NCBI GenBank assembly: GCA_012719445.1
Contig: JAAYAH010000051.1
Span: 1 to 64,000, forward strand
DNA from: Actinomycetales bacterium
Lineage (GTDB): Bacteria; Actinomycetota; Actinomycetes; Actinomycetales; Kineosporiaceae
Reading direction: 5' to 3'
DNA length: 64,000 nt
Shown: positions 1 to 64,000 of the stretch, piece by piece
Layout of the letters: the number at the start of each line of letters is the position of its first letter
How positions within the stretch are numbered: the first letter of the stretch is position 1
Position numbers and translations under genes: made by a program
Notes under the pieces: model-generated
Told to the model about the DNA's origin: nothing
The model's input: only the letters and a program-made list of their open reading frames with translations
Databases searched by the model: none

Positions 1-60
1 GTCGACGGTGGCCGCACCTGCGGTGCTCGAGTCGACGGTGGCCGCACCTGCGGTGCTCGA
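1..60. repeat. Two perfect 30-bp tandem copies inside hypE
   Basis: Positions 1-30 and 31-60 are identical. The unit is a multiple of three and stays in the hypE frame, so copy-number change would add or remove ten residues without a frameshift. The array may continue beyond the left edge. Confidence 0.95.
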
Positions 61-105
61 GTCGACACTGGCCGCGGGGCGGCCGTTCTCGATCGGGTCA
101 GCCAT
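1..105 (-). CDS. hypE: HypE N-terminal fragment (cut by window edge)
   Basis: Only the first 35 codons lie in the window. The ATG at 105..103 overlaps the hypD stop by 8 bases (ATGGCTGA), which argues for translational coupling. HypE makes the cyanide ligand of the [NiFe] centre by dehydrating a carbamoylated C-terminal cysteine; that catalytic part is outside the window, so the name rests on operon order (hypE follows hypD) and not on a conserved motif. The visible residues are a non-conserved extension: MADPIENG, a short Ala/Ser linker, then two perfect copies of the ten-residue unit [10 protein letters not shown]. HypE proteins normally begin close to their first conserved glycine-rich segment, so a repeat-bearing leader is unusual. 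Confidence 0.7.
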
Positions 106-1201
106 TGCTCGACACTCCCAGGGGCCGGTACCGGTAGTAGGCCGCGCACGCGCCCTCACTGCTGACCATGGTGGCCCCCAGCGGGGTGCGCGGGGTGCAC
201 GCCCTCCCGAACGCCTCGCACTCGTCGGGCTTGAGCAGTCCCTGGAGCACCTCGCCCGCCCGGCACTCCCGGGGCTCGACGGTACTGATCCGCCCGACGT
301 CGAAGCGGTGCTCGGCGTCGAAGGCCCGGTAGCGCTCCGACAACCGCCAGCCGGAGTCCGGGATGGTGCCGATGCCCCGCCAGGCCCGGTCGGTCACCTC
401 GAACACGTCGGAGATCATCGCCTTGGCTGTCGGGTTGCCCTCGGCGGGCACGGCCCGGGGATAGGCGTTGTCGACCTCGAACAGCCCCTGCTCCAACTGC
501 CGCACGGCGCGTCGGATGCCCTCCAGCAGGTCCAGCGGCTCGAAGCCGGTGACCACGATGGGAACCCGGTACTTCTTCGCCACCGCCGGGTACTCCCCGG
601 TGCCCATGACGCTGCACACGTGCCCGGCGGCGAGGAAGGCCTGCACCCGGCAGGTCGGCGAGGCCATGATCGCTTCGAGGGCCGGTGGCACCCGGACGTG
701 GGAGACGAGCATGCTGAAGTTGGGCACTCCCCTTCGGGCGGCCTGGTGCACCGCCATGGCGTTGGGAGGCGCGGTGGTCTCGAACCCGATCCCGAAGAAC
801 ACCACCTCACGGTCGGGGTTCTCCCCGGCCAGGGTGAGCGCGTCGAGCGGGGAGTAGACCACCCGGACGTCGCCGCCCTCGCTGCGCACGGCGAACAGGT
901 CCCTGTCGCTGCCGGGGACCCGCAGCATGTCGCCGAACGAGCAGAAGATCACTCCCGGGGTCGCTGCGATCTCCAGGGCCTTGTCGATCGTCTCCAGCGG
1001 GGTCACGCACACCGGGCAGCCCGGGCCGTGGATGAGCTCGATCTCCTTCGGCAGCACCTGGTCGATGCCGTGCCGGATCAGGGAGTGTGTCTGGCCGCCG
1101 CAGACCTCCATCAGGGCCCACGGCCTGGTGACCGAGGCCCGGATGTCGTCGAGCACCCGCAGGGCCAGGCGGGTGTCCCCGAACTCCTCGACCCACTTCA
1201 C
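98..1201 (-). CDS. hypD: Hydrogenase maturation factor HypD
   Basis: HypD (367 aa) is the Fe-S scaffold on which, with HypC, the Fe(CN)2CO unit of [NiFe]-hydrogenase is assembled in the cytoplasm. The family signatures are present: CGGQTH at residues 34-39 with the iron-binding Cys34, and GPGCPVC at 59-65. The C-terminal third carries the cysteines expected to bind the [4Fe-4S] cluster. The GTG start at 1201 overlaps the hypC stop (GTGA), and the protein opens with the family-like MKWVEEFGD. Length is normal for the family. It is the penultimate visible gene of the hydrogenase operon and should be co-translated with hypC and hypE. Confidence 0.97.
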
Positions 1202-1602
1202 GACGTCTCACCCGCCGGGTGCTGGACGGTGCCGGCCGCATCGGCGCCGGGTTCGCCGGTGCCGGGTTGCCCGATACCGGGCCGGTCGGCACCGGGCTGA
1301 TCGGCACCGGGCCGGTCGGCACCGGGCTGGTCGGGGTCGGCGGCGGCCTGGGCCCAGGCGTCGCCGAACTCCTCCTCCAGCATGCCCGTGCTCTCGAACA
1401 GGTCGAGGGTCGCCAGCGCCGAGGCCTCGTCGAGCTTCTGGATGGCGAAGCCGACGTGGACGATGACGTACTCGCCCACCTCGACCTCCGGCAGGTAGGC
1501 CAGGCAGACCTCCTTCACCACGCCGCCGAAGTCGACCTGCGCCATCCGCATCGGGCCGCCCTCAGTGATCTCGAGGACCTTCCCGGGAACCGCAAGACAC
1601 AT
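1198..1602 (-). CDS. hypC: Hydrogenase maturation chaperone HypC with repeat tail
   Basis: HypC carries the iron ligand complex between HypD and the large-subunit precursor. The start MCLAVPGKV gives the essential N-terminal Cys2, and the conserved His is His49. The family domain ends near residue 80. The remaining roughly 50 residues are an added tail built from degenerate five-residue units such as [10 protein letters not shown] and QPGTG, encoded by an approximate 15-bp repeat. Most HypC proteins are about 75-95 aa, so 134 aa is long. The gene begins 41 bases inside the 3' end of hypF and ends in a GTGA overlap with hypD. The tail may be a disordered linker; no function for it can be read from sequence. 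Confidence 0.95.
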
Positions 1603-4258
1603 GGCTGTCCCTCTCCGTCGTCGTCGCCGTGCCGTTCCTGTCGCTGCCGTGCCGTCTCCGTCGCCGTGCCGCGACGGCGAGCTGGCCGAGGGCGAGCCCT
1701 CCGTCGTTGGGCGGGACCTTGCGGTGCCGCAGCACGGTGAACCCCTCGCCCTCCAGCAGCGCGGTCGTGAGGTGCAGGAGCACCGCGTTGCAGAACACCC
1801 CGCCGGAGAGGGCGACGACGTCCGTTCCCGTCCCGTCCCGGACCCGCAGCGCGGCCCCGACGATCCCCGTCGCCAGGCCTGCGTGGAACCGGGCGGCCAC
1901 CACCGTTGGGTCGGTCCCGCCCAGGACGTCCGCGGTGACGGCCCTGATCAGGGTGGAGCAGTCGAGCATGCCGACCCCCTGCCCGTCGCGAAGCGGCAGC
2001 GGGTAGGGCTCGGCCCCGTCCACCAGGACCGCCGTCGCCTCGAGGGCCATGGCCGCCTGGGCCTCGAAGTCGGCCTCGTGGCAGATGCCCGCGAGGGAGG
2101 CCACCGCGTCGAACAGGCGCCCGGCGCTGGAGGTCGGCACACAGGCCAGGCCGGTGTCCAGCTGGCGGGCCAGCACCCGCCGCTCCGCAGCCGGGCAGGC
2201 GGCGACGCAGGGCAGCCGCGCGTACGCCGGTTCCGCCCACGCGACGCCTGCGGCGTGCAGGTGGGCCAGGGCCATTCGGTAGGGGCGGTGCACGGCGGCG
2301 TCGCCCCCCGGCAGCGGCACGGGGGAGAGGTGGGCGACCCTCTGGAAACCGTCGTAGTCGGCCAGCAGAACCTCCCCGCCCCACACCGTGCCGTCGGTGC
2401 CGTATCCGGTGCCGTCGAAGGCGACGCCGATCACCGGGGCCGACCCGTCCAGTCCGTGCTCGGCCATCACCGCGGCGACATGGGCGTGGTGGTGCTGCAC
2501 CCGGACCAGCGGCAGGGGCTCTCCGGACCCGGCGCTGGACCCGGCGACGGACTCGCCGTCCGCACCCGGACCGCCGGCACCACCCGCACCGCCCGCGCCG
2601 CCTGCGTCACGGGGGTCGCCCGCGCCATCGGGGTCACCAGCGCCACCGGGATCACCGGGGTCACCCGACCGGGCACGCCGCTGCGCCCAGCGGGCGGAGC
2701 GGTACCCCGGGTGCAGGTCGGCGACCAGCAGCCGCGGGGTGACGCCGACCAGGTCGGCCAGGTGGGTGGTGGCCCGCTCGAAGGCCTGTTGGGTCGCGAG
2801 ATCGTCCATGTCCCCGACGTGGGCGGACAGCCAGGCGCACCGTCCCTCCGCGACGGCGAAGGTGTTCTTCAGGTCCCCGCCGACAGCCAGCACCGGGGAG
2901 ACCTCGAACGGCAGGGCGACCGGCACCGGCGCGTACCCCCGGGAGCGCCGGACGGGCAGCTCCTGGCCGTCCACCACCCGGGTCACCGAGTCGTCGCAGG
3001 GGATGTGGATCGCCCGGTCGTGCCCCAGCCAGGCGTCGGCGATCCCCGCGAGCCGGGTCACCGCCTCGGCATCGTCGGTGACGATCGGCTCGCCGGACAG
3101 GTTGCCGCTGGTCAGCACCAGCACCGACGGCCCCGGTCGGTCCCCGTCGAGGCCGAGCAGCAGGGTGTGCAGGGCCGTCGGCGGCAGCATCACACCGAGG
3201 TCGGGGTTGCCCGGTGCCACCCCGGCCGCAACCCTCACCCCGGTGTCGCCCGGCGGTGCCGTGACCTCGGCGTGACGGCGCAGGAGCACGATGGGCCGGC
3301 GCGGGGAGACCAGCAGTGCCTCCTCCTCCGCGGAGACCCGGCAGACCGTCCTGGCCGTCGCGACGTCGGCGACCAGGACGGCGAACGGCTTGTCGCCCCG
3401 GCGCTTGCGTCGCCGCAGCCGGGCAACGGCCCGTTCCGCGGTGGCGTCGCAGGCCAGGTGGTAGCCGCCCAGCCCCTTGACCGCCACGATCCGGCCGGCT
3501 GCCAGCAGCTCACGGGCCTCGGCCAGGGCCGCGGCCCCGGTCGCGGTCACCACGGGGACGCCGGGGGCCCCGGCCTGGTCGTCGGTGGTCGGCGCACCGG
3601 GATCACCGTGCGGGGCGCCGGTGGGGCGGGTGCCGCTCCCGCGCCGGGTCACCAGGGAGAGGGTCGGCCCGCAGTCGTGGCAGGCGATCGGCTGGGCGTG
3701 GAACCGGCGGTCGGCCGGATCGCGGTACTCGCCGGCGCAGGCGGGGCACAGCGGGAAGTCCGCCATCGTCGTCGACGGTCGGTCGTACGGCAGGCCGGTG
3801 ACGATGGTGAACCGCGGGCCGCAGGCGGTGCAGGAGATGAAGGGATGGCGGTACCGCCGGTCGGCCGGGTCGGTGAGCTCGGCGTGGCAGTCGGGGCAGG
3901 TCGCGACGTCGGCCGGGACGAGGGTCCTGCCGGCACCGGCACGAGAGCTCTCGATGGTGAACCCCGTTGCGGCGGTGGCGGGAAGGTCGCGCCAGGTCAC
4001 GTCGGTGACGGCGGCCAGCGGCGGCGCGTCGGTACCGACCCGGGCGCAGAACGAGGCGACGTCGGCGGGGTCTCCCTGCACCTCGGCGAAGACACCGTCG
4101 CTGGTGTTCCACACCCGTCCGGCCAGGGACAGCTCGCTGGCCAGAGCGTAGACGAAGGGACGGAACCCGACCCCCTGGACGATGCCGCGGACGGTGACCT
4201 CCCGCCGTACGGCGTGCCCGCCGCCGGGCCGGGTGACGGTCACGTCGGGGACGGTCAC
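1562..4258 (-). CDS. hypF: Carbamoyltransferase HypF
   Basis: HypF (898 aa) carbamoylates HypE using carbamoyl phosphate and ATP, the first step of cyanide ligand synthesis. In order it shows an acylphosphatase domain (about 17-105, motif GIVQGVGFRPF), two CxxC zinc-finger pairs (about 120-190, CPDCH and CPACA with partner CTACG and CHDCG), a YrdC-like domain (about 230-430) and a Kae1-like domain (about 455-880, motifs VQHHHAH and LSGGVF). A Gly/Asp/Ala-rich stretch of about 45 residues near 526-572 separates YrdC and Kae1 regions and a shorter Pro/Gly insert sits near 206-235; both look like flexible linkers added to a normal core. The GTG start overlaps the hypB stop (GTGA). Confidence 0.96.
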   Translation of the reverse strand: MTVPDVTVTRPGGGHAVRREVTVRGIVQGVGFRPFVYALASELSLAGRVWNTSDGVFAEVQGDPADVASFCARVGTDAPPLAAVTDVTWRDLPATAATGFTIESSRAGAGRTLVPADVATCPDCHAELTDPADRRYRHPFISCTACGPRFTIVTGLPYDRPSTTMADFPLCPACAGEYRDPADRRFHAQPIACHDCGPTLSLVTRRGSGTRPTGAPHGDPGAPTTDDQAGAPGVPVVTATGAAALAEARELLAAGRIVAVKGLGGYHLACDATAERAVARLRRRKRRGDKPFAVLVADVATARTVCRVSAEEEALLVSPRRPIVLLRRHAEVTAPPGDTGVRVAAGVAPGNPDLGVMLPPTALHTLLLGLDGDRPGPSVLVLTSGNLSGEPIVTDDAEAVTRLAGIADAWLGHDRAIHIPCDDSVTRVVDGQELPVRRSRGYAPVPVALPFEVSPVLAVGGDLKNTFAVAEGRCAWLSAHVGDMDDLATQQAFERATTHLADLVGVTPRLLVADLHPGYRSARWAQRRARSGDPGDPGGAGDPDGAGDPRDAGGAGGAGGAGGPGADGESVAGSSAGSGEPLPLVRVQHHHAHVAAVMAEHGLDGSAPVIGVAFDGTGYGTDGTVWGGEVLLADYDGFQRVAHLSPVPLPGGDAAVHRPYRMALAHLHAAGVAWAEPAYARLPCVAACPAAERRVLARQLDTGLACVPTSSAGRLFDAVASLAGICHEADFEAQAAMALEATAVLVDGAEPYPLPLRDGQGVGMLDCSTLIRAVTADVLGGTDPTVVAARFHAGLATGIVGAALRVRDGTGTDVVALSGGVFCNAVLLHLTTALLEGEGFTVLRHRKVPPNDGGLALGQLAVAARRRRRHGSDRNGTATTTERDSHVSCGSREGPRDH

Positions 4259-4932
4259 GGCACGGCACCGCCGAGGACCTCGTCGGCCGTCCGCCGCAGC
4301 CGGGCGAGCAGGGCGTCGACGCCCTCACCCGTCCTGGCCGAGGTGCGCAGCACCTCCACGTCGCCCCTGACGTCACGCACCGCGGCGAGGAACGCCTGCT
4401 CGTCGAAGGCACACGCCTCGGCAAGATCGATCTTGGTGAGCACGACGACGTCGGCCCAGCGGTAGGCGGTCGGGTACTTCACCGGTTTGTCCTCGCCCTC
4501 GGTCACCGACGCGAGGACGACGCGCAGGCTCTCCCCGAGGTCGTAGGAGGCGGGACAGACCAGGTTGCCGACGTTCTCCACCAGCAGCAGCCGGGTGCCG
4601 GAGGGCAGCCACCCGGACAGGTGGTCGCGGACCAGGTCGGCCTCCAGGTGGCACAGCCCGTCGGTCACCACCTGCCGCACCGGCGCGCCGGAGCGTTGGA
4701 GTCGCCGGGCGTCGTTCTCCGTCGCGAGGTCGCCGGTCAGCGCCGCGACCGGGAGCCCCTGCCCGACGGCGGTCGTCATCAGCCGCTCCAGCAGCGCGGT
4801 CTTGCCCGACCCCGGGCTGGACAGCAGGTTGACCGCGACGGTCCCGGCGGCGAGCAGGTCGGCACGGAGGGCTGAGGCGAGGTCGTCGTTGTGCGCCAGG
4901 ACCGCCGTCCGCAACTCGATCAGCCTGCTCAC
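4255..4932 (-). CDS. hypB: Hydrogenase nickel insertion GTPase HypB
   Basis: HypB (225 aa) is the SIMIBI GTPase that, with HypA, delivers nickel to the hydrogenase large subunit. Visible motifs are the P-loop SSPGSGKT at 38-45, a DLATENDA switch segment, VENVGNLVCPA with the metal-binding Cys, and TKIDL for guanine recognition. The N-terminal CxxCGC high-affinity nickel site and the His-rich stretch found in some homologues are absent. The GTG at 4932 is chosen because it overlaps the hypA stop as GTGA and is followed by the family-like SRLIELRTAVLA; upstream in-frame sequence is arginine-rich non-protein-like translation. Confidence 0.95.
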   Translation of the reverse strand: MSRLIELRTAVLAHNDDLASALRADLLAAGTVAVNLLSSPGSGKTALLERLMTTAVGQGLPVAALTGDLATENDARRLQRSGAPVRQVVTDGLCHLEADLVRDHLSGWLPSGTRLLLVENVGNLVCPASYDLGESLRVVLASVTEGEDKPVKYPTAYRWADVVVLTKIDLAEACAFDEQAFLAAVRDVRGDVEVLRTSARTGEGVDALLARLRRTADEVLGGAVP

Positions 4933-5336
4933 GTCGTCCGCCCTCCGTCCGGGGCGCCGGTGCCAGGCACCGCGCCGTCCATCTCGTCCGTGCCGTCGGG
5001 GTCCTCGACCTCGACCGTCGCGATCTCCATCTCCCTGCCGGACGCGTTCGGCAGCACCCTGCCCCCGCACCCGGGGCAGCGCAGCGGGGGCAGGGAGGTC
5101 CACACCCCCGAGGTCCCGCAGTCGACGCACGTCCCCGGCAGCGGGACCCGGTCCACGACCAGCCGCGAGCCTTCCAGCGGGGTCTGCGCGGTCACCAGCT
5201 CCCAGCAGAAGTGCAGGGATTCCGGGACGACCCCGGTGAGCATGCCCAGCCGCACCGTCACCTCGTACACCCGCAGCTCGCCGACGTGGTCGGTGACCGT
5301 GGTGACCAGGGCCTGGGCGATGGACAGCTCGTGCAC
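4929..5336 (-). CDS. hypA: Nickel metallochaperone HypA
   Basis: HypA (135 aa) binds nickel through its N terminus and hands it on with HypB. The start V(M)HELSIAQ supplies His2 and Glu3 for the nickel site. The zinc site is made of CVDC (70-73) and CPGC (87-90). The final 25 residues are an acidic, glycine-rich extension past the usual family end. The GTG start lies one base after the stop of the protease gene, and the 3' end overlaps hypB, so translation is coupled on both sides. Confidence 0.95.
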   Translation of the reverse strand: MHELSIAQALVTTVTDHVGELRVYEVTVRLGMLTGVVPESLHFCWELVTAQTPLEGSRLVVDRVPLPGTCVDCGTSGVWTSLPPLRCPGCGGRVLPNASGREMEIATVEVEDPDGTDEMDGAVPGTGAPDGGRTT

Positions 5337-5337
5337 C

Positions 5338-6018
5338 TCACGCCCCCGCTTCCCGGCCGCCCGCGGCCGTGTCCCGCCCGCCGCCACCGAGGCCGAGCAC
5401 CCCTTGGGGGTAGGGCAACGCCTCCGGCGGGTCCGCGCGCACCGTGACGGGGACCCCCCACGAGCTGAGCTCCGCCGCGGCCGCGTCGGCGAGGGGCCCG
5501 ACGGCGCCCGCCACCGGGGCGGACAGCCCGATGCCCTGCTCCACCTGCTGCGGTTCGATCCCGAGCACCACCAGGTGGGCCGGACGGCGGCCCCGCAGCT
5601 CCGCCGCAGCCAGCACCTCGGTGAACCCGAGTTCGTGGACCGACATCCGGGAGCTGAAGGCCGCCCGCAGGCGCTCGCCCTCCAGCCGGACCAACGCCCC
5701 GGGCTCACGTCCGGTGCGCACGGTGTCCAGGACCAGCACGTGCCGCGTGTCCTCCAGCAGCCCGAGCAGGTGCAGCCCGAGGACGCCGCCGTCCAGCACG
5801 CTCACCTCGGGCGGCACGACGTAGCGACGGACCAGTTCGGCCACCGCCGCAACCCCCGCCCCGTCGTCGCCCACCAGCACGTTGCCCAGCCCGAGCACGG
5901 CGACGCCGCCGGCGACCGGCTCCGTCGCGACGTCCTCGGCACTCACCTGTCCACGGTAACCAGCGGGGTCGGGCGGCCTGGACCCGCCGTCGGCCGACGG
6001 GATCGGGGTGCTCGGCAT
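5338..6018 (-). CDS. hupD: Hydrogenase maturation endopeptidase (HycI/HyaD family)
   Basis: This protease (226 aa) trims the C-terminal peptide of the large subunit after nickel insertion. The core motif GLGNVLVGDDG provides the first acidic nickel ligand; LDGGVLGLHLL and SVHELGFTEVL provide the other expected Asp and His positions. The ATG at 6018 is chosen because AGGAG lies six bases upstream; an ATG at 6153 in the same frame has no ribosome binding site and adds a Pro/Ser-rich stretch unlike the family. Even so the protein has an N-terminal non-conserved segment of about 35 residues. Its substrate is presumably the adjacent hupL product, which ends in the expected DPCxxCxxH cleavage motif. 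Confidence 0.93.
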   Translation of the reverse strand: MPSTPIPSADGGSRPPDPAGYRGQVSAEDVATEPVAGGVAVLGLGNVLVGDDGAGVAAVAELVRRYVVPPEVSVLDGGVLGLHLLGLLEDTRHVLVLDTVRTGREPGALVRLEGERLRAAFSSRMSVHELGFTEVLAAAELRGRRPAHLVVLGIEPQQVEQGIGLSAPVAGAVGPLADAAAAELSSWGVPVTVRADPPEALPYPQGVLGLGGGGRDTAAGGREAGA

Positions 6019-6318
6019 GGCCTCTCCTGGGCGGTGGCCGGACGGGTGCCCGTCGTGCCGGCCCGGCGGACGGGACGGTCCCGTGGGGTCCGGTCCGACG
6101 GCGGACGTCGGGACGGTGGGGGTTGCGGACGAGGTCGGGGGGTCACAGGCCATCGTGCCGTCGGGACGGTCCCCGGTGCAGCCCTGCGGCGGGACGACCG
6201 GGTTTCTTCAGCATTCCTTGACCGGGGCTTGACCTCCGCCGGCAGCCGGGACAGGCCCGGCCCGGGCGGGTCCGGTCCGGGACCAGGGCAGGGACCCGGG
6301 CCGGACCCGTCGCCGGGG
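6019..6318. other. 300-bp spacer between hupL and protease gene
   Basis: Apart from the hairpin at 6268-6308 and the protease ribosome binding site, no gene or regulatory motif was recognised. In-frame translation of the part upstream of the chosen protease start is Pro/Ser/Gly-rich and not family-like. Confidence 0.5.
6268..6308 (-). terminator. Hairpin after hupL
   Basis: Arms 6268-6281 and 6295-6308 pair over 14 positions (13 Watson-Crick and one G-U) around a 13-nt loop, ten bases beyond the hupL stop and inside a 300-bp space before the protease gene. There is no T-run, so it may be an attenuator or a 3'-end stabiliser separating abundant structural-gene mRNA from accessory-gene mRNA. 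Confidence 0.5.
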
Positions 6319-8004
6319 TCACGGCACGACGGTGATCTCGGTGGACGCACCGCTCTCCGCGTCGACGACGTGCACGGCACAGGCCATGCACGGGTCGAAG
6401 GAGTGGACGACCCGCAGCACCTCGAGCGGACGTGAGGCGTCGGCGACCGGCGTCCCCACCAGCGCGTGCTCCCAGGCCCCGCGCCGCCCCGCGCCGTCCC
6501 GGGGGGAGCCGTTCCAGGTGGACGGGATGACGATCTGGTAGCGGCTGATGGTCCCGTTCTCGATGGAGACCCAGTGCCCGAGGGCGCCGCGCGGTGCCTC
6601 GGTCAGGCCGAACCCGGTCGCGGTCGCCGGCCAGCTCGCCGGCAGCCATTTCGCGTTGTCGGTGACGGCGAGGTCTCCTGCGGCCATGTTCCCGGCGAGC
6701 TCGTCGAGCCAGCCGCCGAGCTGCTCGGCGAGCCACTGGGTCTCCAGCGCCCTGGTGACCATCCGGCCGACGGTGGAGAACAGGCCGGAGGCGGGGATGC
6801 GCAGGCTCCGCAGGGCACCGTCGACGAGCTGGCGGGCCCTCGGGACCCGGGCGGCGTAGGCGACGGCCATCCGGGCCAACGGGCCGACCTCCATCACCGC
6901 GTTGCCGTAGCGGGGGGCCTTGCTCCAGCTGTACCTGGCGGCGGTGTCGAGAGCGTCGTACGGCGGCGTCGGACCGGTGTACACCGGCTCGGTGACCCCG
7001 ACGGAGGGGTGCAGCGGGTCGCCCTGGGCGTACCAGGACCGGGTCACGTCCTCGGTGATCCTGCGCTGGTCGAGGGCCTCCAGGCGGTTGAGGCTGCGGC
7101 CGCGCAGGACCCCGGAGGGCATGAGCGGTCTGCCGTCCCGGCCCGGGAAGTCCCCGTAGCACAGCAGGTTTCCGGGGCCGCGGCCGACGGAGGTCCACGG
7201 CCGGTACTCCCTGCCCAGGTGGAGCAGGTCGGGAACGTACACCTGCTCGACGAAGGTCCTGATCTGCTTCGCCAGCACCCGGAGCATGGCGACCGAGGTG
7301 TCGTTGAGGGCGTTCGCGCCGGCCGGGTCGAGGGCGGTCGCCATGCCCCCGACCAGGTAGGTCTGCGGGTGCGGGTTCTTGCCGCCGAGAATCGCGTGGA
7401 TCTTGACGAACTCGCGCTGCCAGTCCAGGGCCTCGAGGTAGTGCGCCATCAGCACGAGGTTGGACTCCGGGGACAAGGTGTAGGCGGGATGCCCCCAGTA
7501 GGCGTTGGCGAACAGGCCGAGCTGGCCGGAGTCGACGAACGCCTGGAGCTTGGCCTTCACCGTCGCGAAGTACTCGGGGGAGTTGTTGGTCCACCCCGAG
7601 AGGGACCGCTGCAGCCTGCTCGCCGCGGCCGGGTCGGCCGTCAGGGCGGAGGTGAGGTCGATCCAGTCCGGTCCGTGCAGGTGATACAGGTGCACGACGT
7701 GGTCGTGGACGTACTGGGTCGCCTCCATCAGGTTGCGGATGATCCGGGCGTTGTCCGGGATCGTGATGCCGAGGGCGTTCTCCACCGCGCGCACCGAGGC
7801 CAGCGCGCTGACCGTGGTGCAGACCCCGCAGATCCGCTGGGTGAACACCCAGGCGTCCCGCGGGTCGCGGCCGGCGAGGACGGTCTCGATGCCGCGGAAC
7901 ATGGGGCTGGAGCTCCAGGCGTCGGTGACCCTTCCCGAGCTGATCTCGGCTTCGATGCGCAGGTGTCCTTCGATCCTGGTGATCGGGTCGACAACGATCT
8001 TCAT
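6319..8004 (-). CDS. hupL: [NiFe]-hydrogenase large subunit (group 1-like)
   Basis: This subunit (561 aa) holds the Ni-Fe active site that splits H2. The proximal ligand pair is Cys59/Cys62 in RICGVC and the distal pair is Cys539/Cys542 in DPCMACAVH. Cleavage after His545 would release a 16-residue peptide starting VVDAESG, the substrate of the neighbouring protease. Position 66, four residues after Cys62, is Ser where group 1 proteins usually have His (or Thr). It pairs with the Tat-exported small subunit encoded 80 bp upstream and should be co-exported with it. The sequence is close in pattern to group 1 uptake enzymes; the exact subgroup cannot be assigned by eye. Confidence 0.96.
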   Translation of the reverse strand: MKIVVDPITRIEGHLRIEAEISSGRVTDAWSSSPMFRGIETVLAGRDPRDAWVFTQRICGVCTTVSALASVRAVENALGITIPDNARIIRNLMEATQYVHDHVVHLYHLHGPDWIDLTSALTADPAAASRLQRSLSGWTNNSPEYFATVKAKLQAFVDSGQLGLFANAYWGHPAYTLSPESNLVLMAHYLEALDWQREFVKIHAILGGKNPHPQTYLVGGMATALDPAGANALNDTSVAMLRVLAKQIRTFVEQVYVPDLLHLGREYRPWTSVGRGPGNLLCYGDFPGRDGRPLMPSGVLRGRSLNRLEALDQRRITEDVTRSWYAQGDPLHPSVGVTEPVYTGPTPPYDALDTAARYSWSKAPRYGNAVMEVGPLARMAVAYAARVPRARQLVDGALRSLRIPASGLFSTVGRMVTRALETQWLAEQLGGWLDELAGNMAAGDLAVTDNAKWLPASWPATATGFGLTEAPRGALGHWVSIENGTISRYQIVIPSTWNGSPRDGAGRRGAWEHALVGTPVADASRPLEVLRVVHSFDPCMACAVHVVDAESGASTEITVVP

Positions 8005-8084
8005 GGTTTCCCCTGCTGGGTGGGAGCGGGCTCAGGGCCTGCGGAGCTGACGGGCGGTCGGTGGCACGGCGGGCCGGCCACGGC

Positions 8085-9233
8085 TCAGGACCCGGTGCTG
8101 GTCACGGTCGGCGGGACGGTCGTCGTCGTAGCCGTCGTGGTCGCTGCCGTCGCCGCAGTCGTGGTGGTCGCGGCGGTGGTGGTCGCGGCCGTGGTGGTCG
8201 TGGCGTCGTCTGCCGAGGTGGTGGTCGGCTGGTCACCGGATGGCGAGGTGCTGGTCGCGCTCGTCGTCGTCCGTTGGCGGTAGACGTAGAACGGGCTGTT
8301 GACGTCCCAGAACCTCGGTGAGGTGCAGCCGATGCAGGGGGCACCCGCGCCGATCGGCCAGGTCGTCTCGTTCCAGTTGCGCTGGTAGCAGTTGGCGTAG
8401 GTCGAGGGGCCTCGGCAGCCCATGTGCACCAGGCACCAGCCGTTGCGGTGGCCCTCGTCGCCCCAGGCCTCGACGGTCTGCCCGGCCTGGAGGAACGGGT
8501 ACCGTTCGCAGCGTCCGGAGCCGTGGATCCGCTGCTCGTAGGCGAACAGCGGCCGCCCGGCGGCGTCGAGGGGCGGCAGTTCCCTGAAGGTGAGGTAGTA
8601 CACCAGCGCTGCGGTGATGTTCACGCCGTTGGCGGGGCAACCCGGCAGGTTCACCAGGTTGGTGATCCCGGGCACGGCTCCGGCGACCCCCGTCGCGCCG
8701 GTGGGGTTGGGGCGGGCCGCCGCGATGCCGCCGTCCGTCGCGCAACTCCCGACGGCCATGGTGAACAGGGCCTTGGCGGTGACCTCCTGGACGATGCTCA
8801 CCGCCGTGCGCCCGCCGATCGTGCAGTGGACGCCGCCGTCGGCGAGAGGGATGGATCCCTCGACCACGCAGACGAAGTCCTGGCCGGAGGCGAGGACGTC
8901 GTCGAGGGAGGACTCCGCCCGTGCGCCGGCCGCGGCCATGAGGGTCTCGTGGTAGTCGAGCGAGATGACGTCGAACAGCAGCGAGCCGACCCCGGGGTCG
9001 ACGCTGCGGAGGAAGGACTCGGTGTCCGCCGTGCAGTCCTGGGTCGCCAGCCAGACCACGGGCAGGCGCGGGGCCGAGGCGACGGCGTGCGCGATCCGGG
9101 GGGTCATGGCCTCCGGCAGGGCGAGAGCCGCGGTCACGGCGCTGCAGAACCCGAGGAAGGCACGCCGGGAGACCCCGTGGGGCAACGGCAGGTCGACGGT
9201 TCTGGAGTTCTCGGCAGGGGGGATGGTCGGCAT
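8085..9233 (-). CDS. hupS: [NiFe]-hydrogenase small subunit, Tat signal and Thr-rich tail
   Basis: This subunit (382 aa) carries the Fe-S relay. The Tat motif SRRAFLG at 22-28 is followed by a hydrophobic segment, so the enzyme should be folded with hupL and exported. Cluster ligands are visible: Cys67, then Cys in GSCAT and PGCPAN, a His plus Cys in IHGSGRCER, and CLVHMGC and PCIGC. The proximal-cluster motif reads QDCTADTES, so residue 70 is Asp where most group 1 enzymes have a second Cys. In place of the usual C-terminal membrane helix, residues 322-382 are a tail with 30 Thr out of 61. The ATG is preceded by AGGAGGT. No cytochrome b partner gene is in the window. Confidence 0.95.
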   Translation of the reverse strand: MPTIPPAENSRTVDLPLPHGVSRRAFLGFCSAVTAALALPEAMTPRIAHAVASAPRLPVVWLATQDCTADTESFLRSVDPGVGSLLFDVISLDYHETLMAAAGARAESSLDDVLASGQDFVCVVEGSIPLADGGVHCTIGGRTAVSIVQEVTAKALFTMAVGSCATDGGIAAARPNPTGATGVAGAVPGITNLVNLPGCPANGVNITAALVYYLTFRELPPLDAAGRPLFAYEQRIHGSGRCERYPFLQAGQTVEAWGDEGHRNGWCLVHMGCRGPSTYANCYQRNWNETTWPIGAGAPCIGCTSPRFWDVNSPFYVYRQRTTTSATSTSPSGDQPTTTSADDATTTTAATTTAATTTTAATAATTTATTTTVPPTVTSTGS

Positions 9234-9545
9234 GGGTACCTCCTGTGGCCGACAGGGCGGCTGAGCCCGTCACCGGCGAGGGCCGGGACCCGCCGCCCCT
9301 CCCGTCGTGCCGACCGCCGCCGAGGCCGTCGCACGACTCACGCGGAATGGTTCCCGCTGTCCCGCCGTAATTCAGTGACGCGTCGTCAATGGCTATCAAG
9401 GGATTCTCTGTATTGCGCGGGGACCAACGTCCCTGCGGTGGGGAGATCGATTGACGCCGTGCACACCCTGCATATTCTGAGGCGTCGCGACACCTGCTGT
9501 TGGAACGTGACCACCATGCGTGTACCTGCGGTGAGGTGACCCTTC

Positions 9546-9569
9546 CCGATTATCGGAAACAGGGTTTCC
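9546..9569. promoter_or_regulatory. Adjacent palindromes, possible operator
   Basis: CCGATTATCGG (9546-9556) is a perfect 11-mer palindrome with a central T. It overlaps a second inverted repeat, GGAAAC (9555-9560) and GTTTCC (9564-9569) around AGG. The pair sits in the AT-rich part of the divergent region about 310 bp upstream of hupS. It could bind a dimeric regulator; no known motif was recognised. Confidence 0.35.
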
Positions 9570-9697
9570 GTCGAATTGGTCACCGTGGTCGCAAGGGGTG
9601 AGCGGTGAAGCGGTCAAATTATGCGGCGGACGGTCGTCGGTCTGCCTGCGCGCGTGCGTTCTCCGGGATGGAGTCGCGATCGCGCCCGACATTTCTC

Positions 9698-9753
9698 GTC
9701 GACGTGCGCCCTGGTCGACGTGCGCCCTGGTCGACGTGCGCCCTGGTCGACGG
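9698..9753. repeat. Three 16-bp direct tandem repeats
   Basis: The unit GTCGACGTGCGCCCTG occurs at 9698-9713, 9714-9729 and 9730-9745 without mismatch and is followed by a partial copy at 9746-9753. It is non-coding here and lies 250 bp upstream of the suf promoter. Confidence 0.9.
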
Positions 9754-9962
9754 AGACCCGGTCCCGGAGGGCCGCACGATCCGGGGGTGTCCGTCGCTCC
9801 GGCGTTCGGACCGCCTCCGGGGTGTCCGGCTCCTCGGGCCGGTCGGCTCTCCTGGTCGGCCGTGTTCCGCACCCCGGTCGGCCCTCCCGGCGGGCCGTGC
9901 TCCGCCCTCCCGGTCGCCCCCCACCTCGGTCGAGGGGGAGTCGTCGCAGGTCAACGGCCGAT

Positions 9963-10001
9963 TTGAGGTAGCGCTCGAATTACGACACAATAACGTCGTG
10001 A
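9963..10001 (+). promoter_or_regulatory. Probable suf promoter with overlapping inverted repeat
   Basis: A -35-like TTGAGG (9963-9968), a 17-bp spacer and a -10-like CACAAT (9986-9991) precede the sufR GTG by six bases, so the transcript would be leaderless. An inverted repeat, TTACGAC (9980-9986) and GTCGTGA (9995-10001) with 6 of 7 paired, straddles the -10 and start codon and is a candidate operator for SufR autoregulation. The region is much AT-richer than flanking DNA. Confidence 0.55.
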
Positions 10002-10978
10002 AAATCGACGCGCGGTCGGCCTCCGCGAGGCCCGGGGGCTCCGGCCCCACGGGTCCGGCCGCGCGTGACGCGCGACCCGAGGTCTCGGCGTCAGGGGCCG
10101 CGGCGGCGACGAGCGGTCCGGCTGCCCAGGCCGGGTGCGGCTCGGCCGGATCTCCCGGGATCGACCTCGGGGTCGGGCCGGAGGGGTGCTCGGAGAGCGA
10201 GCGGCGGACCAGGGACCGGGTGCGCCGGATGATCCTCGAGCGGGGGCCCATCACCGCCAGCGAGCTGGGCAGGGGGCTCGGCCTCACCGCCGCCGCGGTG
10301 CGCCGTCATCTCGACGGGCTGCTCGCCGGTGGCGACGTCGCCATCTGGGACGCTCCTTCCCACGACCGGGGCAGGGGGCGGCCGGCGCGACGGTTCGTGC
10401 TCACCGACGCCGGGCACGCGGAGATGGCCACCGCCTACGACGACCTGGCCGCCTCGGCGCTGCGCTTCCTCGGCTCCGTCGCCGGGACGGCGGCCATCCG
10501 CCGGTTCGCGGACGCCCGGATCGCCGACCTGGAGGCCCGGTACCGGCCCAGCGTCGACGCCGCGGGCGTCGACCCCCGCGAGCGGGTGGAGGCGCTCGCC
10601 GGTGCCCTGTCCCGCGACGGCTACGCCGCCAGCACCCGGCCGCTCCGGGCCGGGAGGCTGTCCCTCGGCACCCAGCTGTGCCAGGGGCACTGCCCGGTCC
10701 AGCACGTCGCGGCGGAGTTCCCGGCCCTGTGCGAGGCCGAGACCGAGGCGTTCAGCCGCCTGCTCGGCGTCCACGTGCAGCGGCTGGCGACCCTGGCCCA
10801 CGGCCAGCACGTGTGCACCACCCACGTCCCGCCCGGCGCCGCCATGACGGCCCCGGATGCCGGGACCCCCGATCCCGTCGCGGCCGGACCCCCCGGCGCG
10901 TCCCAGGACCCCACTGCGACCCCCGGCAGAGCCGCTGGAACCGCACCGTCCCCCTCCCAGGAGAGGACCGCTCGATGA
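9998..10978 (+). CDS. sufR: Fe-S sensing repressor SufR
   Basis: SufR is an ArsR/DeoR-like winged-helix repressor that binds a [4Fe-4S] cluster and represses suf when clusters are sufficient. The HTH runs from about residue 70 to 120 ([20 protein letters not shown] and on). The cluster-binding cysteines are Cys228, Cys232 and Cys245 in [19 protein letters not shown]. The GTG at 9998 is chosen because it lies six bases after a -10-like hexamer; it gives 326 aa with an N-terminal Gly/Ala-rich stretch of about 60 residues, so a start further in is possible. The Pro/Ala-rich C-terminal tail is also variable. The stop overlaps the sufB ATG (ATGA). Confidence 0.9.
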
Positions 10979-12387
10979 CCACGATCGCCCGCCCCGAGCT
11001 CGAAGGGCTCGGGAGGTACGAGTACGGCTGGGCCGACTCCGACGTCGCGGGAGCCTCCGCCCGTCGTGGACTGTCGGAACAGGTCGTCCGCGACATCTCG
11101 GCGATGAAGCACGAGCCGGAGTGGATGCTCCGGATGCGGCTCAAGGGCCTCCGCCTGTTCGATCGCAAGCCGATGCCGACCTGGGGCAGCGACCTCACCG
11201 GAATCGACTTCGACTCGATCAAGTACTTCGTCCGCTCCACGGAGAAGCAGGCGTCGTCGTGGGAGGAACTGCCGGAGGACATCCGCAGGACCTACGACCG
11301 GCTCGGCATCCCCGAGGCGGAGAAGCAGCGGCTGGTCGCCGGGGTCGCGGCCCAGTACGAGTCGGAGGTCGTGTACCACCAGATCCGCGAGGACCTGGAG
11401 AAGCAGGGAGTGATCTTCCTCGACACCGACACCGGCCTGCGCGAGCACCCGGAGCTCTTCCGGGAGTACTTCGCAAGCGTCATCCCGGTGGGCGACAACA
11501 AGTTCGCCGCGCTGAACACCGCCGTGTGGTCCGGTGGGTCGTTCATCTACGTGCCGCCGGGCGTGCACGTCGACATCCCGCTGCAGGCGTACTTCCGCAT
11601 CAACACCGAGAACATGGGGCAGTTCGAGCGGACCCTGATCATCGCGGACGAGGGCTCGTACGTGCACTACGTCGAGGGCTGCACCGCGCCGATCTACTCC
11701 TCGGACTCGCTGCACTCCGCCGTCGTCGAGATCATCGTGAAGAAGGACGCCCGGGTCCGGTACACGACCATCCAGAACTGGTCCAACAACGTCTACAACC
11801 TGGTCACCAAGCGGGCCGTCGCGCACGCCGGGGCGACCATGGAGTGGATCGACGGCAACATCGGCTCCAAGATCACCATGAAGTACCCCGCGGTGTTCCT
11901 CCTGGGCGAGCACGCCAAGGGCGAGACCCTGTCCATCGCCTTCTCCGGCGAGGGGCAGCATCAGGACGCCGGGGCGAAGATGGTCCACGCGGCCCCGCAC
12001 ACCTCCTCCACCATCGTGTCGAAGTCGGTCGCCCGCGGCGGCGGCCGCACCTCCTACCGCGGGCTGGTCCAGGTCCAGGAGGGGGCGCACCACTCCGCCT
12101 CGACGGTGCGCTGCGACGCCCTGCTCGTCGACACGATCAGCCGGTCGGACACCTACCCGTACGTGGATGTGCGCGAGGACGACGTGGCCATGGGGCACGA
12201 GGCGACGGTGTCCAAGGTCAGCGAGGACCAGCTGTTCTACCTGATGTCGAGAGGGCTGAGCGAGGAGGAGGCGATGGCCATGATCGTCCGTGGCTTCGTC
12301 GAGCCCATCGCCAGGGAGCTTCCGATGGAGTACGCCCTCGAACTCAACCGCCTCATCGAGCTGCAGATGGAAGGGGCCGTCGGCTGA
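10975..12387 (+). CDS. sufB: Fe-S scaffold subunit SufB
   Basis: SufB (470 aa) is the scaffold of the SufBCD complex, on which clusters are assembled from SufU-delivered sulfur. Family segments such as [29 protein letters not shown] and [15 protein letters not shown] are intact, and VRCDALLVD near the C terminus retains the conserved Cys. Length is normal. AGGAG lies upstream of the ATG, which overlaps the sufR stop. The 3' end overlaps sufD as TGATG. Confidence 0.97.
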
Positions 12388-13622
12388 TGACCGCCACGAC
12401 GGATCTGGTCGAGGAGTCCGGAGCCACCGGACCCGGTCGGCACGGGCTCACCGAGCACTCCCACGGCGCCGGGGCACCTCCCCCGAAGTCGCGGGCCGAG
12501 CGCCCGATGAGCTTCGACCTCGCCGACTTCCCGAGACCGCAGGGACGCGAGGAGGAATGGCGGTTCACCCCGATCGCGGCGATGGCGGACCTGCTCGACG
12601 GCGAGGCCTCGACGGCGCACCTCACGTGGACGTCCGAGGCCCCGGACTGCGTCGAGGTCGCCGCCCTCGCCGCGGGGAGCCCGCTGCTCCGTTCGGTGCC
12701 GACCCCTGTCGACCGGCCGGCGGCCCTGGCCCTGGCCAACAGCGACGGGGCGGTGCACGTCCGGGTCCCGGCCCGGCGCTCCTGCGAACGTCCCGCGGTG
12801 CTCCGCCTGGTCGGGGAGCCGGTGCCGGGGGCGGACGGTGCGCCGCCCCGGGCGTGGGGTCACGTCGTCGTCGAGCTCGGTGACGAGGCCGAGGCGACCG
12901 TGGTGCTGGAGCACTCCGGGCTCGCCCACTACGCCGCGGCGGTCTCGGTGCTGGTCGGCGACCGGGCCCGGCTGACCCTGGTCAGCGTCCAGGACTGGGC
13001 GGACGGCGCGGTGCACAGCGCCCATGTCGGGGTGCGGATGGGCAGGGACGCGCGGTTGCGCTCCACCCAGGTCAGCCTCGGCGGCGACCTGGTCCGGATC
13101 GTGGAGACGGTGGAGTTCACGGCGCCGGGCGGGGACGCCGACCTGGCCGGGATCTACTTCGCCGACGAGGGACAGCACCTCGAACACCGGCTGCTGGTGG
13201 ACCACACCGTGCCGCACTGCCGCAGCAACGTCGTCTACAAGGGCGCCCTCCAGGGGGAGCAGGCGCACACCGTCTGGGTGGGCGACGTGCTCATCCGGGC
13301 TGCGGCCGAGGGAACCGACACCTACGAGCTCAACCGCAACCTCGTGCTCACCGACGGGGCCCGCGCCGACTCGGTGCCCAACCTGGAGATCGAGACCGGG
13401 GAGATCATCGGTGCGGGGCATGCCAGCGCGACCGGCCGGTTCGACGACGAGCAGCTCTTCTACCTGCGCGCCCGGGGCATCCCGGAGCAGGAGGCCAGGC
13501 GGCTCGTCGTGCGCGGCTTCTTCGCCGAGCTCGTCCAGCGGATCGGCGTCGACGAGATCGAGGAACGGCTCATCACCGCGATCGAGGCCGAGCTGGAGCG
13601 CTCCATCGGGAGCGCCGGGTGA
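12387..13622 (+). CDS. sufD: Fe-S assembly subunit SufD
   Basis: SufD (411 aa) pairs with SufB to form the core that SufC docks on. The right-handed beta-helix region is recognisable (VVVELGDEAEATVVLEHSG, YKGALQGEQAHTVWVGDVLI, ELNRNLVLTDGARADSVPNL), and the C-terminal helical part matches the SufB end (DDEQLFYLRARGIPEQEAR). The ATG shares its A with the sufB stop. The first 40 residues are a variable Gly/His-containing leader. Confidence 0.96.
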   Translation: MTATTDLVEESGATGPGRHGLTEHSHGAGAPPPKSRAERPMSFDLADFPRPQGREEEWRFTPIAAMADLLDGEASTAHLTWTSEAPDCVEVAALAAGSPLLRSVPTPVDRPAALALANSDGAVHVRVPARRSCERPAVLRLVGEPVPGADGAPPRAWGHVVVELGDEAEATVVLEHSGLAHYAAAVSVLVGDRARLTLVSVQDWADGAVHSAHVGVRMGRDARLRSTQVSLGGDLVRIVETVEFTAPGGDADLAGIYFADEGQHLEHRLLVDHTVPHCRSNVVYKGALQGEQAHTVWVGDVLIRAAAEGTDTYELNRNLVLTDGARADSVPNLEIETGEIIGAGHASATGRFDDEQLFYLRARGIPEQEARRLVVRGFFAELVQRIGVDEIEERLITAIEAELERSIGSAG

Positions 13623-13999
13623 GCGCCGTCCGGGTCTGCGCGCTGGACGACCTCGACGAGGTCGGCGCGCTGCGGGTGGTCGTCGCCGGTGAGCCGATCG
13701 CCGTCGTCCGCGACGAGGAGGGCCACCTGCACGCGATCGACGACACCTGCACCCACGCCCAGGTGTCGCTGTCCGAGGGTGAGGTCGAGGGCTGCACCAT
13801 CGAGTGCTGGGTGCACGGGTCGCGGTTCGACCTGCGCACCGGGCAGCCGCTGTCCCTCCCCGCGACCCGGCCCGTCGCCGTCTACGCGGTGACCGTCGAA
13901 GGGGACGACGTCCTCGTCGACGTCACCCACCCGATCAACCAGAGCCCCACCAGTGCGAGCAACGGCGCCGACAAGGCAGCCGTCGTGAAGGAGAGCTGA
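13619..13999 (+). CDS. Rieske-type ferredoxin of the suf operon
   Basis: This 126-aa protein carries the Rieske [2Fe-2S] motif CTH (44-46) and CWVH (63-66), as in biphenyl-dioxygenase-type ferredoxins. In actinobacterial suf operons a gene of this type sits between sufD and sufC; an electron-supply role in cluster assembly is likely but inferred from position. The last 20 residues are a variable polar tail. The GTG overlaps the sufD stop (GTGA). Confidence 0.93.
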   Translation: MSAVRVCALDDLDEVGALRVVVAGEPIAVVRDEEGHLHAIDDTCTHAQVSLSEGEVEGCTIECWVHGSRFDLRTGQPLSLPATRPVAVYAVTVEGDDVLVDVTHPINQSPTSASNGADKAAVVKES

Positions 14000-14006
14000 G
14001 CCCGTC

Positions 14007-14816
14007 ATGGCCACCCTCGAGATCCGTGACCTGCACGTCACCGTGGACACCGAGCAGGGGAGCAAGGAGATCCTCCGCGGCGTCGACCTCACCGTGCGGC
14101 AGGGCGAGACCCACGCGATCATGGGCCCGAACGGGTCCGGCAAGTCGACCCTCGCCTACTCGCTGGCCGGGCACCCCAAGTACACGGTGACCGGCGGCAC
14201 CGTGACCCTCGACGGCGAGGACGTGCTCGCCATGAGCGTCGACGAGCGGGCCCGAGCCGGCATGTTCCTCGCCATGCAGTATCCGGTCGAGGTCCCGGGC
14301 GTCACCGTGTCCAACTTCCTCCGCACCGCCAAGACCGCCATCGACGGCACCGCGCCGAACCTGCGGACCTGGATCCGGGACATGCGCTCGGCCATGCAGG
14401 CGCTGCGGATCGACCCGGCCTTCGCCGAGCGGAACGTCAACGAGGGCTTCTCCGGCGGGGAGAAGAAGCGGCACGAGATCCTGCAGATGGAGCTGCTCGG
14501 CCCGAAGCTCGCCATCCTCGACGAGACCGACTCCGGGCTCGACGTCGACGCCCTCAAGGTGGTCTCCGAGGGGGTCAACCGGGTGCGCGCGACCGGTCAG
14601 GTGGGCGTCCTGCTGATCACCCACTACACCCGGATCCTGCGCTACATCCGCCCCGACTTCGTGCACGTCTTCGTCGACGGCCGGATCGTGGAGGAGGGCG
14701 GCCCCGAGCTCGCCGACCGGCTGGAGGACGAGGGCTACGACCGCTTCACCGGCGGTGCCTCGACCAGCACCGCGATGCCCGCGACCGCGGTCTCGGCGAC
14801 CCGCGCGGGGGCCTGA
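14007..14816 (+). CDS. sufC: Fe-S assembly ATPase SufC
   Basis: SufC (269 aa) is the ABC-type ATPase that drives conformational change of SufBD. Walker A is GPNGSGKST at 40-48, the signature is GFSGGEKKRHEI and Walker B is LAILDETDSGLD, the form typical of SufC. The ATG follows AAGGAGAG. The last 20 residues are an Ala/Thr-rich extension. Confidence 0.97.
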   Translation: MATLEIRDLHVTVDTEQGSKEILRGVDLTVRQGETHAIMGPNGSGKSTLAYSLAGHPKYTVTGGTVTLDGEDVLAMSVDERARAGMFLAMQYPVEVPGVTVSNFLRTAKTAIDGTAPNLRTWIRDMRSAMQALRIDPAFAERNVNEGFSGGEKKRHEILQMELLGPKLAILDETDSGLDVDALKVVSEGVNRVRATGQVGVLLITHYTRILRYIRPDFVHVFVDGRIVEEGGPELADRLEDEGYDRFTGGASTSTAMPATAVSATRAGA

Positions 14817-16127
<1,311 letters not shown>

Positions 16128-16160
16128 GATGTGCCGGACCGGCAGGGGGGAACGGTGCCG

Positions 16161-16709
16161 ATGAACGGCCTCGACCAGCTGTACCAGCAGGTGATCCTCG
16201 ACCACGCCCGGGAGCGTCACGGCCACGGCCTGCGCGGGTCGGAGACCGCGGCCGGCACGGCCGAGAGCCACCAGTACAACCCGCTGTGCGGGGACGAGGT
16301 CACCCTGCGGGTCGCCGTCGGGACGACGGCGGCGGCCGGGCAGCCGATCGGGGGCGAGGCCACGGGCGAGAGCGTGGTCAGCGACGTGTCCTGGACCGGC
16401 GACGGGTGCTCGATCAGCCAGGCGTCGACATCGGTGCTGCACGACCTCGTGGTCGGCAGGACGGTCGCGGAGGCAGGGGACCTGGTGGCCGAGTTCCGGG
16501 CCATGATCCGGGCCCGGGGTTCCGTCGAACCGGACGAGGACGTCCTCGGCGACGCCGTCGCCTTCGTCGGCGTCGGTCGGCATGCGAACCGGGTGAAGTG
16601 CGCCATGCTCGGGTGGACGGCCTTCGAGGACGCCCTCGCCAGGGCGGGGGGAGCGTCCGGACCGGACGGCGGAACGGACGACGGGGCAACGGAGGAGGCA
16701 GGCCGGTGA
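16161..16709 (+). CDS. sufU: Zinc-dependent sulfurtransferase SufU
   Basis: SufU accepts sulfur from SufS. The zinc ligands are Cys43 and Asp45 in NPLCGDEV, Cys83 in GDGCSIS and Cys147 in RVKCAMLGW. The ATG at 16161 is chosen because AGGGGGG lies about ten bases upstream and MNGLDQLYQQVILDH is the usual family start; a GTG at 16131 would add ten unconserved residues. This gives 182 aa. The C-terminal acidic, Gly-rich tail is variable. Confidence 0.95.
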   Translation: MNGLDQLYQQVILDHARERHGHGLRGSETAAGTAESHQYNPLCGDEVTLRVAVGTTAAAGQPIGGEATGESVVSDVSWTGDGCSISQASTSVLHDLVVGRTVAEAGDLVAEFRAMIRARGSVEPDEDVLGDAVAFVGVGRHANRVKCAMLGWTAFEDALARAGGASGPDGGTDDGATEEAGR

Positions 16710-17035
16710 GCCAGACGGAACACGCACCGACGTCGGTCGCCGACGTCGAGGAGGCGTTGCGCGACGTCGTCGACCCCGAGTTGGGCATCAACGTCGTCGA
16801 CCTCGGACTGGTCTACGGTGTGACCATCGACCAGCACAACACCGCCGTCATCGACATGACCCTCACCTCGGCGGCATGCCCGCTCACCGATGTGATCGAG
16901 AGCCAGGCGGTGCAGGCGCTGGAGGGGCTCGTCGACAACGTCCTGATCAACTGGGTGTGGATGCCGCCGTGGGGTCTGGAGAAGATCACCGAGGACGGGC
17001 GCGAGCAGCTCCGCGCGCTGGGGTTCAACGTCTGA
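16706..17035 (+). CDS. sufT: SufT / MIP18-family Fe-S maturation protein
   Basis: This 109-aa DUF59 protein matches the MIP18/PaaD-like family whose suf-linked members assist Fe-S maturation. Diagnostic stretches are DVVDPELGINVVDLGLVYG and TSAACPLTD with the conserved Cys. The GTG overlaps the sufU stop (GTGA). It closes the suf operon; a hairpin follows before the next gene. Confidence 0.93.
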   Translation: MSQTEHAPTSVADVEEALRDVVDPELGINVVDLGLVYGVTIDQHNTAVIDMTLTSAACPLTDVIESQAVQALEGLVDNVLINWVWMPPWGLEKITEDGREQLRALGFNV

Positions 17036-17099
17036 CCCGACCCGGTTCCCGTGGGTGCCGCGGTGCCGGACAGCCCACCGGATCCCTCGCCGGTTCGCT

Positions 17100-17120
17100 C
17101 ACCGGGCCGGTCGCCCGGTG
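17100..17120 (+). terminator. Hairpin after suf operon
   Basis: CACCGGGC (17100-17107) and GCCCGGTG (17113-17120) form a perfect 8-bp stem with a 5-nt loop, 65 bp past the sufT stop. No T-run follows, which is common in actinobacteria. Confidence 0.45.
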
Positions 17121-17147
17121 GTGGAGGCCGCTCCCGGCGGCGGGGTC

Positions 17148-17930
17148 GTGACTCCCGGCCCCGCGGTCAGGACCCTCCGGGTGGACGGCGCCCGCCTGCT
17201 CCGGTGGGTCGACGGATTTGTGGAGCGGCACGGACCTCTCTCCCCGGCGGTCCCGGCCGGGACAGCCGCAGGGCAGCCGGCCGGGCTGTCGCTCTCCCGG
17301 GTGACGTCGGCCGGGACGGCGGCGGAACGGTCGGCCGGGGTGCTCCTCGTCGCGGCGGACGGTGCGTCCGCGGAGCTTCTGCCCCCGTTCCCGCTCCCGG
17401 TCGAGGCCTCTGCCGGCGGGCCGGCCGACGTCCTGGCCGAGGTCGATGCGCTGGCCTCAGCCGCGCTGGCGGACCGGAGCGTCGCCGTCCTGCTGGTCCG
17501 CCGGGGCGGCTACGCCGTCGCGCTGATCAGGGCGGGCCGTCTGGTGGCGTCACGGACCGGGACCCGGTACGTCCAGGGCAGGACCGCCGCCGGTGGGTGG
17601 TCCCAGCAGCGGTTCGCCCGGCGCCGGGACAACCAGACCTCGGCGCTGGTGGCGGCGATCGTCGAGACGGCTCTCCGGGTCCTCGCCGTCCACCCCGAGG
17701 GGGCGTCCGGGCGGACCGGGCCGGTCGAGCCCGGCGGCCAGGCCGTCGAGTGGCTCGCGACCGGAGGCGACCGGGCCCTGGTCGGCCGGGTGATGGCCGA
17801 CCCCCGGCTGGCGGGGCTCTCCGCCCTTCGGCGAGGACCCCACCTCCCGGTGGGCGACCCCCGGCGCGACGTCGTCCGGGCGTTGCCCGAGCTGCTGCGT
17901 CAGGTGACCGTCGTGGTCAGGGAGCCGTAG
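17148..17930 (+). CDS. acVLRF1-type release factor / peptidyl-tRNA hydrolase
   Basis: This protein (260 aa) resembles the actinobacterial Vms1-like release factor 1 family, relatives of eRF1 linked to ribosome rescue. The conserved catalytic loop GTRYVQGRTAAGGWSQQRFA followed by RRRDNQ is present around residues 140-165, with the Gln-containing GGWSQQ segment. The GTG at 17148 is preferred because earlier in-frame residues are Arg/Pro-rich and not family-like; no strong ribosome binding site decides this. It follows the suf hairpin and may have its own promoter. Confidence 0.82.
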   Translation: MTPGPAVRTLRVDGARLLRWVDGFVERHGPLSPAVPAGTAAGQPAGLSLSRVTSAGTAAERSAGVLLVAADGASAELLPPFPLPVEASAGGPADVLAEVDALASAALADRSVAVLLVRRGGYAVALIRAGRLVASRTGTRYVQGRTAAGGWSQQRFARRRDNQTSALVAAIVETALRVLAVHPEGASGRTGPVEPGGQAVEWLATGGDRALVGRVMADPRLAGLSALRRGPHLPVGDPRRDVVRALPELLRQVTVVVREP

Positions 17931-17970
17931 CGCGGCGGGGTCGGGCAGCGGGGGAGCCCGGAGCAGGGGA

Positions 17971-18360
17971 TCAGTAGAAGAAGATGTTCCCGCGGGAGAT
18001 CCGGGCACACCCCGGGTTGCTCTCCACGCTGCGGTAGCTGACCGCACGGTTGAGGAATCGTCCCACGACGGTGACCTCCACCGGGTCCCAGTACGCGAGG
18101 CAGCCCATGTCCTCCAGAGGTGGGACGAACCGGATCTGGCCGTAGGCCCTGACGAGGTCGGCGCAGGCGGCCGCCGCTCTGGGATGGGTGCCCCCGGTCG
18201 GGAAGCAGGTCAGCGACACGGTGCCGCCCGGCCCGGAGACCGTGAGCGCGGTGGAGTCCGCCGGAATCAACTCCACGATCGCTGACGTGGGTGACGCGAC
18301 GGCGACGGACGCGGTCAGTGCGACCGCGACCACACCCAGCGCCGCGACGAGTCTCTTCAC
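17971..18360 (-). CDS. Secreted subtilisin-inhibitor-like protein (SSI family)
   Basis: This 129-aa protein has a Sec signal (VKRLVAALGVVAVALTASVA, cut near PTSA) and a mature domain of about 100 residues with the four SSI cysteines: LTCFP, AACADL, MGCLAY and NPGCAR, which would form two disulfides. The typical SSI phrases GGTHPRAAAAC and YWDPVEVTV are recognisable. By alignment to the Streptomyces inhibitor segment CPMVYDPV, the local CLAYWDPV places Ala at P1 and Tyr at P1'. That suggests preference for proteases accepting a small P1 residue. The GTG start has AGGAGGA six bases upstream. It is convergent with acVLRF1. Confidence 0.88.
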   Translation of the reverse strand: MKRLVAALGVVAVALTASVAVASPTSAIVELIPADSTALTVSGPGGTVSLTCFPTGGTHPRAAAACADLVRAYGQIRFVPPLEDMGCLAYWDPVEVTVVGRFLNRAVSYRSVESNPGCARISRGNIFFY

Positions 18361-18613
18361 GGGTCCTCCTCTGTCGGACAGGTGCTGTCGGTGCCAAGGG
18401 TGAATGCCCTGGTATGCCGGATATGGGCCCATGGTGGCAGGGGCTGATCCCGGCGACAAGGTCGTAACGGGAGGGATCGCGCGAGCGTCCGGGCGGCTCC
18501 GGTTGGGCCTTCCGTGTCCTGCGACGACGGACGGGTGTAGGTGACGGACCGGCTCGCCGACAACACCAGGGATGCCGGAGGAGGTCTGTGCGACGACGTA
18601 TGGGGTCGTGACG

Positions 18614-18982
18614 ATGGAAGATCGGACGAACGAGATCGCACAGCTCGGCCTCTGGCTCGAAGAGGTGGCGAGGGAGTCCACCTCGGGACGATTCACCTCC
18701 GCCCTGACCAGCAGGTGCCCGAACCGGGATCCCGAGGCGCTGACCCTGGCCGCCCAGCGGGCTCACGACCTCTCCCGTGAGTCCTACCGGCACTACCAGC
18801 TCTTCTTCGCGTCCGACCGGGACCTGGCCCGGCAGCACATGATCGCGAAGGAGTACTGGACGGCGGTCGAGCGGTTCCTCGTCCAGATGGGAGGGCGTCA
18901 GCCGGTCGACCCGGACGCGCACCCCCCGGAGCCCGAGCCGGAGCCCGAGCCCCCGGCCAAGCGCCGCTGGCTTCGCCGGTAG
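18614..18982 (+). CDS. Small helical protein of unknown function
   Basis: The 122-aa product is predicted almost entirely helical (EIAQLGLWLEEVARE, ALTLAAQRAHDLSRESYRHY) and ends in a Pro-Glu repeat, PEPEPEPEPP, and a basic tip KRRWLRR. No signal or membrane segment is seen. The ATG at 18614 has only a weak GGGG upstream; an in-frame ATG at 18572 would add 14 residues. I do not recognise the family. The downstream gene is separated by 161 bp containing short GCCGTCGCCGTCTGCC repeats. Confidence 0.65.
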   Translation: MEDRTNEIAQLGLWLEEVARESTSGRFTSALTSRCPNRDPEALTLAAQRAHDLSRESYRHYQLFFASDRDLARQHMIAKEYWTAVERFLVQMGGRQPVDPDAHPPEPEPEPEPPAKRRWLRR

Positions 18983-19131
18983 GCGCGGCGCCCCTCCCCG
19001 GCGTCGGGGCGCGGACCGGCCGCCGTCCCGTCGCCGGCCCAGCCGTCCCGTCGGTGCCGTCGCCGTCGCCGTCTGCCGTCGCCGTCTGCCGTGTCGACCG
19101 TCGGTCTCCCCGGACACCTGCCGCCCTCCGA

Positions 19132-19143
19132 TAGGGTCACAGC
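19132..19143 (+). promoter_or_regulatory. Leaderless-type -10 for the acetyltransferase
   Basis: TAGGGT at 19132-19137 ends six bases before the ATG at 19144, with no ribosome binding site between, which fits a leaderless transcript. Confidence 0.4.
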
Positions 19144-19722
19144 ATGATCACGGGGAGTGAGACGGACCGGCGGAGCCAGCGGGAGCGGATGCTGGCGGGG
19201 GACCTCTACCTCGCCGACGATCCCGAGCTGGCCGAGGACGCCCGGCGGGCGATGCGACTGATGGATGCGTTCAACCGCCTCGCCACCAGCGACACGGCCG
19301 GTCAGGCACGGATCCTGGGGCAGCTGCTCGGTGCCGTCGGTGAGGAGTCGATGATCCGTCCCCCGTTCTACTGCGACTACGGCTACCAGATCAGGATCGG
19401 TGCCCGATCCTTCGCCAACTACAACCTGACCGCCCTCGACGTCGCAGCCATCACCATCGGTGACGACGTCCTCATCGGCCCGAACGTCCAACTGCTCACC
19501 CCGACGCACCCGGTCGATCCCGAACCCCGACGGGCCAAGTACGAGGCGGCCGCACCGATCACCATCGAGGACAACGTGTGGCTCGGCGGTGGTGTCGTGG
19601 TGCTGCCCGGGGTGACCATCGGCGAGAACACCGTGGTCGGCGCGGGGGCGGTCGTGGTCAGGGACCTCCCGTCCGGCGTCGTCGCGGTCGGCAACCCGGC
19701 CCGGGTGGTCCGCTCCCTGTGA
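19144..19722 (+). CDS. Maltose/galactoside O-acetyltransferase family (LbH)
   Basis: This 192-aa protein matches Maa/NodL/LacA-type acetyl-CoA transferases. The N-terminal helical part (ERMLAGDLYLADDPELAED) is followed by a left-handed beta-helix with hexapeptide repeats (ITIGDDVLIG, ITIEDNVWLGG, VTIGENTVVGAG). The catalytic His is in TPTHPVD. The acceptor sugar or thiol is not predictable. It appears monocistronic. Confidence 0.92.
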   Translation: MITGSETDRRSQRERMLAGDLYLADDPELAEDARRAMRLMDAFNRLATSDTAGQARILGQLLGAVGEESMIRPPFYCDYGYQIRIGARSFANYNLTALDVAAITIGDDVLIGPNVQLLTPTHPVDPEPRRAKYEAAAPITIEDNVWLGGGVVVLPGVTIGENTVVGAGAVVVRDLPSGVVAVGNPARVVRSL

Positions 19723-19844
19723 GAGGGCTCATCCGTCGAGCGGGGGCGGCCCGATCGGGTCGATAAAAGATCTTTCGCTCCGCTCGGACGAGCGATTACG
19801 GTGCACGGAGTCGGAGGGCCCGGGGCGGTGGGACGAGGTGCGCG

Positions 19845-20394
19845 ATGGCGGATGGTGACGGGCTCCCGGTGACCGCTCGCGGGTACCGGGGTGAGCCGGA
19901 CTACCGGCTGGTCCGCGATTTCCTCGTGGCCACCTACCCGACGACCCCGCTCGGGATGAACTGGGAGGTCCGTCGCTGGGACGGCTGGTTCTGGGACCCT
20001 GCGGAGGACGGTGCGGCTCGGCGCACTCCCCGTGCCGACGTGCGGCTGTGGACCACCGGCGACGGCAGCCTCGTCGGGGCCGTGTTCGGCGAGGACAGCG
20101 GGGACGCGCACCTGCAGGTCCATCCCGGCCACCGCGACCTCGATACTGACCTACGACGAGCCGAACCGGCGGGCGATCGTGGAGCCCCTGTGCACCGATC
20201 CGGGGCACCAGCGCCGGGGACTGGCGGCGGCACTGCTCGCCGAGGGCATCCGCAGGGTCGTGGCACTGGGGGCGGTCGAACTGGTCCTCGGCACCGGTGA
20301 CGACGCCTGGGTGAACGCCTTCTACGCCAGGACGGGCTTCACCGAGGCGCGCCGGGTCCTCGTCCACCGGAGGCTGTTCACCCGGACAGCGTGA
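19845..20394 (+). pseudogene. Broken two-domain GNAT acetyltransferase
   Basis: Frame 1 from ATG 19845 encodes a GNAT start and an acetyl-CoA loop HLQVHPGHRDL. At about 20140-20150 the similarity jumps to another frame, which begins YDEPNRRAIVEPLCTDPGHQRRGLA and ends ARTGFTEARRVLVHRRL at 20394. Two separate pyrophosphate-binding loops are present but the segment expected between the first loop and the second domain's beta-strands is missing. The simplest reading is a double-GNAT protein that lost roughly a hundred codons and the frame. Frame 1 alone would end at 20300 with arginine-rich out-of-frame sequence. A sequencing error could explain the shift but not the missing segment. Confidence 0.75.
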
Positions 20395-20646
20395 CCTCCC
20401 GCCCGGCGCGACGGTACGGCGTGCCCTGGGCGACCAGTCGGAGACAGCGGGCCGGGCGCGCGCGTCGCGCGGGATCGCCGTCGGGGTGGCGACAGCCGTC
20501 CGCAAAATACGGAAATGTCACTCGAAATGCCGCAGGGAGATCGAAGAAATCGGTCGGCGGCCCTTTTCTTATGGCATCAGCAATGGAACCATGCCGTATC
20601 CCGAATTCAGGATCGTGATTGAACCGTGATTGAGGGGGCGCGGTTC
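20395..20646. other. AT-richer leader upstream of amidase gene
   Basis: This 252-bp gap has an AT-rich core at about 20505-20625 in otherwise GC-rich DNA. It probably contains the amidase promoter. I compared it by eye with the c-di-AMP riboswitch often found before cell-wall hydrolases and saw no match. Confidence 0.4.
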
Positions 20647-22221
20647 GTGTGCCTGCGGGCACAGAGAGGACGTGCGGTGACGGGACGGCGGCAGGGTCGG
20701 TGTGGATCGGCGAGGCGGAGAGGACGGTGGGCACTGCCGGTGGCTGTGGCCTGCGGGGTCGCGACGGCAGCCGGGACGGGACTCGCCGAGGCCGACGCCG
20801 CATCGACAGCCCCGGCCGCGGGGGAGGCGGGATCCGCGGGCTCGCCGGTGCCCGTGGTGCGATCCCTCGCCCTCCGCGATCCCACCCAGCCCCTCGTCGC
20901 CGCGACCGGCTGGGCGAGTGACAGGTCCGCCGCCGTCGCCCCGCGGGACACCAGACCCTTCAGCATGCTCGGCGTCACCTGGTCGGACCCGGAGGCGGCG
21001 ATCATGGTCGGAGCCGTCCGGGTCCGGGCTCGCTCCCTGGCCACGGGCCGATGGAGCGGCTGGCTGGAGGTCGAGACCGGTGACGAGGACCTCGCCACCG
21101 CCGAGTCGGGTGCCCGCGGCGGTACCTCACCCCTCTGGGTCGGCCCGTCCGACGGGGTGGAGGTCCAGGTGGACGGGGGGAGGAGCACTCTCCCGGCCGG
21201 GTTGCGGCTGGAGCTCGTCGACCCGGGCCGCGGGGAGCAGCCCCGGGCGACGACCTCCGTGGCATCCACCGCGACGACGAAGGCCGCCTCCGGGACGTCG
21301 GCCACGACCACGGCCGCCTCGACGGTGAAGGCTCCCACCCTGGTGTCGCGGTCGGGGTGGAAGGCCGACGAGAGCATCCGGGGAGCCGGCAACCCCTCCT
21401 ACGGGACCGCCGTCAAGGTGGTGTTCCTCCACCACACCGCGGGGACCAACTCCTACGCGTGCAGCGAGTCGGCCGCGATCGTGCGCGGTGTGTACAGCTA
21501 CCACGTCACCGGTCGCGGCTGGCGGGACATCGGCTACAACTTCCTCGTCGACAAGTGCGGCAAGATCTTCGAGGGTCGTCAGGGCGGAACCACCCGGCCC
21601 GTCGTCGGTGCCCACACCCTGGGGTTCAACAGGAACAGCGCCGGGATCGCCGTCCTCGGCACCTACAGCTCCAAGAAGGTCTCGACGGCGACCAGAGCGG
21701 CGATAGCCCACCTCGCGCTGTGGCGGCTGCGGGCATACGGCGGCAGTCCCACCGGGAAGGCCTCGCTGACCGCGAGCTCCTCGGTGGGCTCGAAGTTCGT
21801 CAAGGGGCGTTCCTACACCTTCACCCGGCTGTCCGCGCACCGGAACGCCGGGTACACGGAGTGTCCGGGAGACGCGCTGTACGGGCAGTTGTCGGGGATC
21901 AGGACCCTGGCGACGAAGGTCAGCTCGCTCGCCGTGAAGAGCATCACCGGCGCCAGGCTGAGCGGCGGGGTCTACACCGCGGGCGGCGCGATCACCGTCT
22001 CCTGGACCGTGGGCACCCCCACCCGTCTGATCACCCGGTTCCAGGTGCTCGTCGACGGGAAGGTCGTCACCACGAAGGGGCCGTCCACCAGGTCCGCGAA
22101 GATCACGTTGCGGGCCGGCAGGCACAAGGTCGCGGTCCGGGCGACCCATCTCTCCGGGGCGACGGCGACCACGGCGGCCAAGACCGTGGTCAGGAAGGTT
22201 TCGGTCAGGAAGGCGACGTAG
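20647..22221 (+). CDS. Secreted N-acetylmuramoyl-L-alanine amidase (PGRP/amidase_2 type)
   Basis: The 524-aa precursor has a twin-basic N terminus and signal segment (RWALPVAVACGVATAAG, cut near EADA), an N-terminal beta-rich domain, a Thr/Ala-rich linker (about 205-235) and a zinc amidase domain. Zinc and catalytic residues are visible in FLHHTAG, the Tyr of YNFLVDKCG, SAHRNAGYTECPGD. The C-terminal 90 residues are an Ig-like domain (ITVSWTVGTPTRLITRFQVLVDGK). It should cleave the peptide stem from glycan in the wall. The GTG at 20647 is chosen because AGGGGG lies nine bases upstream; a GTG at 20626 is possible. Confidence 0.9.
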   Translation: MCLRAQRGRAVTGRRQGRCGSARRRGRWALPVAVACGVATAAGTGLAEADAASTAPAAGEAGSAGSPVPVVRSLALRDPTQPLVAATGWASDRSAAVAPRDTRPFSMLGVTWSDPEAAIMVGAVRVRARSLATGRWSGWLEVETGDEDLATAESGARGGTSPLWVGPSDGVEVQVDGGRSTLPAGLRLELVDPGRGEQPRATTSVASTATTKAASGTSATTTAASTVKAPTLVSRSGWKADESIRGAGNPSYGTAVKVVFLHHTAGTNSYACSESAAIVRGVYSYHVTGRGWRDIGYNFLVDKCGKIFEGRQGGTTRPVVGAHTLGFNRNSAGIAVLGTYSSKKVSTATRAAIAHLALWRLRAYGGSPTGKASLTASSSVGSKFVKGRSYTFTRLSAHRNAGYTECPGDALYGQLSGIRTLATKVSSLAVKSITGARLSGGVYTAGGAITVSWTVGTPTRLITRFQVLVDGKVVTTKGPSTRSAKITLRAGRHKVAVRATHLSGATATTAAKTVVRKVSVRKAT

Positions 22222-22237
22222 GTCTCCGGGGCGACGG

Positions 22238-23191
22238 TCAGCGGTGGACCGCGTCGCAGACGACCCGGCGGGGCCGTAGCCGCACGGTCACCCGGGTCTC
22301 GGTGTCCCGGAACCCCTCGGGGGCGATGTCCCCGTAGTACCGGGACCTGCCCGTGTAGGCCCGGGTGAGCCGGTCGAGGAGGTCGACAGCCCCCTGGGTG
22401 ACCAGGGCCACGTCACCGCGGACCTCCGTCCATCGACCGGTGTCCTCCGGGTCGACGACGAGCACGGTGGCCCGCGGGTCCGCCACCAGGTTGCGGCCCT
22501 TGCGCCGTTCGAGCGTCGTCGACACCAGCACGTGGTTCCCCTCCCGGCAGCACCACACCGGCTGGGTCTGGGCCGACCCGTCGGGCAGGCGGGTGCTCAG
22601 CGCCGCCAGCAGCGGACGGTCGAAGAGGTCGAGGTGGTCGGCGGGCAGGTCGACCCCGGGGTCCGACGGCGGCCGCGGGGCCGGTGACCCGCAGGGGAGG
22701 GGCGGTGGCGTCGGCAGCTCCGGGGGAAGCGTCGGGAGCCGGTCGAGCGGAGGCGGGTCACCGGCTCCCGGCCGCGGCCGCCCCGGCCCGGTGACGATCG
22801 TGGTGGGGGTGAGCCGGAAGGCCACCGGGTGCTCCACGGCCGCGAGTTCGGCCGGGACGCAGGCGCCGAAGTAGGGGGTTGTGCCCGTGTACCGCAGTGT
22901 GAGCTCGTCGAGCAGGGCGACGGCGTCACCGTCGTCCCGCGTGACCTCCCCCCGGAGTTCGATCCACCGCTGCTCTTCCTCCGGGGCGACGATGAGCACC
23001 GTCGCCCGGGGTCGCCGGGAGAGGTTCCGTGCCTTCTGGAACTCGGCCATCGTGGACACCAGGAGGTCCTCGCCGTCGCGGCCGAACCAGACGACCGTGG
23101 ACTGGAGCCGGCCGTCCGCCTGGTGGGTGGTCAGGACCGCGACGAGCGGCCGGTCGAGCAGGTCGAGGTGGGTCGGCGGCACTGCTGGCAT
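22238..23191 (-). CDS. Tandem PPOX-class (F420/FMN split-barrel) protein
   Basis: The 317-aa protein consists of two homologous split beta-barrel domains of about 130 residues each. Each begins with HLDL-DRPL-A-L-T (residues 7-20 and about 195-208) and contains a VW segment, STxxxxxKxRNL, RATVLxV and RYTGxxxYxG or its equivalent. A Pro-rich linker of about 50 residues joins them. The family includes F420- or FMN-dependent oxidoreductases, usually single-domain homodimers, so this looks like an intramolecular pseudo-dimer. The ATG at 23191 follows AGGGGA. Substrate unknown. Confidence 0.82.
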   Translation of the reverse strand: MPAVPPTHLDLLDRPLVAVLTTHQADGRLQSTVVWFGRDGEDLLVSTMAEFQKARNLSRRPRATVLIVAPEEEQRWIELRGEVTRDDGDAVALLDELTLRYTGTTPYFGACVPAELAAVEHPVAFRLTPTTIVTGPGRPRPGAGDPPPLDRLPTLPPELPTPPPLPCGSPAPRPPSDPGVDLPADHLDLFDRPLLAALSTRLPDGSAQTQPVWCCREGNHVLVSTTLERRKGRNLVADPRATVLVVDPEDTGRWTEVRGDVALVTQGAVDLLDRLTRAYTGRSRYYGDIAPEGFRDTETRVTVRLRPRRVVCDAVHR

Positions 23192-23423
23192 CGGTGGTCC
23201 CCTGTCGAAGGCTCCGCGGCTCGGCGGATCCTCCATTCAATCGGATCGGCGTCCTGGGTCGGACCGTCCCTGCCGACGAGTCCGAGCACCCCGACGAGGA
23301 GGAGCCGTACCCGGAGGGGCGGGCGAAGGTGTCCGAACAGGTCTCCCGCCGACTCGCGGGTCGGTAGCCTGCCACGCGGTCGGCGGCGTGCGTCGCACCG
23401 TCGGCGGGAGGAGGACCCGAGCC

Positions 23424-23774
23424 GTGGGGACGTCGTTCACCACTCCGGACGTGGTGCTGCCCTATCCGGGACAGGCGGTCTTCGCCGCCGCGGTCCGCGC
23501 CCTGTCGGCACCCGGCTTCCGGGTGCTCGGCGCCGACGCCACCACGGGCGTCGTCCACGGGGAGCTGACCATGAGCCTGTGGAGCTGGGGGGAGAACCTC
23601 CGGGTCCAGGTCTGGCAGACGGATCCGGAGTCGCCGTCCAGCGTCCGGATCAGCTCCTGGCTGAAGTTCGGCCTGGTCGACTGGGGTCGCAACCGCCGCA
23701 ACGTCGAGCGGCTGCAGGCGGCGATGGCCTCGATCCTCGAGGAGGACGCCGCGGCAGGTCGCCTGTCCGGCTGA
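23424..23774 (+). CDS. Small conserved-looking protein, function unknown
   Basis: The 116-aa product starts with FTTPDVVLPYPGQAVFAAAVRAL and has the core ELTMSLWSWGENLRVQVW and SSWLKFGLVDWGRNRRNVERL. The pattern is helix, strands, then a C-terminal helix, with no signal or membrane segment. GGAGGAGG lies nine bases before the GTG. I do not recognise a named family, although the even codon use and good ribosome binding site support a real gene. Confidence 0.72.
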   Translation: MGTSFTTPDVVLPYPGQAVFAAAVRALSAPGFRVLGADATTGVVHGELTMSLWSWGENLRVQVWQTDPESPSSVRISSWLKFGLVDWGRNRRNVERLQAAMASILEEDAAAGRLSG

Positions 23775-23846
23775 CTCCCGTCCGGTGGACTCATAATCCG
23801 CTGCCGATGGGTATGAGCCGTATTCGCTATATGCGATCAGAGCTGG

Positions 23847-23876
23847 CATGTCGTTATGTGTGAAAAGAACAACATG
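23847..23876. repeat. Inverted repeat in AT-rich patch
   Basis: CATGTCGTT (23847-23855) and AACAACATG (23868-23876) pair at 8 of 9 positions. They lie in an AT-rich stretch (about 23795-23935) just upstream of the toxin-antitoxin pair. Could be a terminator for the preceding gene or a remnant of imported DNA. Confidence 0.45.
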
Positions 23877-23952
23877 TCATATCGGGGTATGTATTCGGGT
23901 GATCTCGGTTGCGAGCAGTCTGTGATGTTGTGTAGGGCGCCTCGCTTCAGGG

Positions 23953-23996
23953 TTGACGTGCTCGCTCAATTCGCTCACGATGGGTGTGGTGAGCGA
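23953..23996 (+). promoter_or_regulatory. Toxin-antitoxin promoter and operator
   Basis: TTGACG (23953-23958) and CACGAT (23976-23981) are spaced by 17 bp. A perfect inverted repeat, TCGCTCAC (23971-23978) and GTGAGCGA (23989-23996) with a 10-bp spacer, covers the -10 and probable transcription start, with an extra half site CGCTCA at 23963-23968. This layout fits autorepression by the antitoxin's HTH. Confidence 0.6.
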
Positions 23997-24006
23997 GGAG
24001 GTCGTG

Positions 24007-24528
24007 ATGACGGTACAGCCGGGGTTCGATGACCGGACCTACCTGCCGGTACCGGCGGAGCAGGGCAGCGTGCTGGATCTGGTCGCCGCGCTGAAGGCGC
24101 GGGGGCGGGACGTGGCGTCGGTGCGGCCGCGGCTGGTGCTCGGTGATGGCAGCGAGGTGGAGCTGCCGGAGCCGATGGTGGACGTGTTGGTTCAGGTGGC
24201 TGAGGCGATGCAGGCCGGGTTGGCGGTCACGGTGGCCCCGCAGCATCTGTCGCTGTCGACGCAGGAGGCCGCGGACCTGCTGGGGGTGTCGCGGATGACG
24301 GTGGTGCGGCTGCTGGAGGCCGGGCAGATCCCCTTCGACCGTCCCGGACGGCACCGCAGGATCCGGATGGCCGACCTGCTGGAGTACCGGCAGCGCCAGC
24401 GCCGCCAGGCCGAGCAAGCGTTGGCGGACATGGTCGCTGACACCGAACGCCTCGGCCTGTACGACGTCGACCCCGAGGCCGCTCGGACTGCTCTGGCTGA
24501 GGCACGGTCCCAGCGTCGGAAGGGCTGA
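24007..24528 (+). CDS. Antitoxin with excisionase-type HTH
   Basis: This 173-aa protein has an excisionase/MerR-like winged helix at about 78-130 (LSTQEAADLLGVSRMTVVRL, then EAGQIPFDRPGRHRRIRMADL). The N-terminal 75 residues and the charged helical C terminus (RQRRQAEQALADMVADTERLG) probably bind the toxin. The ATG has AGGAGG seven bases upstream. The PIN-domain toxin starts six bases after the stop, the normal antitoxin-first order of type II modules. Confidence 0.85.
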   Translation: MTVQPGFDDRTYLPVPAEQGSVLDLVAALKARGRDVASVRPRLVLGDGSEVELPEPMVDVLVQVAEAMQAGLAVTVAPQHLSLSTQEAADLLGVSRMTVVRLLEAGQIPFDRPGRHRRIRMADLLEYRQRQRRQAEQALADMVADTERLGLYDVDPEAARTALAEARSQRRKG

Positions 24529-24534
24529 GCGCTG

Positions 24535-25119
24535 GTGTTCACGGCTCTGCTGGACACCTGTGTCCTGGTGCCCAGCCTGCAACGCGACGTCCTGCTCGAA
24601 TGCGCCGCGGGAGGGGTCTACCGGCCGGTGTGGAGCGCCGCCATCCTCGACGAGCTGAGCTACACCCTCACCCGGCTGTTGACCGACCGGGGACGTTCTG
24701 CGGATGAGGTCAGCGCCTACGTCACCCGGCTGTGCCGGCAGATGGACCAGGCCTTCCCCGACGCCACCATCACCGGCTGGGAACACCTCCTGCCCACGAT
24801 CGTCGTCCCCGACCCCGACGACACCCACGTCGTCGCGGCCGCCGTCGTGGCCGGCGCCCAGTTGATCGTCACCAGCGATCAGCGTGGGTTCACCGAAGGG
24901 CTCCCGCCGGGACTGTGCACCCAGACCCCCGACGAGTTCCTCCTCGACGCCCTCGACCTCACCCCGCCCCTGGTCCTGGGCGCTGTCGACGCGGTCGCGG
25001 CCCGGACCGGTCGTCATGGACCGGCCCGCACCACGCGTGAGATCCTCGAACGCCTTCGGGCCGCCAGCACGCCGGCCTTCGCCGCCGCCGCTCTCGACCG
25101 GCTGGACGAGGCCCTCTGA
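24535..25119 (+). CDS. PIN-domain toxin (VapC-like ribonuclease)
   Basis: The 194-aa product has a PIN domain with the acidic metal-binding residues Asp7 (LLDTCVLVP), Glu40 (LDELSYTL), Asp96 (PDPDDTHV) and Asp115 (TSDQRGF). It should cleave RNA when not held by the antitoxin. It is longer than the usual 130-aa VapC because of a C-terminal helical extension (about 135-194). Coupled to the antitoxin gene by a six-base gap. Confidence 0.87.
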   Translation: MFTALLDTCVLVPSLQRDVLLECAAGGVYRPVWSAAILDELSYTLTRLLTDRGRSADEVSAYVTRLCRQMDQAFPDATITGWEHLLPTIVVPDPDDTHVVAAAVVAGAQLIVTSDQRGFTEGLPPGLCTQTPDEFLLDALDLTPPLVLGAVDAVAARTGRHGPARTTREILERLRAASTPAFAAAALDRLDEAL

Positions 25120-25700
25120 CCTGGACCGGCACACCGGCGGCGTGACACTAAACGTGACGCGAAACGGTGTCGACGGGCGGGGAAGAACGCACCCAGAGAG
25201 GACAACCCCGTAGGCAAAGTCGCAGGTAGAGGCCTCAGTCGTTCTGGACGGCTGCTCTCCCCGTCCGGTGGAGCCCAGGCCATCGGACTCCCGGCCGGTG
25301 GACTCCACCCGACGGGTGGATTGCGTCGGATCGAGGTGTCGGGTGTCCCCGGAGTCAGTACCCTGTGCGGAGATCGCCCGGAATGTGCTGCACCGACGGT
25401 GACGCGACACCGCGTGTCGTCACGGTGAGAACACTCCAGGGCAGCTGACAACACTGACGCAGGGGTGCGGGAGGTACGACGTGCAGGACGACGCACCGGC
25501 GGACGCCGTGCCACCGCTGCCCCGGAGGACGCACCCCGGGGCAGCCCTTCCGCCGATGCTGCGTCGCCCTCCGGCGCCGGAGGGCACCACCAGCGCGATG
25601 CGGGACATCCCGGTGCTGCTCAGGGTGCGGGCCCGGCTCGTCGCTCCCCAGGAGCAGCCGCGGGAGCAGGGACCCGGGATGATCGATCCCCGATAGGGAA
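25120..25700. other. 581-bp region between toxin gene and ecfT
   Basis: No gene I would defend. It holds a 13-bp palindrome GGTGGACTCCACC (25297-25309) and a hairpin at 25399-25423 (10 bp with a two-base bulge). A 71-codon reading frame at 25481-25696 has GGAGG before its GTG but a Pro/Arg-rich product, so it is left out of the genes. Confidence 0.5.
25399..25423. terminator. Hairpin downstream of toxin gene
   Basis: GTGA-CG-CGACAC (25399-25410) pairs with GTGTCG-TCAC (25414-25423) leaving a two-base bulge and a three-base loop. It is 280 bp from the toxin stop, with no T-run, so function as terminator is uncertain. Confidence 0.35.
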
Positions 25701-26303
25701 TCAGCCGTCGTCGACGCCGCGCGCCTGCAGCGCCTCGCCGAGACGGTCGGCGTGTCGCACCGTGCGGACCAGCAGCGGCACCGCGAAGGCCCGCGCGGAC
25801 CGCTCCGCCCCCCTGGCCTTGCGTGCCTGCTGGACCTGGGTGGCCAGGGCGGCGACGACCGGGATGCTGCGCACCGTGAGCGCCAGCACGAGGGCGACCC
25901 GCTCCGGGTCCACCCCGATCGGGCGCAGCGGCCGGGTCGCGGCCACGACCGCGTCCAGCAGGTCCTGCTCCCGCGTGGTCAGGGTCACCAGGGTGGCGAG
26001 ACCGACCGCGACGAGGAGCGACCCGACGAGGACGACGGCCCGGACCGGGCCGACCCACACCCCCTGGAGGACCGTCAGCGGGACCAGGAACCACAGCATC
26101 GGCCGGAGCCGGGTCCCGACCTCCAGGACCCCGACCCCGGAGACGGAACAGCCGACGAGCACCAGGGCCGCCCCGCAGAGCACCGTCACCGGGGACCGGA
26201 ACCAGAACAGCCCCACCATCAGGGCGCAGAGCACCAGCAGCTTGAGCCACACCGGGGCACGGTGCAGGACGGACGTCCCCGGGACGTAGCTGCCGAGGAT
26301 CAC
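25701..26303 (-). CDS. bioN: ECF transporter T component (BioN-like)
   Basis: EcfT (200 aa) is the membrane coupling subunit. Hydrophobic segments occur at about 17-55, 65-80 and 88-108, followed by a cytoplasmic part with the two short coupling motifs ARKARGA and LQARGVD that contact the ATPases. Length is slightly shorter than the 200-260 aa typical. The GTG lies three bases after the ecfA stop. As the last gene of the bioY operon it should complete a biotin transporter. Confidence 0.9.
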   Translation of the reverse strand: MILGSYVPGTSVLHRAPVWLKLLVLCALMVGLFWFRSPVTVLCGAALVLVGCSVSGVGVLEVGTRLRPMLWFLVPLTVLQGVWVGPVRAVVLVGSLLVAVGLATLVTLTTREQDLLDAVVAATRPLRPIGVDPERVALVLALTVRSIPVVAALATQVQQARKARGAERSARAFAVPLLVRTVRHADRLGEALQARGVDDG

Positions 26304-26306
26304 CGG

Positions 26307-27065
26307 TCACCCCACCAGTTCGCGGTAGGCGGCCAGCGCGACGCCGGGGGCCGCGTCGGCGACGACCCGGCCCTCGTCGACGACGACGACCCGGTCGAAC
26401 CCCGCGACGAGGTCGAGGTCGTGGGTCACCAGCACCACCTGCTGCGGCAGGTCGTCGAGCAGCGCCGCGACCTGCCGGGTGTTCCGGGCGTCGAGCAGCG
26501 TCGTGGGCTCGTCGCACACGAGTACGTCCGGCTCGGTGACCAGGACCGAGGTCAGCGCCAGTAGCTGCTTCTGCCCCCCGGAGAGCAGGTGGGCCGGGTG
26601 GTCGGCGTGGCCGGCGAGGCCGAACCTGTCCAGGGCCGCGGCGACCCGCTCCGCCGTCTCCGCCCTGGACAGGCCGGTACGCCGGAGCGAGAAGGCGACG
26701 TCCTCCGCCACCGTCGGCATGACGATCTGCGCGTCGGGATCGGTGAACACGAACCCCACCCGCCGCCGGACGGCGGGGCCGTGGGTCCTGGTGTCCAGCC
26801 CGTCGACGAGAACTCGTCCCTCGGTGGGGACCACGAGGCCGTTGAGCAGCCGGGCGAGCGTCGACTTGCCGGACCCGTTGGCACCGACGACGCCGATCCG
26901 GCGCTCGGACAGCTCGAGGTCGACCGACTGGAGGACCACCCGCTCGCCGTAGCGGTGGGTGACCGACTCGATGGCCATGGTCAGCGGCCCGGCGGGCCCT
27001 CCCGCCTGCTCCCCGGCCCGCGACCGGACCCCGCGAGGACGTCCCCCCGTTCCCACGACGCTCAC
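26307..27065 (-). CDS. bioM: ECF transporter ATPase (BioM-like)
   Basis: This 252-aa ABC ATPase has Walker A GANGSGKST, a Q-loop DPDAQIVMPTV, signature LSGGQKQLL and Walker B VLVCDEPTTLLD, then the H-loop VTHDLD. Only one ATPase gene is present, as in BioMNY systems. The GTG overlaps the thiolase stop (GTGA); this start leaves about 30 non-conserved residues before MAIESVTHRYG, so that Met is an alternative. Confidence 0.92.
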   Translation of the reverse strand: MSVVGTGGRPRGVRSRAGEQAGGPAGPLTMAIESVTHRYGERVVLQSVDLELSERRIGVVGANGSGKSTLARLLNGLVVPTEGRVLVDGLDTRTHGPAVRRRVGFVFTDPDAQIVMPTVAEDVAFSLRRTGLSRAETAERVAAALDRFGLAGHADHPAHLLSGGQKQLLALTSVLVTEPDVLVCDEPTTLLDARNTRQVAALLDDLPQQVVLVTHDLDLVAGFDRVVVVDEGRVVADAAPGVALAAYRELVG

Positions 27066-28312
27066 CCGACCCGCTCGACGAGGACGGCGACCCCCTGGCC
27101 ACCGCCTACGGCACACGTCGCGAGACCGTACCGCCCGGTCGCACGTCGCGTGCGGCGCGGGTCCGGTCGTACCAGCGTCGAGAACAGCCTGACCAGGAGC
27201 AGCGCTCCGGAGGCGCCCCACGGGTGGCCGAGGGCGATCGCCCCGCCCTGCGGGCAGACCCGGTGCCCGTCGTCGCCGAGCGGGTCCAGTCCGAGGTCGT
27301 CCGTGCACGCCAGCACCTGGGCGGCGAACGCCTCCACGAGTTCGATCACCCCGACCTCGTCGAGGCTGACTCCTGCCCGGTCACAGACGGCTCGCGCAGC
27401 CCGCGCGGCGCCGATCCCCGGTTGCGCCGGGTCGACCCCGACCACCGCGGTGGCCCGGACGGCGAGGCCGGGGAGCCCGAGGGCGGCGCGCAGCTCCTCC
27501 GGGACGATCGCGACCGCGCCCGCCCCGTCGTTGATCCCGCAGGAGTTGCCCGCCGTCACCGTCCCGCCCGCGACGAAGGCCGGCCGGAACCGGGCCAGCG
27601 CCCTGGCCGACAGCCCGCGTCGCGGCCGGTCGTCCACGCTCACCCCGGCGACCGGGACCAGCTCCGCGACGAAGAGACCGGCGTCGGCCGAGGCCACCGC
27701 CAGTGCGTGCGACCGGGCCGCGTAGCGATCCTGCCGGTCCCGGTCGATGCCGTGGGCCGCGGCGAGCGCCTCGGCCGCCTCGCCCATCTCGGGGTCGGGG
27801 AACCCCGCGGGGGTGAAGGGCGCCCGCTCGTAGGGCCGGGGGAGCCCTCCCGGTGAGTCCGGGCGGGCCAGCCGCCACGGCGCGGTACTCGCGCTCTCGA
27901 CCCCGCCAGCGAGCACCAGCCCGGCCTCTCCCGCGCGGACCAGGGCAGCGGCCTGCCGCACGGCCTCCAGCCCGGAGCCGCACTGACGGTCGACGGTCAC
28001 CCCGGTGACCTCGGTGCCGAGCCCCGCGGCGAGGGCGGCGACCCTGGCCACGTCGCCGCCGGGCCCGCAGCAGTTGCCGAGGACCACGTCGTCGACGGGA
28101 ACCCCCTCGCCGTCACCCGCCGCGGTGTTCTCCAGGTCCTCGGCCAGCGCCGCCAGCACCGGTCCGGCCAGGCCGGCGGCGTCGCTGCGGGCGAGGGAGC
28201 GGCCGACCGTCCCGATCGGGGTCCGCCTGGCCGCCACGACGACCGGGGTGCGTTGGTCCATGTCCGGCAGGGTAGGCGGGCCTTCGCGGGACACTCCGGT
28301 GCGGGGGGTCAC
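27062..28312 (-). CDS. Thiolase of the biotin transporter operon (YhfS-like)
   Basis: The 416-aa protein is a thiolase with nucleophile Cys in DRQCGSGLEAV, the His-bearing EAFAAQVLA, GGAIALGHPWGASG and the second catalytic Cys in CAVGGGQGVA. These enzymes cleave or form beta-ketoacyl-CoA. Placement with bioY and an acyl-CoA ligase matches the Bacillus subtilis yhfU-yhfT-yhfS order, so the substrate may be biotin-related, but this is inference. The GTG at 28312 overlaps the ligase stop (GTGA); an ATG at 28261 starts closer to the conserved region. Confidence 0.9.
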   Translation of the reverse strand: MTPRTGVSREGPPTLPDMDQRTPVVVAARRTPIGTVGRSLARSDAAGLAGPVLAALAEDLENTAAGDGEGVPVDDVVLGNCCGPGGDVARVAALAAGLGTEVTGVTVDRQCGSGLEAVRQAAALVRAGEAGLVLAGGVESASTAPWRLARPDSPGGLPRPYERAPFTPAGFPDPEMGEAAEALAAAHGIDRDRQDRYAARSHALAVASADAGLFVAELVPVAGVSVDDRPRRGLSARALARFRPAFVAGGTVTAGNSCGINDGAGAVAIVPEELRAALGLPGLAVRATAVVGVDPAQPGIGAARAARAVCDRAGVSLDEVGVIELVEAFAAQVLACTDDLGLDPLGDDGHRVCPQGGAIALGHPWGASGALLLVRLFSTLVRPDPRRTRRATGRYGLATCAVGGGQGVAVLVERVG

Positions 28313-29667
28313 CCGCGGGGATCAGCCGGGGCGGGGCGCTCGCCGAACCGGGCCCGGAGGGCCGACCGGTCGACCTTGCCGCCGGGGGAGCGGGGCAGTT
28401 CACCGACGAGCACCCGCACCGGTCGTGCCGCGGGGCGCAGGTGTTCCCGGGCGGCGGCCCGGACAGCGGCCCGGACGGCGGTCGGGGAGGCGGTCAGGGA
28501 GGTGGTCGGGGAGGCGGCGGAGGCCTGGTCCGGTTCCGGCTCCACCACCGCGACGAGCAGTTCGCCGAGCCTCGGGTGGGGGATCCCGGCGCAGGCGACG
28601 TCGCGCACCCCGGGGACCTCTCGCAGCGCGGCCTCGACGTCGCAGACCAGGACGGTCTCCCCGCCGACGGTCACCGCGGCGTCACCCCGTCCCAGGACGG
28701 TGAGCACGCCGTCGACGAGCAGCCCCCGATCGCCGACGCAGGCCCAGCCGTCGGCGTCGCGCCGCAGCGGCCCCGGGTCCGCCCCGTCGAGGTACCCGTC
28801 GGCCAGGTACGGCGACCTGGCCGTGACCAGGCCGTCGCGCACGTCCAGCTCGGCCCCGGGGAAGGCGCGCAGCCCCGTCCCGTCCCGGTCGGCCGCGACG
28901 AAGGAGAGCTCGGCGGCTCCGTAGTACTCGACCAACCGGACCCCGAGCTCACCCGCCCGCCGCCGGAGGCCGGGAGGGGTCGCCGCCCCCGCGACGACGA
29001 CCCGGCGAAGCCGGGGCAGGGCGCCGGTGGTGACGCCGTCGAGCAGGTCGCCGAGCACGGTGGGGACGGCGTGGGCCACGGTCGCCGCCGGTGCCGCCGG
29101 TCCGGCCGCCATGACCCCGCGCCAGCGACCGGGTGCCAGCACCGGGACCCCGGTCGCCAACGCGTGCCAGACGGCGAAGAGCGTCATCGTCGAGGAGAGC
29201 GGTCCGGTGGCCAGGACCAGGTCGTCCCCGGTGATCCCGGAGACCTCGGTGAACGCGTCGAGGCTGCACGCCCACGATCGGCAGCTGCGGACCACCAGCC
29301 GTGGCGTTCCCGTCGACCCCGAGGTCGGCAGGGCCAGCCACGGCTCCGCCGCCCGGCGCCGCCGCGCTGCGGACAGGGACCTGCCCAGCCGGGCGGGGCC
29401 GGTCCGGGAACCGTCAGCGGAGGGCCCGCCGGCCTCCCCGGCGAGGACCACCGGGACGGCCCCGGACGCCTGGGCGGCGAGCAGGTCGACGACGGCGGTC
29501 AGCGGGAGACCGGTGCGGACGGCGACGGCGGCGGGAGGGAGGTCGGGGCGACGGCGCTCCACGGCGTCGAGGAGGTTGCGGCGGGAGAGCCGCTCCTGTC
29601 CGCTGAGCAGGGCCGGTCCGTCCCGGTCCGGCAGGGCGCGGACGGCGTCGACCAGGGTGTCGTTCAG
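28309..29667 (-). CDS. Acyl-CoA ligase-like adenylating enzyme (YhfT-like)
   Basis: This 452-aa ANL-superfamily enzyme has the phosphate loop LPTSGSTGTPRLVVRS, the YYGAAELSF motif, WACVGDRG and the C-terminal PRSPGGKVDRSAL with the catalytic Lys. It should activate a carboxylate to acyl-CoA. It is short for the family and its N-terminal domain is trimmed. No ATG, GTG or TTG is available near the expected start; a CTG at 29667 overlaps the bioY stop as CTGA, exactly like the GTGA junctions around it, and is taken as start. A GTG at 29562 would cut off conserved sequence. Confidence 0.85.
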   Translation of the reverse strand: MNDTLVDAVRALPDRDGPALLSGQERLSRRNLLDAVERRRPDLPPAAVAVRTGLPLTAVVDLLAAQASGAVPVVLAGEAGGPSADGSRTGPARLGRSLSAARRRRAAEPWLALPTSGSTGTPRLVVRSCRSWACSLDAFTEVSGITGDDLVLATGPLSSTMTLFAVWHALATGVPVLAPGRWRGVMAAGPAAPAATVAHAVPTVLGDLLDGVTTGALPRLRRVVVAGAATPPGLRRRAGELGVRLVEYYGAAELSFVAADRDGTGLRAFPGAELDVRDGLVTARSPYLADGYLDGADPGPLRRDADGWACVGDRGLLVDGVLTVLGRGDAAVTVGGETVLVCDVEAALREVPGVRDVACAGIPHPRLGELLVAVVEPEPDQASAASPTTSLTASPTAVRAAVRAAAREHLRPAARPVRVLVGELPRSPGGKVDRSALRARFGERPAPADPRG

Positions 29668-30302
29668 GACCGGTCGTCCGGGCCGCTCGCGACCGGCGCC
29701 AGCCGGCGCTCCCCGTCGGCCGACCTTCGGCGTCGCACGACGACGTCGGGGTAGCCGCGGAGCACCCCCGCGGTGACCACGGTGGACACGGCGACCTTGA
29801 CCAGGTCCCCCGGCAGGTAGATCGCGGACACCACGAGGGCGTGCCAGATCGTCATCCCGGCGACGGCGGCCATGACCGGGACGCCGACCGCGTAGACGAC
29901 GAGGATGCCGCCGACCACGTTGGCCAGGGCGAGCCATCCCGTGGTGAACCGGACAGGGCGCAGTTCGACGAGCCGCCCCACCACCCAGGCGCCGACCACC
30001 CAGCCGAGGATGTAACCCGCGCCGACGCTCACGAACACCGCGGGCCCGCCCTGGGGCCGTGACGGCGAGGGCGGCAGCAGCGGGAGGCCGGCCAGGACGA
30101 GGACCAGGAAGGTCAGCACGGCGAGCGCACCCCGCCGCGCCCCGAGCACCGACCCGGCGAGCATGATCCCGAGGGTCTGCGCGGTGATCGGGGCGGCGTC
30201 GCCGAGGGGGGTGATGGTCCCGAGCAGCCCGAGGACGGCGATGAGGGCCGCGAAGACGGCGACGAGCGCGAGGTCGCGGGCGTCCAGGCGGGTACTGCGC
30301 AC
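29664..30302 (-). CDS. bioY: Biotin transporter substrate-binding subunit BioY
   Basis: BioY (212 aa) is the S component that binds biotin in the membrane. Six hydrophobic segments are visible, and the family patterns ITAQTLGIMLAGSVLGARRG and GYILGWVVGAWVVG are intact. The C-terminal 30 residues are a basic cytoplasmic tail. The GTG at 30302 follows AAGGG; an upstream TTG frame start would add repeat-encoded residues. It leads the operon bioY-ligase-thiolase-ecfA-ecfT. Confidence 0.93.
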   Translation of the reverse strand: MRSTRLDARDLALVAVFAALIAVLGLLGTITPLGDAAPITAQTLGIMLAGSVLGARRGALAVLTFLVLVLAGLPLLPPSPSRPQGGPAVFVSVGAGYILGWVVGAWVVGRLVELRPVRFTTGWLALANVVGGILVVYAVGVPVMAAVAGMTIWHALVVSAIYLPGDLVKVAVSTVVTAGVLRGYPDVVVRRRRSADGERRLAPVASGPDDRS

Positions 30303-30326
30303 GGTGGTGGGCCCTTCGGATCGGCG

Positions 30327-30375
30327 GGGTCGAGGGACGGTGGGGTCGAGCGACGGCAGGGTCAAGGGACGGTGG
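30327..30375. repeat. Imperfect 16-bp tandem repeat in bioY leader
   Basis: Three copies of a 16-bp unit of the form GGGTCGAGGGACGGTG (with substitutions) lie just upstream of the bioY start, between bioY and the YpfJ-type gene. Nothing resembling the published BioQ operator was confidently seen; a 12-bp palindrome ACCTGCGCAGGT sits at 30420-30431. Confidence 0.6.
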
Positions 30376-30464
30376 TCCCGTTCGGATCGCGGCCACCCTA
30401 GTCCCGTGCCGTCGGAGTTACCTGCGCAGGTGCGCGCTCTTCGGCCCCGCGTGGTGCAGGAGTC

Positions 30465-31352
30465 TCAGCGCACCGTCGTGCAGGAGTCCAGGTCACCGGA
30501 CCGGTACCCGGTGACGAACCACTCCCTGCGCTGGGCCGCGGAGCCGTGCGTCCACGACTCCGGGTCGACCCGGCCGGAGACCTTGGCCTGGATCCGGTCG
30601 TCGCCGACCGCCTCCGCGGCCGCGATCGCCTCGGTGATGTCCTCGGTGTCCAGGGCGATGCCGTTCTCACCGAGCCGGTCGGCGAGCGTCGACCAGACCC
30701 CCGCGTAGCAGTCGGCCTGGAGCTCCATGGCGACGGAGTACTCGGAGGCCGCTGCCGGATTCCGCTGCTGGGCCGCCCTGACCCGGCGCTCGGTGCCGGT
30801 CAGGGTCTGCAGGTGGTGGCCGAACTCGTGGGCGACGATGTAGGCCTGTGCGAACTCGCCCCGTGCGCCGAACCGGGTCTGCAGTTGCTCGAGGAAGTCG
30901 AGCTCGAAGAAGATCTCCTGGTCGGGCGGGCAGTAGAACGGGCCGACCTCGGCGCTCGCCGGGCCGCACCCGGTGTTCACGGAGCCGGTGAAGAACGCCA
31001 GCCGCGGCGACTCGTAGGGCAGTCCCCGCCGGGCGAACTCCGCGCTCCAGACGTCGTCCGCGATGTTGTACACCTTGATCAGCCTGCAGTCGGTGTGCTG
31101 CCGGAGCGCGCCGGGGGAGTTGCACCGGTCCCGGAGCTCCTCGGCGGACTCCCCGGACCCCTGCCCCGACCGGGTCTCGCCGAGACCGCCGGAGATCTCC
31201 GGGACGTTCCCGGTGAGCAGGGAGAACAGCAGGGTGACCACGAGGCCGACGAGGCCGACGCCGCCGCCGACGGCGAGTCCGCCGGACCTGGACCCGCGCC
31301 GGTCGTCCACCCCGCCGATGTCGACCCTGCCGCTGTCGAACTCGATGGGCAC
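30465..31352 (-). CDS. ypfJ: Neutral zinc metallopeptidase, YpfJ family
   Basis: The 295-aa protein has a single N-terminal membrane helix (about 27-47, GGGVGLVGLVVTLLFSLL) and an outside domain with the zinc motif HEFGHH and downstream ELQADCYAG, the third-ligand region of this family. Cysteines suggest disulfides. The GTG start has AGGAGGT six bases upstream. It is monocistronic; substrate unknown. Confidence 0.92.
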   Translation of the reverse strand: MPIEFDSGRVDIGGVDDRRGSRSGGLAVGGGVGLVGLVVTLLFSLLTGNVPEISGGLGETRSGQGSGESAEELRDRCNSPGALRQHTDCRLIKVYNIADDVWSAEFARRGLPYESPRLAFFTGSVNTGCGPASAEVGPFYCPPDQEIFFELDFLEQLQTRFGARGEFAQAYIVAHEFGHHLQTLTGTERRVRAAQQRNPAAASEYSVAMELQADCYAGVWSTLADRLGENGIALDTEDITEAIAAAEAVGDDRIQAKVSGRVDPESWTHGSAAQRREWFVTGYRSGDLDSCTTVR

Positions 31353-31547
31353 GGCTACCTCCTCGCCGCGATCCTCGCGGCCGGCCGGTGCCCGACCGGC
31401 GGCCTTCGGGCGCGGTTATCGCAGCGCGCGCCCTGCGCAGCCCACCGTACGATGTCCGGGCGGGCGTCGTCCCCGGGGTGGTGCGGCCGCGCCCCCGTGT
31501 CCCGATGTCCGGTCCCGCCCGTGGCCGCCCGACCAGCTGGAGTCGCA

Positions 31548-33146
31548 GTGATCGTCGCCAACGACGTGGAGCTGCGCGCCGGGTCCCGGCTCCTCCTCGA
31601 GCACGCGACCTTCCGGGTCGCCCCGGGGGACCGGATCGGGCTGGTAGGTCGCAACGGTGCGGGGAAGACGACCCTGACCCGGGTCCTCGCCGGGGAGGCC
31701 CTGCCTGCCGCGGGACTGGTCACCAGGGACGGGGACATCGGGTACCTGCCGCAGGACCCCCGCACCGGGGACCTCGACATGCTGGCCAAGGACAGGGTGC
31801 TGTCCGCTCGCGGTCTGGACGCGGTGCTCCGCAGGATGCGTGAGGCCGAGGTGCGGATGGCCAGCTCCGACACCGCGGTCCGGGACGCCGCGATGGCCCG
31901 CTACGCGCGCCTGGACGCGGAGTTCACCTCCCGCGGCGGGTACACCGCCGAGAGCGAGGCCGCCATCATCTGCTCCAGTCTCTCCCTGCCCGAGCGGGTC
32001 CTCACCCAACCGCTGGGCACCCTCTCCGGGGGCCAGCGGCGCCGGGTCGAGCTGGGACGGATCCTCTTCTCCGGGGCGACGACGCTGCTGCTGGACGAGC
32101 CGACGAACCATCTCGACGCCGACTCGGTGAGCTGGCTGCGGGACTTCCTGCGGGCCTGGTCCGGCGGCCTCATCGTGATCAGTCACGACGTCGCCCTGCT
32201 CGAGGCCAGCGTCAACCGGGTGTTCCACCTCGACGCCACCAGGGCGACCCTCGACGTCTACAACGTGGGCTGGACCGCGTACCAGGGCCAGCGGGAGGTC
32301 GACGAGCGCCGGCGCAGGCGGGAGCGGGCCAACGCCGAGAAGAAGGCCGCGGCGCTGATGGCGCAGGCGGAGCGGATGCGGGCGAAGGCGACCAAGGCCG
32401 TCGCGGCCCAGAACATGATCCGGCGGGCGGAGCGGCTGCTGGCCGGGGTCGAGGAGCAGCGGCAGCAGGACAAGGTGGCCCGGCTGCGGTTCCCCGACCC
32501 GAGGCCGTGCGGGCGCACCCCGTTGACGGCGAGCGGCCTCTGCAAGGGCTACGGGAGCCTCGAGGTGTTCACCGACGTCGACCTCGCCGTCGACCGCGGC
32601 AGCAGGGTCGTCGTCCTCGGTCTCAACGGCGCGGGGAAGACGACGCTGCTCCGCCTGCTGTCCGGCCTCGAACGGCCGGACTCCGGGCAGGTGCTGCCGG
32701 GGCACGGGCTGCGGCTCGGCTACTACGCCCAGGAGCACGAGACGCTGGACGTGTCCCGGACGGTGCTGGAGAACATGTCCTCCGCGGCCCCCGACCTGCC
32801 CGAGGTCCAGGTCAGAGGGGTGCTGGGGTCCTTCCTGTTCTCCGGCGACGACGTGGAGAAGCCGGCGAGCGTGCTCTCCGGCGGGGAGAAGACGCGCCTG
32901 GCGCTGGCGACCCTGGTCGTCTCCGGCGCGAACGTGCTGCTGCTCGACGAGCCGACGAACAATCTCGACCCGGCGAGCAGGGCCGAGGTGCTGTCGGCCC
33001 TGCGCCGGTACGCCGGGGCCGTGGTCCTGGTCACCCACGACGAGGGCGCCGTGGAGGCGCTGGGCCCGGAACGGGTGCTGCTGCTCCCCGACGGGGTCGA
33101 GGACCTGTGGAGCGCCGACTACCTCGATCTCGTCGCCCTGGCGTGA
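31548..33146 (+). CDS. ABC-F family ATPase (ribosome-associated)
   Basis: The 532-aa protein has two ABC domains and no membrane segment. Domain 1: GRNGAGKTT, LSGGQRRRVEL, LLLDEPTNHLD. Domain 2: GLNGAGKTTL, LSGGEKTRLAL, LLLDEPTNNLD. A charged helical linker (about 245-300, REVDERRRRRERANAEKKAA) lies between them, as in ABC-F proteins that act on the ribosome. Whether it gives antibiotic resistance or acts as a housekeeping translation factor cannot be told. GGAG precedes the GTG. Confidence 0.93.
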   Translation: MIVANDVELRAGSRLLLEHATFRVAPGDRIGLVGRNGAGKTTLTRVLAGEALPAAGLVTRDGDIGYLPQDPRTGDLDMLAKDRVLSARGLDAVLRRMREAEVRMASSDTAVRDAAMARYARLDAEFTSRGGYTAESEAAIICSSLSLPERVLTQPLGTLSGGQRRRVELGRILFSGATTLLLDEPTNHLDADSVSWLRDFLRAWSGGLIVISHDVALLEASVNRVFHLDATRATLDVYNVGWTAYQGQREVDERRRRRERANAEKKAAALMAQAERMRAKATKAVAAQNMIRRAERLLAGVEEQRQQDKVARLRFPDPRPCGRTPLTASGLCKGYGSLEVFTDVDLAVDRGSRVVVLGLNGAGKTTLLRLLSGLERPDSGQVLPGHGLRLGYYAQEHETLDVSRTVLENMSSAAPDLPEVQVRGVLGSFLFSGDDVEKPASVLSGGEKTRLALATLVVSGANVLLLDEPTNNLDPASRAEVLSALRRYAGAVVLVTHDEGAVEALGPERVLLLPDGVEDLWSADYLDLVALA

Positions 33147-33380
33147 TCCCGCGCCGCCGGATGGGCCGCAGGCCGCCCCGGTTCGTTCGCCGGGACGGGG
33201 CAGGGGAACTTGAGATCTTCGTAATTCCTGCGATCATCGAGTCATCGAGATCACCACAAGCACCGAAGATCGCATCCGGCGCACGGGGTATGCCGGTCGT
33301 CGCATCCCCAGTGTCGTCGACTGGCCGACGTGGACCACAGAGACCACCATGGTCACGAGGGTTTCGTCCGAGGAGGATCC

Positions 33381-33596
33381 GTGACTGAAAGTGTCAAGAA
33401 GGGCGCTCGCATCACCGGCGAGGACCGCACCAAGCTCGCCGGCGAGCTGACGAAGAAGTACTCGCAGGGAGCGAGTATCCGAGCCCTCGCCGAGGAGACG
33501 GGCCGCTCGTACGGGTTCGTGCACCGTCTTCTCACCGAGAACGAGGTCGCGCTGCGAAGCCGTGGCGGAGCGACCCGCGGCAAGAACAAGCGCTGA
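33381..33596 (+). CDS. Small HTH DNA-binding protein
   Basis: The 71-aa product belongs to a short actinobacterial HTH family: TESVKKGARITGEDRTKLAG, then the recognition region GASIRALAEETGRSYGFVHRLL, then a basic tail RSRGGATRGKNKR. AGGAGG lies just upstream of the GTG. It is followed by two strong hairpins, so it is probably expressed at high level as a single-gene transcript. Target unknown. Confidence 0.88.
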   Translation: MTESVKKGARITGEDRTKLAGELTKKYSQGASIRALAEETGRSYGFVHRLLTENEVALRSRGGATRGKNKR

Positions 33597-33604
33597 GCGT
33601 GACA

Positions 33605-33637
33605 CCCGGCGGACCGGTCGACGACCGGCCCGCCGGG
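33605..33637 (+). terminator. Hairpin 1 after HTH gene
   Basis: Arms 33605-33619 and 33623-33637 pair at 14 of 15 positions around a 3-nt loop, nine bases after the HTH stop. Confidence 0.75.
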
Positions 33638-33642
33638 CAGCA

Positions 33643-33696
33643 GTCGGAAGGGGGCGGGCCGGGTGACCACGGTCACCCGGCCCGCCCCCTTCCGAC
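33643..33696. terminator. Perfect 26-bp hairpin 2
   Basis: Arms 33643-33668 and 33671-33696 are perfectly complementary with only two bases between them. It follows hairpin 1 by five bases and lies 141 bp before the ABC exporter start. No T-run is present. The stem is far longer than typical for a terminator. Confidence 0.8.
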
Positions 33697-33837
33697 GTCG
33701 GGATCGTGGTGCCGACCTCCCGACCTCGCGCTCGCTGGACCGGCGGTGTGGGAAGCGCCGCGCCGGTCGGTGCGTTGGCCCGGGTCGTAGGGATCGGTTC
33801 CACCCCGATCCACCACAACGGACGGAGGGAACGGGTC

Positions 33838-35754
33838 GTGTCCGGGCATGCGGCATGGAGCACGGTGCGGTCGTACTCGCGGGATCGCAGCGTGGTCCGG
33901 CAGCGGCTCGCGCCGGGGACGCGGCGGCGGGTCCTGGGCTACGCCAGCCCCTACCGGCGCCTGATCGCGGTATTCCTCGGCCTCGTCGTCCTCGACGCGG
34001 CCCTGGTCGTGGTCAGCCCGCTGCTGCTGAGGCTGCTGGTCGACGACGGCGTCATCCCCCGCGACACCGGGCTGGTGGTCACCCTCGCGGCGGTCGTCGC
34101 CGGCCTCGCCGTCGTCGAGGCCGTGGTCAGCCTGGTGCAGCGCTGGTACTCGGCCCGGATCGGTGAGGGGCTCATCTACGACCTGCGCACCCAGGTGTTC
34201 ACGCACGTGCTGCGGCAGCCGGTGGCGTTCTTCACCCGTACCCAGACCGGTGCCCTGGTCTCGCGGCTGAACAGCGACGTCATCGGCGCCCAGCAGGCGT
34301 TCACCTCGACCCTGTCCGGGGTGGTGTCCAACCTGGTCTCGCTGGTGCTGGTCGTCGGGGCGATGCTCTACCTGTCCTGGCCGATCACCCTCGGCGCGCT
34401 GGCGCTGCTCCCGGTGTTCCTGTTCCCCGCGCGCAGCGTCGGGGCCCGGCTGGCCGACCTCGCCCGCCGGTCGATGCAGCTCAACGCGGAGCTGGGGTCG
34501 CGGATGACCGAGCGGTTCAACGTCGCGGGGGCGCTGCTCGTCAAGCTGTTCGGCCGGCCGGAGACCGAGCAGGTGGAGTTCGCCGATCGGGCGGGACGGG
34601 TCCGCGACATCGGGGTGCGGATCGCCATGGCGAACCGGGTCTTCTTCGTCGCGCTCACCCTGGTCGCCTCCCTCGCCACGGCCCTGGTGTACGGGGTGGG
34701 CGGGCTGCTGGTGATCGGCGGTGACCTGTCCCTCGGCACGCTGCTCGCGCTGGCGGCGCTGCTCGGCCGGCTCTACGGGCCGCTGACGGCCCTGTCCACG
34801 GTGCGGGTGGACGTGATGACCGCCCTGGTCAGCTTCGAGCGGGTGTTCGAGGTCCTCGACCTGCGCCCGCTGGTGCGGGAGGCGCCCGACGCCAGGGCCC
34901 TGCCCCCGGGACCGCTGTCGGTCGAGCTGGACGGCGTCCGCTTCACCTACCCCTCGGCGGACGAGGTCTCGCTGGCCTCCCTCGAACAGGTCGCCGTCGC
35001 GGACCGGGTCGGCGGGGGCGAGGTGCTCACCGGCGTCGACCTCCGGGTCGAGCCGGGGCAGCTGGTCGCCCTCGTCGGTCAGAGCGGGGCGGGCAAGACG
35101 ACGATCACCAGTCTGGTGGCCCGCCTCTACGACCCCACCGAGGGGACCGTCCGGCTCGGCGGCACCGATGTCCGCGAGGTGACCATGGCCTCCCTGCACG
35201 AGGCCGTCGGCGTGGTGACCCAGGAGGCCCACCTCTTCCACGACACCGTCCGGGCCAACCTCGCCTACGCCCGGCCGGAGGCGACCGAGCAGGAGATGCT
35301 CCAGGCCCTGCGGGACGCCCGGATCCTCGAGCTCGTCGAGTCACTGCCGGAGGGGCTGGACACCGTGGTGGGCGACCGCGGGCACCGGCTGTCGGGGGGC
35401 GAGAAGCAGCGCATCGCCCTGGCGCGGCTGCTGCTCAAGGCCCCGGGGGTTGTCGTCCTCGACGAGGCGACGGCGCACCTCGACTCCGAGTCGGAGGCCG
35501 CGGTCCAGCGGGCCCTCGACGAGGCGCTGGCGGGCAGGACGGCCATCGTCATCGCCCACCGGCTGTCCACGGTCCGGTCGGCCGACGTCATCGCCGTCGT
35601 CGACGACGGGCGGATCGTGGAGCGAGGGCGCCACGAGGAGCTGCTCGCGGCGGGCGGGCCGTACGCGGAGCTGTACCGGACGCAGTTCGCCGACGCGCCT
35701 CAGAGCACCCGGGAGACGCCCCCGTCCACGGTGAGCACCGTGCCGGTGACGTAG
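33838..35754 (+). CDS. ABC exporter, fused membrane and ATPase domains
   Basis: The 638-aa half transporter has six membrane helices in residues about 40-330 and an ATPase domain from about 360: Walker A GQSGAGKTT, signature HRLSGGEKQRIAL, Walker B VVVLDEATAHLDSES and H-loop IAHRLS. A 25-residue insert near the start of the ATPase domain (ADEVSLASLEQVAVADRV) separates the A-loop from Walker A. It should act as a homodimer; substrate unknown. GGAGGG precedes the GTG. The last 55 bp overlap the convergent SDR gene. Confidence 0.92.
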   Translation: MSGHAAWSTVRSYSRDRSVVRQRLAPGTRRRVLGYASPYRRLIAVFLGLVVLDAALVVVSPLLLRLLVDDGVIPRDTGLVVTLAAVVAGLAVVEAVVSLVQRWYSARIGEGLIYDLRTQVFTHVLRQPVAFFTRTQTGALVSRLNSDVIGAQQAFTSTLSGVVSNLVSLVLVVGAMLYLSWPITLGALALLPVFLFPARSVGARLADLARRSMQLNAELGSRMTERFNVAGALLVKLFGRPETEQVEFADRAGRVRDIGVRIAMANRVFFVALTLVASLATALVYGVGGLLVIGGDLSLGTLLALAALLGRLYGPLTALSTVRVDVMTALVSFERVFEVLDLRPLVREAPDARALPPGPLSVELDGVRFTYPSADEVSLASLEQVAVADRVGGGEVLTGVDLRVEPGQLVALVGQSGAGKTTITSLVARLYDPTEGTVRLGGTDVREVTMASLHEAVGVVTQEAHLFHDTVRANLAYARPEATEQEMLQALRDARILELVESLPEGLDTVVGDRGHRLSGGEKQRIALARLLLKAPGVVVLDEATAHLDSESEAAVQRALDEALAGRTAIVIAHRLSTVRSADVIAVVDDGRIVERGRHEELLAAGGPYAELYRTQFADAPQSTRETPPSTVSTVPVT

Positions 35755-36461
35755 CTGGAGGCGGGCGACAGCAGGAACACCGCAGGCCGCGCGAACTCCA
35801 GGGGCTCCCCGAACCGTCCCAGCGGGATCCGGGACTCCAGCTGCCTGCGGTTGTCCTCACGGCCCGCCGTGCCGTCCCCCGGCGCGGCCCGGTCGGCGTC
35901 GATCCAGCCCGGCAGGATGGCGTTGACCCGGATGCTGCGGGGCCCGAGCTCGTCGGCGAGGGTCTTGGCGACCATGGCGAGCCCCGGTCGCAGCCCGTTG
36001 GCGAGGGCGGCTCCCGGCACCGGCTCACGGACCGACTGGCTGAGCACGAGCAGCAGCGAGACCCCCTCGTTGGAGGACAGCCTGCCCACCGTGCGGGCCA
36101 GCCGCATCGGCGAGACGAAGGCGGACTCGAAGGACAGCCGCCAGGCGCCGTCGTCGGCGTCCATCACCGCGCTCGGCGGCGGCTCGCCGAGGTTGATCAG
36201 GGCACCGTCGAGCCGGCCGAACCGGGCGACGGCCGCAGCCACCAGGCAGGTCTCGATCCCGGCCTGGGTGAGGTCACCGGGGATGGCGATGGCCCGCTCG
36301 GAGCCGCCGAGGTCCTTCGAGCAGACGTTGATGGCCTCCTCGTCCCGCCCGCACAGCACCAGCCGCGCTCCCTCGCCCGCCAGCTGCTCGGCGCAGGCAC
36401 GGCCGAGCCCTCGGGAGGCGCCCGTGACGATGTAGACACGGTCGCTCAGGCCGAGATCCAT
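35700..36461 (-). CDS. Atypical short-chain dehydrogenase (YxxxK missing)
   Basis: The 253-aa protein has a normal Rossmann start (VTGASRGLG) and a C terminus typical of SDRs (YVTGTVLTVDGG). At the catalytic position the usual YxxxK is Ala154-N-G-L-Arg158, within NGLRPGLAMVAKTLADELG, and the NAG motif is INLG. Some FabG-like SDRs share the NxLR form, so this may be a subfamily and not decay. Activity is doubtful. The ATG at 36461 follows AGGGATGG. Its 3' end overlaps the ABC exporter by 55 bp. Confidence 0.88.
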   Translation of the reverse strand: MDLGLSDRVYIVTGASRGLGRACAEQLAGEGARLVLCGRDEEAINVCSKDLGGSERAIAIPGDLTQAGIETCLVAAAVARFGRLDGALINLGEPPPSAVMDADDGAWRLSFESAFVSPMRLARTVGRLSSNEGVSLLLVLSQSVREPVPGAALANGLRPGLAMVAKTLADELGPRSIRVNAILPGWIDADRAAPGDGTAGREDNRRQLESRIPLGRFGEPLEFARPAVFLLSPASSYVTGTVLTVDGGVSRVL

Positions 36462-36718
36462 GTCACCATCCCTACTCGCCGACACCTTCCGTCCGACGTG
36501 CCCGGGGTCACCACGTCCCTGACCCGGGGCCGGACCGGAGGGCGGGCCGTTCGAGGGACTCGGTCACGAACGGTCATGCCCCTCTCGTGTTTGTCGTGCC
36601 GCGAGGGCGCGGGCTTGAGTCCGTGACCCCCGGATTCGCGGGCCGGCCGGGGCGCAGGGCGCTCGCTGGGAGCGGGAGGGGTGGACCCGATTCCGGGCAC
36701 TGCCTGTGGTCAAAGCAC

Positions 36719-36730
36719 TACGCTACGGGC
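36719..36730 (+). promoter_or_regulatory. Leaderless-type -10 for sirtuin gene
   Basis: TACGCT (36719-36724) ends six bases before the ATG at 36731, with no ribosome binding site between. Confidence 0.4.
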
Positions 36731-37573
36731 ATGTCGGACGGTGAGGCAGCCAGGTGGAGGACCGCGGGGGAGCCCGGCGGTGAGGACGGCGGAAACCCGG
36801 GCCCGAGGCTCCGGGCGACGACGGGCGCCGTCCGGGACCTGGTGACGGCTGCCGGACGGGTGACCGTCCTCACCGGAGCCGGTGTCTCCACCGGGGCCGG
36901 GACACCGGACCTCCGCGGTCCGGAGGGGCTGTGGTGGCGGGACCCCGCAGGCCGGCGCACGGTCGAGTTCCAGGCCTACCGGGAGGATCCGGAGCTGCGG
37001 GTGACGGCCTGGCGCATGCGGCGGGACCACCCCGTCTGGAGGGCCGAGCCCAACCCGGCGCACCGCGCCGTCGTCGACCTCGAACGCTCCGGCCGCCTGG
37101 TGGCGGTGGTCACCCAGAACACCGACGGACTGCACCAGCGGGCCGGCAGCGACCCGTCCCGGGTTCTGGAGCTGCGCGGCACGGTGCACGAGACCGAGTG
37201 CCTCGGCTGCGGGTGGCTGGCGCCGACGCGGGAGGTCCTCGCCCGGGTCGAGGCGGGGGAGCCCGACCCGCCGTGCCCGGACTGCGGCGGCATCCTCAAG
37301 GTCGCAACCGTCTCCCCCGGGCAGGCCCTCGACCCGGACGTGCTGCACGCCGCGGTCACCGCCGTGCAGGACAGCGAACTGCTGCTCGCGGTCGGCACCT
37401 CGCTCACGGAACAGGTGGTGGCCTCGCTCGCCGAGATCGCGGTTCGGTCGGGAGGGCGGCTCGTCGTCGTCAACGCCGAGCCGACGCCGCACGACGGGAT
37501 CGCCGCGGCCTGCCTGCACGGGGACGTCGTCGAGGTGCTACCGCTCGTGCTCCGCGACCTGCCCGTCCGCTGA
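36731..37573 (+). CDS. Sir2-family NAD-dependent deacetylase
   Basis: The 280-aa protein has sirtuin motifs: GAGVSTGAGTPDLRG, TQNTDGLHQRAG, catalytic His in LRGTVHE, zinc cysteines ECLGCG and PPCPDCGG, and AVGTSL and VVNAEPTP at the NAD site. GAGVSTGAG and GGILKVATVSPGQ differ from the most common GAGISxxSG and RPxVVxFGE wording. It likely removes acyl groups from lysines in the cytoplasm. The 3' end overlaps the convergent SURF1 gene by 36 bp. Confidence 0.93.
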   Translation: MSDGEAARWRTAGEPGGEDGGNPGPRLRATTGAVRDLVTAAGRVTVLTGAGVSTGAGTPDLRGPEGLWWRDPAGRRTVEFQAYREDPELRVTAWRMRRDHPVWRAEPNPAHRAVVDLERSGRLVAVVTQNTDGLHQRAGSDPSRVLELRGTVHETECLGCGWLAPTREVLARVEAGEPDPPCPDCGGILKVATVSPGQALDPDVLHAAVTAVQDSELLLAVGTSLTEQVVASLAEIAVRSGGRLVVVNAEPTPHDGIAAACLHGDVVEVLPLVLRDLPVR

Positions 37574-38506
37574 CGGCACGGGCCCCGCCGCGCCGACGCC
37601 GCCCTGCCGCGCCGGCGGGGCCGCCGCGGGGGAGCGCCGCCGGACCTCGCGCCCCGCGGCGACGAAGGGCACCACCAGGGCCACCGCGGCGAAGCCCCAC
37701 CACTGCACGGCGTAGGCGAGGTGCGGACCGAGTCCGACGTCGGGACGGGGCAGCGGCGTCGGGGCCGTGCCCGGACGCGGCGACTCGGTGTCCAGGACGC
37801 CGTAGGCCCGGTGCACGGGGCCGGTGAGGCCCCTGCCGATCCGGTCCAGGTCGATCCGGAGGGCCTGGCCCTGTGGCCAGGGCCCCGACGCAGGCGGCTC
37901 GCCGGGGCGGAGCCGGACAACGAGCGTCACCGGTCCCTCCGGAGGAGGCGGCACGACGTCGGGTCTGCGGGCCGTCGCCCCCGCGGGCAGCCACCCCCGG
38001 TCGACGAGGAGCAGGGCTCCCGAGTCCAGCCGCAGCGGGACGAGCACCTCGTACCCGGCCGCGCCCGCCAGCGGACGGTTGCGGACCAGGACCGTGCCCC
38101 GGCTCTCGTACCGGCCGGTGGCTGCGACGGGGCGCCACTCGGAGCTGCCGGCGAGCCGGGTCCCGGGCCGGGGGAGCAGCTCCGACAGCGGGACCACCGT
38201 CGCCGCCCAGGACGCCTCCACCCGGTCCCGGCGCTCGACCTTCGCCTCGTGCCGGGAGTACTGCCAGCGGCCCAGCAGGACGAAGACCGTCGCCAACGCG
38301 ACGGCACCGACCAGGGCGAGGGCCCAGGCGGGCCTGGCGAACAGGGCGAGGGTCCGTCCGGCCTGCCACGCCGTCGCCCGCGCCCGCGCCGTGACCGGGA
38401 CCGGGGTGGACGGTCGGACCGGGGTGCCGGGTGCCGGAGCTGCGGCCGGAGTGGTGGGTGGCCCGTCGGTGCCCGCCGTCCCCGGGGGGCGCCGCTCGCT
38501 GGTCAT
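37538..38506 (-). CDS. SURF1 family cytochrome oxidase assembly protein
   Basis: The 322-aa protein has two membrane helices: at about 60-80 (ALALVGAVALATVFVLLG, followed by RWQYSRHE) and near 270-290 (HLAYAVQWWGFAAVALVVPF). The outer loop has the family phrases GRYESRGTVLVRNRPL and LLVDRGWLP. It should help assemble the aa3-type oxidase. The ATG at 38506 is weakly supported; a GTG at 38554 is possible. The proline-rich N and Ala/Gly-rich C ends are variable. Confidence 0.92.
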   Translation of the reverse strand: MTSERRPPGTAGTDGPPTTPAAAPAPGTPVRPSTPVPVTARARATAWQAGRTLALFARPAWALALVGAVALATVFVLLGRWQYSRHEAKVERRDRVEASWAATVVPLSELLPRPGTRLAGSSEWRPVAATGRYESRGTVLVRNRPLAGAAGYEVLVPLRLDSGALLLVDRGWLPAGATARRPDVVPPPPEGPVTLVVRLRPGEPPASGPWPQGQALRIDLDRIGRGLTGPVHRAYGVLDTESPRPGTAPTPLPRPDVGLGPHLAYAVQWWGFAAVALVVPFVAAGREVRRRSPAAAPPARQGGVGAAGPVPSADGQVAEHER

Positions 38507-39705
<1,199 letters not shown>

Positions 39706-39722
39706 CCGGTCCTCCGCCAGGG

Positions 39723-39755
39723 AACCGGGCGGGCCCGCTGCGGGTCCGCCCGGTT
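39723..39755 (+). terminator. Terminator-like hairpin between fabG1 and inhA
   Basis: Arms 39723-39737 and 39741-39755 pair over 15 bp with one G-U, loop CTG, followed by TTCGTCGT. It would stop or attenuate transcription into the inhA-like gene. Confidence 0.65.
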
Positions 39756-39922
39756 TCGTCGTGCGGGGGAGCGCGATCCGGGGGATCATCGCCCGGGGGA
39801 ACGTCGCGGACCCGTCAGGGACCGTCACGGGGACCATCACCGGGACACGTCGCGGAGGTGTCCCGGCGGTGCACCGGCGCACCGGGGACGCCGCGCGCAC
39901 GCATGCGTACGAAAGGGAATCC

Positions 39923-40684
39923 ATGGGTCTGCTCGAGGGCAAGCGGCTCCTCGTGACCGGAGTCCTGACGGACTCCTCGATCGCCTTCCACGTGGCACGG
40001 CTGGCGCAGCAGGAGGGGGCGACGGTGGTCCTGTCGTCCTTCGGCCGGCAGATGCGCATCACCGAGAAGGTGGCGAACCGGCTCCCCGCAGTGCCACCGA
40101 TCGTCGAGCTCGACGTCACCTCGGCGGAGGACCTCGACGCCGTGGCCGGGCGGGTCGCCGAGCACGTCGACGGGCTGGACGGCGTCCTGCACTCGATCGG
40201 GTTCGCCCCGCCGAGCTGTCTCGGCGGCAACTTCCTGGACACCCCGTGGCCGGACGTCGCGACCGCGCTGCACGTCTCGGCGTACTCGCTCAAGGCCCTG
40301 GGTGTCGCCGCGCTGCCGCTGATGGGCGGCGGGGGCAGCATCGTCGGGCTGACCTTCGACGCGACGCACGCCTGGCCGGTCTACGACTGGATGGGCGTCG
40401 CCAAGGCCGCCTTCGAGTCGACCTCCCGGTACCTGGCCCGCGATCTCGGCCCGAAGGGCATCCGGGTCAACCTCGTCGCCGCGGGGCCGCTCCTCACCAC
40501 GGCGGCCAAGTCCATCCCGGGGTTCGAGACCTTCGGCGACTGGGACTCCAAGGCCCCCCTCGGCTGGGATCCCCTCGACCCCGAGCCCACCGCCAGGACC
40601 TGTGTCGCGCTGCTGTCCGACTGGACCCCCGCGACGACGGGGGAGATAGTCCACGTCGACGGCGGCTTCCATGCCATAGGCTGA
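39923..40684 (+). CDS. inhA: Enoyl-ACP reductase InhA/FabI
   Basis: The 253-aa enzyme reduces enoyl-ACP with NADH. The family nucleotide motif GVLTDSSIAFHVA and catalytic YDWMGVAK are present, with VNLVAAGPLLTTAAKSIPGF as in InhA. GAAAGGGA lies before the ATG. It follows fabG1 and is close to sixA. Confidence 0.95.
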   Translation: MGLLEGKRLLVTGVLTDSSIAFHVARLAQQEGATVVLSSFGRQMRITEKVANRLPAVPPIVELDVTSAEDLDAVAGRVAEHVDGLDGVLHSIGFAPPSCLGGNFLDTPWPDVATALHVSAYSLKALGVAALPLMGGGGSIVGLTFDATHAWPVYDWMGVAKAAFESTSRYLARDLGPKGIRVNLVAAGPLLTTAAKSIPGFETFGDWDSKAPLGWDPLDPEPTARTCVALLSDWTPATTGEIVHVDGGFHAIG

Positions 40685-40690
40685 TCGACC

Positions 40691-41215
40691 GTGGCAGGTA
40701 CGGGTCGTGATCGGCGCCTGGTTCTGCTCCGGCATGCGAAGTCGGCCTGGCCGCACGGCGTCCCCGACCACGAGCGGCCGCTGACCGGGAAGGGCAGGCG
40801 GAACGCCAAGGCCACCGGGCGGTGGTTCGCCCAGGAGGGCCCGACCCCCGACCTGGTCCTGTGCAGCGACGCCGTCCGGGCCCAGCACACCTGGGAGATC
40901 GTCGCCGCCGCGCTGCCGGCGCAGCCCCGGGTCAGGGTGGAGCCGGAGCTGTACGGGGCGCGGGCCGATGACGTGCTCGCTCTGGTCAGGGCGCTTCCCA
41001 CCGAGGTGCGCACCGTCGTCGTGGTCGGCCACGAGCCGACCATGTCGTCGACGACCCTGACCCTTGCGGGCAAGGGGTCGGTGCCGGCCGCGCTGCGCCG
41101 GGTGCGGGAGAAGTACCCGACCACCGGGGTCGCCGTGCTGCGGTTCCGGGGTCCGTGGTCCGGCCTCGAGCGCGGCGGGACGGCGCTCGAGGTCTTCGCC
41201 GTGCCCAGGGCCTGA
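40691..41215 (+). CDS. sixA: SixA-type phosphohistidine phosphatase
   Basis: The 174-aa protein of the histidine phosphatase superfamily has the catalytic LRHAKSAW, the second Arg in CSDAVRAQHT and the second His in VVGHEPTMS. SixA enzymes remove phosphate from His residues of signalling proteins. The GTG is six bases after the inhA stop. Confidence 0.92.
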   Translation: MAGTGRDRRLVLLRHAKSAWPHGVPDHERPLTGKGRRNAKATGRWFAQEGPTPDLVLCSDAVRAQHTWEIVAAALPAQPRVRVEPELYGARADDVLALVRALPTEVRTVVVVGHEPTMSSTTLTLAGKGSVPAALRRVREKYPTTGVAVLRFRGPWSGLERGGTALEVFAVPRA

Positions 41216-41289
41216 GCCACCCCCGGCGGCGGTCTCCCGGCACCGGTCGGTCCAGCTCCCCTGCGGGGTCCCGCGGCCCCGTCGGCCGC

Positions 41290-42072
41290 TCAGCGCGCCG
41301 CGTTGCGCTCGTCCCGCCAGGCCAGCCATTCCTTCACCCGGGCCAGGTCGTAGTGCGGGCCGGTGATTCCCACGGTGAGGAACGTCGTCCCGGCGGCCAG
41401 CAGCGCGTCGCCGATCTCCGGGCCCTTGTCGTTGACGCTGGCCGAGCGCTCGATCGCGGCCGGGTCGCGGCCCTCGACCCCGCACCACTCGTCGAGGATC
41501 GCGTGCTTGCGGGTCAGCGCCTCCGGGTCGCCGAACCCGTGCCAGATGTCGGCGTGTCGCGCGGTGTAGCGCAGGGTCTTGCGCTCCCCGCCCCCGCCGA
41601 CGAGCAGCGGGACGGCGCGGGTCGGCGGCGGGTTGCCCGCGGCGAGGCGGCGCTGGATCCGGGGCAGGGCCTGCTCGAGGGCCGCCAGCCGGGTCCCGGG
41701 GGTGCCGAACTCGTAGCCGAACTCGGTGTAGTCCCGCTCGAACCAGCCCGCTCCGACGCCGAGGACGAGCCGGCCGCCGCTGATGTGGTCGACGGTGCGG
41801 GCCATGTCCGCGAGCAGGTCGGGGTTGCGGTAGCTGTTGCAGGTCACCAGGGCGCCGAGCTCGATCCGGGACGTCGCCTCGGCCCACGCCCCGAGCATCG
41901 TCCAGCACTCGAAGTGCTCGCCGTCGGGCTCGCCGTAGAGCGGGAAGAAGTGGTCCCAGTTGAAGACCGCGTCCGCCCCGGCCTCCTCGACCGCCGCGAC
42001 GGCCCGCCGGATCTCGGCATAGTCGGCGTGCTGGGGCTGGAGCTGGACACCGATACGTACGGCGCGGGACAT
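41290..42072 (-). CDS. LLM-class F420-dependent oxidoreductase
   Basis: The 260-aa TIM-barrel protein has the luciferase-like pattern: GVQLQPQHADY, FNWDHFFPLYG, ALVTCNSYRNP, ARTVDHISGGRLVLGVGAGWFERDY. Actinobacterial members usually use F420, but no residue here proves this over FMN. The ATG follows GGAGGG. It is just downstream of glgC on the same strand (65 bp), so co-transcription is possible. Confidence 0.92.
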   Translation of the reverse strand: MSRAVRIGVQLQPQHADYAEIRRAVAAVEEAGADAVFNWDHFFPLYGEPDGEHFECWTMLGAWAEATSRIELGALVTCNSYRNPDLLADMARTVDHISGGRLVLGVGAGWFERDYTEFGYEFGTPGTRLAALEQALPRIQRRLAAGNPPPTRAVPLLVGGGGERKTLRYTARHADIWHGFGDPEALTRKHAILDEWCGVEGRDPAAIERSASVNDKGPEIGDALLAAGTTFLTVGITGPHYDLARVKEWLAWRDERNAAR

Positions 42073-42137
42073 GTGGCGGGCCCTCCGGGGTCGAGACGGA
42101 CGTCCTTCGCGGTCTGGTGTGCCGGGCCGGTGCACGG

Positions 42138-43376
42138 TCAGGGGGTGAGCACCCGTCCCTTGCCCACGACGGTGATCCCGGACTCGGTCACGGTGAACCC
42201 CCTGTCCCGGTCCTCCTGCGGATCCATCCCGATCCGCGCACCCTCCGGAACGACGACGTTCTTGTCGAGGATCGCACGCCGGACCACGGCATGCCTTCCG
42301 ATGTCCACGTTGTCCATGAGCACGCTGTCACTGACCGTCGCCCACGAGTGCACGTAGACGTTGGGGGAGAGGACGGCGTTCTCCACCAGCGCCCCGGAGA
42401 CCACGCAGCCGGGGGAGACGATGGAGTTCACCGCGTGGCCGATACGGCCGTGCCAGCCGTGCACGAACTTCGCGGGCGGCCACGGTCCGAGCCGGGCGTA
42501 CAGGGGCCACTCGTAGTTGTAGAGGTTGAACACGGGGTGCACGGACACGAGGTCCATCTGCGCCTCGAAGTAGGCGTCCAGGGTTCCGACGTCACGCCAG
42601 TAGTCACGATCCCGGTCGGTCGACCCTCGGACGACGTTGTGCTTGAAGTCGTACACGGCGGCCTCGCCGCGCTCGACGAAGTCCGGGACGATGTCCCCTC
42701 CCATGTCGTGCGCGGATCCCGGCCGGTCGGCGTCCCTGGTCACGGCCTCGACGAGGGCGTCGGCGGTGAACACGTAGTTGCCCATGGAGGCGAGCACCTC
42801 GCCGGGGGAGTCGGCCAGCCCCGGCGGGTCGTGCGGCTTCTCCAGGAAGCCCGTGATCCTCGTCGGGTCGTCCGGTGCGGTCTGGATCACGCCGAACTGG
42901 TCCGCGAGGGCGACGGGCTGCCGGATGGCCGCGACCGTGCACGGTGCGCCCGACTCGACGTGGGCGCGCACCATCTGGGCGAAGTCCATCCGGTACACGT
43001 GGTCCGCCCCGACGACGACAACGATGTCCGGTCTCTCGTCGCGAAGGAGGTTGAGGCTCTGGTAGATCGCGTCTGCGCTGCCCAGGTACCACCGCTTGCC
43101 GACCCGCTGCTGCGCCGGCACCGGGGCGACGTAGTTGCCCAGCAGGTCCGACATCCGCCACGCCTGGGCGATGTGCCGGTCCAGGCTGTGCGACTTGTAC
43201 TGGGTGAGCACGACGATGCGCAGGTACCGGGCGTTGACCAGGTTGCTCAGGGCGAAGTCGACGAGGCGGTAGACCCCGCCGTAGGGGACGGCGGGCTTGG
43301 CGCGGTCCGCCGTGAGCGGCATGAGTCGCTTGCCCTCGCCGCCGGCGAGCACGATCGCCATCACTGTCGAGCCCAT
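42138..43376 (-). CDS. glgC: Glucose-1-phosphate adenylyltransferase GlgC
   Basis: GlgC (412 aa) makes ADP-glucose for glycogen. The active-site region [42 protein letters not shown] and the C-terminal beta-helix ([19 protein letters not shown]) are all intact. It is divergent from glgM with 47 bp between starts. Confidence 0.96.
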
Positions 43377-43411
43377 GGCGAAGACCCTATGGCGTGGCGG
43401 TCATTCCACAT

Positions 43412-43423
43412 TACGGTGGCCAC
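43412..43423 (+). promoter_or_regulatory. glgM -10 in 47-bp divergent region
   Basis: TACGGT (43412-43417) ends six bases before the glgM GTG. The opposite strand carries TAATGT near 43409-43414, a possible glgC -10, so the two promoters would overlap. Confidence 0.45.
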
Positions 43424-44617
43424 GTGCGTGTCGACCTGATCACCCGTGAGTACCCGCCCAACGTGTACGGAGGGGCCGGGGTGCACGTGGCGAACCTCGC
43501 CTCGGTGCTCCGGCAGTTCCTCGACGTGCGGGTGCGGGCGTTCGGCGCGCCCGAGGCCGGGCTCGGCGTGAGCGGTTACGCCGACCCGCCCGACCTGGCC
43601 GGGGCGAACCCCGCGCTGCGCACCCTCGGTGTGGACCTGGCGATGGCAGGGGACTGCGAGGGCGCCGACGTCGTCCACTCCCACACCTGGTACGCGAACC
43701 TGGCGGGGCACGTCGGGGGGCTGCTGTACGGGATCCCGCACGTGATCACCGCGCACAGCCTGGAGCCGCGGCGGCCGTGGAAGGCCGAGCAGCTCGGTGG
43801 CGGGTACGCGGTGTCGTCCTGGGCGGAGCGCTCCGCCTACGAGGGCGCTGCCGCTGTGATCGCGGTGAGCGAGGGCATGCGTCGCGACATCCTCGCCTGC
43901 TATCCGTGGATGCCGCCGGACCGGGTGCACGTGATCCACAACGGGATCGACCTGGCCGGGTGGAAGCGTGACGAGGACCCGGCTGCCGTCGCGGCCCTGG
44001 GGATCGACCCCGACCGGCCGAGCGTCGTCTTCGTCGGCCGGATCACCCGGCAGAAGGGGCTGCCGTACCTGCTCAGGGCGGCGGAGCGGCTGCCGGAGGA
44101 CGTGCAGGTCGTGCTGTGCGCCGGCGCGCCGGACACCCCGGAGATCGCCGCCGAGGTCACCGAGGGCGTCCGGCGACTGGCCGAGCGGCGTGCCGGGGTG
44201 GTCTGGATCGAGCGCATGCTGCCGCGGGACCTGCTCTGCCGGGTGCTCTCCGCGGCGACCGTCTTCGCCTGTCCCTCGGTGTACGAGCCGCTGGGGATCG
44301 TCAACCTCGAGGCGATGGCCTGCGAGGTCGCGGTGGTGGGGACGGCGACGGGCGGCATCCCCGAGGTGGTCGTGGACGGCGTGACCGGCCGGCTGGTGCC
44401 GATCGAGCAGCTCGCGGACGGCACCGGGACCCCGCTGGACCCGGACGCCTTCGTCGCCGACCTCGCCTCGGCCCTCTGCGAGGTGGTCGCCGACCCCCTG
44501 CGGGCGCGGGAGATGGGCAGGGCGGGGCGCCGCCGGGCCGAGGAGGCGTTCTCCTGGGACGCGGTGGCGGCGACGACCGTCGACCTCTACCGGTCGGTCG
44601 CCGGACGCGTCGGCTGA
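43424..44617 (+). CDS. glgM: Glycosyltransferase GlgM/GlgA (GT4)
   Basis: The 397-aa GT4 enzyme uses ADP-glucose and in actinobacteria makes maltose-1-phosphate or elongates glycogen. Motifs: REYPPNVYGGAGVHV, HSHTWYANLAG, FVGRITRQKGL and the Glu-containing PSVYEPLGIVNLEAMAC. The GTG at 43424 gives VRVDLITREYPP, the usual family start. It is divergent from glgC. Confidence 0.95.
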   Translation: MRVDLITREYPPNVYGGAGVHVANLASVLRQFLDVRVRAFGAPEAGLGVSGYADPPDLAGANPALRTLGVDLAMAGDCEGADVVHSHTWYANLAGHVGGLLYGIPHVITAHSLEPRRPWKAEQLGGGYAVSSWAERSAYEGAAAVIAVSEGMRRDILACYPWMPPDRVHVIHNGIDLAGWKRDEDPAAVAALGIDPDRPSVVFVGRITRQKGLPYLLRAAERLPEDVQVVLCAGAPDTPEIAAEVTEGVRRLAERRAGVVWIERMLPRDLLCRVLSAATVFACPSVYEPLGIVNLEAMACEVAVVGTATGGIPEVVVDGVTGRLVPIEQLADGTGTPLDPDAFVADLASALCEVVADPLRAREMGRAGRRRAEEAFSWDAVAATTVDLYRSVAGRVG

Positions 44618-44642
44618 GCTCCCGGCACCGTCCGGGTCCCGC

Positions 44643-45500
44643 TCACCTGCCCGCGCCGCCCCCCGCGTTGACCGCGGCGACGACGGCCCTGCGGGCGACG
44701 GAGTCCAGGGCACGCAGGGCCTCGGCCCGCCGCGCCGCCTCACCCGCGGTGACCGAGCCGCCGTCGTCCTCCCGGGCGAGGGCGACGATCGCCCGGATCC
44801 GCAGCGCCCCCTCCAGCACCCGCACGCACCGGGGCGGCGTCGACGGCGGCAGGGCACCCGAGCGCAGCACGCCCCGCCGGACGTCGGCCACCCGGTCCGC
44901 GGCGTCCTGCCCCCATGCCGCGACCTCGAGGCCGGCCAGTTCCGAGGTCGCGTCGCGCAGCGAGGTGCTGAGCAGGGCCTCGGCCTCGGCGACGCCGCCA
45001 AGACCCGTCACCCGGTGCTCGGCGACCCGGTGCACGTGCCAGGTCACCAGGGTTCCCCGGTCCAGGGCCGAGCCGAAGACCGTGACCTCCGGCAGCAGGG
45101 CGAGACCGAGCCGGTCCGGTTCGACGAGGACGCACTCCCCGGCGTCGAGAGCCGCCTGGTTGAACGTCGCCGGTCCCGGCAGTCCGGAGACGTCCCCCGG
45201 GACGGGGAGCACCACCCGCAGCGCCTCGACGCCGGCCAGGGCGAGGGCGGAGAGCAGAGCGACCAGGCCGGGTGGCCCGTCGGTCCCCTCGCCGTCCGGA
45301 TCCCCGGTGGGGCCGGTCGGCCGGAGTCCTGACGTGGGTCCCGGCACGGTCCCGGGCACGGGGAGCAGGGCGAGCCCGACGACCCGGTGGGGCTCGTCGG
45401 CGCGGGTGACGGCGCGGGTCGCGGCCGGTGGGGCCGCGGTGCCGGCGAGCACCGCCGAGCCCCAGACGGCCAGCCTCGCCGACCTCGGCAGCTCCAGCAC
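44643..45500 (-). CDS. Conserved actinobacterial protein, function unknown
   Basis: The 285-aa product has an N-terminal beta-rich half with a variable Pro/Gly/Asp insert (about 52-75) and a helical C-terminal half (ALLSTSLRDATSELAGLEVAAWG, EAARRAEALRALDSVARRAVV). There is no signal or membrane helix. No named family was recognised. Its GTG is divergent from the ABC ATPase; TACCCT (45508-45513) ends seven bases from the start, a leaderless layout. Confidence 0.8.
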   Translation of the reverse strand: MLELPRSARLAVWGSAVLAGTAAPPAATRAVTRADEPHRVVGLALLPVPGTVPGPTSGLRPTGPTGDPDGEGTDGPPGLVALLSALALAGVEALRVVLPVPGDVSGLPGPATFNQAALDAGECVLVEPDRLGLALLPEVTVFGSALDRGTLVTWHVHRVAEHRVTGLGGVAEAEALLSTSLRDATSELAGLEVAAWGQDAADRVADVRRGVLRSGALPPSTPPRCVRVLEGALRIRAIVALAREDDGGSVTAGEAARRAEALRALDSVARRAVVAAVNAGGGAGR

Positions 45501-45507
45501 GGGTCCA

Positions 45508-45545
45508 AGGGTAGGTGCGACAGTGGTCGGCCGGTGCCCTAGGGT
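45508..45545. promoter_or_regulatory. Back-to-back leaderless-type -10 elements
   Basis: On the minus strand TACCCT (45513..45508) serves the unknown gene; on the plus strand TAGGGT (45540-45545) ends seven bases before the ABC ATPase ATG. The whole divergent region is only 52 bp. Confidence 0.45.
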
Positions 45546-45552
45546 CACCGAC

Positions 45553-46344
45553 ATGGGTGGTGATGTGCTCGAACTCGTGGGAGTGAGCGTCGTCCGCGAC
45601 GGGACGACACTCGTCGAGGACGTGACCTGGACCGTGCGCGAGGGCGAGCGATGGGTCGTCCTCGGGCCGAACGGCGCGGGGAAGACCACCCTGCTGCAGA
45701 TCGCCGGAGCGAGGATGCACCCGACGTGCGGGGTCACCCGCATCCTCGGGGAGACCCTCGGCGCCGTCGACGTGTTCGAGCTGCGCCCGCGGATCGGGTT
45801 GTGCAGCGTCGCGTTCGCGGAGAGCCTCCCGCCGGCGGAACGGGTCTCCGATGTCGTCCTCACCGCCGCGTACGGGGTGGCCGGTCGCTGGCGGGAGACC
45901 TACGAGCCCGTCGACGAGCGGCGGTCGGCCGACCTGATGGCCGCCTTCGGCGTCGCCCACCTCGCCGACCGGACCTTCGGCACCCTCAGCGAGGGCGAAC
46001 GCAAGAGGGTGCAGCTGGCGCGGTCCCTGATGACCGACCCGGAGCTGGTGCTCCTCGACGAGCCCGCCGCGGGCCTCGACCTGGGCGGCCGGGAGACCCT
46101 GGTCCGCGACCTCGCCGAGCTGGCGGGTGACGCCCGATCGCCGGTCATGGTCCTGGTGACCCACCACGTCGAGGAGATACCTCCCGGATTCACCCACGCC
46201 CTCCTGCTCCGACAGGGCAGGATCGTCGCTGCGGGGCCCTTGGCCGACGTGCTCGACGGTGAGACGCTGACGGCGACGTTCGACGTCCCCCTCGACGTGA
46301 CCCGGGCAGGGAACCGTTGGACGGCGCGGCTGCGTCAGACCTGA
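45553..46344 (+). CDS. ABC transporter ATPase without visible permease
   Basis: The 263-aa ATPase has Walker A GPNGAGKTT, signature TLSEGERKRV, Walker B VLLDEPAAGLD and H-loop VTHHVEE. The wording resembles YlmA-type stand-alone ATPases. No permease gene is adjacent. The ATG at 45553 has no ribosome binding site and fits leaderless expression. Confidence 0.92.
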   Translation: MGGDVLELVGVSVVRDGTTLVEDVTWTVREGERWVVLGPNGAGKTTLLQIAGARMHPTCGVTRILGETLGAVDVFELRPRIGLCSVAFAESLPPAERVSDVVLTAAYGVAGRWRETYEPVDERRSADLMAAFGVAHLADRTFGTLSEGERKRVQLARSLMTDPELVLLDEPAAGLDLGGRETLVRDLAELAGDARSPVMVLVTHHVEEIPPGFTHALLLRQGRIVAAGPLADVLDGETLTATFDVPLDVTRAGNRWTARLRQT

Positions 46345-46397
46345 CGCAGGCAGTGCGGGAGACCGGTCGGTCCCCGGGCGTGAGGGAGGTCTTGCCG

Positions 46398-46877
46398 ATG
46401 GATGAGTTCTCCGACGTGCAGTGGCTGCTGTGGGTCGCCGTCGGGTTGGTCGCGGGGATCCTCGAGGTCGCCTCGTTGGACTTCGTGTTCGCGATGGTCG
46501 CCGGCGGTGCGCTGGTGACCGCCGTCGGAGCGGCCTTCGGCCTCTCGTTCGTCAGCCAGGTGATCATGTTCGCGGTCGTCTCCGCCGTGCTCCTGGTCAC
46601 CGTGCGTCCCGGTCTGCGTCGGTGGGCTGTCCGCAACGCCCCGTTCGTGCCGACCAACGTCCACGCCCTCGCCGGGCAGCGGGCGACGGCCCTCTCGGAG
46701 GTGAACGAGACCGGCGGCACGGTCAAGCTGGCCGGTGAGACCTGGACGGCGAGGGCCGACCGGCCGGGGGTTCCGATCCCCGAGGGGGCAGCCGTCGAGG
46801 TCGTCGAGATCGACGGGGCGACAGCGGTCGTCCGGTCGCTCCCGCAGGACCTCCCGCCGCAGTCGTCGTCGGCCTGA
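46398..46877 (+). CDS. NfeD-like membrane protein
   Basis: The 159-aa protein has three membrane helices in residues about 8-85 and a C-terminal OB-fold domain (GQRATALSEVNETGGTVKLAGETWTARA). NfeD proteins pair with SPFH proteins in membrane quality control, and an SPFH gene follows 115 bp downstream. GGAGG lies eight bases before the ATG. Confidence 0.92.
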   Translation: MDEFSDVQWLLWVAVGLVAGILEVASLDFVFAMVAGGALVTAVGAAFGLSFVSQVIMFAVVSAVLLVTVRPGLRRWAVRNAPFVPTNVHALAGQRATALSEVNETGGTVKLAGETWTARADRPGVPIPEGAAVEVVEIDGATAVVRSLPQDLPPQSSSA

Positions 46878-46992
46878 ACCGTCGCACCACCGGTCGTCGG
46901 CCCGAGCGTCACCTCACCGGTCGTCGGCCTGGAACGTCGCACCACCCGTCGTCGCAGCAACCAGTCCTCGATCTCCCGGAACGGAGCGTGTC

Positions 46993-48024
46993 ATGGAACC
47001 CCAGGACGCCGTCCTGCTCGTCGTCCTCGCCCTTCTCGTGATCTTCACCCTCAGCGCGATCGGCAAGGCGATCCGGATCGTGCCGCAGGCGACGGCGGTG
47101 CTCGTCGAGCGGCTGGGCCGATACTCCAGGACCCTGGACGCCGGCCTGCACATCCTCGTCCCGTTCATCGACCGGGTCCGGGCCATCGTCGACCTGCGCG
47201 AGCAGGTGGTCAGCTTCCCGCCGCAACCGGTGATCACCTCGGACAACCTCGTGGTGAGCATCGACACGGTGATCTACTTCCAGCCCACGAACCCGAAGGC
47301 CGCCGTCTACGAGATCGCGAACTACATCCAGGGCATCGAGCAGCTCACCGTCACCACCCTGCGTAACGTCATCGGATCCCTGGACCTCGAGCAGACCCTG
47401 ACCAGCCGGGACAACATCAACAGCCAGCTGCGCGGGGTCCTCGACGAGGCGACCGGTCGCTGGGGCATCCGGGTGAACCGGGTGGAGCTCAAGGCCATCG
47501 ACCCGCCGGCCTCGGTGCAGGACAGCATGGAGAAGCAGATGCGCGCCGAGCGTGACCGGCGCGCGGCCATTCTCACCGCCGAGGGCGTGAAGCAGTCCCA
47601 GATCCTCACCGCCGAGGGTGACAAGCAGTCGTCCATCCTGCGCGCCGAGGGCCAGGCCCAGGCCGCCATCCTCAAGGCCCAGGGTGACGCCAGGGCCATC
47701 CAGCAGGTGTTCGACGCCATCCACCGCGGCAACCCGGACTCCAAGCTGCTCGCCTACCAGTACCTGCAGATGCTGCCCCAGATCGCACAGAGCGCCTCGA
47801 ACAAGCTGTGGATCGTCCCGACCGAGCTCACCCAGGCGCTGCGCGGCATCGGCAACGCCCTCGGCGGGAGCGAGGACGGCTCCGGGACCTGGACCCCCGG
47901 CGGGGTTCCCGAGGAGAGCGACGCGATCGGCACACCGCAGCTGCAGGACCCGGCTGAGGCGCTGTCCAGCGCCAGGGCGGAGGCCGCAGGCGCCGAGGCG
48001 GACGCGGGCGAGTCGAGGATCTGA
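46993..48024 (+). CDS. SPFH/band 7 protein (QmcA/stomatin-like)
   Basis: The 343-aa protein has an N-terminal membrane anchor (about 6-24), an SPFH domain (VPQATAVLVERLGRYSRTLDAG, IDLREQVVSFPPQPVITSDN, RDNINSQLRGVLDEATGRWGI) and a coiled-coil tail with short AEG repeats (EGVKQSQILTAEGDKQSSIL). The last 60 residues are variable. It likely oligomerises at the membrane with the NfeD neighbour. Confidence 0.95.
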   Translation: MEPQDAVLLVVLALLVIFTLSAIGKAIRIVPQATAVLVERLGRYSRTLDAGLHILVPFIDRVRAIVDLREQVVSFPPQPVITSDNLVVSIDTVIYFQPTNPKAAVYEIANYIQGIEQLTVTTLRNVIGSLDLEQTLTSRDNINSQLRGVLDEATGRWGIRVNRVELKAIDPPASVQDSMEKQMRAERDRRAAILTAEGVKQSQILTAEGDKQSSILRAEGQAQAAILKAQGDARAIQQVFDAIHRGNPDSKLLAYQYLQMLPQIAQSASNKLWIVPTELTQALRGIGNALGGSEDGSGTWTPGGVPEESDAIGTPQLQDPAEALSSARAEAAGAEADAGESRI

Positions 48025-48028
48025 CGGG

Positions 48029-49345
48029 TCAGGACCCCGAGCCGGTGGGCCCGGGGGTCGGCGAGCTGCTGCCGGCCCCCGGGCCCCCGGCCGATCCCTC
48101 GCGGGCCACGATCGCCTGCTCGGTCGCCAGCACGAGGTCCACGTACCAGTCGGCGTGGTTGTACCGGAGCAGGGCCGCGCGTACCCCCTCGGCCGTCCCG
48201 GCGCCGTTCCCGCAGAGGTAGCGCGCGGCCGTGAACACGGCGTCCTCGGGGTTCCACGGATCCGCCGTGCCGTCGCCGTCGCCGTCGACCGCGTGCGCGG
48301 CGAAGGTGGCCGGCATGAACTGCATCGGACCCACGGCGCCCGCCGAGGACGGCCCGTTGTTCCGCCCGTGCCCGCTCTCGACCTGCCCGACCGCGGCGAG
48401 CAGGGTCCAGCGCAGCCCCGGGCAGGTCGTGGCGGCGGTCCGGTACGCCGTCTCCATCCGCTCCGGGATCCCCATCGCGGTGATCCTGCCGACAGAGGTC
48501 CTGGCCGCGGCGACCGCCGCGGTGAGGCGGTCCCGCGCGTCCTGGACCGCCCGGAGTCTCCTCGCCCTCGCGTCGAGCGAGTCGAGGGCCTTCCGTGCCT
48601 CGGCCAGCGCGGCGGCGGCCTTCGCCGAGTCCCGGCGGAGCGCGGCGATGGTCGCCAGCCGGCGCGTCTCCTCGGCCTCGGCCGCCCGCCTGCTCTCCCC
48701 GGTGCGCCGGGTCTCGGCGCGCCACCTCGCCACCTGGCCGTCGGCGTCGTCGAGGACGTCACGCCACAGGCGCCGGGCCGTGGACGCCCGCCAGAGCGCC
48801 GACTCCGGGTCCTCGGCGTCGAGGACGGAGGACGCCAGCCCCATGCCCGAGCCCTGGGCGTACACGGCCCGGACGAGCCGGGCCCGCCGGGTGCTGGAGA
48901 CGGCCAGCTGCCTCGACGCGTCGAGGTCCGCGTCGGCCAGCCGGGCGCTGGTCGCGAAGGACAGGGCAAGGGCGTCCAGGCCGCGCTGCACGGCCTCGGT
49001 GCTCTCGGTGTACTGCTCGGTCAGCCGCTCGACCCGGTCGGCTGCCCGCTCGGCCCGCGCCTCGGCCCGGTCGGCCTCCGACGCCGCGCGGAGACGTCCT
49101 CCCGCGGCGACGTTCCCCGGCGCGACGGCCCCGGGCACCCGTGCCGCGACCCTGGGAGCGGCGGCGAGGTGCCGGTCGGCCGCGGCCTGCGCGGGGTTCC
49201 CCGGGGCGGGCAGCCCGGCGGGGACGAGCGCGAGGAGCACCGCGAGCCGGACGGCGTCCGCCACCGGGCGCGGGCGACGGCGGGGACGGGAACGGACCGG
49301 GGGCACCCTCCTGGAGTCGGCACCGGAGGTGACGATCTTGATCAA
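48029..49345 (-). CDS. Secreted lytic transglycosylase-like protein with coiled coil
   Basis: The 438-aa protein has a basic N terminus and signal helix (about 30-52), a long Ala/Arg-rich coiled coil (about 80-290) and an SLT domain (about 300-410) with catalytic Glu in GQVESGHG, then SSAGAVGPMQFMPATF and YNHADWYVDLVL. It should cut glycan strands. The only start codon early enough is TTG at 49345; a GTG further in would cut the signal's basic region. The Gly/Ser/Pro tail is variable. It is convergent with the SPFH gene with four bases between stops. Confidence 0.88.
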   Translation of the reverse strand: MIKIVTSGADSRRVPPVRSRPRRRPRPVADAVRLAVLLALVPAGLPAPGNPAQAAADRHLAAAPRVAARVPGAVAPGNVAAGGRLRAASEADRAEARAERAADRVERLTEQYTESTEAVQRGLDALALSFATSARLADADLDASRQLAVSSTRRARLVRAVYAQGSGMGLASSVLDAEDPESALWRASTARRLWRDVLDDADGQVARWRAETRRTGESRRAAEAEETRRLATIAALRRDSAKAAAALAEARKALDSLDARARRLRAVQDARDRLTAAVAAARTSVGRITAMGIPERMETAYRTAATTCPGLRWTLLAAVGQVESGHGRNNGPSSAGAVGPMQFMPATFAAHAVDGDGDGTADPWNPEDAVFTAARYLCGNGAGTAEGVRAALLRYNHADWYVDLVLATEQAIVAREGSAGGPGAGSSSPTPGPTGSGS

Positions 49346-49376
49346 ATCCCGTTGCCGCCGGGTGGACGGGTGGCGA

Positions 49377-49389
49377 TAGCCTCACCGCA
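49377..49389 (+). promoter_or_regulatory. -10 before seven-codon upstream ORF
   Basis: TAGCCT (49377-49382) ends seven bases before GTG 49390, the same geometry as at other leaderless genes in this window. Confidence 0.4.
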
Positions 49390-49413
49390 GTGACCTCCCT
49401 GGACCTCCCGTGA
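49390..49413 (+). CDS. Possible leaderless 7-codon leader peptide of the TSUP gene
   Basis: GTG-ACC-TCC-CTG-GAC-CTC-CCG-TGA encodes MTSLDLP. Its stop at 49411-49413 overlaps the TSUP GTG at 49410-49412 as GTGA, so ribosomes finishing the leader could start the permease. The TSUP start itself has no ribosome binding site, which makes this coupling a plausible way to translate it. Confidence 0.4.
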   Translation: MTSLDLP

Positions 49414-50183
49414 CGCCGCTGGACACCCTCGCGGTGGGCTGTGCCGCCGTCGGCGCGGGCATCATCAACACCGTCGTCGGGTCCGGGACCCTGATCACCT
49501 TCCCGACCCTGCTCGCGATCGGCTGCCCGCCGGTGACCGCCAACGTGTCGAACACCCTCGGCCTGGTCGCGGGCGGGCTCACCGGCACCTGGGGGTACCG
49601 GCGGGAGCTCGCGGGGCAGGGCGGCCTGCTGCTCCGGCTGGCTCCCGCGACCCTGGTCGGGGCGGTCGCCGGCGCGGTGCTGCTACTCCTGCTCCCGTCC
49701 GCGGCGTTCGCGGCGATCGTGCCCGTCCTCATCCTCGGCTCGCTGGTGCTGGTGGTGCTCCAGCCCCGCCTCGCCGAGCGCACGGAGCGGGCCAGGGCGG
49801 CCCTGCCCGCCGGGGCAAGGGACCACCGGCGGACGCTGCTGCTCGCGGGGATCCTGGCCACCGGGGTGTACGGCGGGTACTTCGGTGCCGCGCAGGGGGT
49901 CATGCTCGTCGGCCTGCTCGGGTCGCTGCTCGCCGAGGGACTGCAGCACCTCAACGGGATCAAGAACGTGCTCGCGACGCTCGCGAACGTCGTCGCCGCC
50001 GTCACCTTCCTCGTCGTCTCGCCGCACCTGATCGACGGGGTGGTCGTCGTGACGCTCGCCGCGGGGTCGCTGGTCGGGGGCCTTCTCGGCGCGGCGATCG
50101 GGCGGCGGCTGCCGGCCCCCGTGCTGCGGGGCGTCATCGTCACCGTCGGGCTGGTCGCCGTCGCCGGGATGGTGGCGGGATGA
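49410..50183 (+). CDS. TSUP (TauE/SafE) family permease
   Basis: The 257-aa protein has about eight hydrophobic segments and the repeated family pattern (GIINTVVGSGTLITFPTLLAIG; then GVYGGYFGAAQGVMLVGLL). TSUP members move sulfite, sulfonates or other small acids; the substrate is not predictable. The GTG overlaps the stop of a seven-codon frame and the 3' end overlaps the methyltransferase ATG (ATGA). Confidence 0.92.
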   Translation: MTPLDTLAVGCAAVGAGIINTVVGSGTLITFPTLLAIGCPPVTANVSNTLGLVAGGLTGTWGYRRELAGQGGLLLRLAPATLVGAVAGAVLLLLLPSAAFAAIVPVLILGSLVLVVLQPRLAERTERARAALPAGARDHRRTLLLAGILATGVYGGYFGAAQGVMLVGLLGSLLAEGLQHLNGIKNVLATLANVVAAVTFLVVSPHLIDGVVVVTLAAGSLVGGLLGAAIGRRLPAPVLRGVIVTVGLVAVAGMVAG

Positions 50184-51043
50184 CCGGGCAGCGCGCCGTC
50201 CCGCCGGAGCACGGGGAGACCCGGCCGGAGCCCGTGGTGATCCGGGTCGACGGCCTGGACGACCCCCGCCTCGCCGACTACGTCGGGCTCACCGACGTGG
50301 TGCTGCGCTCCCGGCACGAGCCGGAGGCCGGGCTCTACATGGCCGAGAGCGAGCGGGTGATCCGTCGTGCCCTCGCCGCAGGCCACCGGCCGCGCTCGCT
50401 GCTGCTGGCCGACCGGTGGCTGGAGCCGATGGCGGACCTCGTCCGGGAGGTCGCCGTCACCGGAGCGCCGGTGTTCGTCGGGTCGCTCGACGCCCTGCGG
50501 CAGCTCACCGGGTTCACCGTGCACCGCGGCGCGATCGCCGCCGTGCACCGCCCCCCGGCGCCGTCCCTCGACCGGGTCCTCGCCGGGGCGCGCCGGGTCG
50601 TCGTCCTGGAGGACATCGTCGACCACACCAACGTCGGCGCGATCTTCCGGTCGGTCGCGGGGATCGGCGCGGACGCCGTCCTGGTCAGCCCGCGCTGCGC
50701 CGACCCGCTCTACCGGAGATCGGTGCGGGTCTCCATGGGCACGGTGTTCCAGGTCCCGTGGACCCGGCTGGAGCCGTGGCCGGGCGGGCTCGACGACCTG
50801 CGTGCCGCGGGGTTCCGGGTGGCGGCCCTGGCGCTGCGGGACGACGCGGTACCGCTGGACGCCCTCGAGGGCGACGCTCCGGACCGGCTGGCGTTCGTGC
50901 TCGGCACCGAAGGGGACGGCCTGTCCCGCGCGGCCATGGACCAGGCCGACCTGGTGGTGCGGATCCCGATGGCGGGCGGGGTGGACTCGCTCAACGTCGC
51001 GGCGGCCGCGGCGGTCGCCCTGTGGGCCGCGCGTCCCCGCTGA
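50180..51043 (+). CDS. SpoU/TrmH-family RNA 2'-O-methyltransferase
   Basis: The 287-aa protein has an N-terminal RNA-binding domain (about 20-110) and a SPOUT domain with motifs LEDIVDHTNVGAIFRSVAG, FVLGTEGDGLS and IPMAGGVDSLNVAAAAAV, which form the SAM-binding knot. Target nucleotide (rRNA or tRNA) unknown. The ATG overlaps the TSUP stop. Confidence 0.94.
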   Translation: MTGQRAVPPEHGETRPEPVVIRVDGLDDPRLADYVGLTDVVLRSRHEPEAGLYMAESERVIRRALAAGHRPRSLLLADRWLEPMADLVREVAVTGAPVFVGSLDALRQLTGFTVHRGAIAAVHRPPAPSLDRVLAGARRVVVLEDIVDHTNVGAIFRSVAGIGADAVLVSPRCADPLYRRSVRVSMGTVFQVPWTRLEPWPGGLDDLRAAGFRVAALALRDDAVPLDALEGDAPDRLAFVLGTEGDGLSRAAMDQADLVVRIPMAGGVDSLNVAAAAAVALWAARPR

Positions 51044-51073
51044 CCGGACCGGGCTGCGCGGCCGATGGTGCGG

Positions 51074-52108
51074 TCACTCGAACAGCTGCTCCAGCGGCCG
51101 GCGGGGGGTCCTCGGGGCCTCCACCAGGGCGCGGCCGACCCGGAACAGCACCTGCGGGTGGCCCCAGATGCCGAGGACCTCGGTGACCTCCACCCGGACG
51201 GCCCGGTCCTGCAACGCCTGCTGGGCGAAGGTCGCCACCAGACCGCCTGCCGTCGCCGCGAGCAGCAGCCGTTCCAGCGCCGTCCCGGCCAGCACCCAGT
51301 CCCGCGGGGTGTCCCCCCTCGTGGAGATCACCAGGAGGGTGCTCCTGGCCAGCTCGGCCTCGATGTCCTCGGCGTCCGGCACCCCGGCCAGCCCGCCGTG
51401 CACGAGGGAGTCGACCGGGTAGGGGGAGGTCCCGAGCGCGGCGAGGGGGATGCCGTCGCCCGCCTCGGCGTCCGCGGCGTCCCTGCGCACCCACCGCTCG
51501 ACCTCGCGGCGCAGTTCGGCGTCCTCGGCCTGGGCCCGGACCGCCCGGCGGAGGAGGTCGACGAGATGACGGCGCACCGCGGGCTCGGTGACGCTGAGCC
51601 GGGCGCCCTCGGCGGCGACGGCTTGCCGGAGGTCCAGCAGGTCCTCCTCCGCGATCACGTGCGAGCGGTAGACCCGGCGGTGGGTCCTGCGCCGGGGGAT
51701 GCTCCGGTGCATGGCCAGGTCACCGGGAGCCGGCTGGCGGTACCCGGTGCTGCGGACCGTGCCGACGAGGGTCGGCTCCGCCGGGTCGGGGAGGATCTCG
51801 ACGGTCGGCAGGTGCCCGAGCGCCCGCATCGCCACCCTGGCGTTGAACAGCGCCGCCCCGCAGGAGATCATCCGGTCCCGGCCGAAGGGGTCGATGACGG
51901 GCAGGCTCCTGCCGAGGTCCTCGACGATCGCCAACCCGTCGCCCAGCGGGCGCAGCCGCCACGGCTGGCTGTTGTGGATGGACGGCGCCCAGCGCACCGC
52001 CTCGGCGACCGCCCGGAACTCCTCCGGGGTCAGCCCGCTGGGCGGCGGGTCACCGGGGAGCTGCGATCGTGCCGCGAGCACCGACGGGTCCTCGACCGGT
52101 GCGTTCAT
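51074..52108 (-). CDS. Acg-family nitroreductase-like protein
   Basis: The 344-aa protein resembles the two-domain Acg/Rv2032 nitroreductase-like family: RWAPSIHNSQPWR in the first half and a second, degenerate nitroreductase fold (VLAGTALERLLLAATAGGLVATFAQQAL). In mycobacteria such proteins are hypoxia-regulated FMN-binding proteins; no regulator site was seen here. GGAGG lies before the ATG. Confidence 0.9.
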   Translation of the reverse strand: MNAPVEDPSVLAARSQLPGDPPPSGLTPEEFRAVAEAVRWAPSIHNSQPWRLRPLGDGLAIVEDLGRSLPVIDPFGRDRMISCGAALFNARVAMRALGHLPTVEILPDPAEPTLVGTVRSTGYRQPAPGDLAMHRSIPRRRTHRRVYRSHVIAEEDLLDLRQAVAAEGARLSVTEPAVRRHLVDLLRRAVRAQAEDAELRREVERWVRRDAADAEAGDGIPLAALGTSPYPVDSLVHGGLAGVPDAEDIEAELARSTLLVISTRGDTPRDWVLAGTALERLLLAATAGGLVATFAQQALQDRAVRVEVTEVLGIWGHPQVLFRVGRALVEAPRTPRRPLEQLFE

Positions 52109-52257
52109 GGCCGACCTCCCCGTGCGCGAGAGCGCGCCGACGCGCGGTGTACGGCCCGGACGCGGCGTCCAGGCACGGTAGACACCGGGTGGGGTCGTGG
52201 CTACGGGCCCAAGGTCCCGCGGGGAGCCGTCCGGCCGGGTGGGGCGCGGGTGTCCTG

Positions 52258-53427
52258 TCAGTCGACGACGACGACGTCCGGCGGCCCGGCGTCCGCTCCG
52301 GTGACGACCTCGCGGAGCAGGACGTCCGCGTCGACGAGGCCGACGAACCTGCCCTCGTCGTCGACGACCACCACGAGGCCGTGCGGGCGCCGCTGGGGAC
52401 CCGCGACGAGCACCCGATGGGCGGCCGACCGGAGGTCCTGGGAGGAGCGCAGTCGCACCACCGTGCTGGCGGGGACGGTGACGTTGCCTCCGGCACCGAC
52501 GAGCGCGCGCAATCGGCCCAGCCCGTCGACGTCGGCGAGCCAGCCGTCGGGGTTCCCCGGCTCGCCGACCCTGGCCAGCGGGACGGCCAGCCGACCGACC
52601 CGGGTGAGGGTGACGTTCTCCTCCCACGCGGCCCGCAGCCACTCGGTGACCTCGCCGGACGGGGGCAGGAACCCCGGCCGCGCCCGGCCGAACAGCCAGC
52701 CCTGGGCCATCCGCACCCCGACGAACTGGAGGAAGCGGGCGTCCTCGAGGGCCTCGACCCCCTCGGCGAGGACGGCGGCCCCCATCTCGTTCGCCATGGT
52801 CACCAGCAGCCGGACGAACCTGTCCCGGACCGGGTCGGCGTGCACCCCCTTGACCAGCCGCCGGTCGACCTTGATCAGGTCAGGGCGGACGGCGGTCACC
52901 CGCTCGAGTTCGGTCACGCCGCCCTCGACGACGTCCGTCGCCACCATGAGACCCCGCTCGCGGAGGCCGGCGAGGGCCGAGGCGTGGGCGCCCTCCCCGA
53001 CCACCGGCTCCAGTTCGGTCAGCTCGGCGACGAGCCCCCGGAGGTCACCCTGGTCGAGCAGGACCTCGGTGACCGAGGTGTGGGTCAGGGTCACCGGGGT
53101 GACGTTGACGGTGAGGAAGTGCTCCCGCGGCATCTCCGCGCGTCCCCGCAGCGACGTCAGCAGCGCCGCCGCCTCGAGTTGGGCGGAGAGACCGGTGCGG
53201 GAGGCCGCGATGAACCAGGGCTCCGGTGACCGCGCCGGCCACTCCGCCACCCGGGTGAGCGCCTCGTACCCGACGCACGCACCTGACCGGAGGTCGACGA
53301 TGGGCTGGTACACGCTGCGGAGGTTCTCCGGGCGCCGCAGCAGCCGGGCGACCTGTTCCTCCCAGTCGGGCTCGGCAGGCGGAGCCGCGGCGGCGGCGCC
53401 GTCCTGACCGGGCGTCGGGGAGGTCAC
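52258..53427 (-). CDS. EAL-domain protein, catalytic motif degenerate, CBS-like C terminus
   Basis: The 389-aa protein has an EAL domain (about 30-250: YQPIVDLRSGACVGYEALTRV, LTVNVTP, RPDLIKVDRRLVKGV, AEGVE). The DDFGTG loop that supplies metal-binding Asp residues is replaced by ATDVVEGGV, so one Asp is lost and c-di-GMP hydrolysis is doubtful; it may be a c-di-GMP receptor. The C terminus (about 265-389) has a CBS-like region ending VVDDEGRFVGLVDADVLL. The GTG at 53427 is favoured because GACAAT ends six bases before it; an ATG at 53481 is the alternative. Confidence 0.87.
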   Translation of the reverse strand: MTSPTPGQDGAAAAAPPAEPDWEEQVARLLRRPENLRSVYQPIVDLRSGACVGYEALTRVAEWPARSPEPWFIAASRTGLSAQLEAAALLTSLRGRAEMPREHFLTVNVTPVTLTHTSVTEVLLDQGDLRGLVAELTELEPVVGEGAHASALAGLRERGLMVATDVVEGGVTELERVTAVRPDLIKVDRRLVKGVHADPVRDRFVRLLVTMANEMGAAVLAEGVEALEDARFLQFVGVRMAQGWLFGRARPGFLPPSGEVTEWLRAAWEENVTLTRVGRLAVPLARVGEPGNPDGWLADVDGLGRLRALVGAGGNVTVPASTVVRLRSSQDLRSAAHRVLVAGPQRRPHGLVVVVDDEGRFVGLVDADVLLREVVTGADAGPPDVVVVD

Positions 53428-53500
53428 CCTGAGATTGTCGGCCCTGCGAGGCTCAGGATGAAGAGGGGGGATGGGGGACATCCACCCCTAGACTGCCCTG
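53428..53500. promoter_or_regulatory. Divergent promoters of EAL gene and capA-like gene
   Basis: On the minus strand TTCATC (53462..53457) and GACAAT (53439..53434) are spaced by 17 bp and end six bases before the EAL GTG. On the plus strand TAGACT (53489-53494) ends six bases before the capA-like GTG. Confidence 0.45.
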
Positions 53501-54604
53501 GTGCTTCGACTGGGGGCGGTACTCGCCGTCGTGACGGGGCTCGCGATCGGCGGGTGCGGCGGGCCGGGACAGCCCGACCCACGTGATCGAGCGAGCCGGA
53601 CCGGATCCGTGACCACGGCGCCGTCCACCGGCGCGGAGACCTCGACGGAGACCCCCACCACGACCGCCCCGGCCCGGATCACCCTGGCGTTCGGCGGGGA
53701 CGTCCACTTCGCGGAGAACCTCACCGCCCTGCTCCGGACCGGGAACCCCGACCTGGCCGGGCTGCGCCGGCACCTGGGGGCCGCCGACCTCGCCGTGGTC
53801 AACCTCGAGACCGCGATCACCACCCGGGGCACTCCCGCCCCCAAGCGGTTCCACTTCCGCGCGCCGCCGTCGGCCCTCGATGCCCTCGCCTCGGTCGGCG
53901 TCGACGCCGTCTCGCTGGCCAACAACCACGCCGTCGACTACGGCCGGGTCGGCCTGACCGACACCCTCGCCGCGCGCGAGGACGCCCCCGTCCCGGTCGT
54001 CGGGATCGGGCGGAACGCCACGGACGCCTACGCACCGGCCTATCTGGACGCCCGCGGGGTCACGGTGGCGGTGATCGCGGCCACCCAGGTTCCGGACTGG
54101 ACCCTCGCCACCTGGCCCGCCTCGTCCTCCCGCCCGGGGATCGCCTCCGCGTCCGCGACGGCCCGGCTGGTCGCTGCGGTCAGGGCGGCCCGTCGCAGGG
54201 CCGGGGTGGTCGTGGTCTACCTGCACTGGGGCACCGACTACACCACCTGCCCCGACGCGGCGCAGCAGGCGACGGCGAAGGCGCTGGCGAGGGCGGGCGC
54301 AGACGTCATCGTCGGCGCCCACGCCCACCGGGTCCAGGGCGCCGGGTGGCTGGGGCGCAGCTACGTCGCCTATGGCCTGGGCAACTTCGTCTGGTGGCGG
54401 AGCGCGGAGCCGGACTCCAGGACCGGGGTGCTGACGCTCACCCTGGAGGGGCGCCGGGTGGTCCGGGCGCGCTGGACGCCCATGCTCGTGGGGGACGACG
54501 GCGTGCCGAGGGCCCCCGCCAGGGCCGACAAGGTCCGGCTGTGGCGGGTGTGGAACCAGGCCCGCGGCTGCACCGGGCTGCGGGCGACGCCGCCGACCGG
54601 TTGA
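53501..54604 (+). CDS. CapA-family lipoprotein (metallophosphatase fold)
   Basis: The 367-aa protein has a lipoprotein signal with Cys19 in GLAIGGCG, a Thr-rich linker (about 35-58) and a PGA-cap domain: FGGDVHF, VVNLETAI, SLANNHAVDYG, YLHWGTDY, VGAHAHRVQG and YGLGNFVWW. CapA proteins act in poly-gamma-glutamate capsule systems, but no capB/capC is here, so the role is open. The GTG has no ribosome binding site and fits leaderless expression. Confidence 0.92.
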   Translation: MLRLGAVLAVVTGLAIGGCGGPGQPDPRDRASRTGSVTTAPSTGAETSTETPTTTAPARITLAFGGDVHFAENLTALLRTGNPDLAGLRRHLGAADLAVVNLETAITTRGTPAPKRFHFRAPPSALDALASVGVDAVSLANNHAVDYGRVGLTDTLAAREDAPVPVVGIGRNATDAYAPAYLDARGVTVAVIAATQVPDWTLATWPASSSRPGIASASATARLVAAVRAARRRAGVVVVYLHWGTDYTTCPDAAQQATAKALARAGADVIVGAHAHRVQGAGWLGRSYVAYGLGNFVWWRSAEPDSRTGVLTLTLEGRRVVRARWTPMLVGDDGVPRAPARADKVRLWRVWNQARGCTGLRATPPTG

Positions 54605-54856
54605 GGGGGAGACGGAGACCGGGAGTGTCGGAGGACGACGTGCGCCACCACACCTGCAGCCCGCCCGTACCCGCCGGTACGCCCGTGCCCGTCGCGACGG
54701 CGCCGAGCGATGGGGGTTCTCCTCGGGGCCGGGCACTGCGTCAGAGTACGGAGCAGTGCCTGGCGTGAGAACGACAGCGGACGAGTGGGGTGGGCGTCGA
54801 CCTCCCGGCGCCGAACCCGACCGACGCAGGGCCGGAGCGTTGACGGGGGAGCGCTG
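54605..54856. other. 252-bp gap, nothing recognised
   Basis: This lies between the convergent capA-like gene and the unknown minus-strand gene. I found no convincing gene or strong hairpin. Confidence 0.4.
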
Positions 54857-55498
54857 TCAGCGGCGGAGGCGCGCCTGCCGTTCGTACGGCCTCCCACCGG
54901 GCTCGCTCTGGTGCGGCCCGGCGTCGGGGTACCGCGGTGGGGCGCCGAGCGGCCCGAGCACGTGCTCCGGCAGGTCGAGGGCGACGGCGAGCCGGGCCCG
55001 ACCCTCCGTGCCGGAGCCCGCCGACGCGGTGCGCACCACGGCCGTCGCGGTCTCGGCGAGACCGGCGAGGAAGTCCCGGCCGGTGAAGACCACGGCGGGT
55101 CCGAGGACGGCGCGCAGCAGGGCGATGCCCACCGTCGGGGCACCCCTGGTGCCGGCGCGACCGTCCCAGGCCAGGTGACGGCACCACCGGGCGAGCGCGG
55201 GATCCCTGAGCGCGGCGAGGCAGTCCCGGGTGGTCAGCACGGCGGTGGTGTCCTCGGAGAACCCGTTGTTCCGGCGGACCCCGTTGGACGCGGCCGCCTC
55301 GCGCCGCAACCGCTCCCGTTGGGTCTCCACCGTGGTCGGGGTCACCACGAGCACGCACGTCGGGAGCCGTACCTGCCGGGTGACCGGGGCCGGGACGGTT
55401 CCTCCCCGCGCCCCTGACGCGGGGAGGAACCCGGCCACGACGGCCCCCGAGCACCTGGCCACGAGCCGCCGGTACGTCGCGGCGATGTCGTCACTCAC
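54857..55498 (-). CDS. Unknown protein
   Basis: The 213-aa product has mixed alpha/beta character (IAATYRRLVARCSGAVVAGFL, LPTCVLVVTPTTVETQRERL, FSEDTTAVLTTRDCLAALRD, ALLRAVLGPAVVFTGRDFLAGL). No signal, membrane helix or known motif was recognised. The GTG at 55498 has GGAGGTGA nine bases upstream, which supports this start over an ATG at 55534. It stands alone between 252-bp and 483-bp gaps. Confidence 0.65.
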   Translation of the reverse strand: MSDDIAATYRRLVARCSGAVVAGFLPASGARGGTVPAPVTRQVRLPTCVLVVTPTTVETQRERLRREAAASNGVRRNNGFSEDTTAVLTTRDCLAALRDPALARWCRHLAWDGRAGTRGAPTVGIALLRAVLGPAVVFTGRDFLAGLAETATAVVRTASAGSGTEGRARLAVALDLPEHVLGPLGAPPRYPDAGPHQSEPGGRPYERQARLRR

Positions 55499-55981
55499 CA
55501 CCCGACTCACCTCCGGCGCCGTTCGGTCCGTCATCCCGTCCGTCCGCCGCGTGGCGGGCATCGTTCTCGCGCCGTGGCGGGCGGCGGAGTCCTCGACCCG
55601 CCGCGGTGACGAGTCTCGTACCACTCGATGGCGGACGGTAGTGAGAGAGGCGTTCTCCGTTCCGAGGGCCGCTCTCACCGTGGTCGAGCGGTGTCGTGCC
55701 TGCCGGGTGCCCCACCCGTCGTCCGACCGATTCCCGCGAACCTCGCATGACCGGAGGAATCCGCGTCATCCCAGGTCAGCGGCGTGCAGTCGGTGCGAAT
55801 CGGGGCCAGCCGGTCCGCGGACTTGGCCAACCTCGTCAACAGCGGCCCCGGCGTCGTCTACGCTGCCCTCTGCTCGGACCGGATCCGTCGGCCGCTGACC
55901 AGCGGCGGAGCGGGTGACGGGCCGGTAGGCGACAGGACCTCGGGGAACCACAACGAGCGTGTCGACGGACACGGGGGACAG
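55499..55981. other. 483-bp divergent region upstream of FN3 gene
   Basis: No gene is supported; in-frame upstream extension of the FN3 gene to 55784 is open but its residues are not protein-like and a good ribosome binding site sits at the chosen start. It should hold promoters for both flanking genes, but none was fixed. Confidence 0.45.
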
Positions 55982-58597
55982 ATGTTCGACTGGGTGACGC
56001 AGGGACGGCTACCCGCGGCGGCCGTGACGATCGGGACGGCCGCGACCGTGGTGCTCGCGGGCCTGGCCGGCACGGGGTCTCCGGCCAAGAGCCTCGACTT
56101 CCGGCAGGCGGGTCACTGGGTGTACCGACACACCCTCGGGTCGGTCTTCCACGTGGACGGCGGCACCAAGCAGGTGGACGCCAAGGCGGATGTCGGGGTG
56201 TTCGACGCCGACGTCAACGGGGCCAGGGTGCTCCAGGGGGACACCCAGGGCTTCGTGCTCGGCCCGACGGGTGCGCTGGTCTTCGGCAAGTCGACGCTCA
56301 CCGTGGACACCACCATCGCCGTCGGTTCCGGCGAGGACCCGATCGGGCTGGAGGTGCGTGGCGGGCCGTACCTCGTCTACCGCAACCACGGCACGATCAT
56401 GCGCCTCGGCGTCCCGCCGACCACCGTCCAGGTCGGTGGGCCGGTCGCAGGGGCTGTGGGGACGGACGAGGGGTCGGTCTGGGTCCAGCGCGCCGACACC
56501 GGGGACCTGTGCTTCGTCGGCAGGGACGACGACAGCCTGCAGTGCCCGGCGCGGGTACAGCCGGGGCACAAGGGATCGCTGACCGCCGTCGGGAAGAACC
56601 CGGCCTACGTCGACGTCGAGCAGGGCACGCTCACCCCCCTCGACGAGGAGAAGGGGTTCGGGCAGCCGGTGCGGCTGGGCGTCACCGTCCCGGCGGACGT
56701 CGCGATCGCGGCCAACGCCGCCGGTGACCGGCTGCCGCTGCTCGACCGGTTGCGGGACGTGCTGGTGCTCGCCGACGTCAGCTGGGTCGGCCGGGCCGCC
56801 CGGAACGTCTCCGCACCGATCACCGTCGACCTGCCGAGGGGCGAATTCGACCCGCCGGTGGCGACGGCCGACGCCGTCGCCCTGCTCGACCGGGTCCATC
56901 GCCGGCTGTACACCTTTGACAGCCGGGGCAGGCAGCGGGCCAGGACCCGACTGCCCGGAGCCGGCGTGGGCGTGCGGGTCAGCAGGGGCGAGGACGGTCG
57001 GGTCTACGTCGACGACCGCACGGGCGCCAACACCGTCGTCGTCGACACCGACGGAACGGCGACCGCGGTGTCCATCGGCGGCCGCAACCTTCCCGGCGAC
57101 TCCGACAAGCCGCGGAGAACCGGGCCGACGAACACCGGTGACCCGGGGAACGGGAACCAGGGACGCCAGGGCAGGCCGGAGCGACCGGGAGCACCCGGCA
57201 CCGTCTCGGCGAGGCCGGGCAACGCCCAGATCTCCGCCTCCTGGGAGGCGGCACCGGCCAACGGCGCCCGGATCGGTCGGTACGTCGTGTCCTGGGCCGC
57301 CCAGGGCGGGCAGGGGCAGGGCGGCACCCGTCAGGTCCGCGGGGACCAGTTGTCGGTCACCCTCACCGGACTCACCAACGGCGTCCCGTACGTCGTCAGC
57401 GTCGCGGCGGTCAACCGGATCGGCCAGGGCCCGCAGGCCCGGTCGGCCCCGGTGACCCCCAGCGCCGAGGTCCCCGACCCACCGGCGCAGGTCACCGCGA
57501 CCGCCCGCTCCGACTCGACGGTCGAGGTCTCCTGGCCCGAGGCGGACGGCCAGGGGCACGCCGTGGCCCAGTACGAGATCAGCGCTGTCTCGACCACCGG
57601 GGCGAGCGCCGTGATCGGCACGTCCACCACGACGTCGGCCGTGCTGCCGACGACCGCGGGGCTCGACGCCGGCACCACCTACACCTTCACCGTCCGGTCC
57701 ATCAGCGCCGACCTGCTCACCAGCGAACCGTCCCGGCCCAGCAACGAGGTGACCCCGTTCGGTCCGGCAGGGGCGCCGGGCAACATCGCGGCGGAGCCGT
57801 CCGACGGTCAGCTCACCCTGACCTGGGACGCCCCCGACCTGGCCGGAGGCGAGCTCGTCGACTACGTGGTCTCCGGAGGGGGCCTGGCGGACCAGACCGT
57901 GACCCAGGCCCGGGCCGTGCTCAGCGGTCTCACCAACGGCACCCAGTACTCGCTGAGCGTGCGGGCGAGGACCAGGGAGAGGAACCGCTCCGACGGCGAG
58001 GTCTCCGACGGCGCCGCGGCGTCGGTCACCGCCCGACCCGGCACCGCCCCGGCGGTCTCGCTGACGGAGGCGACCCTGAGCGGTGACCGGCAGGTCTCGG
58101 CCACCTTCGACGTCAACGCGCGCGGCAGCGGCACGGTGAGCTGCCGGCTCCTGTTCAGCGGGAGCGAGAAGTGGAGCGGGGCCTGCTCCGGCACGGTCCA
58201 GCAGACCGTCACCGGGTTGGCCTACGGCACCACCTACACGGTCTCCGTCGTCGCGACGAACGACTTCGGCTCGGTGACCAGCGGAAGTCGATCGGTGACC
58301 ACGAACGCCGCGCCGACCATCGCCATCTCCAAGGGCGCCTCCGCCTACGTCAAGGGCCAGTGCTGGACGTCGCCGTGCGCCTGGGTGGTCATCGAGGCGG
58401 AGCACTTCCCGCCGAGCCGATCGTTCACCGCCACCTGCTACAGCACGGGTGACACCAGCGGGTGGGGATCGCACACGGTGAAGAGCGACGCCGACGGGAA
58501 CATCACCGAGCGGAAGAACGGCTGTGTGTTCGGTTATCCCGGGGAAGACGTCTGGGTGACCATCAACGGGGTTACCTCACCGCACATCACCTGGTGA
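55982..58597 (+). CDS. Membrane-anchored FN3-repeat envelope protein
   Basis: The 871-aa protein has one N-terminal membrane helix (about 10-30), a beta-propeller-like region (about 40-375), a Pro/Gly/Asn-rich linker and a series of fibronectin type III domains starting near 401, 498, 597 and 689. The last 95 residues are a Cys-containing domain (GQCWTSPCAWVVIEAEHF, CYSTGD, NGCVFG). GGGGGA lies five bases before the ATG. It heads a cluster with MoxR, DUF58 and a transglutaminase-like protein, an order common in actinobacteria. Confidence 0.9.
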   Translation: MFDWVTQGRLPAAAVTIGTAATVVLAGLAGTGSPAKSLDFRQAGHWVYRHTLGSVFHVDGGTKQVDAKADVGVFDADVNGARVLQGDTQGFVLGPTGALVFGKSTLTVDTTIAVGSGEDPIGLEVRGGPYLVYRNHGTIMRLGVPPTTVQVGGPVAGAVGTDEGSVWVQRADTGDLCFVGRDDDSLQCPARVQPGHKGSLTAVGKNPAYVDVEQGTLTPLDEEKGFGQPVRLGVTVPADVAIAANAAGDRLPLLDRLRDVLVLADVSWVGRAARNVSAPITVDLPRGEFDPPVATADAVALLDRVHRRLYTFDSRGRQRARTRLPGAGVGVRVSRGEDGRVYVDDRTGANTVVVDTDGTATAVSIGGRNLPGDSDKPRRTGPTNTGDPGNGNQGRQGRPERPGAPGTVSARPGNAQISASWEAAPANGARIGRYVVSWAAQGGQGQGGTRQVRGDQLSVTLTGLTNGVPYVVSVAAVNRIGQGPQARSAPVTPSAEVPDPPAQVTATARSDSTVEVSWPEADGQGHAVAQYEISAVSTTGASAVIGTSTTTSAVLPTTAGLDAGTTYTFTVRSISADLLTSEPSRPSNEVTPFGPAGAPGNIAAEPSDGQLTLTWDAPDLAGGELVDYVVSGGGLADQTVTQARAVLSGLTNGTQYSLSVRARTRERNRSDGEVSDGAAASVTARPGTAPAVSLTEATLSGDRQVSATFDVNARGSGTVSCRLLFSGSEKWSGACSGTVQQTVTGLAYGTTYTVSVVATNDFGSVTSGSRSVTTNAAPTIAISKGASAYVKGQCWTSPCAWVVIEAEHFPPSRSFTATCYSTGDTSGWGSHTVKSDADGNITERKNGCVFGYPGEDVWVTINGVTSPHITW

Positions 58598-58699
58598 TCT
58601 ACGCTCCACGGTCGGTGATCCCGGTGGCAGCGCCCACCGGTCCGCCGGCTCGACACGATGGCAGGGCAGCAGGCCCGGCCACGGGGAAGGACCCAGCAC

Positions 58700-59677
58700 A
58701 TGACGAGCACGCCGCAGCAGGCCACAACCCCCGGGGACGTCTACCGCCGCGTCGCGTGGAACGTGCAGCAGGTGATCCAGGGCAAGCCTGAGGTCGTCCG
58801 GCTGGCCATCGCCTGCCTGTTCGCCGAGGGGCACCTGCTGGTCGAGGACGTCCCGGGGCTCGGCAAGACGAGCCTGGCCCGCAGCATCGCGTCGAGCATC
58901 GACGGCTCATGGCGGCGGATCCAGTTCACCCCCGACCTGCTGCCGGGGGACATCACCGGGGTGATGGTGTTCAACCAGTCGGCGGCGAGGTTCGAGTTCC
59001 ACCCGGGAGGGATCTTCTCCAACCTCGTCGTGGCCGACGAGATCAACAGGGGGACCCCGAAGACCCAGGCGGCCCTCCTGGAGGTCATGGAGGAGCGGCG
59101 GGTCACCGTCGACGCCATCACCCACGACGTCCCCCGGCCGTTCATGGTCGTGGCCACCCAGAACCCCATCGACATGGACGGGACCTACCGACTGCCGGAG
59201 GCGCAGCTGGACAGGTTCCTCATGCGGATCAGCGTCGGTTACCCGGACGCCGACGCCGAGGCCAGGGTGGTCCTCGGTGAGGGCGCAGGCCCGACCCCGG
59301 AGGACCTCCCGCCCGTCGTCGACCTGGCCACCCTGCGCGCCGTGGTGGCCCAGGTCAGGACGTCGCACGTCGATCCGCAGATCGCGGCGTACGCGGTCGC
59401 CCTCGCGTCGGCCACCCGGGACGACGTCGACGTGCGGCTCGGGGCCAGCCCGCGCGGCAGCATCGCGTTGGTCAAGGCGGCGCGGGCCGTGGCGGCGCTG
59501 GGGGACCGGGCGTACGTGACCCCGGACGACGTCAAGGACGTGGCACAGCCGGTGCTGGCGCACCGACTGATCCTCACTCCCGAGGCGGAGATCCGGGGGG
59601 TCAGCCCGGCCGACGTCATCACCCGGGTGCTCACCGGCACCCCGGTCCCGCGGGCCTCGAGCCGGCTGGTCGGCTGA
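58700..59677 (+). CDS. MoxR-family AAA+ ATPase
   Basis: The 325-aa ATPase has Walker A EDVPGLGKTSLA, Walker B VVADEINRGTPKTQ, sensor 1 VATQNPIDMDGTYRLPEAQLDRF and the C-terminal helical lid. MoxR proteins remodel or activate partners with vWA-like domains, and the DUF58 gene follows three bases after the stop. AAGGA lies before the ATG. Confidence 0.95.
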   Translation: MTSTPQQATTPGDVYRRVAWNVQQVIQGKPEVVRLAIACLFAEGHLLVEDVPGLGKTSLARSIASSIDGSWRRIQFTPDLLPGDITGVMVFNQSAARFEFHPGGIFSNLVVADEINRGTPKTQAALLEVMEERRVTVDAITHDVPRPFMVVATQNPIDMDGTYRLPEAQLDRFLMRISVGYPDADAEARVVLGEGAGPTPEDLPPVVDLATLRAVVAQVRTSHVDPQIAAYAVALASATRDDVDVRLGASPRGSIALVKAARAVAALGDRAYVTPDDVKDVAQPVLAHRLILTPEAEIRGVSPADVITRVLTGTPVPRASSRLVG

Positions 59678-59680
59678 GCG

Positions 59681-60820
59681 GTGCGGCTGACCGGACGCGG
59701 TGCCCGCCTCCTGGTCGCCGCCCTCGGGCTGTACGGGGTCGGCGAGGGGCTGGGCTGGGCGCTGTTCCGGGCCCTCGGCGGGGTCGCGGTCGGTGTCGTG
59801 GCCATGGGGCTGCTGATGACGTCGCGGGGCTTCGCGGCGTCGGTGACCAGGAGCGTGTACCCCGAGCACGTGGCGAGGGACGAGGCGGCGCTCGCCCGAT
59901 TGGTGATCAAGAACGGGCGTCGGCACCGGATGGCCGGCTTCGTCGCCCGTGACCCGGTCGGGGATCGGCACGTCGACGTCGCGGTCCAGGGCCTGCGGGC
60001 GGGGAGCACGGTCACCCGCACCTACGCCCTGCCGACCGGGCGACGCGGCAGGCTCACCGTCGGCCCGCTCACCCTCATCCGCCAGGACCCGCTCGGCCTC
60101 GCGCTGAAGCGGGCGACCGCGGGGGAGACCGCGACCCTGTGGGTGCACCCCCGGGTGCACCCCGCCCGCCCGCTACCGGTCGGGCGGGCCCGCAACTACG
60201 CCGGGATCGCCGTCGACGGCCCGCCCAGGGGGTCGATGGACTTCCGGTCCCTGCGGGAGTACGTGGTCGGCGACGAGCCGAGGCACCTGCACTGGAAGAG
60301 CACGGCCAGGACCGGTCAGCTCATGGTGCGGGAGTTCCTCGACCCGCAGCAGCCCCGGCTGGTGGTGCTCCTCGACACCAGGGCCGAGGCGCTGGACCCG
60401 CGGGCCTTCGAGGAGGCCGTCGAGGTCGCGGCGTCGCTCGTCCGCGCCTCCACCGACCACGGGCACCCCACCCGGCTGCGGACCACCGGCGGGGTCGACG
60501 CCGACACCGCGGTGGGCATGACCGTGCGTGATCTCATGGACCGGCTGGCCGAGGTCGAGCAGACCGAGGGCGGGCAGCGCGCCCTCTCGCAGGACCTGAC
60601 CGCAGGCGAGGGGCCCGGCACGACGCTGGTCGTCGTCACCGGGCGGCTCGACCAGGCCGACCTCGTGGAGATCGCCGCGTCCCGCCGGAGGCTGGACCGG
60701 GTGGTCGTCGCGGACCTCGACGCCGCCCGGCAGCAGGGCGAGGTCTCCGGTCTGCTCGTGATCCGGGACCGGGACGCCGCCGCCGCCGTGCACACCTGGA
60801 ACGCGGTGGTGACCCTGTGA
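59681..60820 (+). CDS. DUF58 membrane protein (vWA-like)
   Basis: The 379-aa protein has two N-terminal hydrophobic segments (about 8-48) and the DUF58 signature FRSLREYVVGDEPRHLHWKS, followed by a vWA-like region (VVLLDTRAEALDPRAFEEAVEVAAS). It is the usual MoxR partner. Its stop overlaps the next GTG (GTGA). Confidence 0.94.
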   Translation: MRLTGRGARLLVAALGLYGVGEGLGWALFRALGGVAVGVVAMGLLMTSRGFAASVTRSVYPEHVARDEAALARLVIKNGRRHRMAGFVARDPVGDRHVDVAVQGLRAGSTVTRTYALPTGRRGRLTVGPLTLIRQDPLGLALKRATAGETATLWVHPRVHPARPLPVGRARNYAGIAVDGPPRGSMDFRSLREYVVGDEPRHLHWKSTARTGQLMVREFLDPQQPRLVVLLDTRAEALDPRAFEEAVEVAASLVRASTDHGHPTRLRTTGGVDADTAVGMTVRDLMDRLAEVEQTEGGQRALSQDLTAGEGPGTTLVVVTGRLDQADLVEIAASRRRLDRVVVADLDAARQQGEVSGLLVIRDRDAAAAVHTWNAVVTL

Positions 60821-63108
60821 GCCGGGACACCGCGCACCGGAGCCCTCGGAACCGGCCGGTTCCGGTGTCGAGCGCGCTCGGCGTCATCGTCGCGACGGCG
60901 CTCGCCGGCCTCATGTTCTGGCCGGTGTTCGCACCGGGGGCCCTGGTGACGCCGCTGCTCGCGGTGTGCGTCCCGGTCTGGCTGGTCGGGCTGCTCCTCA
61001 GGGGACCGCGGCTGTCGTTCGTCCGGGTGCCCGCCGGGCTGCTGCTCGGAGCCCTCGTCCTGGTCGAGACGACGGTGCGGGACACCACGAGGTCCGGCGT
61101 GCCGACGGCCGCGTCGGCGAGAGCGCTGTACCGCGGTGCCGTGGACTCCTGGGTGCTCACCCTCGACTCCACCTGGCCGGCCAGGGCCGAGCCGGAGCTG
61201 CTGCTCTTCGTGCCGCTGCTGGTGCTCCTCGCCGCGGTGATCGGCTCCGAGCTGCTCGCCGTCGGGCCGCTGCTCGCGCTGCTGCCCGGTCTGGCCGTCG
61301 CGGGGCTGGCCCAGGCCTACGCCGCCCAGCAGGGGCGGGACGCTGTCCTCGCCGCGATCGCCTTCGGCTGCGCCGCCGGGGTCGTGATCGTCACCTGGCG
61401 GTCCGGCTCGTCACCCGCGGAGGACGAGGGGGACGGGGACCCGGAGCAGGGTGATCCCGGAGCGGCACCGGAGCGGTCCGAATCGGCGACGGCCGCCGCG
61501 ACCGGACTGTCGGGCGGGCCGGGGGCGACGCCGGGCGGAGCGGGCGGGGCGGGTCCGCTGCGCCGGCTGACGGCGCTCGTCGTCGTGCTCTGCGCGCTGG
61601 TGGCCGGGGCGTTCGCCCTGGCTCCGGTGGACCCGATGGGACGCCAGGCGTTCTCGCTGAAGGACCACCACGAGGCCACCCTGCTGCCCGAGGTGGCCAC
61701 GAGCCCGCTCGACGAGATCGCCCAGAGGCTGCAGGAGCCGGGTGACGTGGTCTTCCGCGACCGCACCGAGGCTCCCGTCGACCGCTGGTCACTGGTGGTC
61801 CTCGACGCCTTCGACGGGCAGAACTGGACGCCCTCGGAGCGGTACCAGCCGCTCGGCGTCCGGCTGGGCGCCGACCCGGCGGTCACCGTGCCCACGAGGT
61901 CCTACGACGCGGTCCTGAAGATCGAGGACCTCCCGGGGCCGTGGTTGCCGACCCAGGCGCGGACGGAGACCGTCGAGGGTGCGGAGACCATGGTGGGGGT
62001 CGTCAGCGGGTCGCTGGCCAGCGGCCGCAGTGCCGCCGGGGTGCAGTACCGCCTCCGCTGGTCCGCGCCCCAGGTCAGCGCGGATCTGCTGGCCGGAGCG
62101 GCACTCGGCGTCGACCCCGCCACCTCCTCGGTGAGTGATGTGCCGGCCGAGGTCTCCGCGCTGGCCCGGCAGGCGGTCGGGGACGCCGGCCCGTCCCTCG
62201 GCGCGGCTCTCCGGCTGGAGACCTTCCTCCGTCAGCACTACCGGGTCGCCACCGGGAGGACCCTGCCGACCGGGCACGGGTACCCGCAGATCACGCACTT
62301 TCTCACCGCGGGCAGGCGCGGGACCAGCGAGCAGTTCGCCTCCGCCTACGTCGTCATGGCCAGGACGCTCGGCATCCCGGCCCGGCTGGCCGTCGGGTTC
62401 CGTCAGCCGGCGACCACCGACCCGCAGGGCAGCTACGTCGTGCGCAACGGGGACGTGCTGGCCTGGCCGGAGGTGCTCGTCGCCGATGTCGGGTGGGTTC
62501 CGCTCGACCCCACCGCCAGCGCCACCGGGTCGACGAGGGCGGGTGACAAGGGGCTCGCCGCCGCGACCGACAAGACCCGACGCAGCCTCCCGCAGCCGGA
62601 CAACCCGCCGCCGCAGGACGAGCCGTTGCCTGCTGCGACGGACGACGGGGCCGCCGGGGGGCGTCGGGATCCGCTGTCCGTGCTCCCCTGGGTCGCCGCC
62701 GGGATCGGCGTCCTCGCCCTGTGCTGGCTGGTCCTCGTCCCGTTCGCCAAGCGGGTGCGCACCGGTCGCAGACGGCGCAGGCGGCACGCCGCCGCCGTGG
62801 TCGCGGCCTGGCTGGAGGCGCGGGACCGGCTCGCCGACCACGGGGTGAGACCGCGCCCGGGGATGACCGTGCGCGACCTCGCGACCGCGTCGACGGAGAT
62901 CGTCGGCGAGAACGGGGTCCGTGGCCTGCGTCGGCTGGGGACCTGTGTCGACCGGGCGCTCTGGGCGGGTGACGACGAGCTGCCCGCCGGGGTGGCGGGT
63001 GAGGCCTGGACGGCGGTCCGAGAGGTCAGGAAGGCCCTGCGTCGTCGTCCGGCCGGGACGCGGGTGCGCGCGGCCCTGAGCCCCACGACCCTCGTCCGTC
63101 GCGGCTGA
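60817..63108 (+). CDS. Transglutaminase-fold membrane protein lacking catalytic Cys and His
   Basis: The 763-aa TgpA/DUF3488-like protein has about six membrane helices in residues 15-270 and one near 625-645. The outside domain has the transglutaminase-like core: RRGTSEQFASAYVVMARTLG, then RNGDVLAWPEVLV and VGWVPLDPT. In active enzymes the first motif has Cys where Ser504 is here, and the second has His where Leu548 is; only Asp564 of the triad remains. The protein is therefore probably not a protease or transamidase. A cytoplasmic C-terminal domain (about 650-763) follows. Confidence 0.9.
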   Translation: MSRDTAHRSPRNRPVPVSSALGVIVATALAGLMFWPVFAPGALVTPLLAVCVPVWLVGLLLRGPRLSFVRVPAGLLLGALVLVETTVRDTTRSGVPTAASARALYRGAVDSWVLTLDSTWPARAEPELLLFVPLLVLLAAVIGSELLAVGPLLALLPGLAVAGLAQAYAAQQGRDAVLAAIAFGCAAGVVIVTWRSGSSPAEDEGDGDPEQGDPGAAPERSESATAAATGLSGGPGATPGGAGGAGPLRRLTALVVVLCALVAGAFALAPVDPMGRQAFSLKDHHEATLLPEVATSPLDEIAQRLQEPGDVVFRDRTEAPVDRWSLVVLDAFDGQNWTPSERYQPLGVRLGADPAVTVPTRSYDAVLKIEDLPGPWLPTQARTETVEGAETMVGVVSGSLASGRSAAGVQYRLRWSAPQVSADLLAGAALGVDPATSSVSDVPAEVSALARQAVGDAGPSLGAALRLETFLRQHYRVATGRTLPTGHGYPQITHFLTAGRRGTSEQFASAYVVMARTLGIPARLAVGFRQPATTDPQGSYVVRNGDVLAWPEVLVADVGWVPLDPTASATGSTRAGDKGLAAATDKTRRSLPQPDNPPPQDEPLPAATDDGAAGGRRDPLSVLPWVAAGIGVLALCWLVLVPFAKRVRTGRRRRRRHAAAVVAAWLEARDRLADHGVRPRPGMTVRDLATASTEIVGENGVRGLRRLGTCVDRALWAGDDELPAGVAGEAWTAVREVRKALRRRPAGTRVRAALSPTTLVRRG

Positions 63109-63154
63109 GCACCTCCGGGCGACCGCCCCTGTTCGGCCGGGACGGGGCAACGGA

Positions 63155-63220
63155 GTGATCGCCGTCTCTGGGCGGGTACTGCTGCACAGTCGGCCGTACC
63201 CGCCCACAAACGCCGATCAC
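63155..63220. terminator. Imperfect 25-bp hairpin between convergent genes
   Basis: Arms 63155-63179 and 63196-63220 pair at 22 of 25 positions around a 16-nt loop. It lies between the transglutaminase-like gene and the convergent edge gene and could terminate both. Confidence 0.65.
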
Positions 63221-63257
63221 GCCGGGCGGCTGCCGGTGTTCTCGGGCTGGGACCGGG

Positions 63258-64000
63258 TCAGAATCGGCAGACGGCGCCGCGGATCGCGCGTGTCTGGCTC
63301 TGCCGGACCGACGCGCCGTCCGTGCCCTGGACCACGAAGCAGTACTGGAGGTCGGGGTTGACCTGGATCACGGTGCTGCGTGCCTTGCGCACGAACTCGG
63401 TCCGCGGTGCGCTGCCCTCCTCGGAGATGATCACCGCATAGTCCATCGTGGCCGGGCCGGTCCAGCGCAGGATGACCCGGTTGCCCTGGTCACGTGGGGT
63501 GGCGAGCACGATCCGGGCCGGGGGCGTTGTGCCGGTGGGCGAGGATGACGGGGTGGAGGGCGGTACGGACACGGAGGGTGCGACGCTCGTCGGTGGGACC
63601 GGTCCAGGCTCTCCACCGAGCCCGCCGAGGACCAGGGAGCCGACGGCGATCCCGCCCAGCACGACGGTCGTCAGGCCGAGCAGGAGGGGCCAGCGGCGCC
63701 GCCGGCGGGTCGCCGGACGGGTCGACCCGGGGCGGAGCTGGGTCGCGCCGTCCTCCTCACCGAGCGGCCAGGTGCTCGCCGCGGGCCAGGCGACGGCGGA
63801 GGCGTCGGCGGAGGAGGTCGCGGTCGGGGCGGCCGGGCGGTTCCGCAACCGTTCGGCCGGCTGGGTGGGGTTGTCGACCGCCTGCTCCTGGCCCGGGTGC
63901 GGGGACGGCCAGGCCGAGGACGAGACCGCGGCCTGGGGCGCCTGGGGCGGAGGCACCTGCAGCGGGGGCCCCGCGGCCGGAGGTACCTGAGGTGGAGGCC
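63258..64000 (-). CDS. C-terminal part of a membrane protein with proline-rich linker (cut by edge)
   Basis: The frame is open to the window edge, so only the last 247 codons before the stop are visible. In translation order there is a proline-rich repeat region (PPPQVPP and PPPQAPQ), a charged stretch, an Arg cluster and membrane helix (RRRRRWPLLLGLTTVVLGG and on), a Ser/Thr/Pro linker, and an outside FN3-like domain of about 85 residues with two cysteines (LQYCFVVQG and GAVCRF). This is the usual layout of the tail of a receptor Ser/Thr kinase or FHA-type protein near MoxR-DUF58 clusters, but the N-terminal domain is not visible, so that is only a guess. Confidence 0.75.
   Translation of the reverse strand, partial: PPPQVPPAAGPPLQVPPPQAPQAAVSSSAWPSPHPGQEQAVDNPTQPAERLRNRPAAPTATSSADASAVAWPAASTWPLGEEDGATQLRPGSTRPATRRRRRWPLLLGLTTVVLGGIAVGSLVLGGLGGEPGPVPPTSVAPSVSVPPSTPSSSPTGTTPPARIVLATPRDQGNRVILRWTGPATMDYAVIISEEGSAPRTEFVRKARSTVIQVNPDLQYCFVVQGTDGASVRQSQTRAIRGAVCRF

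Follow-up and report, generated by a model that had tools for sequence, protein, structure and literature searches.

A Tat-exported [NiFe]-hydrogenase with a threonine-rich tail and no C-terminal membrane helix in an actinobacterial genome

To which group does an exported [NiFe]-hydrogenase belong, and what keeps it in place, if its small subunit ends in a run of threonines and not in a membrane helix? The question is raised by hupS in the window, i.e. the whole 64,000-nucleotide stretch of actinobacterial DNA analysed here. A preliminary description of the gene had seen in the tail a possible O-mannosylated or wall-spanning substitute for a cytochrome b anchor, had compared an Asp at the proximal cluster with group 1h enzymes, and had suggested a separate lineage of exported uptake enzyme. 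Our analysis makes it fairly probable that HupSL is a soluble, exported uptake hydrogenase derived from group 1f (a label that rests on the clade company of Frankia and Geobacter, not on the HydDB classifier) with a disordered, variable and possibly O-mannosylated tail.

The hup-hyp operon

HupS matches solved group 1 small subunits in both Foldseek and phmmer searches. Its gene belongs to an operon hupSLD-hypABFCD, all on the same strand and complete as far as the contig edge. Base 1 of the window is the contig start, so any downstream hypE would fall off the contig. The features are as follows; the start of hupD is an estimate from the domain boundary, and those of hypA and hypB are also estimated.

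98..1201, minus strand: hypD (TIGR00075, 474 bits)
1198..1602, minus strand: hypC (TIGR00074 across residues 1-73 of 134)
1562..4258, minus strand: hypF (TIGR00143, 722 bits)
4255..4932, minus strand: hypB (TIGR00073, 224 bits)
4929..5336, minus strand: hypA (PF01155 and TIGR00100 from residue 125 of the ORF 4929-5708)
5338..5904, minus strand: hupD, maturation endopeptidase (TIGR00140/TIGR00072 from residue 84 of the ORF 5338-6153)
6319..8004, minus strand: hupL, catalytic large subunit, 561 aa (PF00374, 698 bits)
7807..7809, minus strand: HupL Ser66 at the L1 histidine position, RICGVCTTVS against the usual RICGVCTxxH (alignment; column of HoxG H82)
8085..9233, minus strand: hupS, exported [NiFe]-hydrogenase small subunit, 382 aa, ATG start (TIGR00391, 350 bits; PF01058; PF14720)
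8088..8270, minus strand: Thr-rich C-terminal tail of HupS, residues 322-382, ending PTVTSTGS (sequence read)
8508..8525, minus strand: distal-cluster H237-x4-C242 of HupS, two residues longer than the usual HxxC (alignment with relatives)
9024..9035, minus strand: proximal-cluster motif C67-T68-A69-D70 of HupS (sequence read)
9147..9176, minus strand: Tat signal core GVSRRAFLGF, HupS residues 20-29 (TIGR01409 above cut-off)

The Tat motif reported in the preliminary description is borne out by the profile search (TAT_signal_seq of NCBIfam, 21.2 bits against a cut-off of 16.7), and its arginines R23 and R24 are unchanged across 27 aligned relatives. In HupL the L2 motif reads SFDPCMACAVH, and the C-terminus is extended for cleavage by a protease. 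All cluster ligands and NiFe cysteines are present and conserved, in HupS C282, C300 and C303 with Pro293 at the medial cluster and H237, C242, C267 and C273 at the distal one. A redox partner was recognised neither in this operon nor beside the second hupSL copy of the genome.

Several neighbouring genes have features of their own. Past its domain, residues 74-134 of HypC form a C-terminal tail of PGAD-type repeats, and HypF carries a Gly/Asp/Pro-rich insertion. Immediately upstream of hupS and divergent from it, at 10135-17035, the translations read by eye show an apparent SUF iron-sulphur assembly cluster and a Rieske-type protein.

Relatives, the proximal Asp and the missing anchor

Genome contigs were scanned with HupS as the sole query, and trees were built from HupL alone, HupS alone and both concatenated; all agree on the window branch. 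In the concatenated tree the window enzyme and copy 2 (the second hupSL of the window genome, G000, on contig C240, 72% identical in the core) are sisters (99/92), and the enzyme of the same-family genome G005, whose hup contig matches identically the public MAG contig JAUPKQ010000177.1, joins them at 100/100. A truncated hupL of the same-family genome G001 groups with the branch in the HupL tree. The branch is defined by these three full members from two genomes, both fragmented (283 and about 270 contigs), and the one truncated hupL; all its known inner members come from one family, in the same class as Frankia, whereas the same-family genomes G004 and G009 carry a Frankia-type, helix-bearing enzyme instead. 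The next sisters (99/95) are the enzymes of an Anaerolineae MAG (L020) and a Thermodesulfobacteriota MAG (L021), and the whole clade of 27, with Frankia and Geobacter, stands at 100/97. The suggestion of a separate lineage thus holds for a small, distinct branch of exported enzymes, but that branch is nested with the group 1f-type enzymes of Frankia and Geobacter.

The Asp at position 70, where CTGC is usual, was read correctly (CTAD). Its comparison with group 1h, however, is not supported: Asp or Asn at this position is a group 1f trait (PMC5364354, PMC4070099), found in 26 of the 27 clade members (Asp 19, Asn 7, Cys 1). The substitution is old and common to the clade, not special to the window enzyme. 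It was also already known, having been described in 2016 as Asn/Asp at the proximal position in group 1f enzymes of Roseiflexus, Geobacter and Frankia (PMC5364354) and tabulated in 2014 as Cys-to-Asp for G. metalloreducens (PMC4070099); the Alteromonas enzyme retains measurable activity with C81D (PMC4070099). The observation was right and the lineage is distinct, but the Asp itself is no novelty.

A hydrophobic segment ends the small subunit in all 22 other members of the clade (peak 1.23-2.11) and is missing from all five of window, copy 2, G005, L020 and L021. The hydrogenase cytochrome b (PF01292) was not found in the window genome, which is 99.3% complete; next to the anchored enzyme of G004, the cytochrome b gene lies directly downstream of hupL. 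The branch suggests that Tat-exported 1f-type enzymes can dispense with both anchor and cytochrome b. L020 and L021 resemble the window enzyme in their Tat signal, in CTGD/CTAD and in being helix-less; they differ in lacking a tail, in having HxxC, in keeping the L1 His, and in an in-frame TGA at the second L1 cysteine.

This TGA was seen in hupL of MAGs of three phyla, exactly at the second L1 cysteine (RICGV-U-TTVH; L020:7237-7239, L021:4164-4166 and L058:9428-9430), which by motif position is a bridging NiFe ligand. About 20-37 bases 3' of it, L020 and L021 have a hairpin; that of L058 differs somewhat. The TGA reads as a candidate selenocysteine at a NiFe ligand outside the customary L2 site. 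The usual NiFeSe position is the first L2 cysteine, and there a TGA (FDPU) was seen in many large subunits from more distant genomes of the same phylum, among them L127, L131, L132 and L142.

The threonine-rich tail

The composition of the tail is as first described, with 30 Thr among the 61 residues 322-382, besides 12 Ala and 7 Ser, and it has no membrane helix (best 19-residue hydropathy 0.38). AlphaFold2 gives pLDDT values below 50 over residues 319-382 and of 30-39 in the tail. Its reading frame continues that of the core, with Thr encoded by ACC/ACG in both. The DNA beneath is an imperfect, triplet-type tandem repeat, which makes length change by slippage likely. The tail was rejected as a conserved domain, given that the Pfam search of HupS returned nothing beyond the hydrogenase domains, that it is disordered and that it is missing from copy 2.

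The repetitive DNA might be held to favour an ordinary, anchored group 1f enzyme that owes its odd C-terminus to a frameshift or misassembly. A membrane helix is encoded in the tail region neither in the coding frame nor in either of the other two, G005 is tailed at the same site, copy 2, G005, L020 and L021 lack the helix too, and the genome yielded no cytochrome b to match. We therefore reject a frameshift origin of the tail, which the preliminary description had named as a possible refutation, and regard a corrupted anchor as next to impossible.

That the tail replaces the anchor, as had been proposed, is not borne out by the relatives with neither helix nor tail: copy 2 ends with ...NTPFYVRKPGN, and L020 and L021 end a few residues past the core. 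The search for homologous tails had one success. G005, the only close orthologue outside the window genome, carries at the corresponding site a tail rich in Ser, Thr and Pro, but the two tails have no sequence in common, and within the helix-less clade these are the only Ser/Thr-rich ones. As the helix is missing in the whole helix-less clade and tails occur in two enzymes only, the helix was most likely lost before tails appeared. The tail varies between lineages and is probably a trait of minor importance.

A working tether, in which a mannosylated or otherwise modified Thr-rich stalk binds the wall in place of the helix, is unlikely in our judgement. The means for it may exist, since the window genome encodes a Pmt in which both the PMT and the PMT_4TMC domain were recognised, and Tat substrates are among the proteins that Pmt of actinobacteria can modify (PMC11727336). 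From this gene and the suitable substrate sequence of the tail, the O-mannosylation proposed earlier is plausible. The tailed G005 orthologue from another genus also speaks for a tether, as does the fact that Thr/Pro-rich ORFs next to apbE, one in G005 and one in G001, end in PTVTST[GA]S as well. Against it, copy 2, L020 and L021 are equally unanchored yet tail-less, the window and G005 tails are unlike, and no LPXTG-type sorting motif is visible. Also, low-complexity extensions occur on the cytoplasmic HypC and inside HypF, so no extracytoplasmic role is needed to account for one. Together with the amidase-domain protein at 20626-22221, which has a Thr-rich linker, these proteins show that such stretches are common in the genome, which weakens the case for any special role of the tail.

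The shared end PTVTST[GA]S was found in the HupS tail (window 8085-8111), in L100:9884-12816 (G005) and in L198:2-1412 (G001). A degenerate DNA pattern with Ser fifth, applied to five family genomes, gave these three PTVTST[GA]S matches and one in a stop-filled frame. As a general sorting signal the motif was rejected, most other in-frame matches being the C-termini of a recurring domain that resembles, by eye, a family 2 cellulose-binding domain and ends PTV[TS]CTAS.

The gene order in G005 is ORF-apbE-hupS-hupL. This invites the idea of a tail that carries covalent FMN from ApbE and passes electrons outward. In G005 apbE immediately precedes hupS and itself follows the exported Thr/Pro-rich ORF whose end is PTVTSTAS; in G001 apbE comes after a PTVTSTGS end; and the window genome, in which no FMN_bind domain was found, has an apbE as well. 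The published flavinylation motif DxxSGA[ST] (PMC12052999), however, occurs neither in HupS nor in either Thr/Pro-rich ORF, and the apbE of the window genome does not adjoin hup and is no closer to the G005 apbE than to others. Flavinylation of the tail by ApbE was rejected on the missing motif, and a flavin relay is very improbable.

The active site and comparison with known hydrogenases

Two features of the branch had gone unremarked in the preliminary description. Ser66 replaces the L1 His in HupL of the window, copy 2 and G005, i.e. in all three readable branch members, while His stands in this column (His82 in HoxG) in all other group 1 large subunits read, from more than 100 loci; the G001 hupL is truncated before L1 and lies outside this count. 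The distal H-x4-C likewise occurs only in HupS of window, copy 2 and G005, with HxxC in the other relatives read. The L1 histidine forms part of the signature published for group 1, with a proposed role in proton transfer at the active site; as HoxG His82 and DvMF His88 it has been described as a 'histidine pathway' (PMC11228991). A natural branch with Ser at this site, the rest of the exported enzyme being intact, offers a direct test of the role of the histidine, and this change is the part of our finding most worth an experiment.

Ser66 could lower or bias activity, which leaves uptake function less than certain. A slow, biased or sensor-like enzyme without respiratory uptake would fit the loss of a proton-pathway residue (PMC11228991), and other classes do depart from the L1 His, with Gln in the regulatory HoxC and Tyr in the group 3-type enzyme of the window genome (L107, G000:C212; L1 = RICGICPVAY). 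Tat export, the hupD gene and the cleavable HupL C-terminus are nevertheless what one expects of an exported catalytic enzyme. The other active-site motifs examined are all intact, and no gene beside hupS was recognisable as a sensor kinase. We hold a sensor-like role to be distinctly unlikely.

For the soluble uptake enzyme that we favour, we infer the following course. HupS and HupL would form a soluble [NiFe] heterodimer, matured by the Hyp proteins and HupD, which Tat would export folded on the HupS signal. Once exported, the enzyme would remain outside the cytoplasmic membrane, which in a usual single-membrane envelope would mean the wall zone; it has no membrane helix, and no cytochrome b of its own was found. 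Its branch would have arisen from within the group 1f-type radiation. H2 would be split at the NiFe site. The electrons would first enter the proximal cluster, with three Cys and Asp70 as ligands, and then pass by way of the medial [3Fe-4S] and distal clusters to an acceptor apparently encoded outside the operon. The tail, presumably gained after anchor loss, would be a disordered and lineage-variable extension, possibly O-mannosylated, that catalysis does not need. A bolder reading would set these actinobacterial enzymes apart as a subgroup of their own, soluble and placed in the wall zone, which has dropped the L1 'histidine' proton route, reshaped its distal cluster and gives its electrons to an extracytoplasmic partner, near which the modified tail helps to hold it; we give this little credence.

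Among known systems, group 1 exported enzymes in general share with the window enzyme the Tat signal on the small subunit, the L1 and L2 NiFe cysteine pairs and the cleavable large-subunit C-terminus. Group 1f (Frankia, Geobacter) shares in addition the proximal Asp/Asn (PMC5364354), falls in the same clade in the HupS and concatenated trees and is a near neighbour in the HupL tree; its ligand set (medial three Cys and Pro, distal three Cys and one His) is present, with a His-Cys spacing of x4 and not x2. The window enzyme differs from group 1f clade members in having no C-terminal helix, no hydrogenase cytochrome b that we could find, L1 Ser for His, the distal H-x4-C and a variable Ser/Thr-rich tail. 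The soluble periplasmic enzymes of Desulfovibrio (1h2a, 1yq9) are likewise exported heterodimers, presumably working in the same way, whose small subunit ends soon past the medial-cluster domain, but they have CTGC and HxxC, and Desulfovibrio-type sequences lie elsewhere in the tree. Group 1h (C. necator HofKG, 5aa5) also ends its proximal motif in Asp (CDGD in HofK). It is, however, defined by the L1 signature TSRICGICGDNH and the absence of a Tat signal (PMC5364354), whereas the window enzyme has a different L1 and a Tat signal; HofK is only a distant match to HupS (E 3.7e-17), and the L1 of HofG, RICGICGDNH, is unlike that of HupL. The O2-tolerant group 1d enzymes with a six-Cys proximal [4Fe-3S] cluster have extra Cys at HoxK positions 19 and 120, where the window enzyme has Ala69 and Gly (SCATDGG). 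Finally, the plasmid hydrogenase of Bradyrhizobium BTAi1 (L170, pBBta01) also has a helix-less HupS with no cytochrome b annotated beside it; unlike the window enzyme it has CTGC and the L1 His and groups with Methylovirgula and 1d types, and it apparently represents a separate loss of the anchor.
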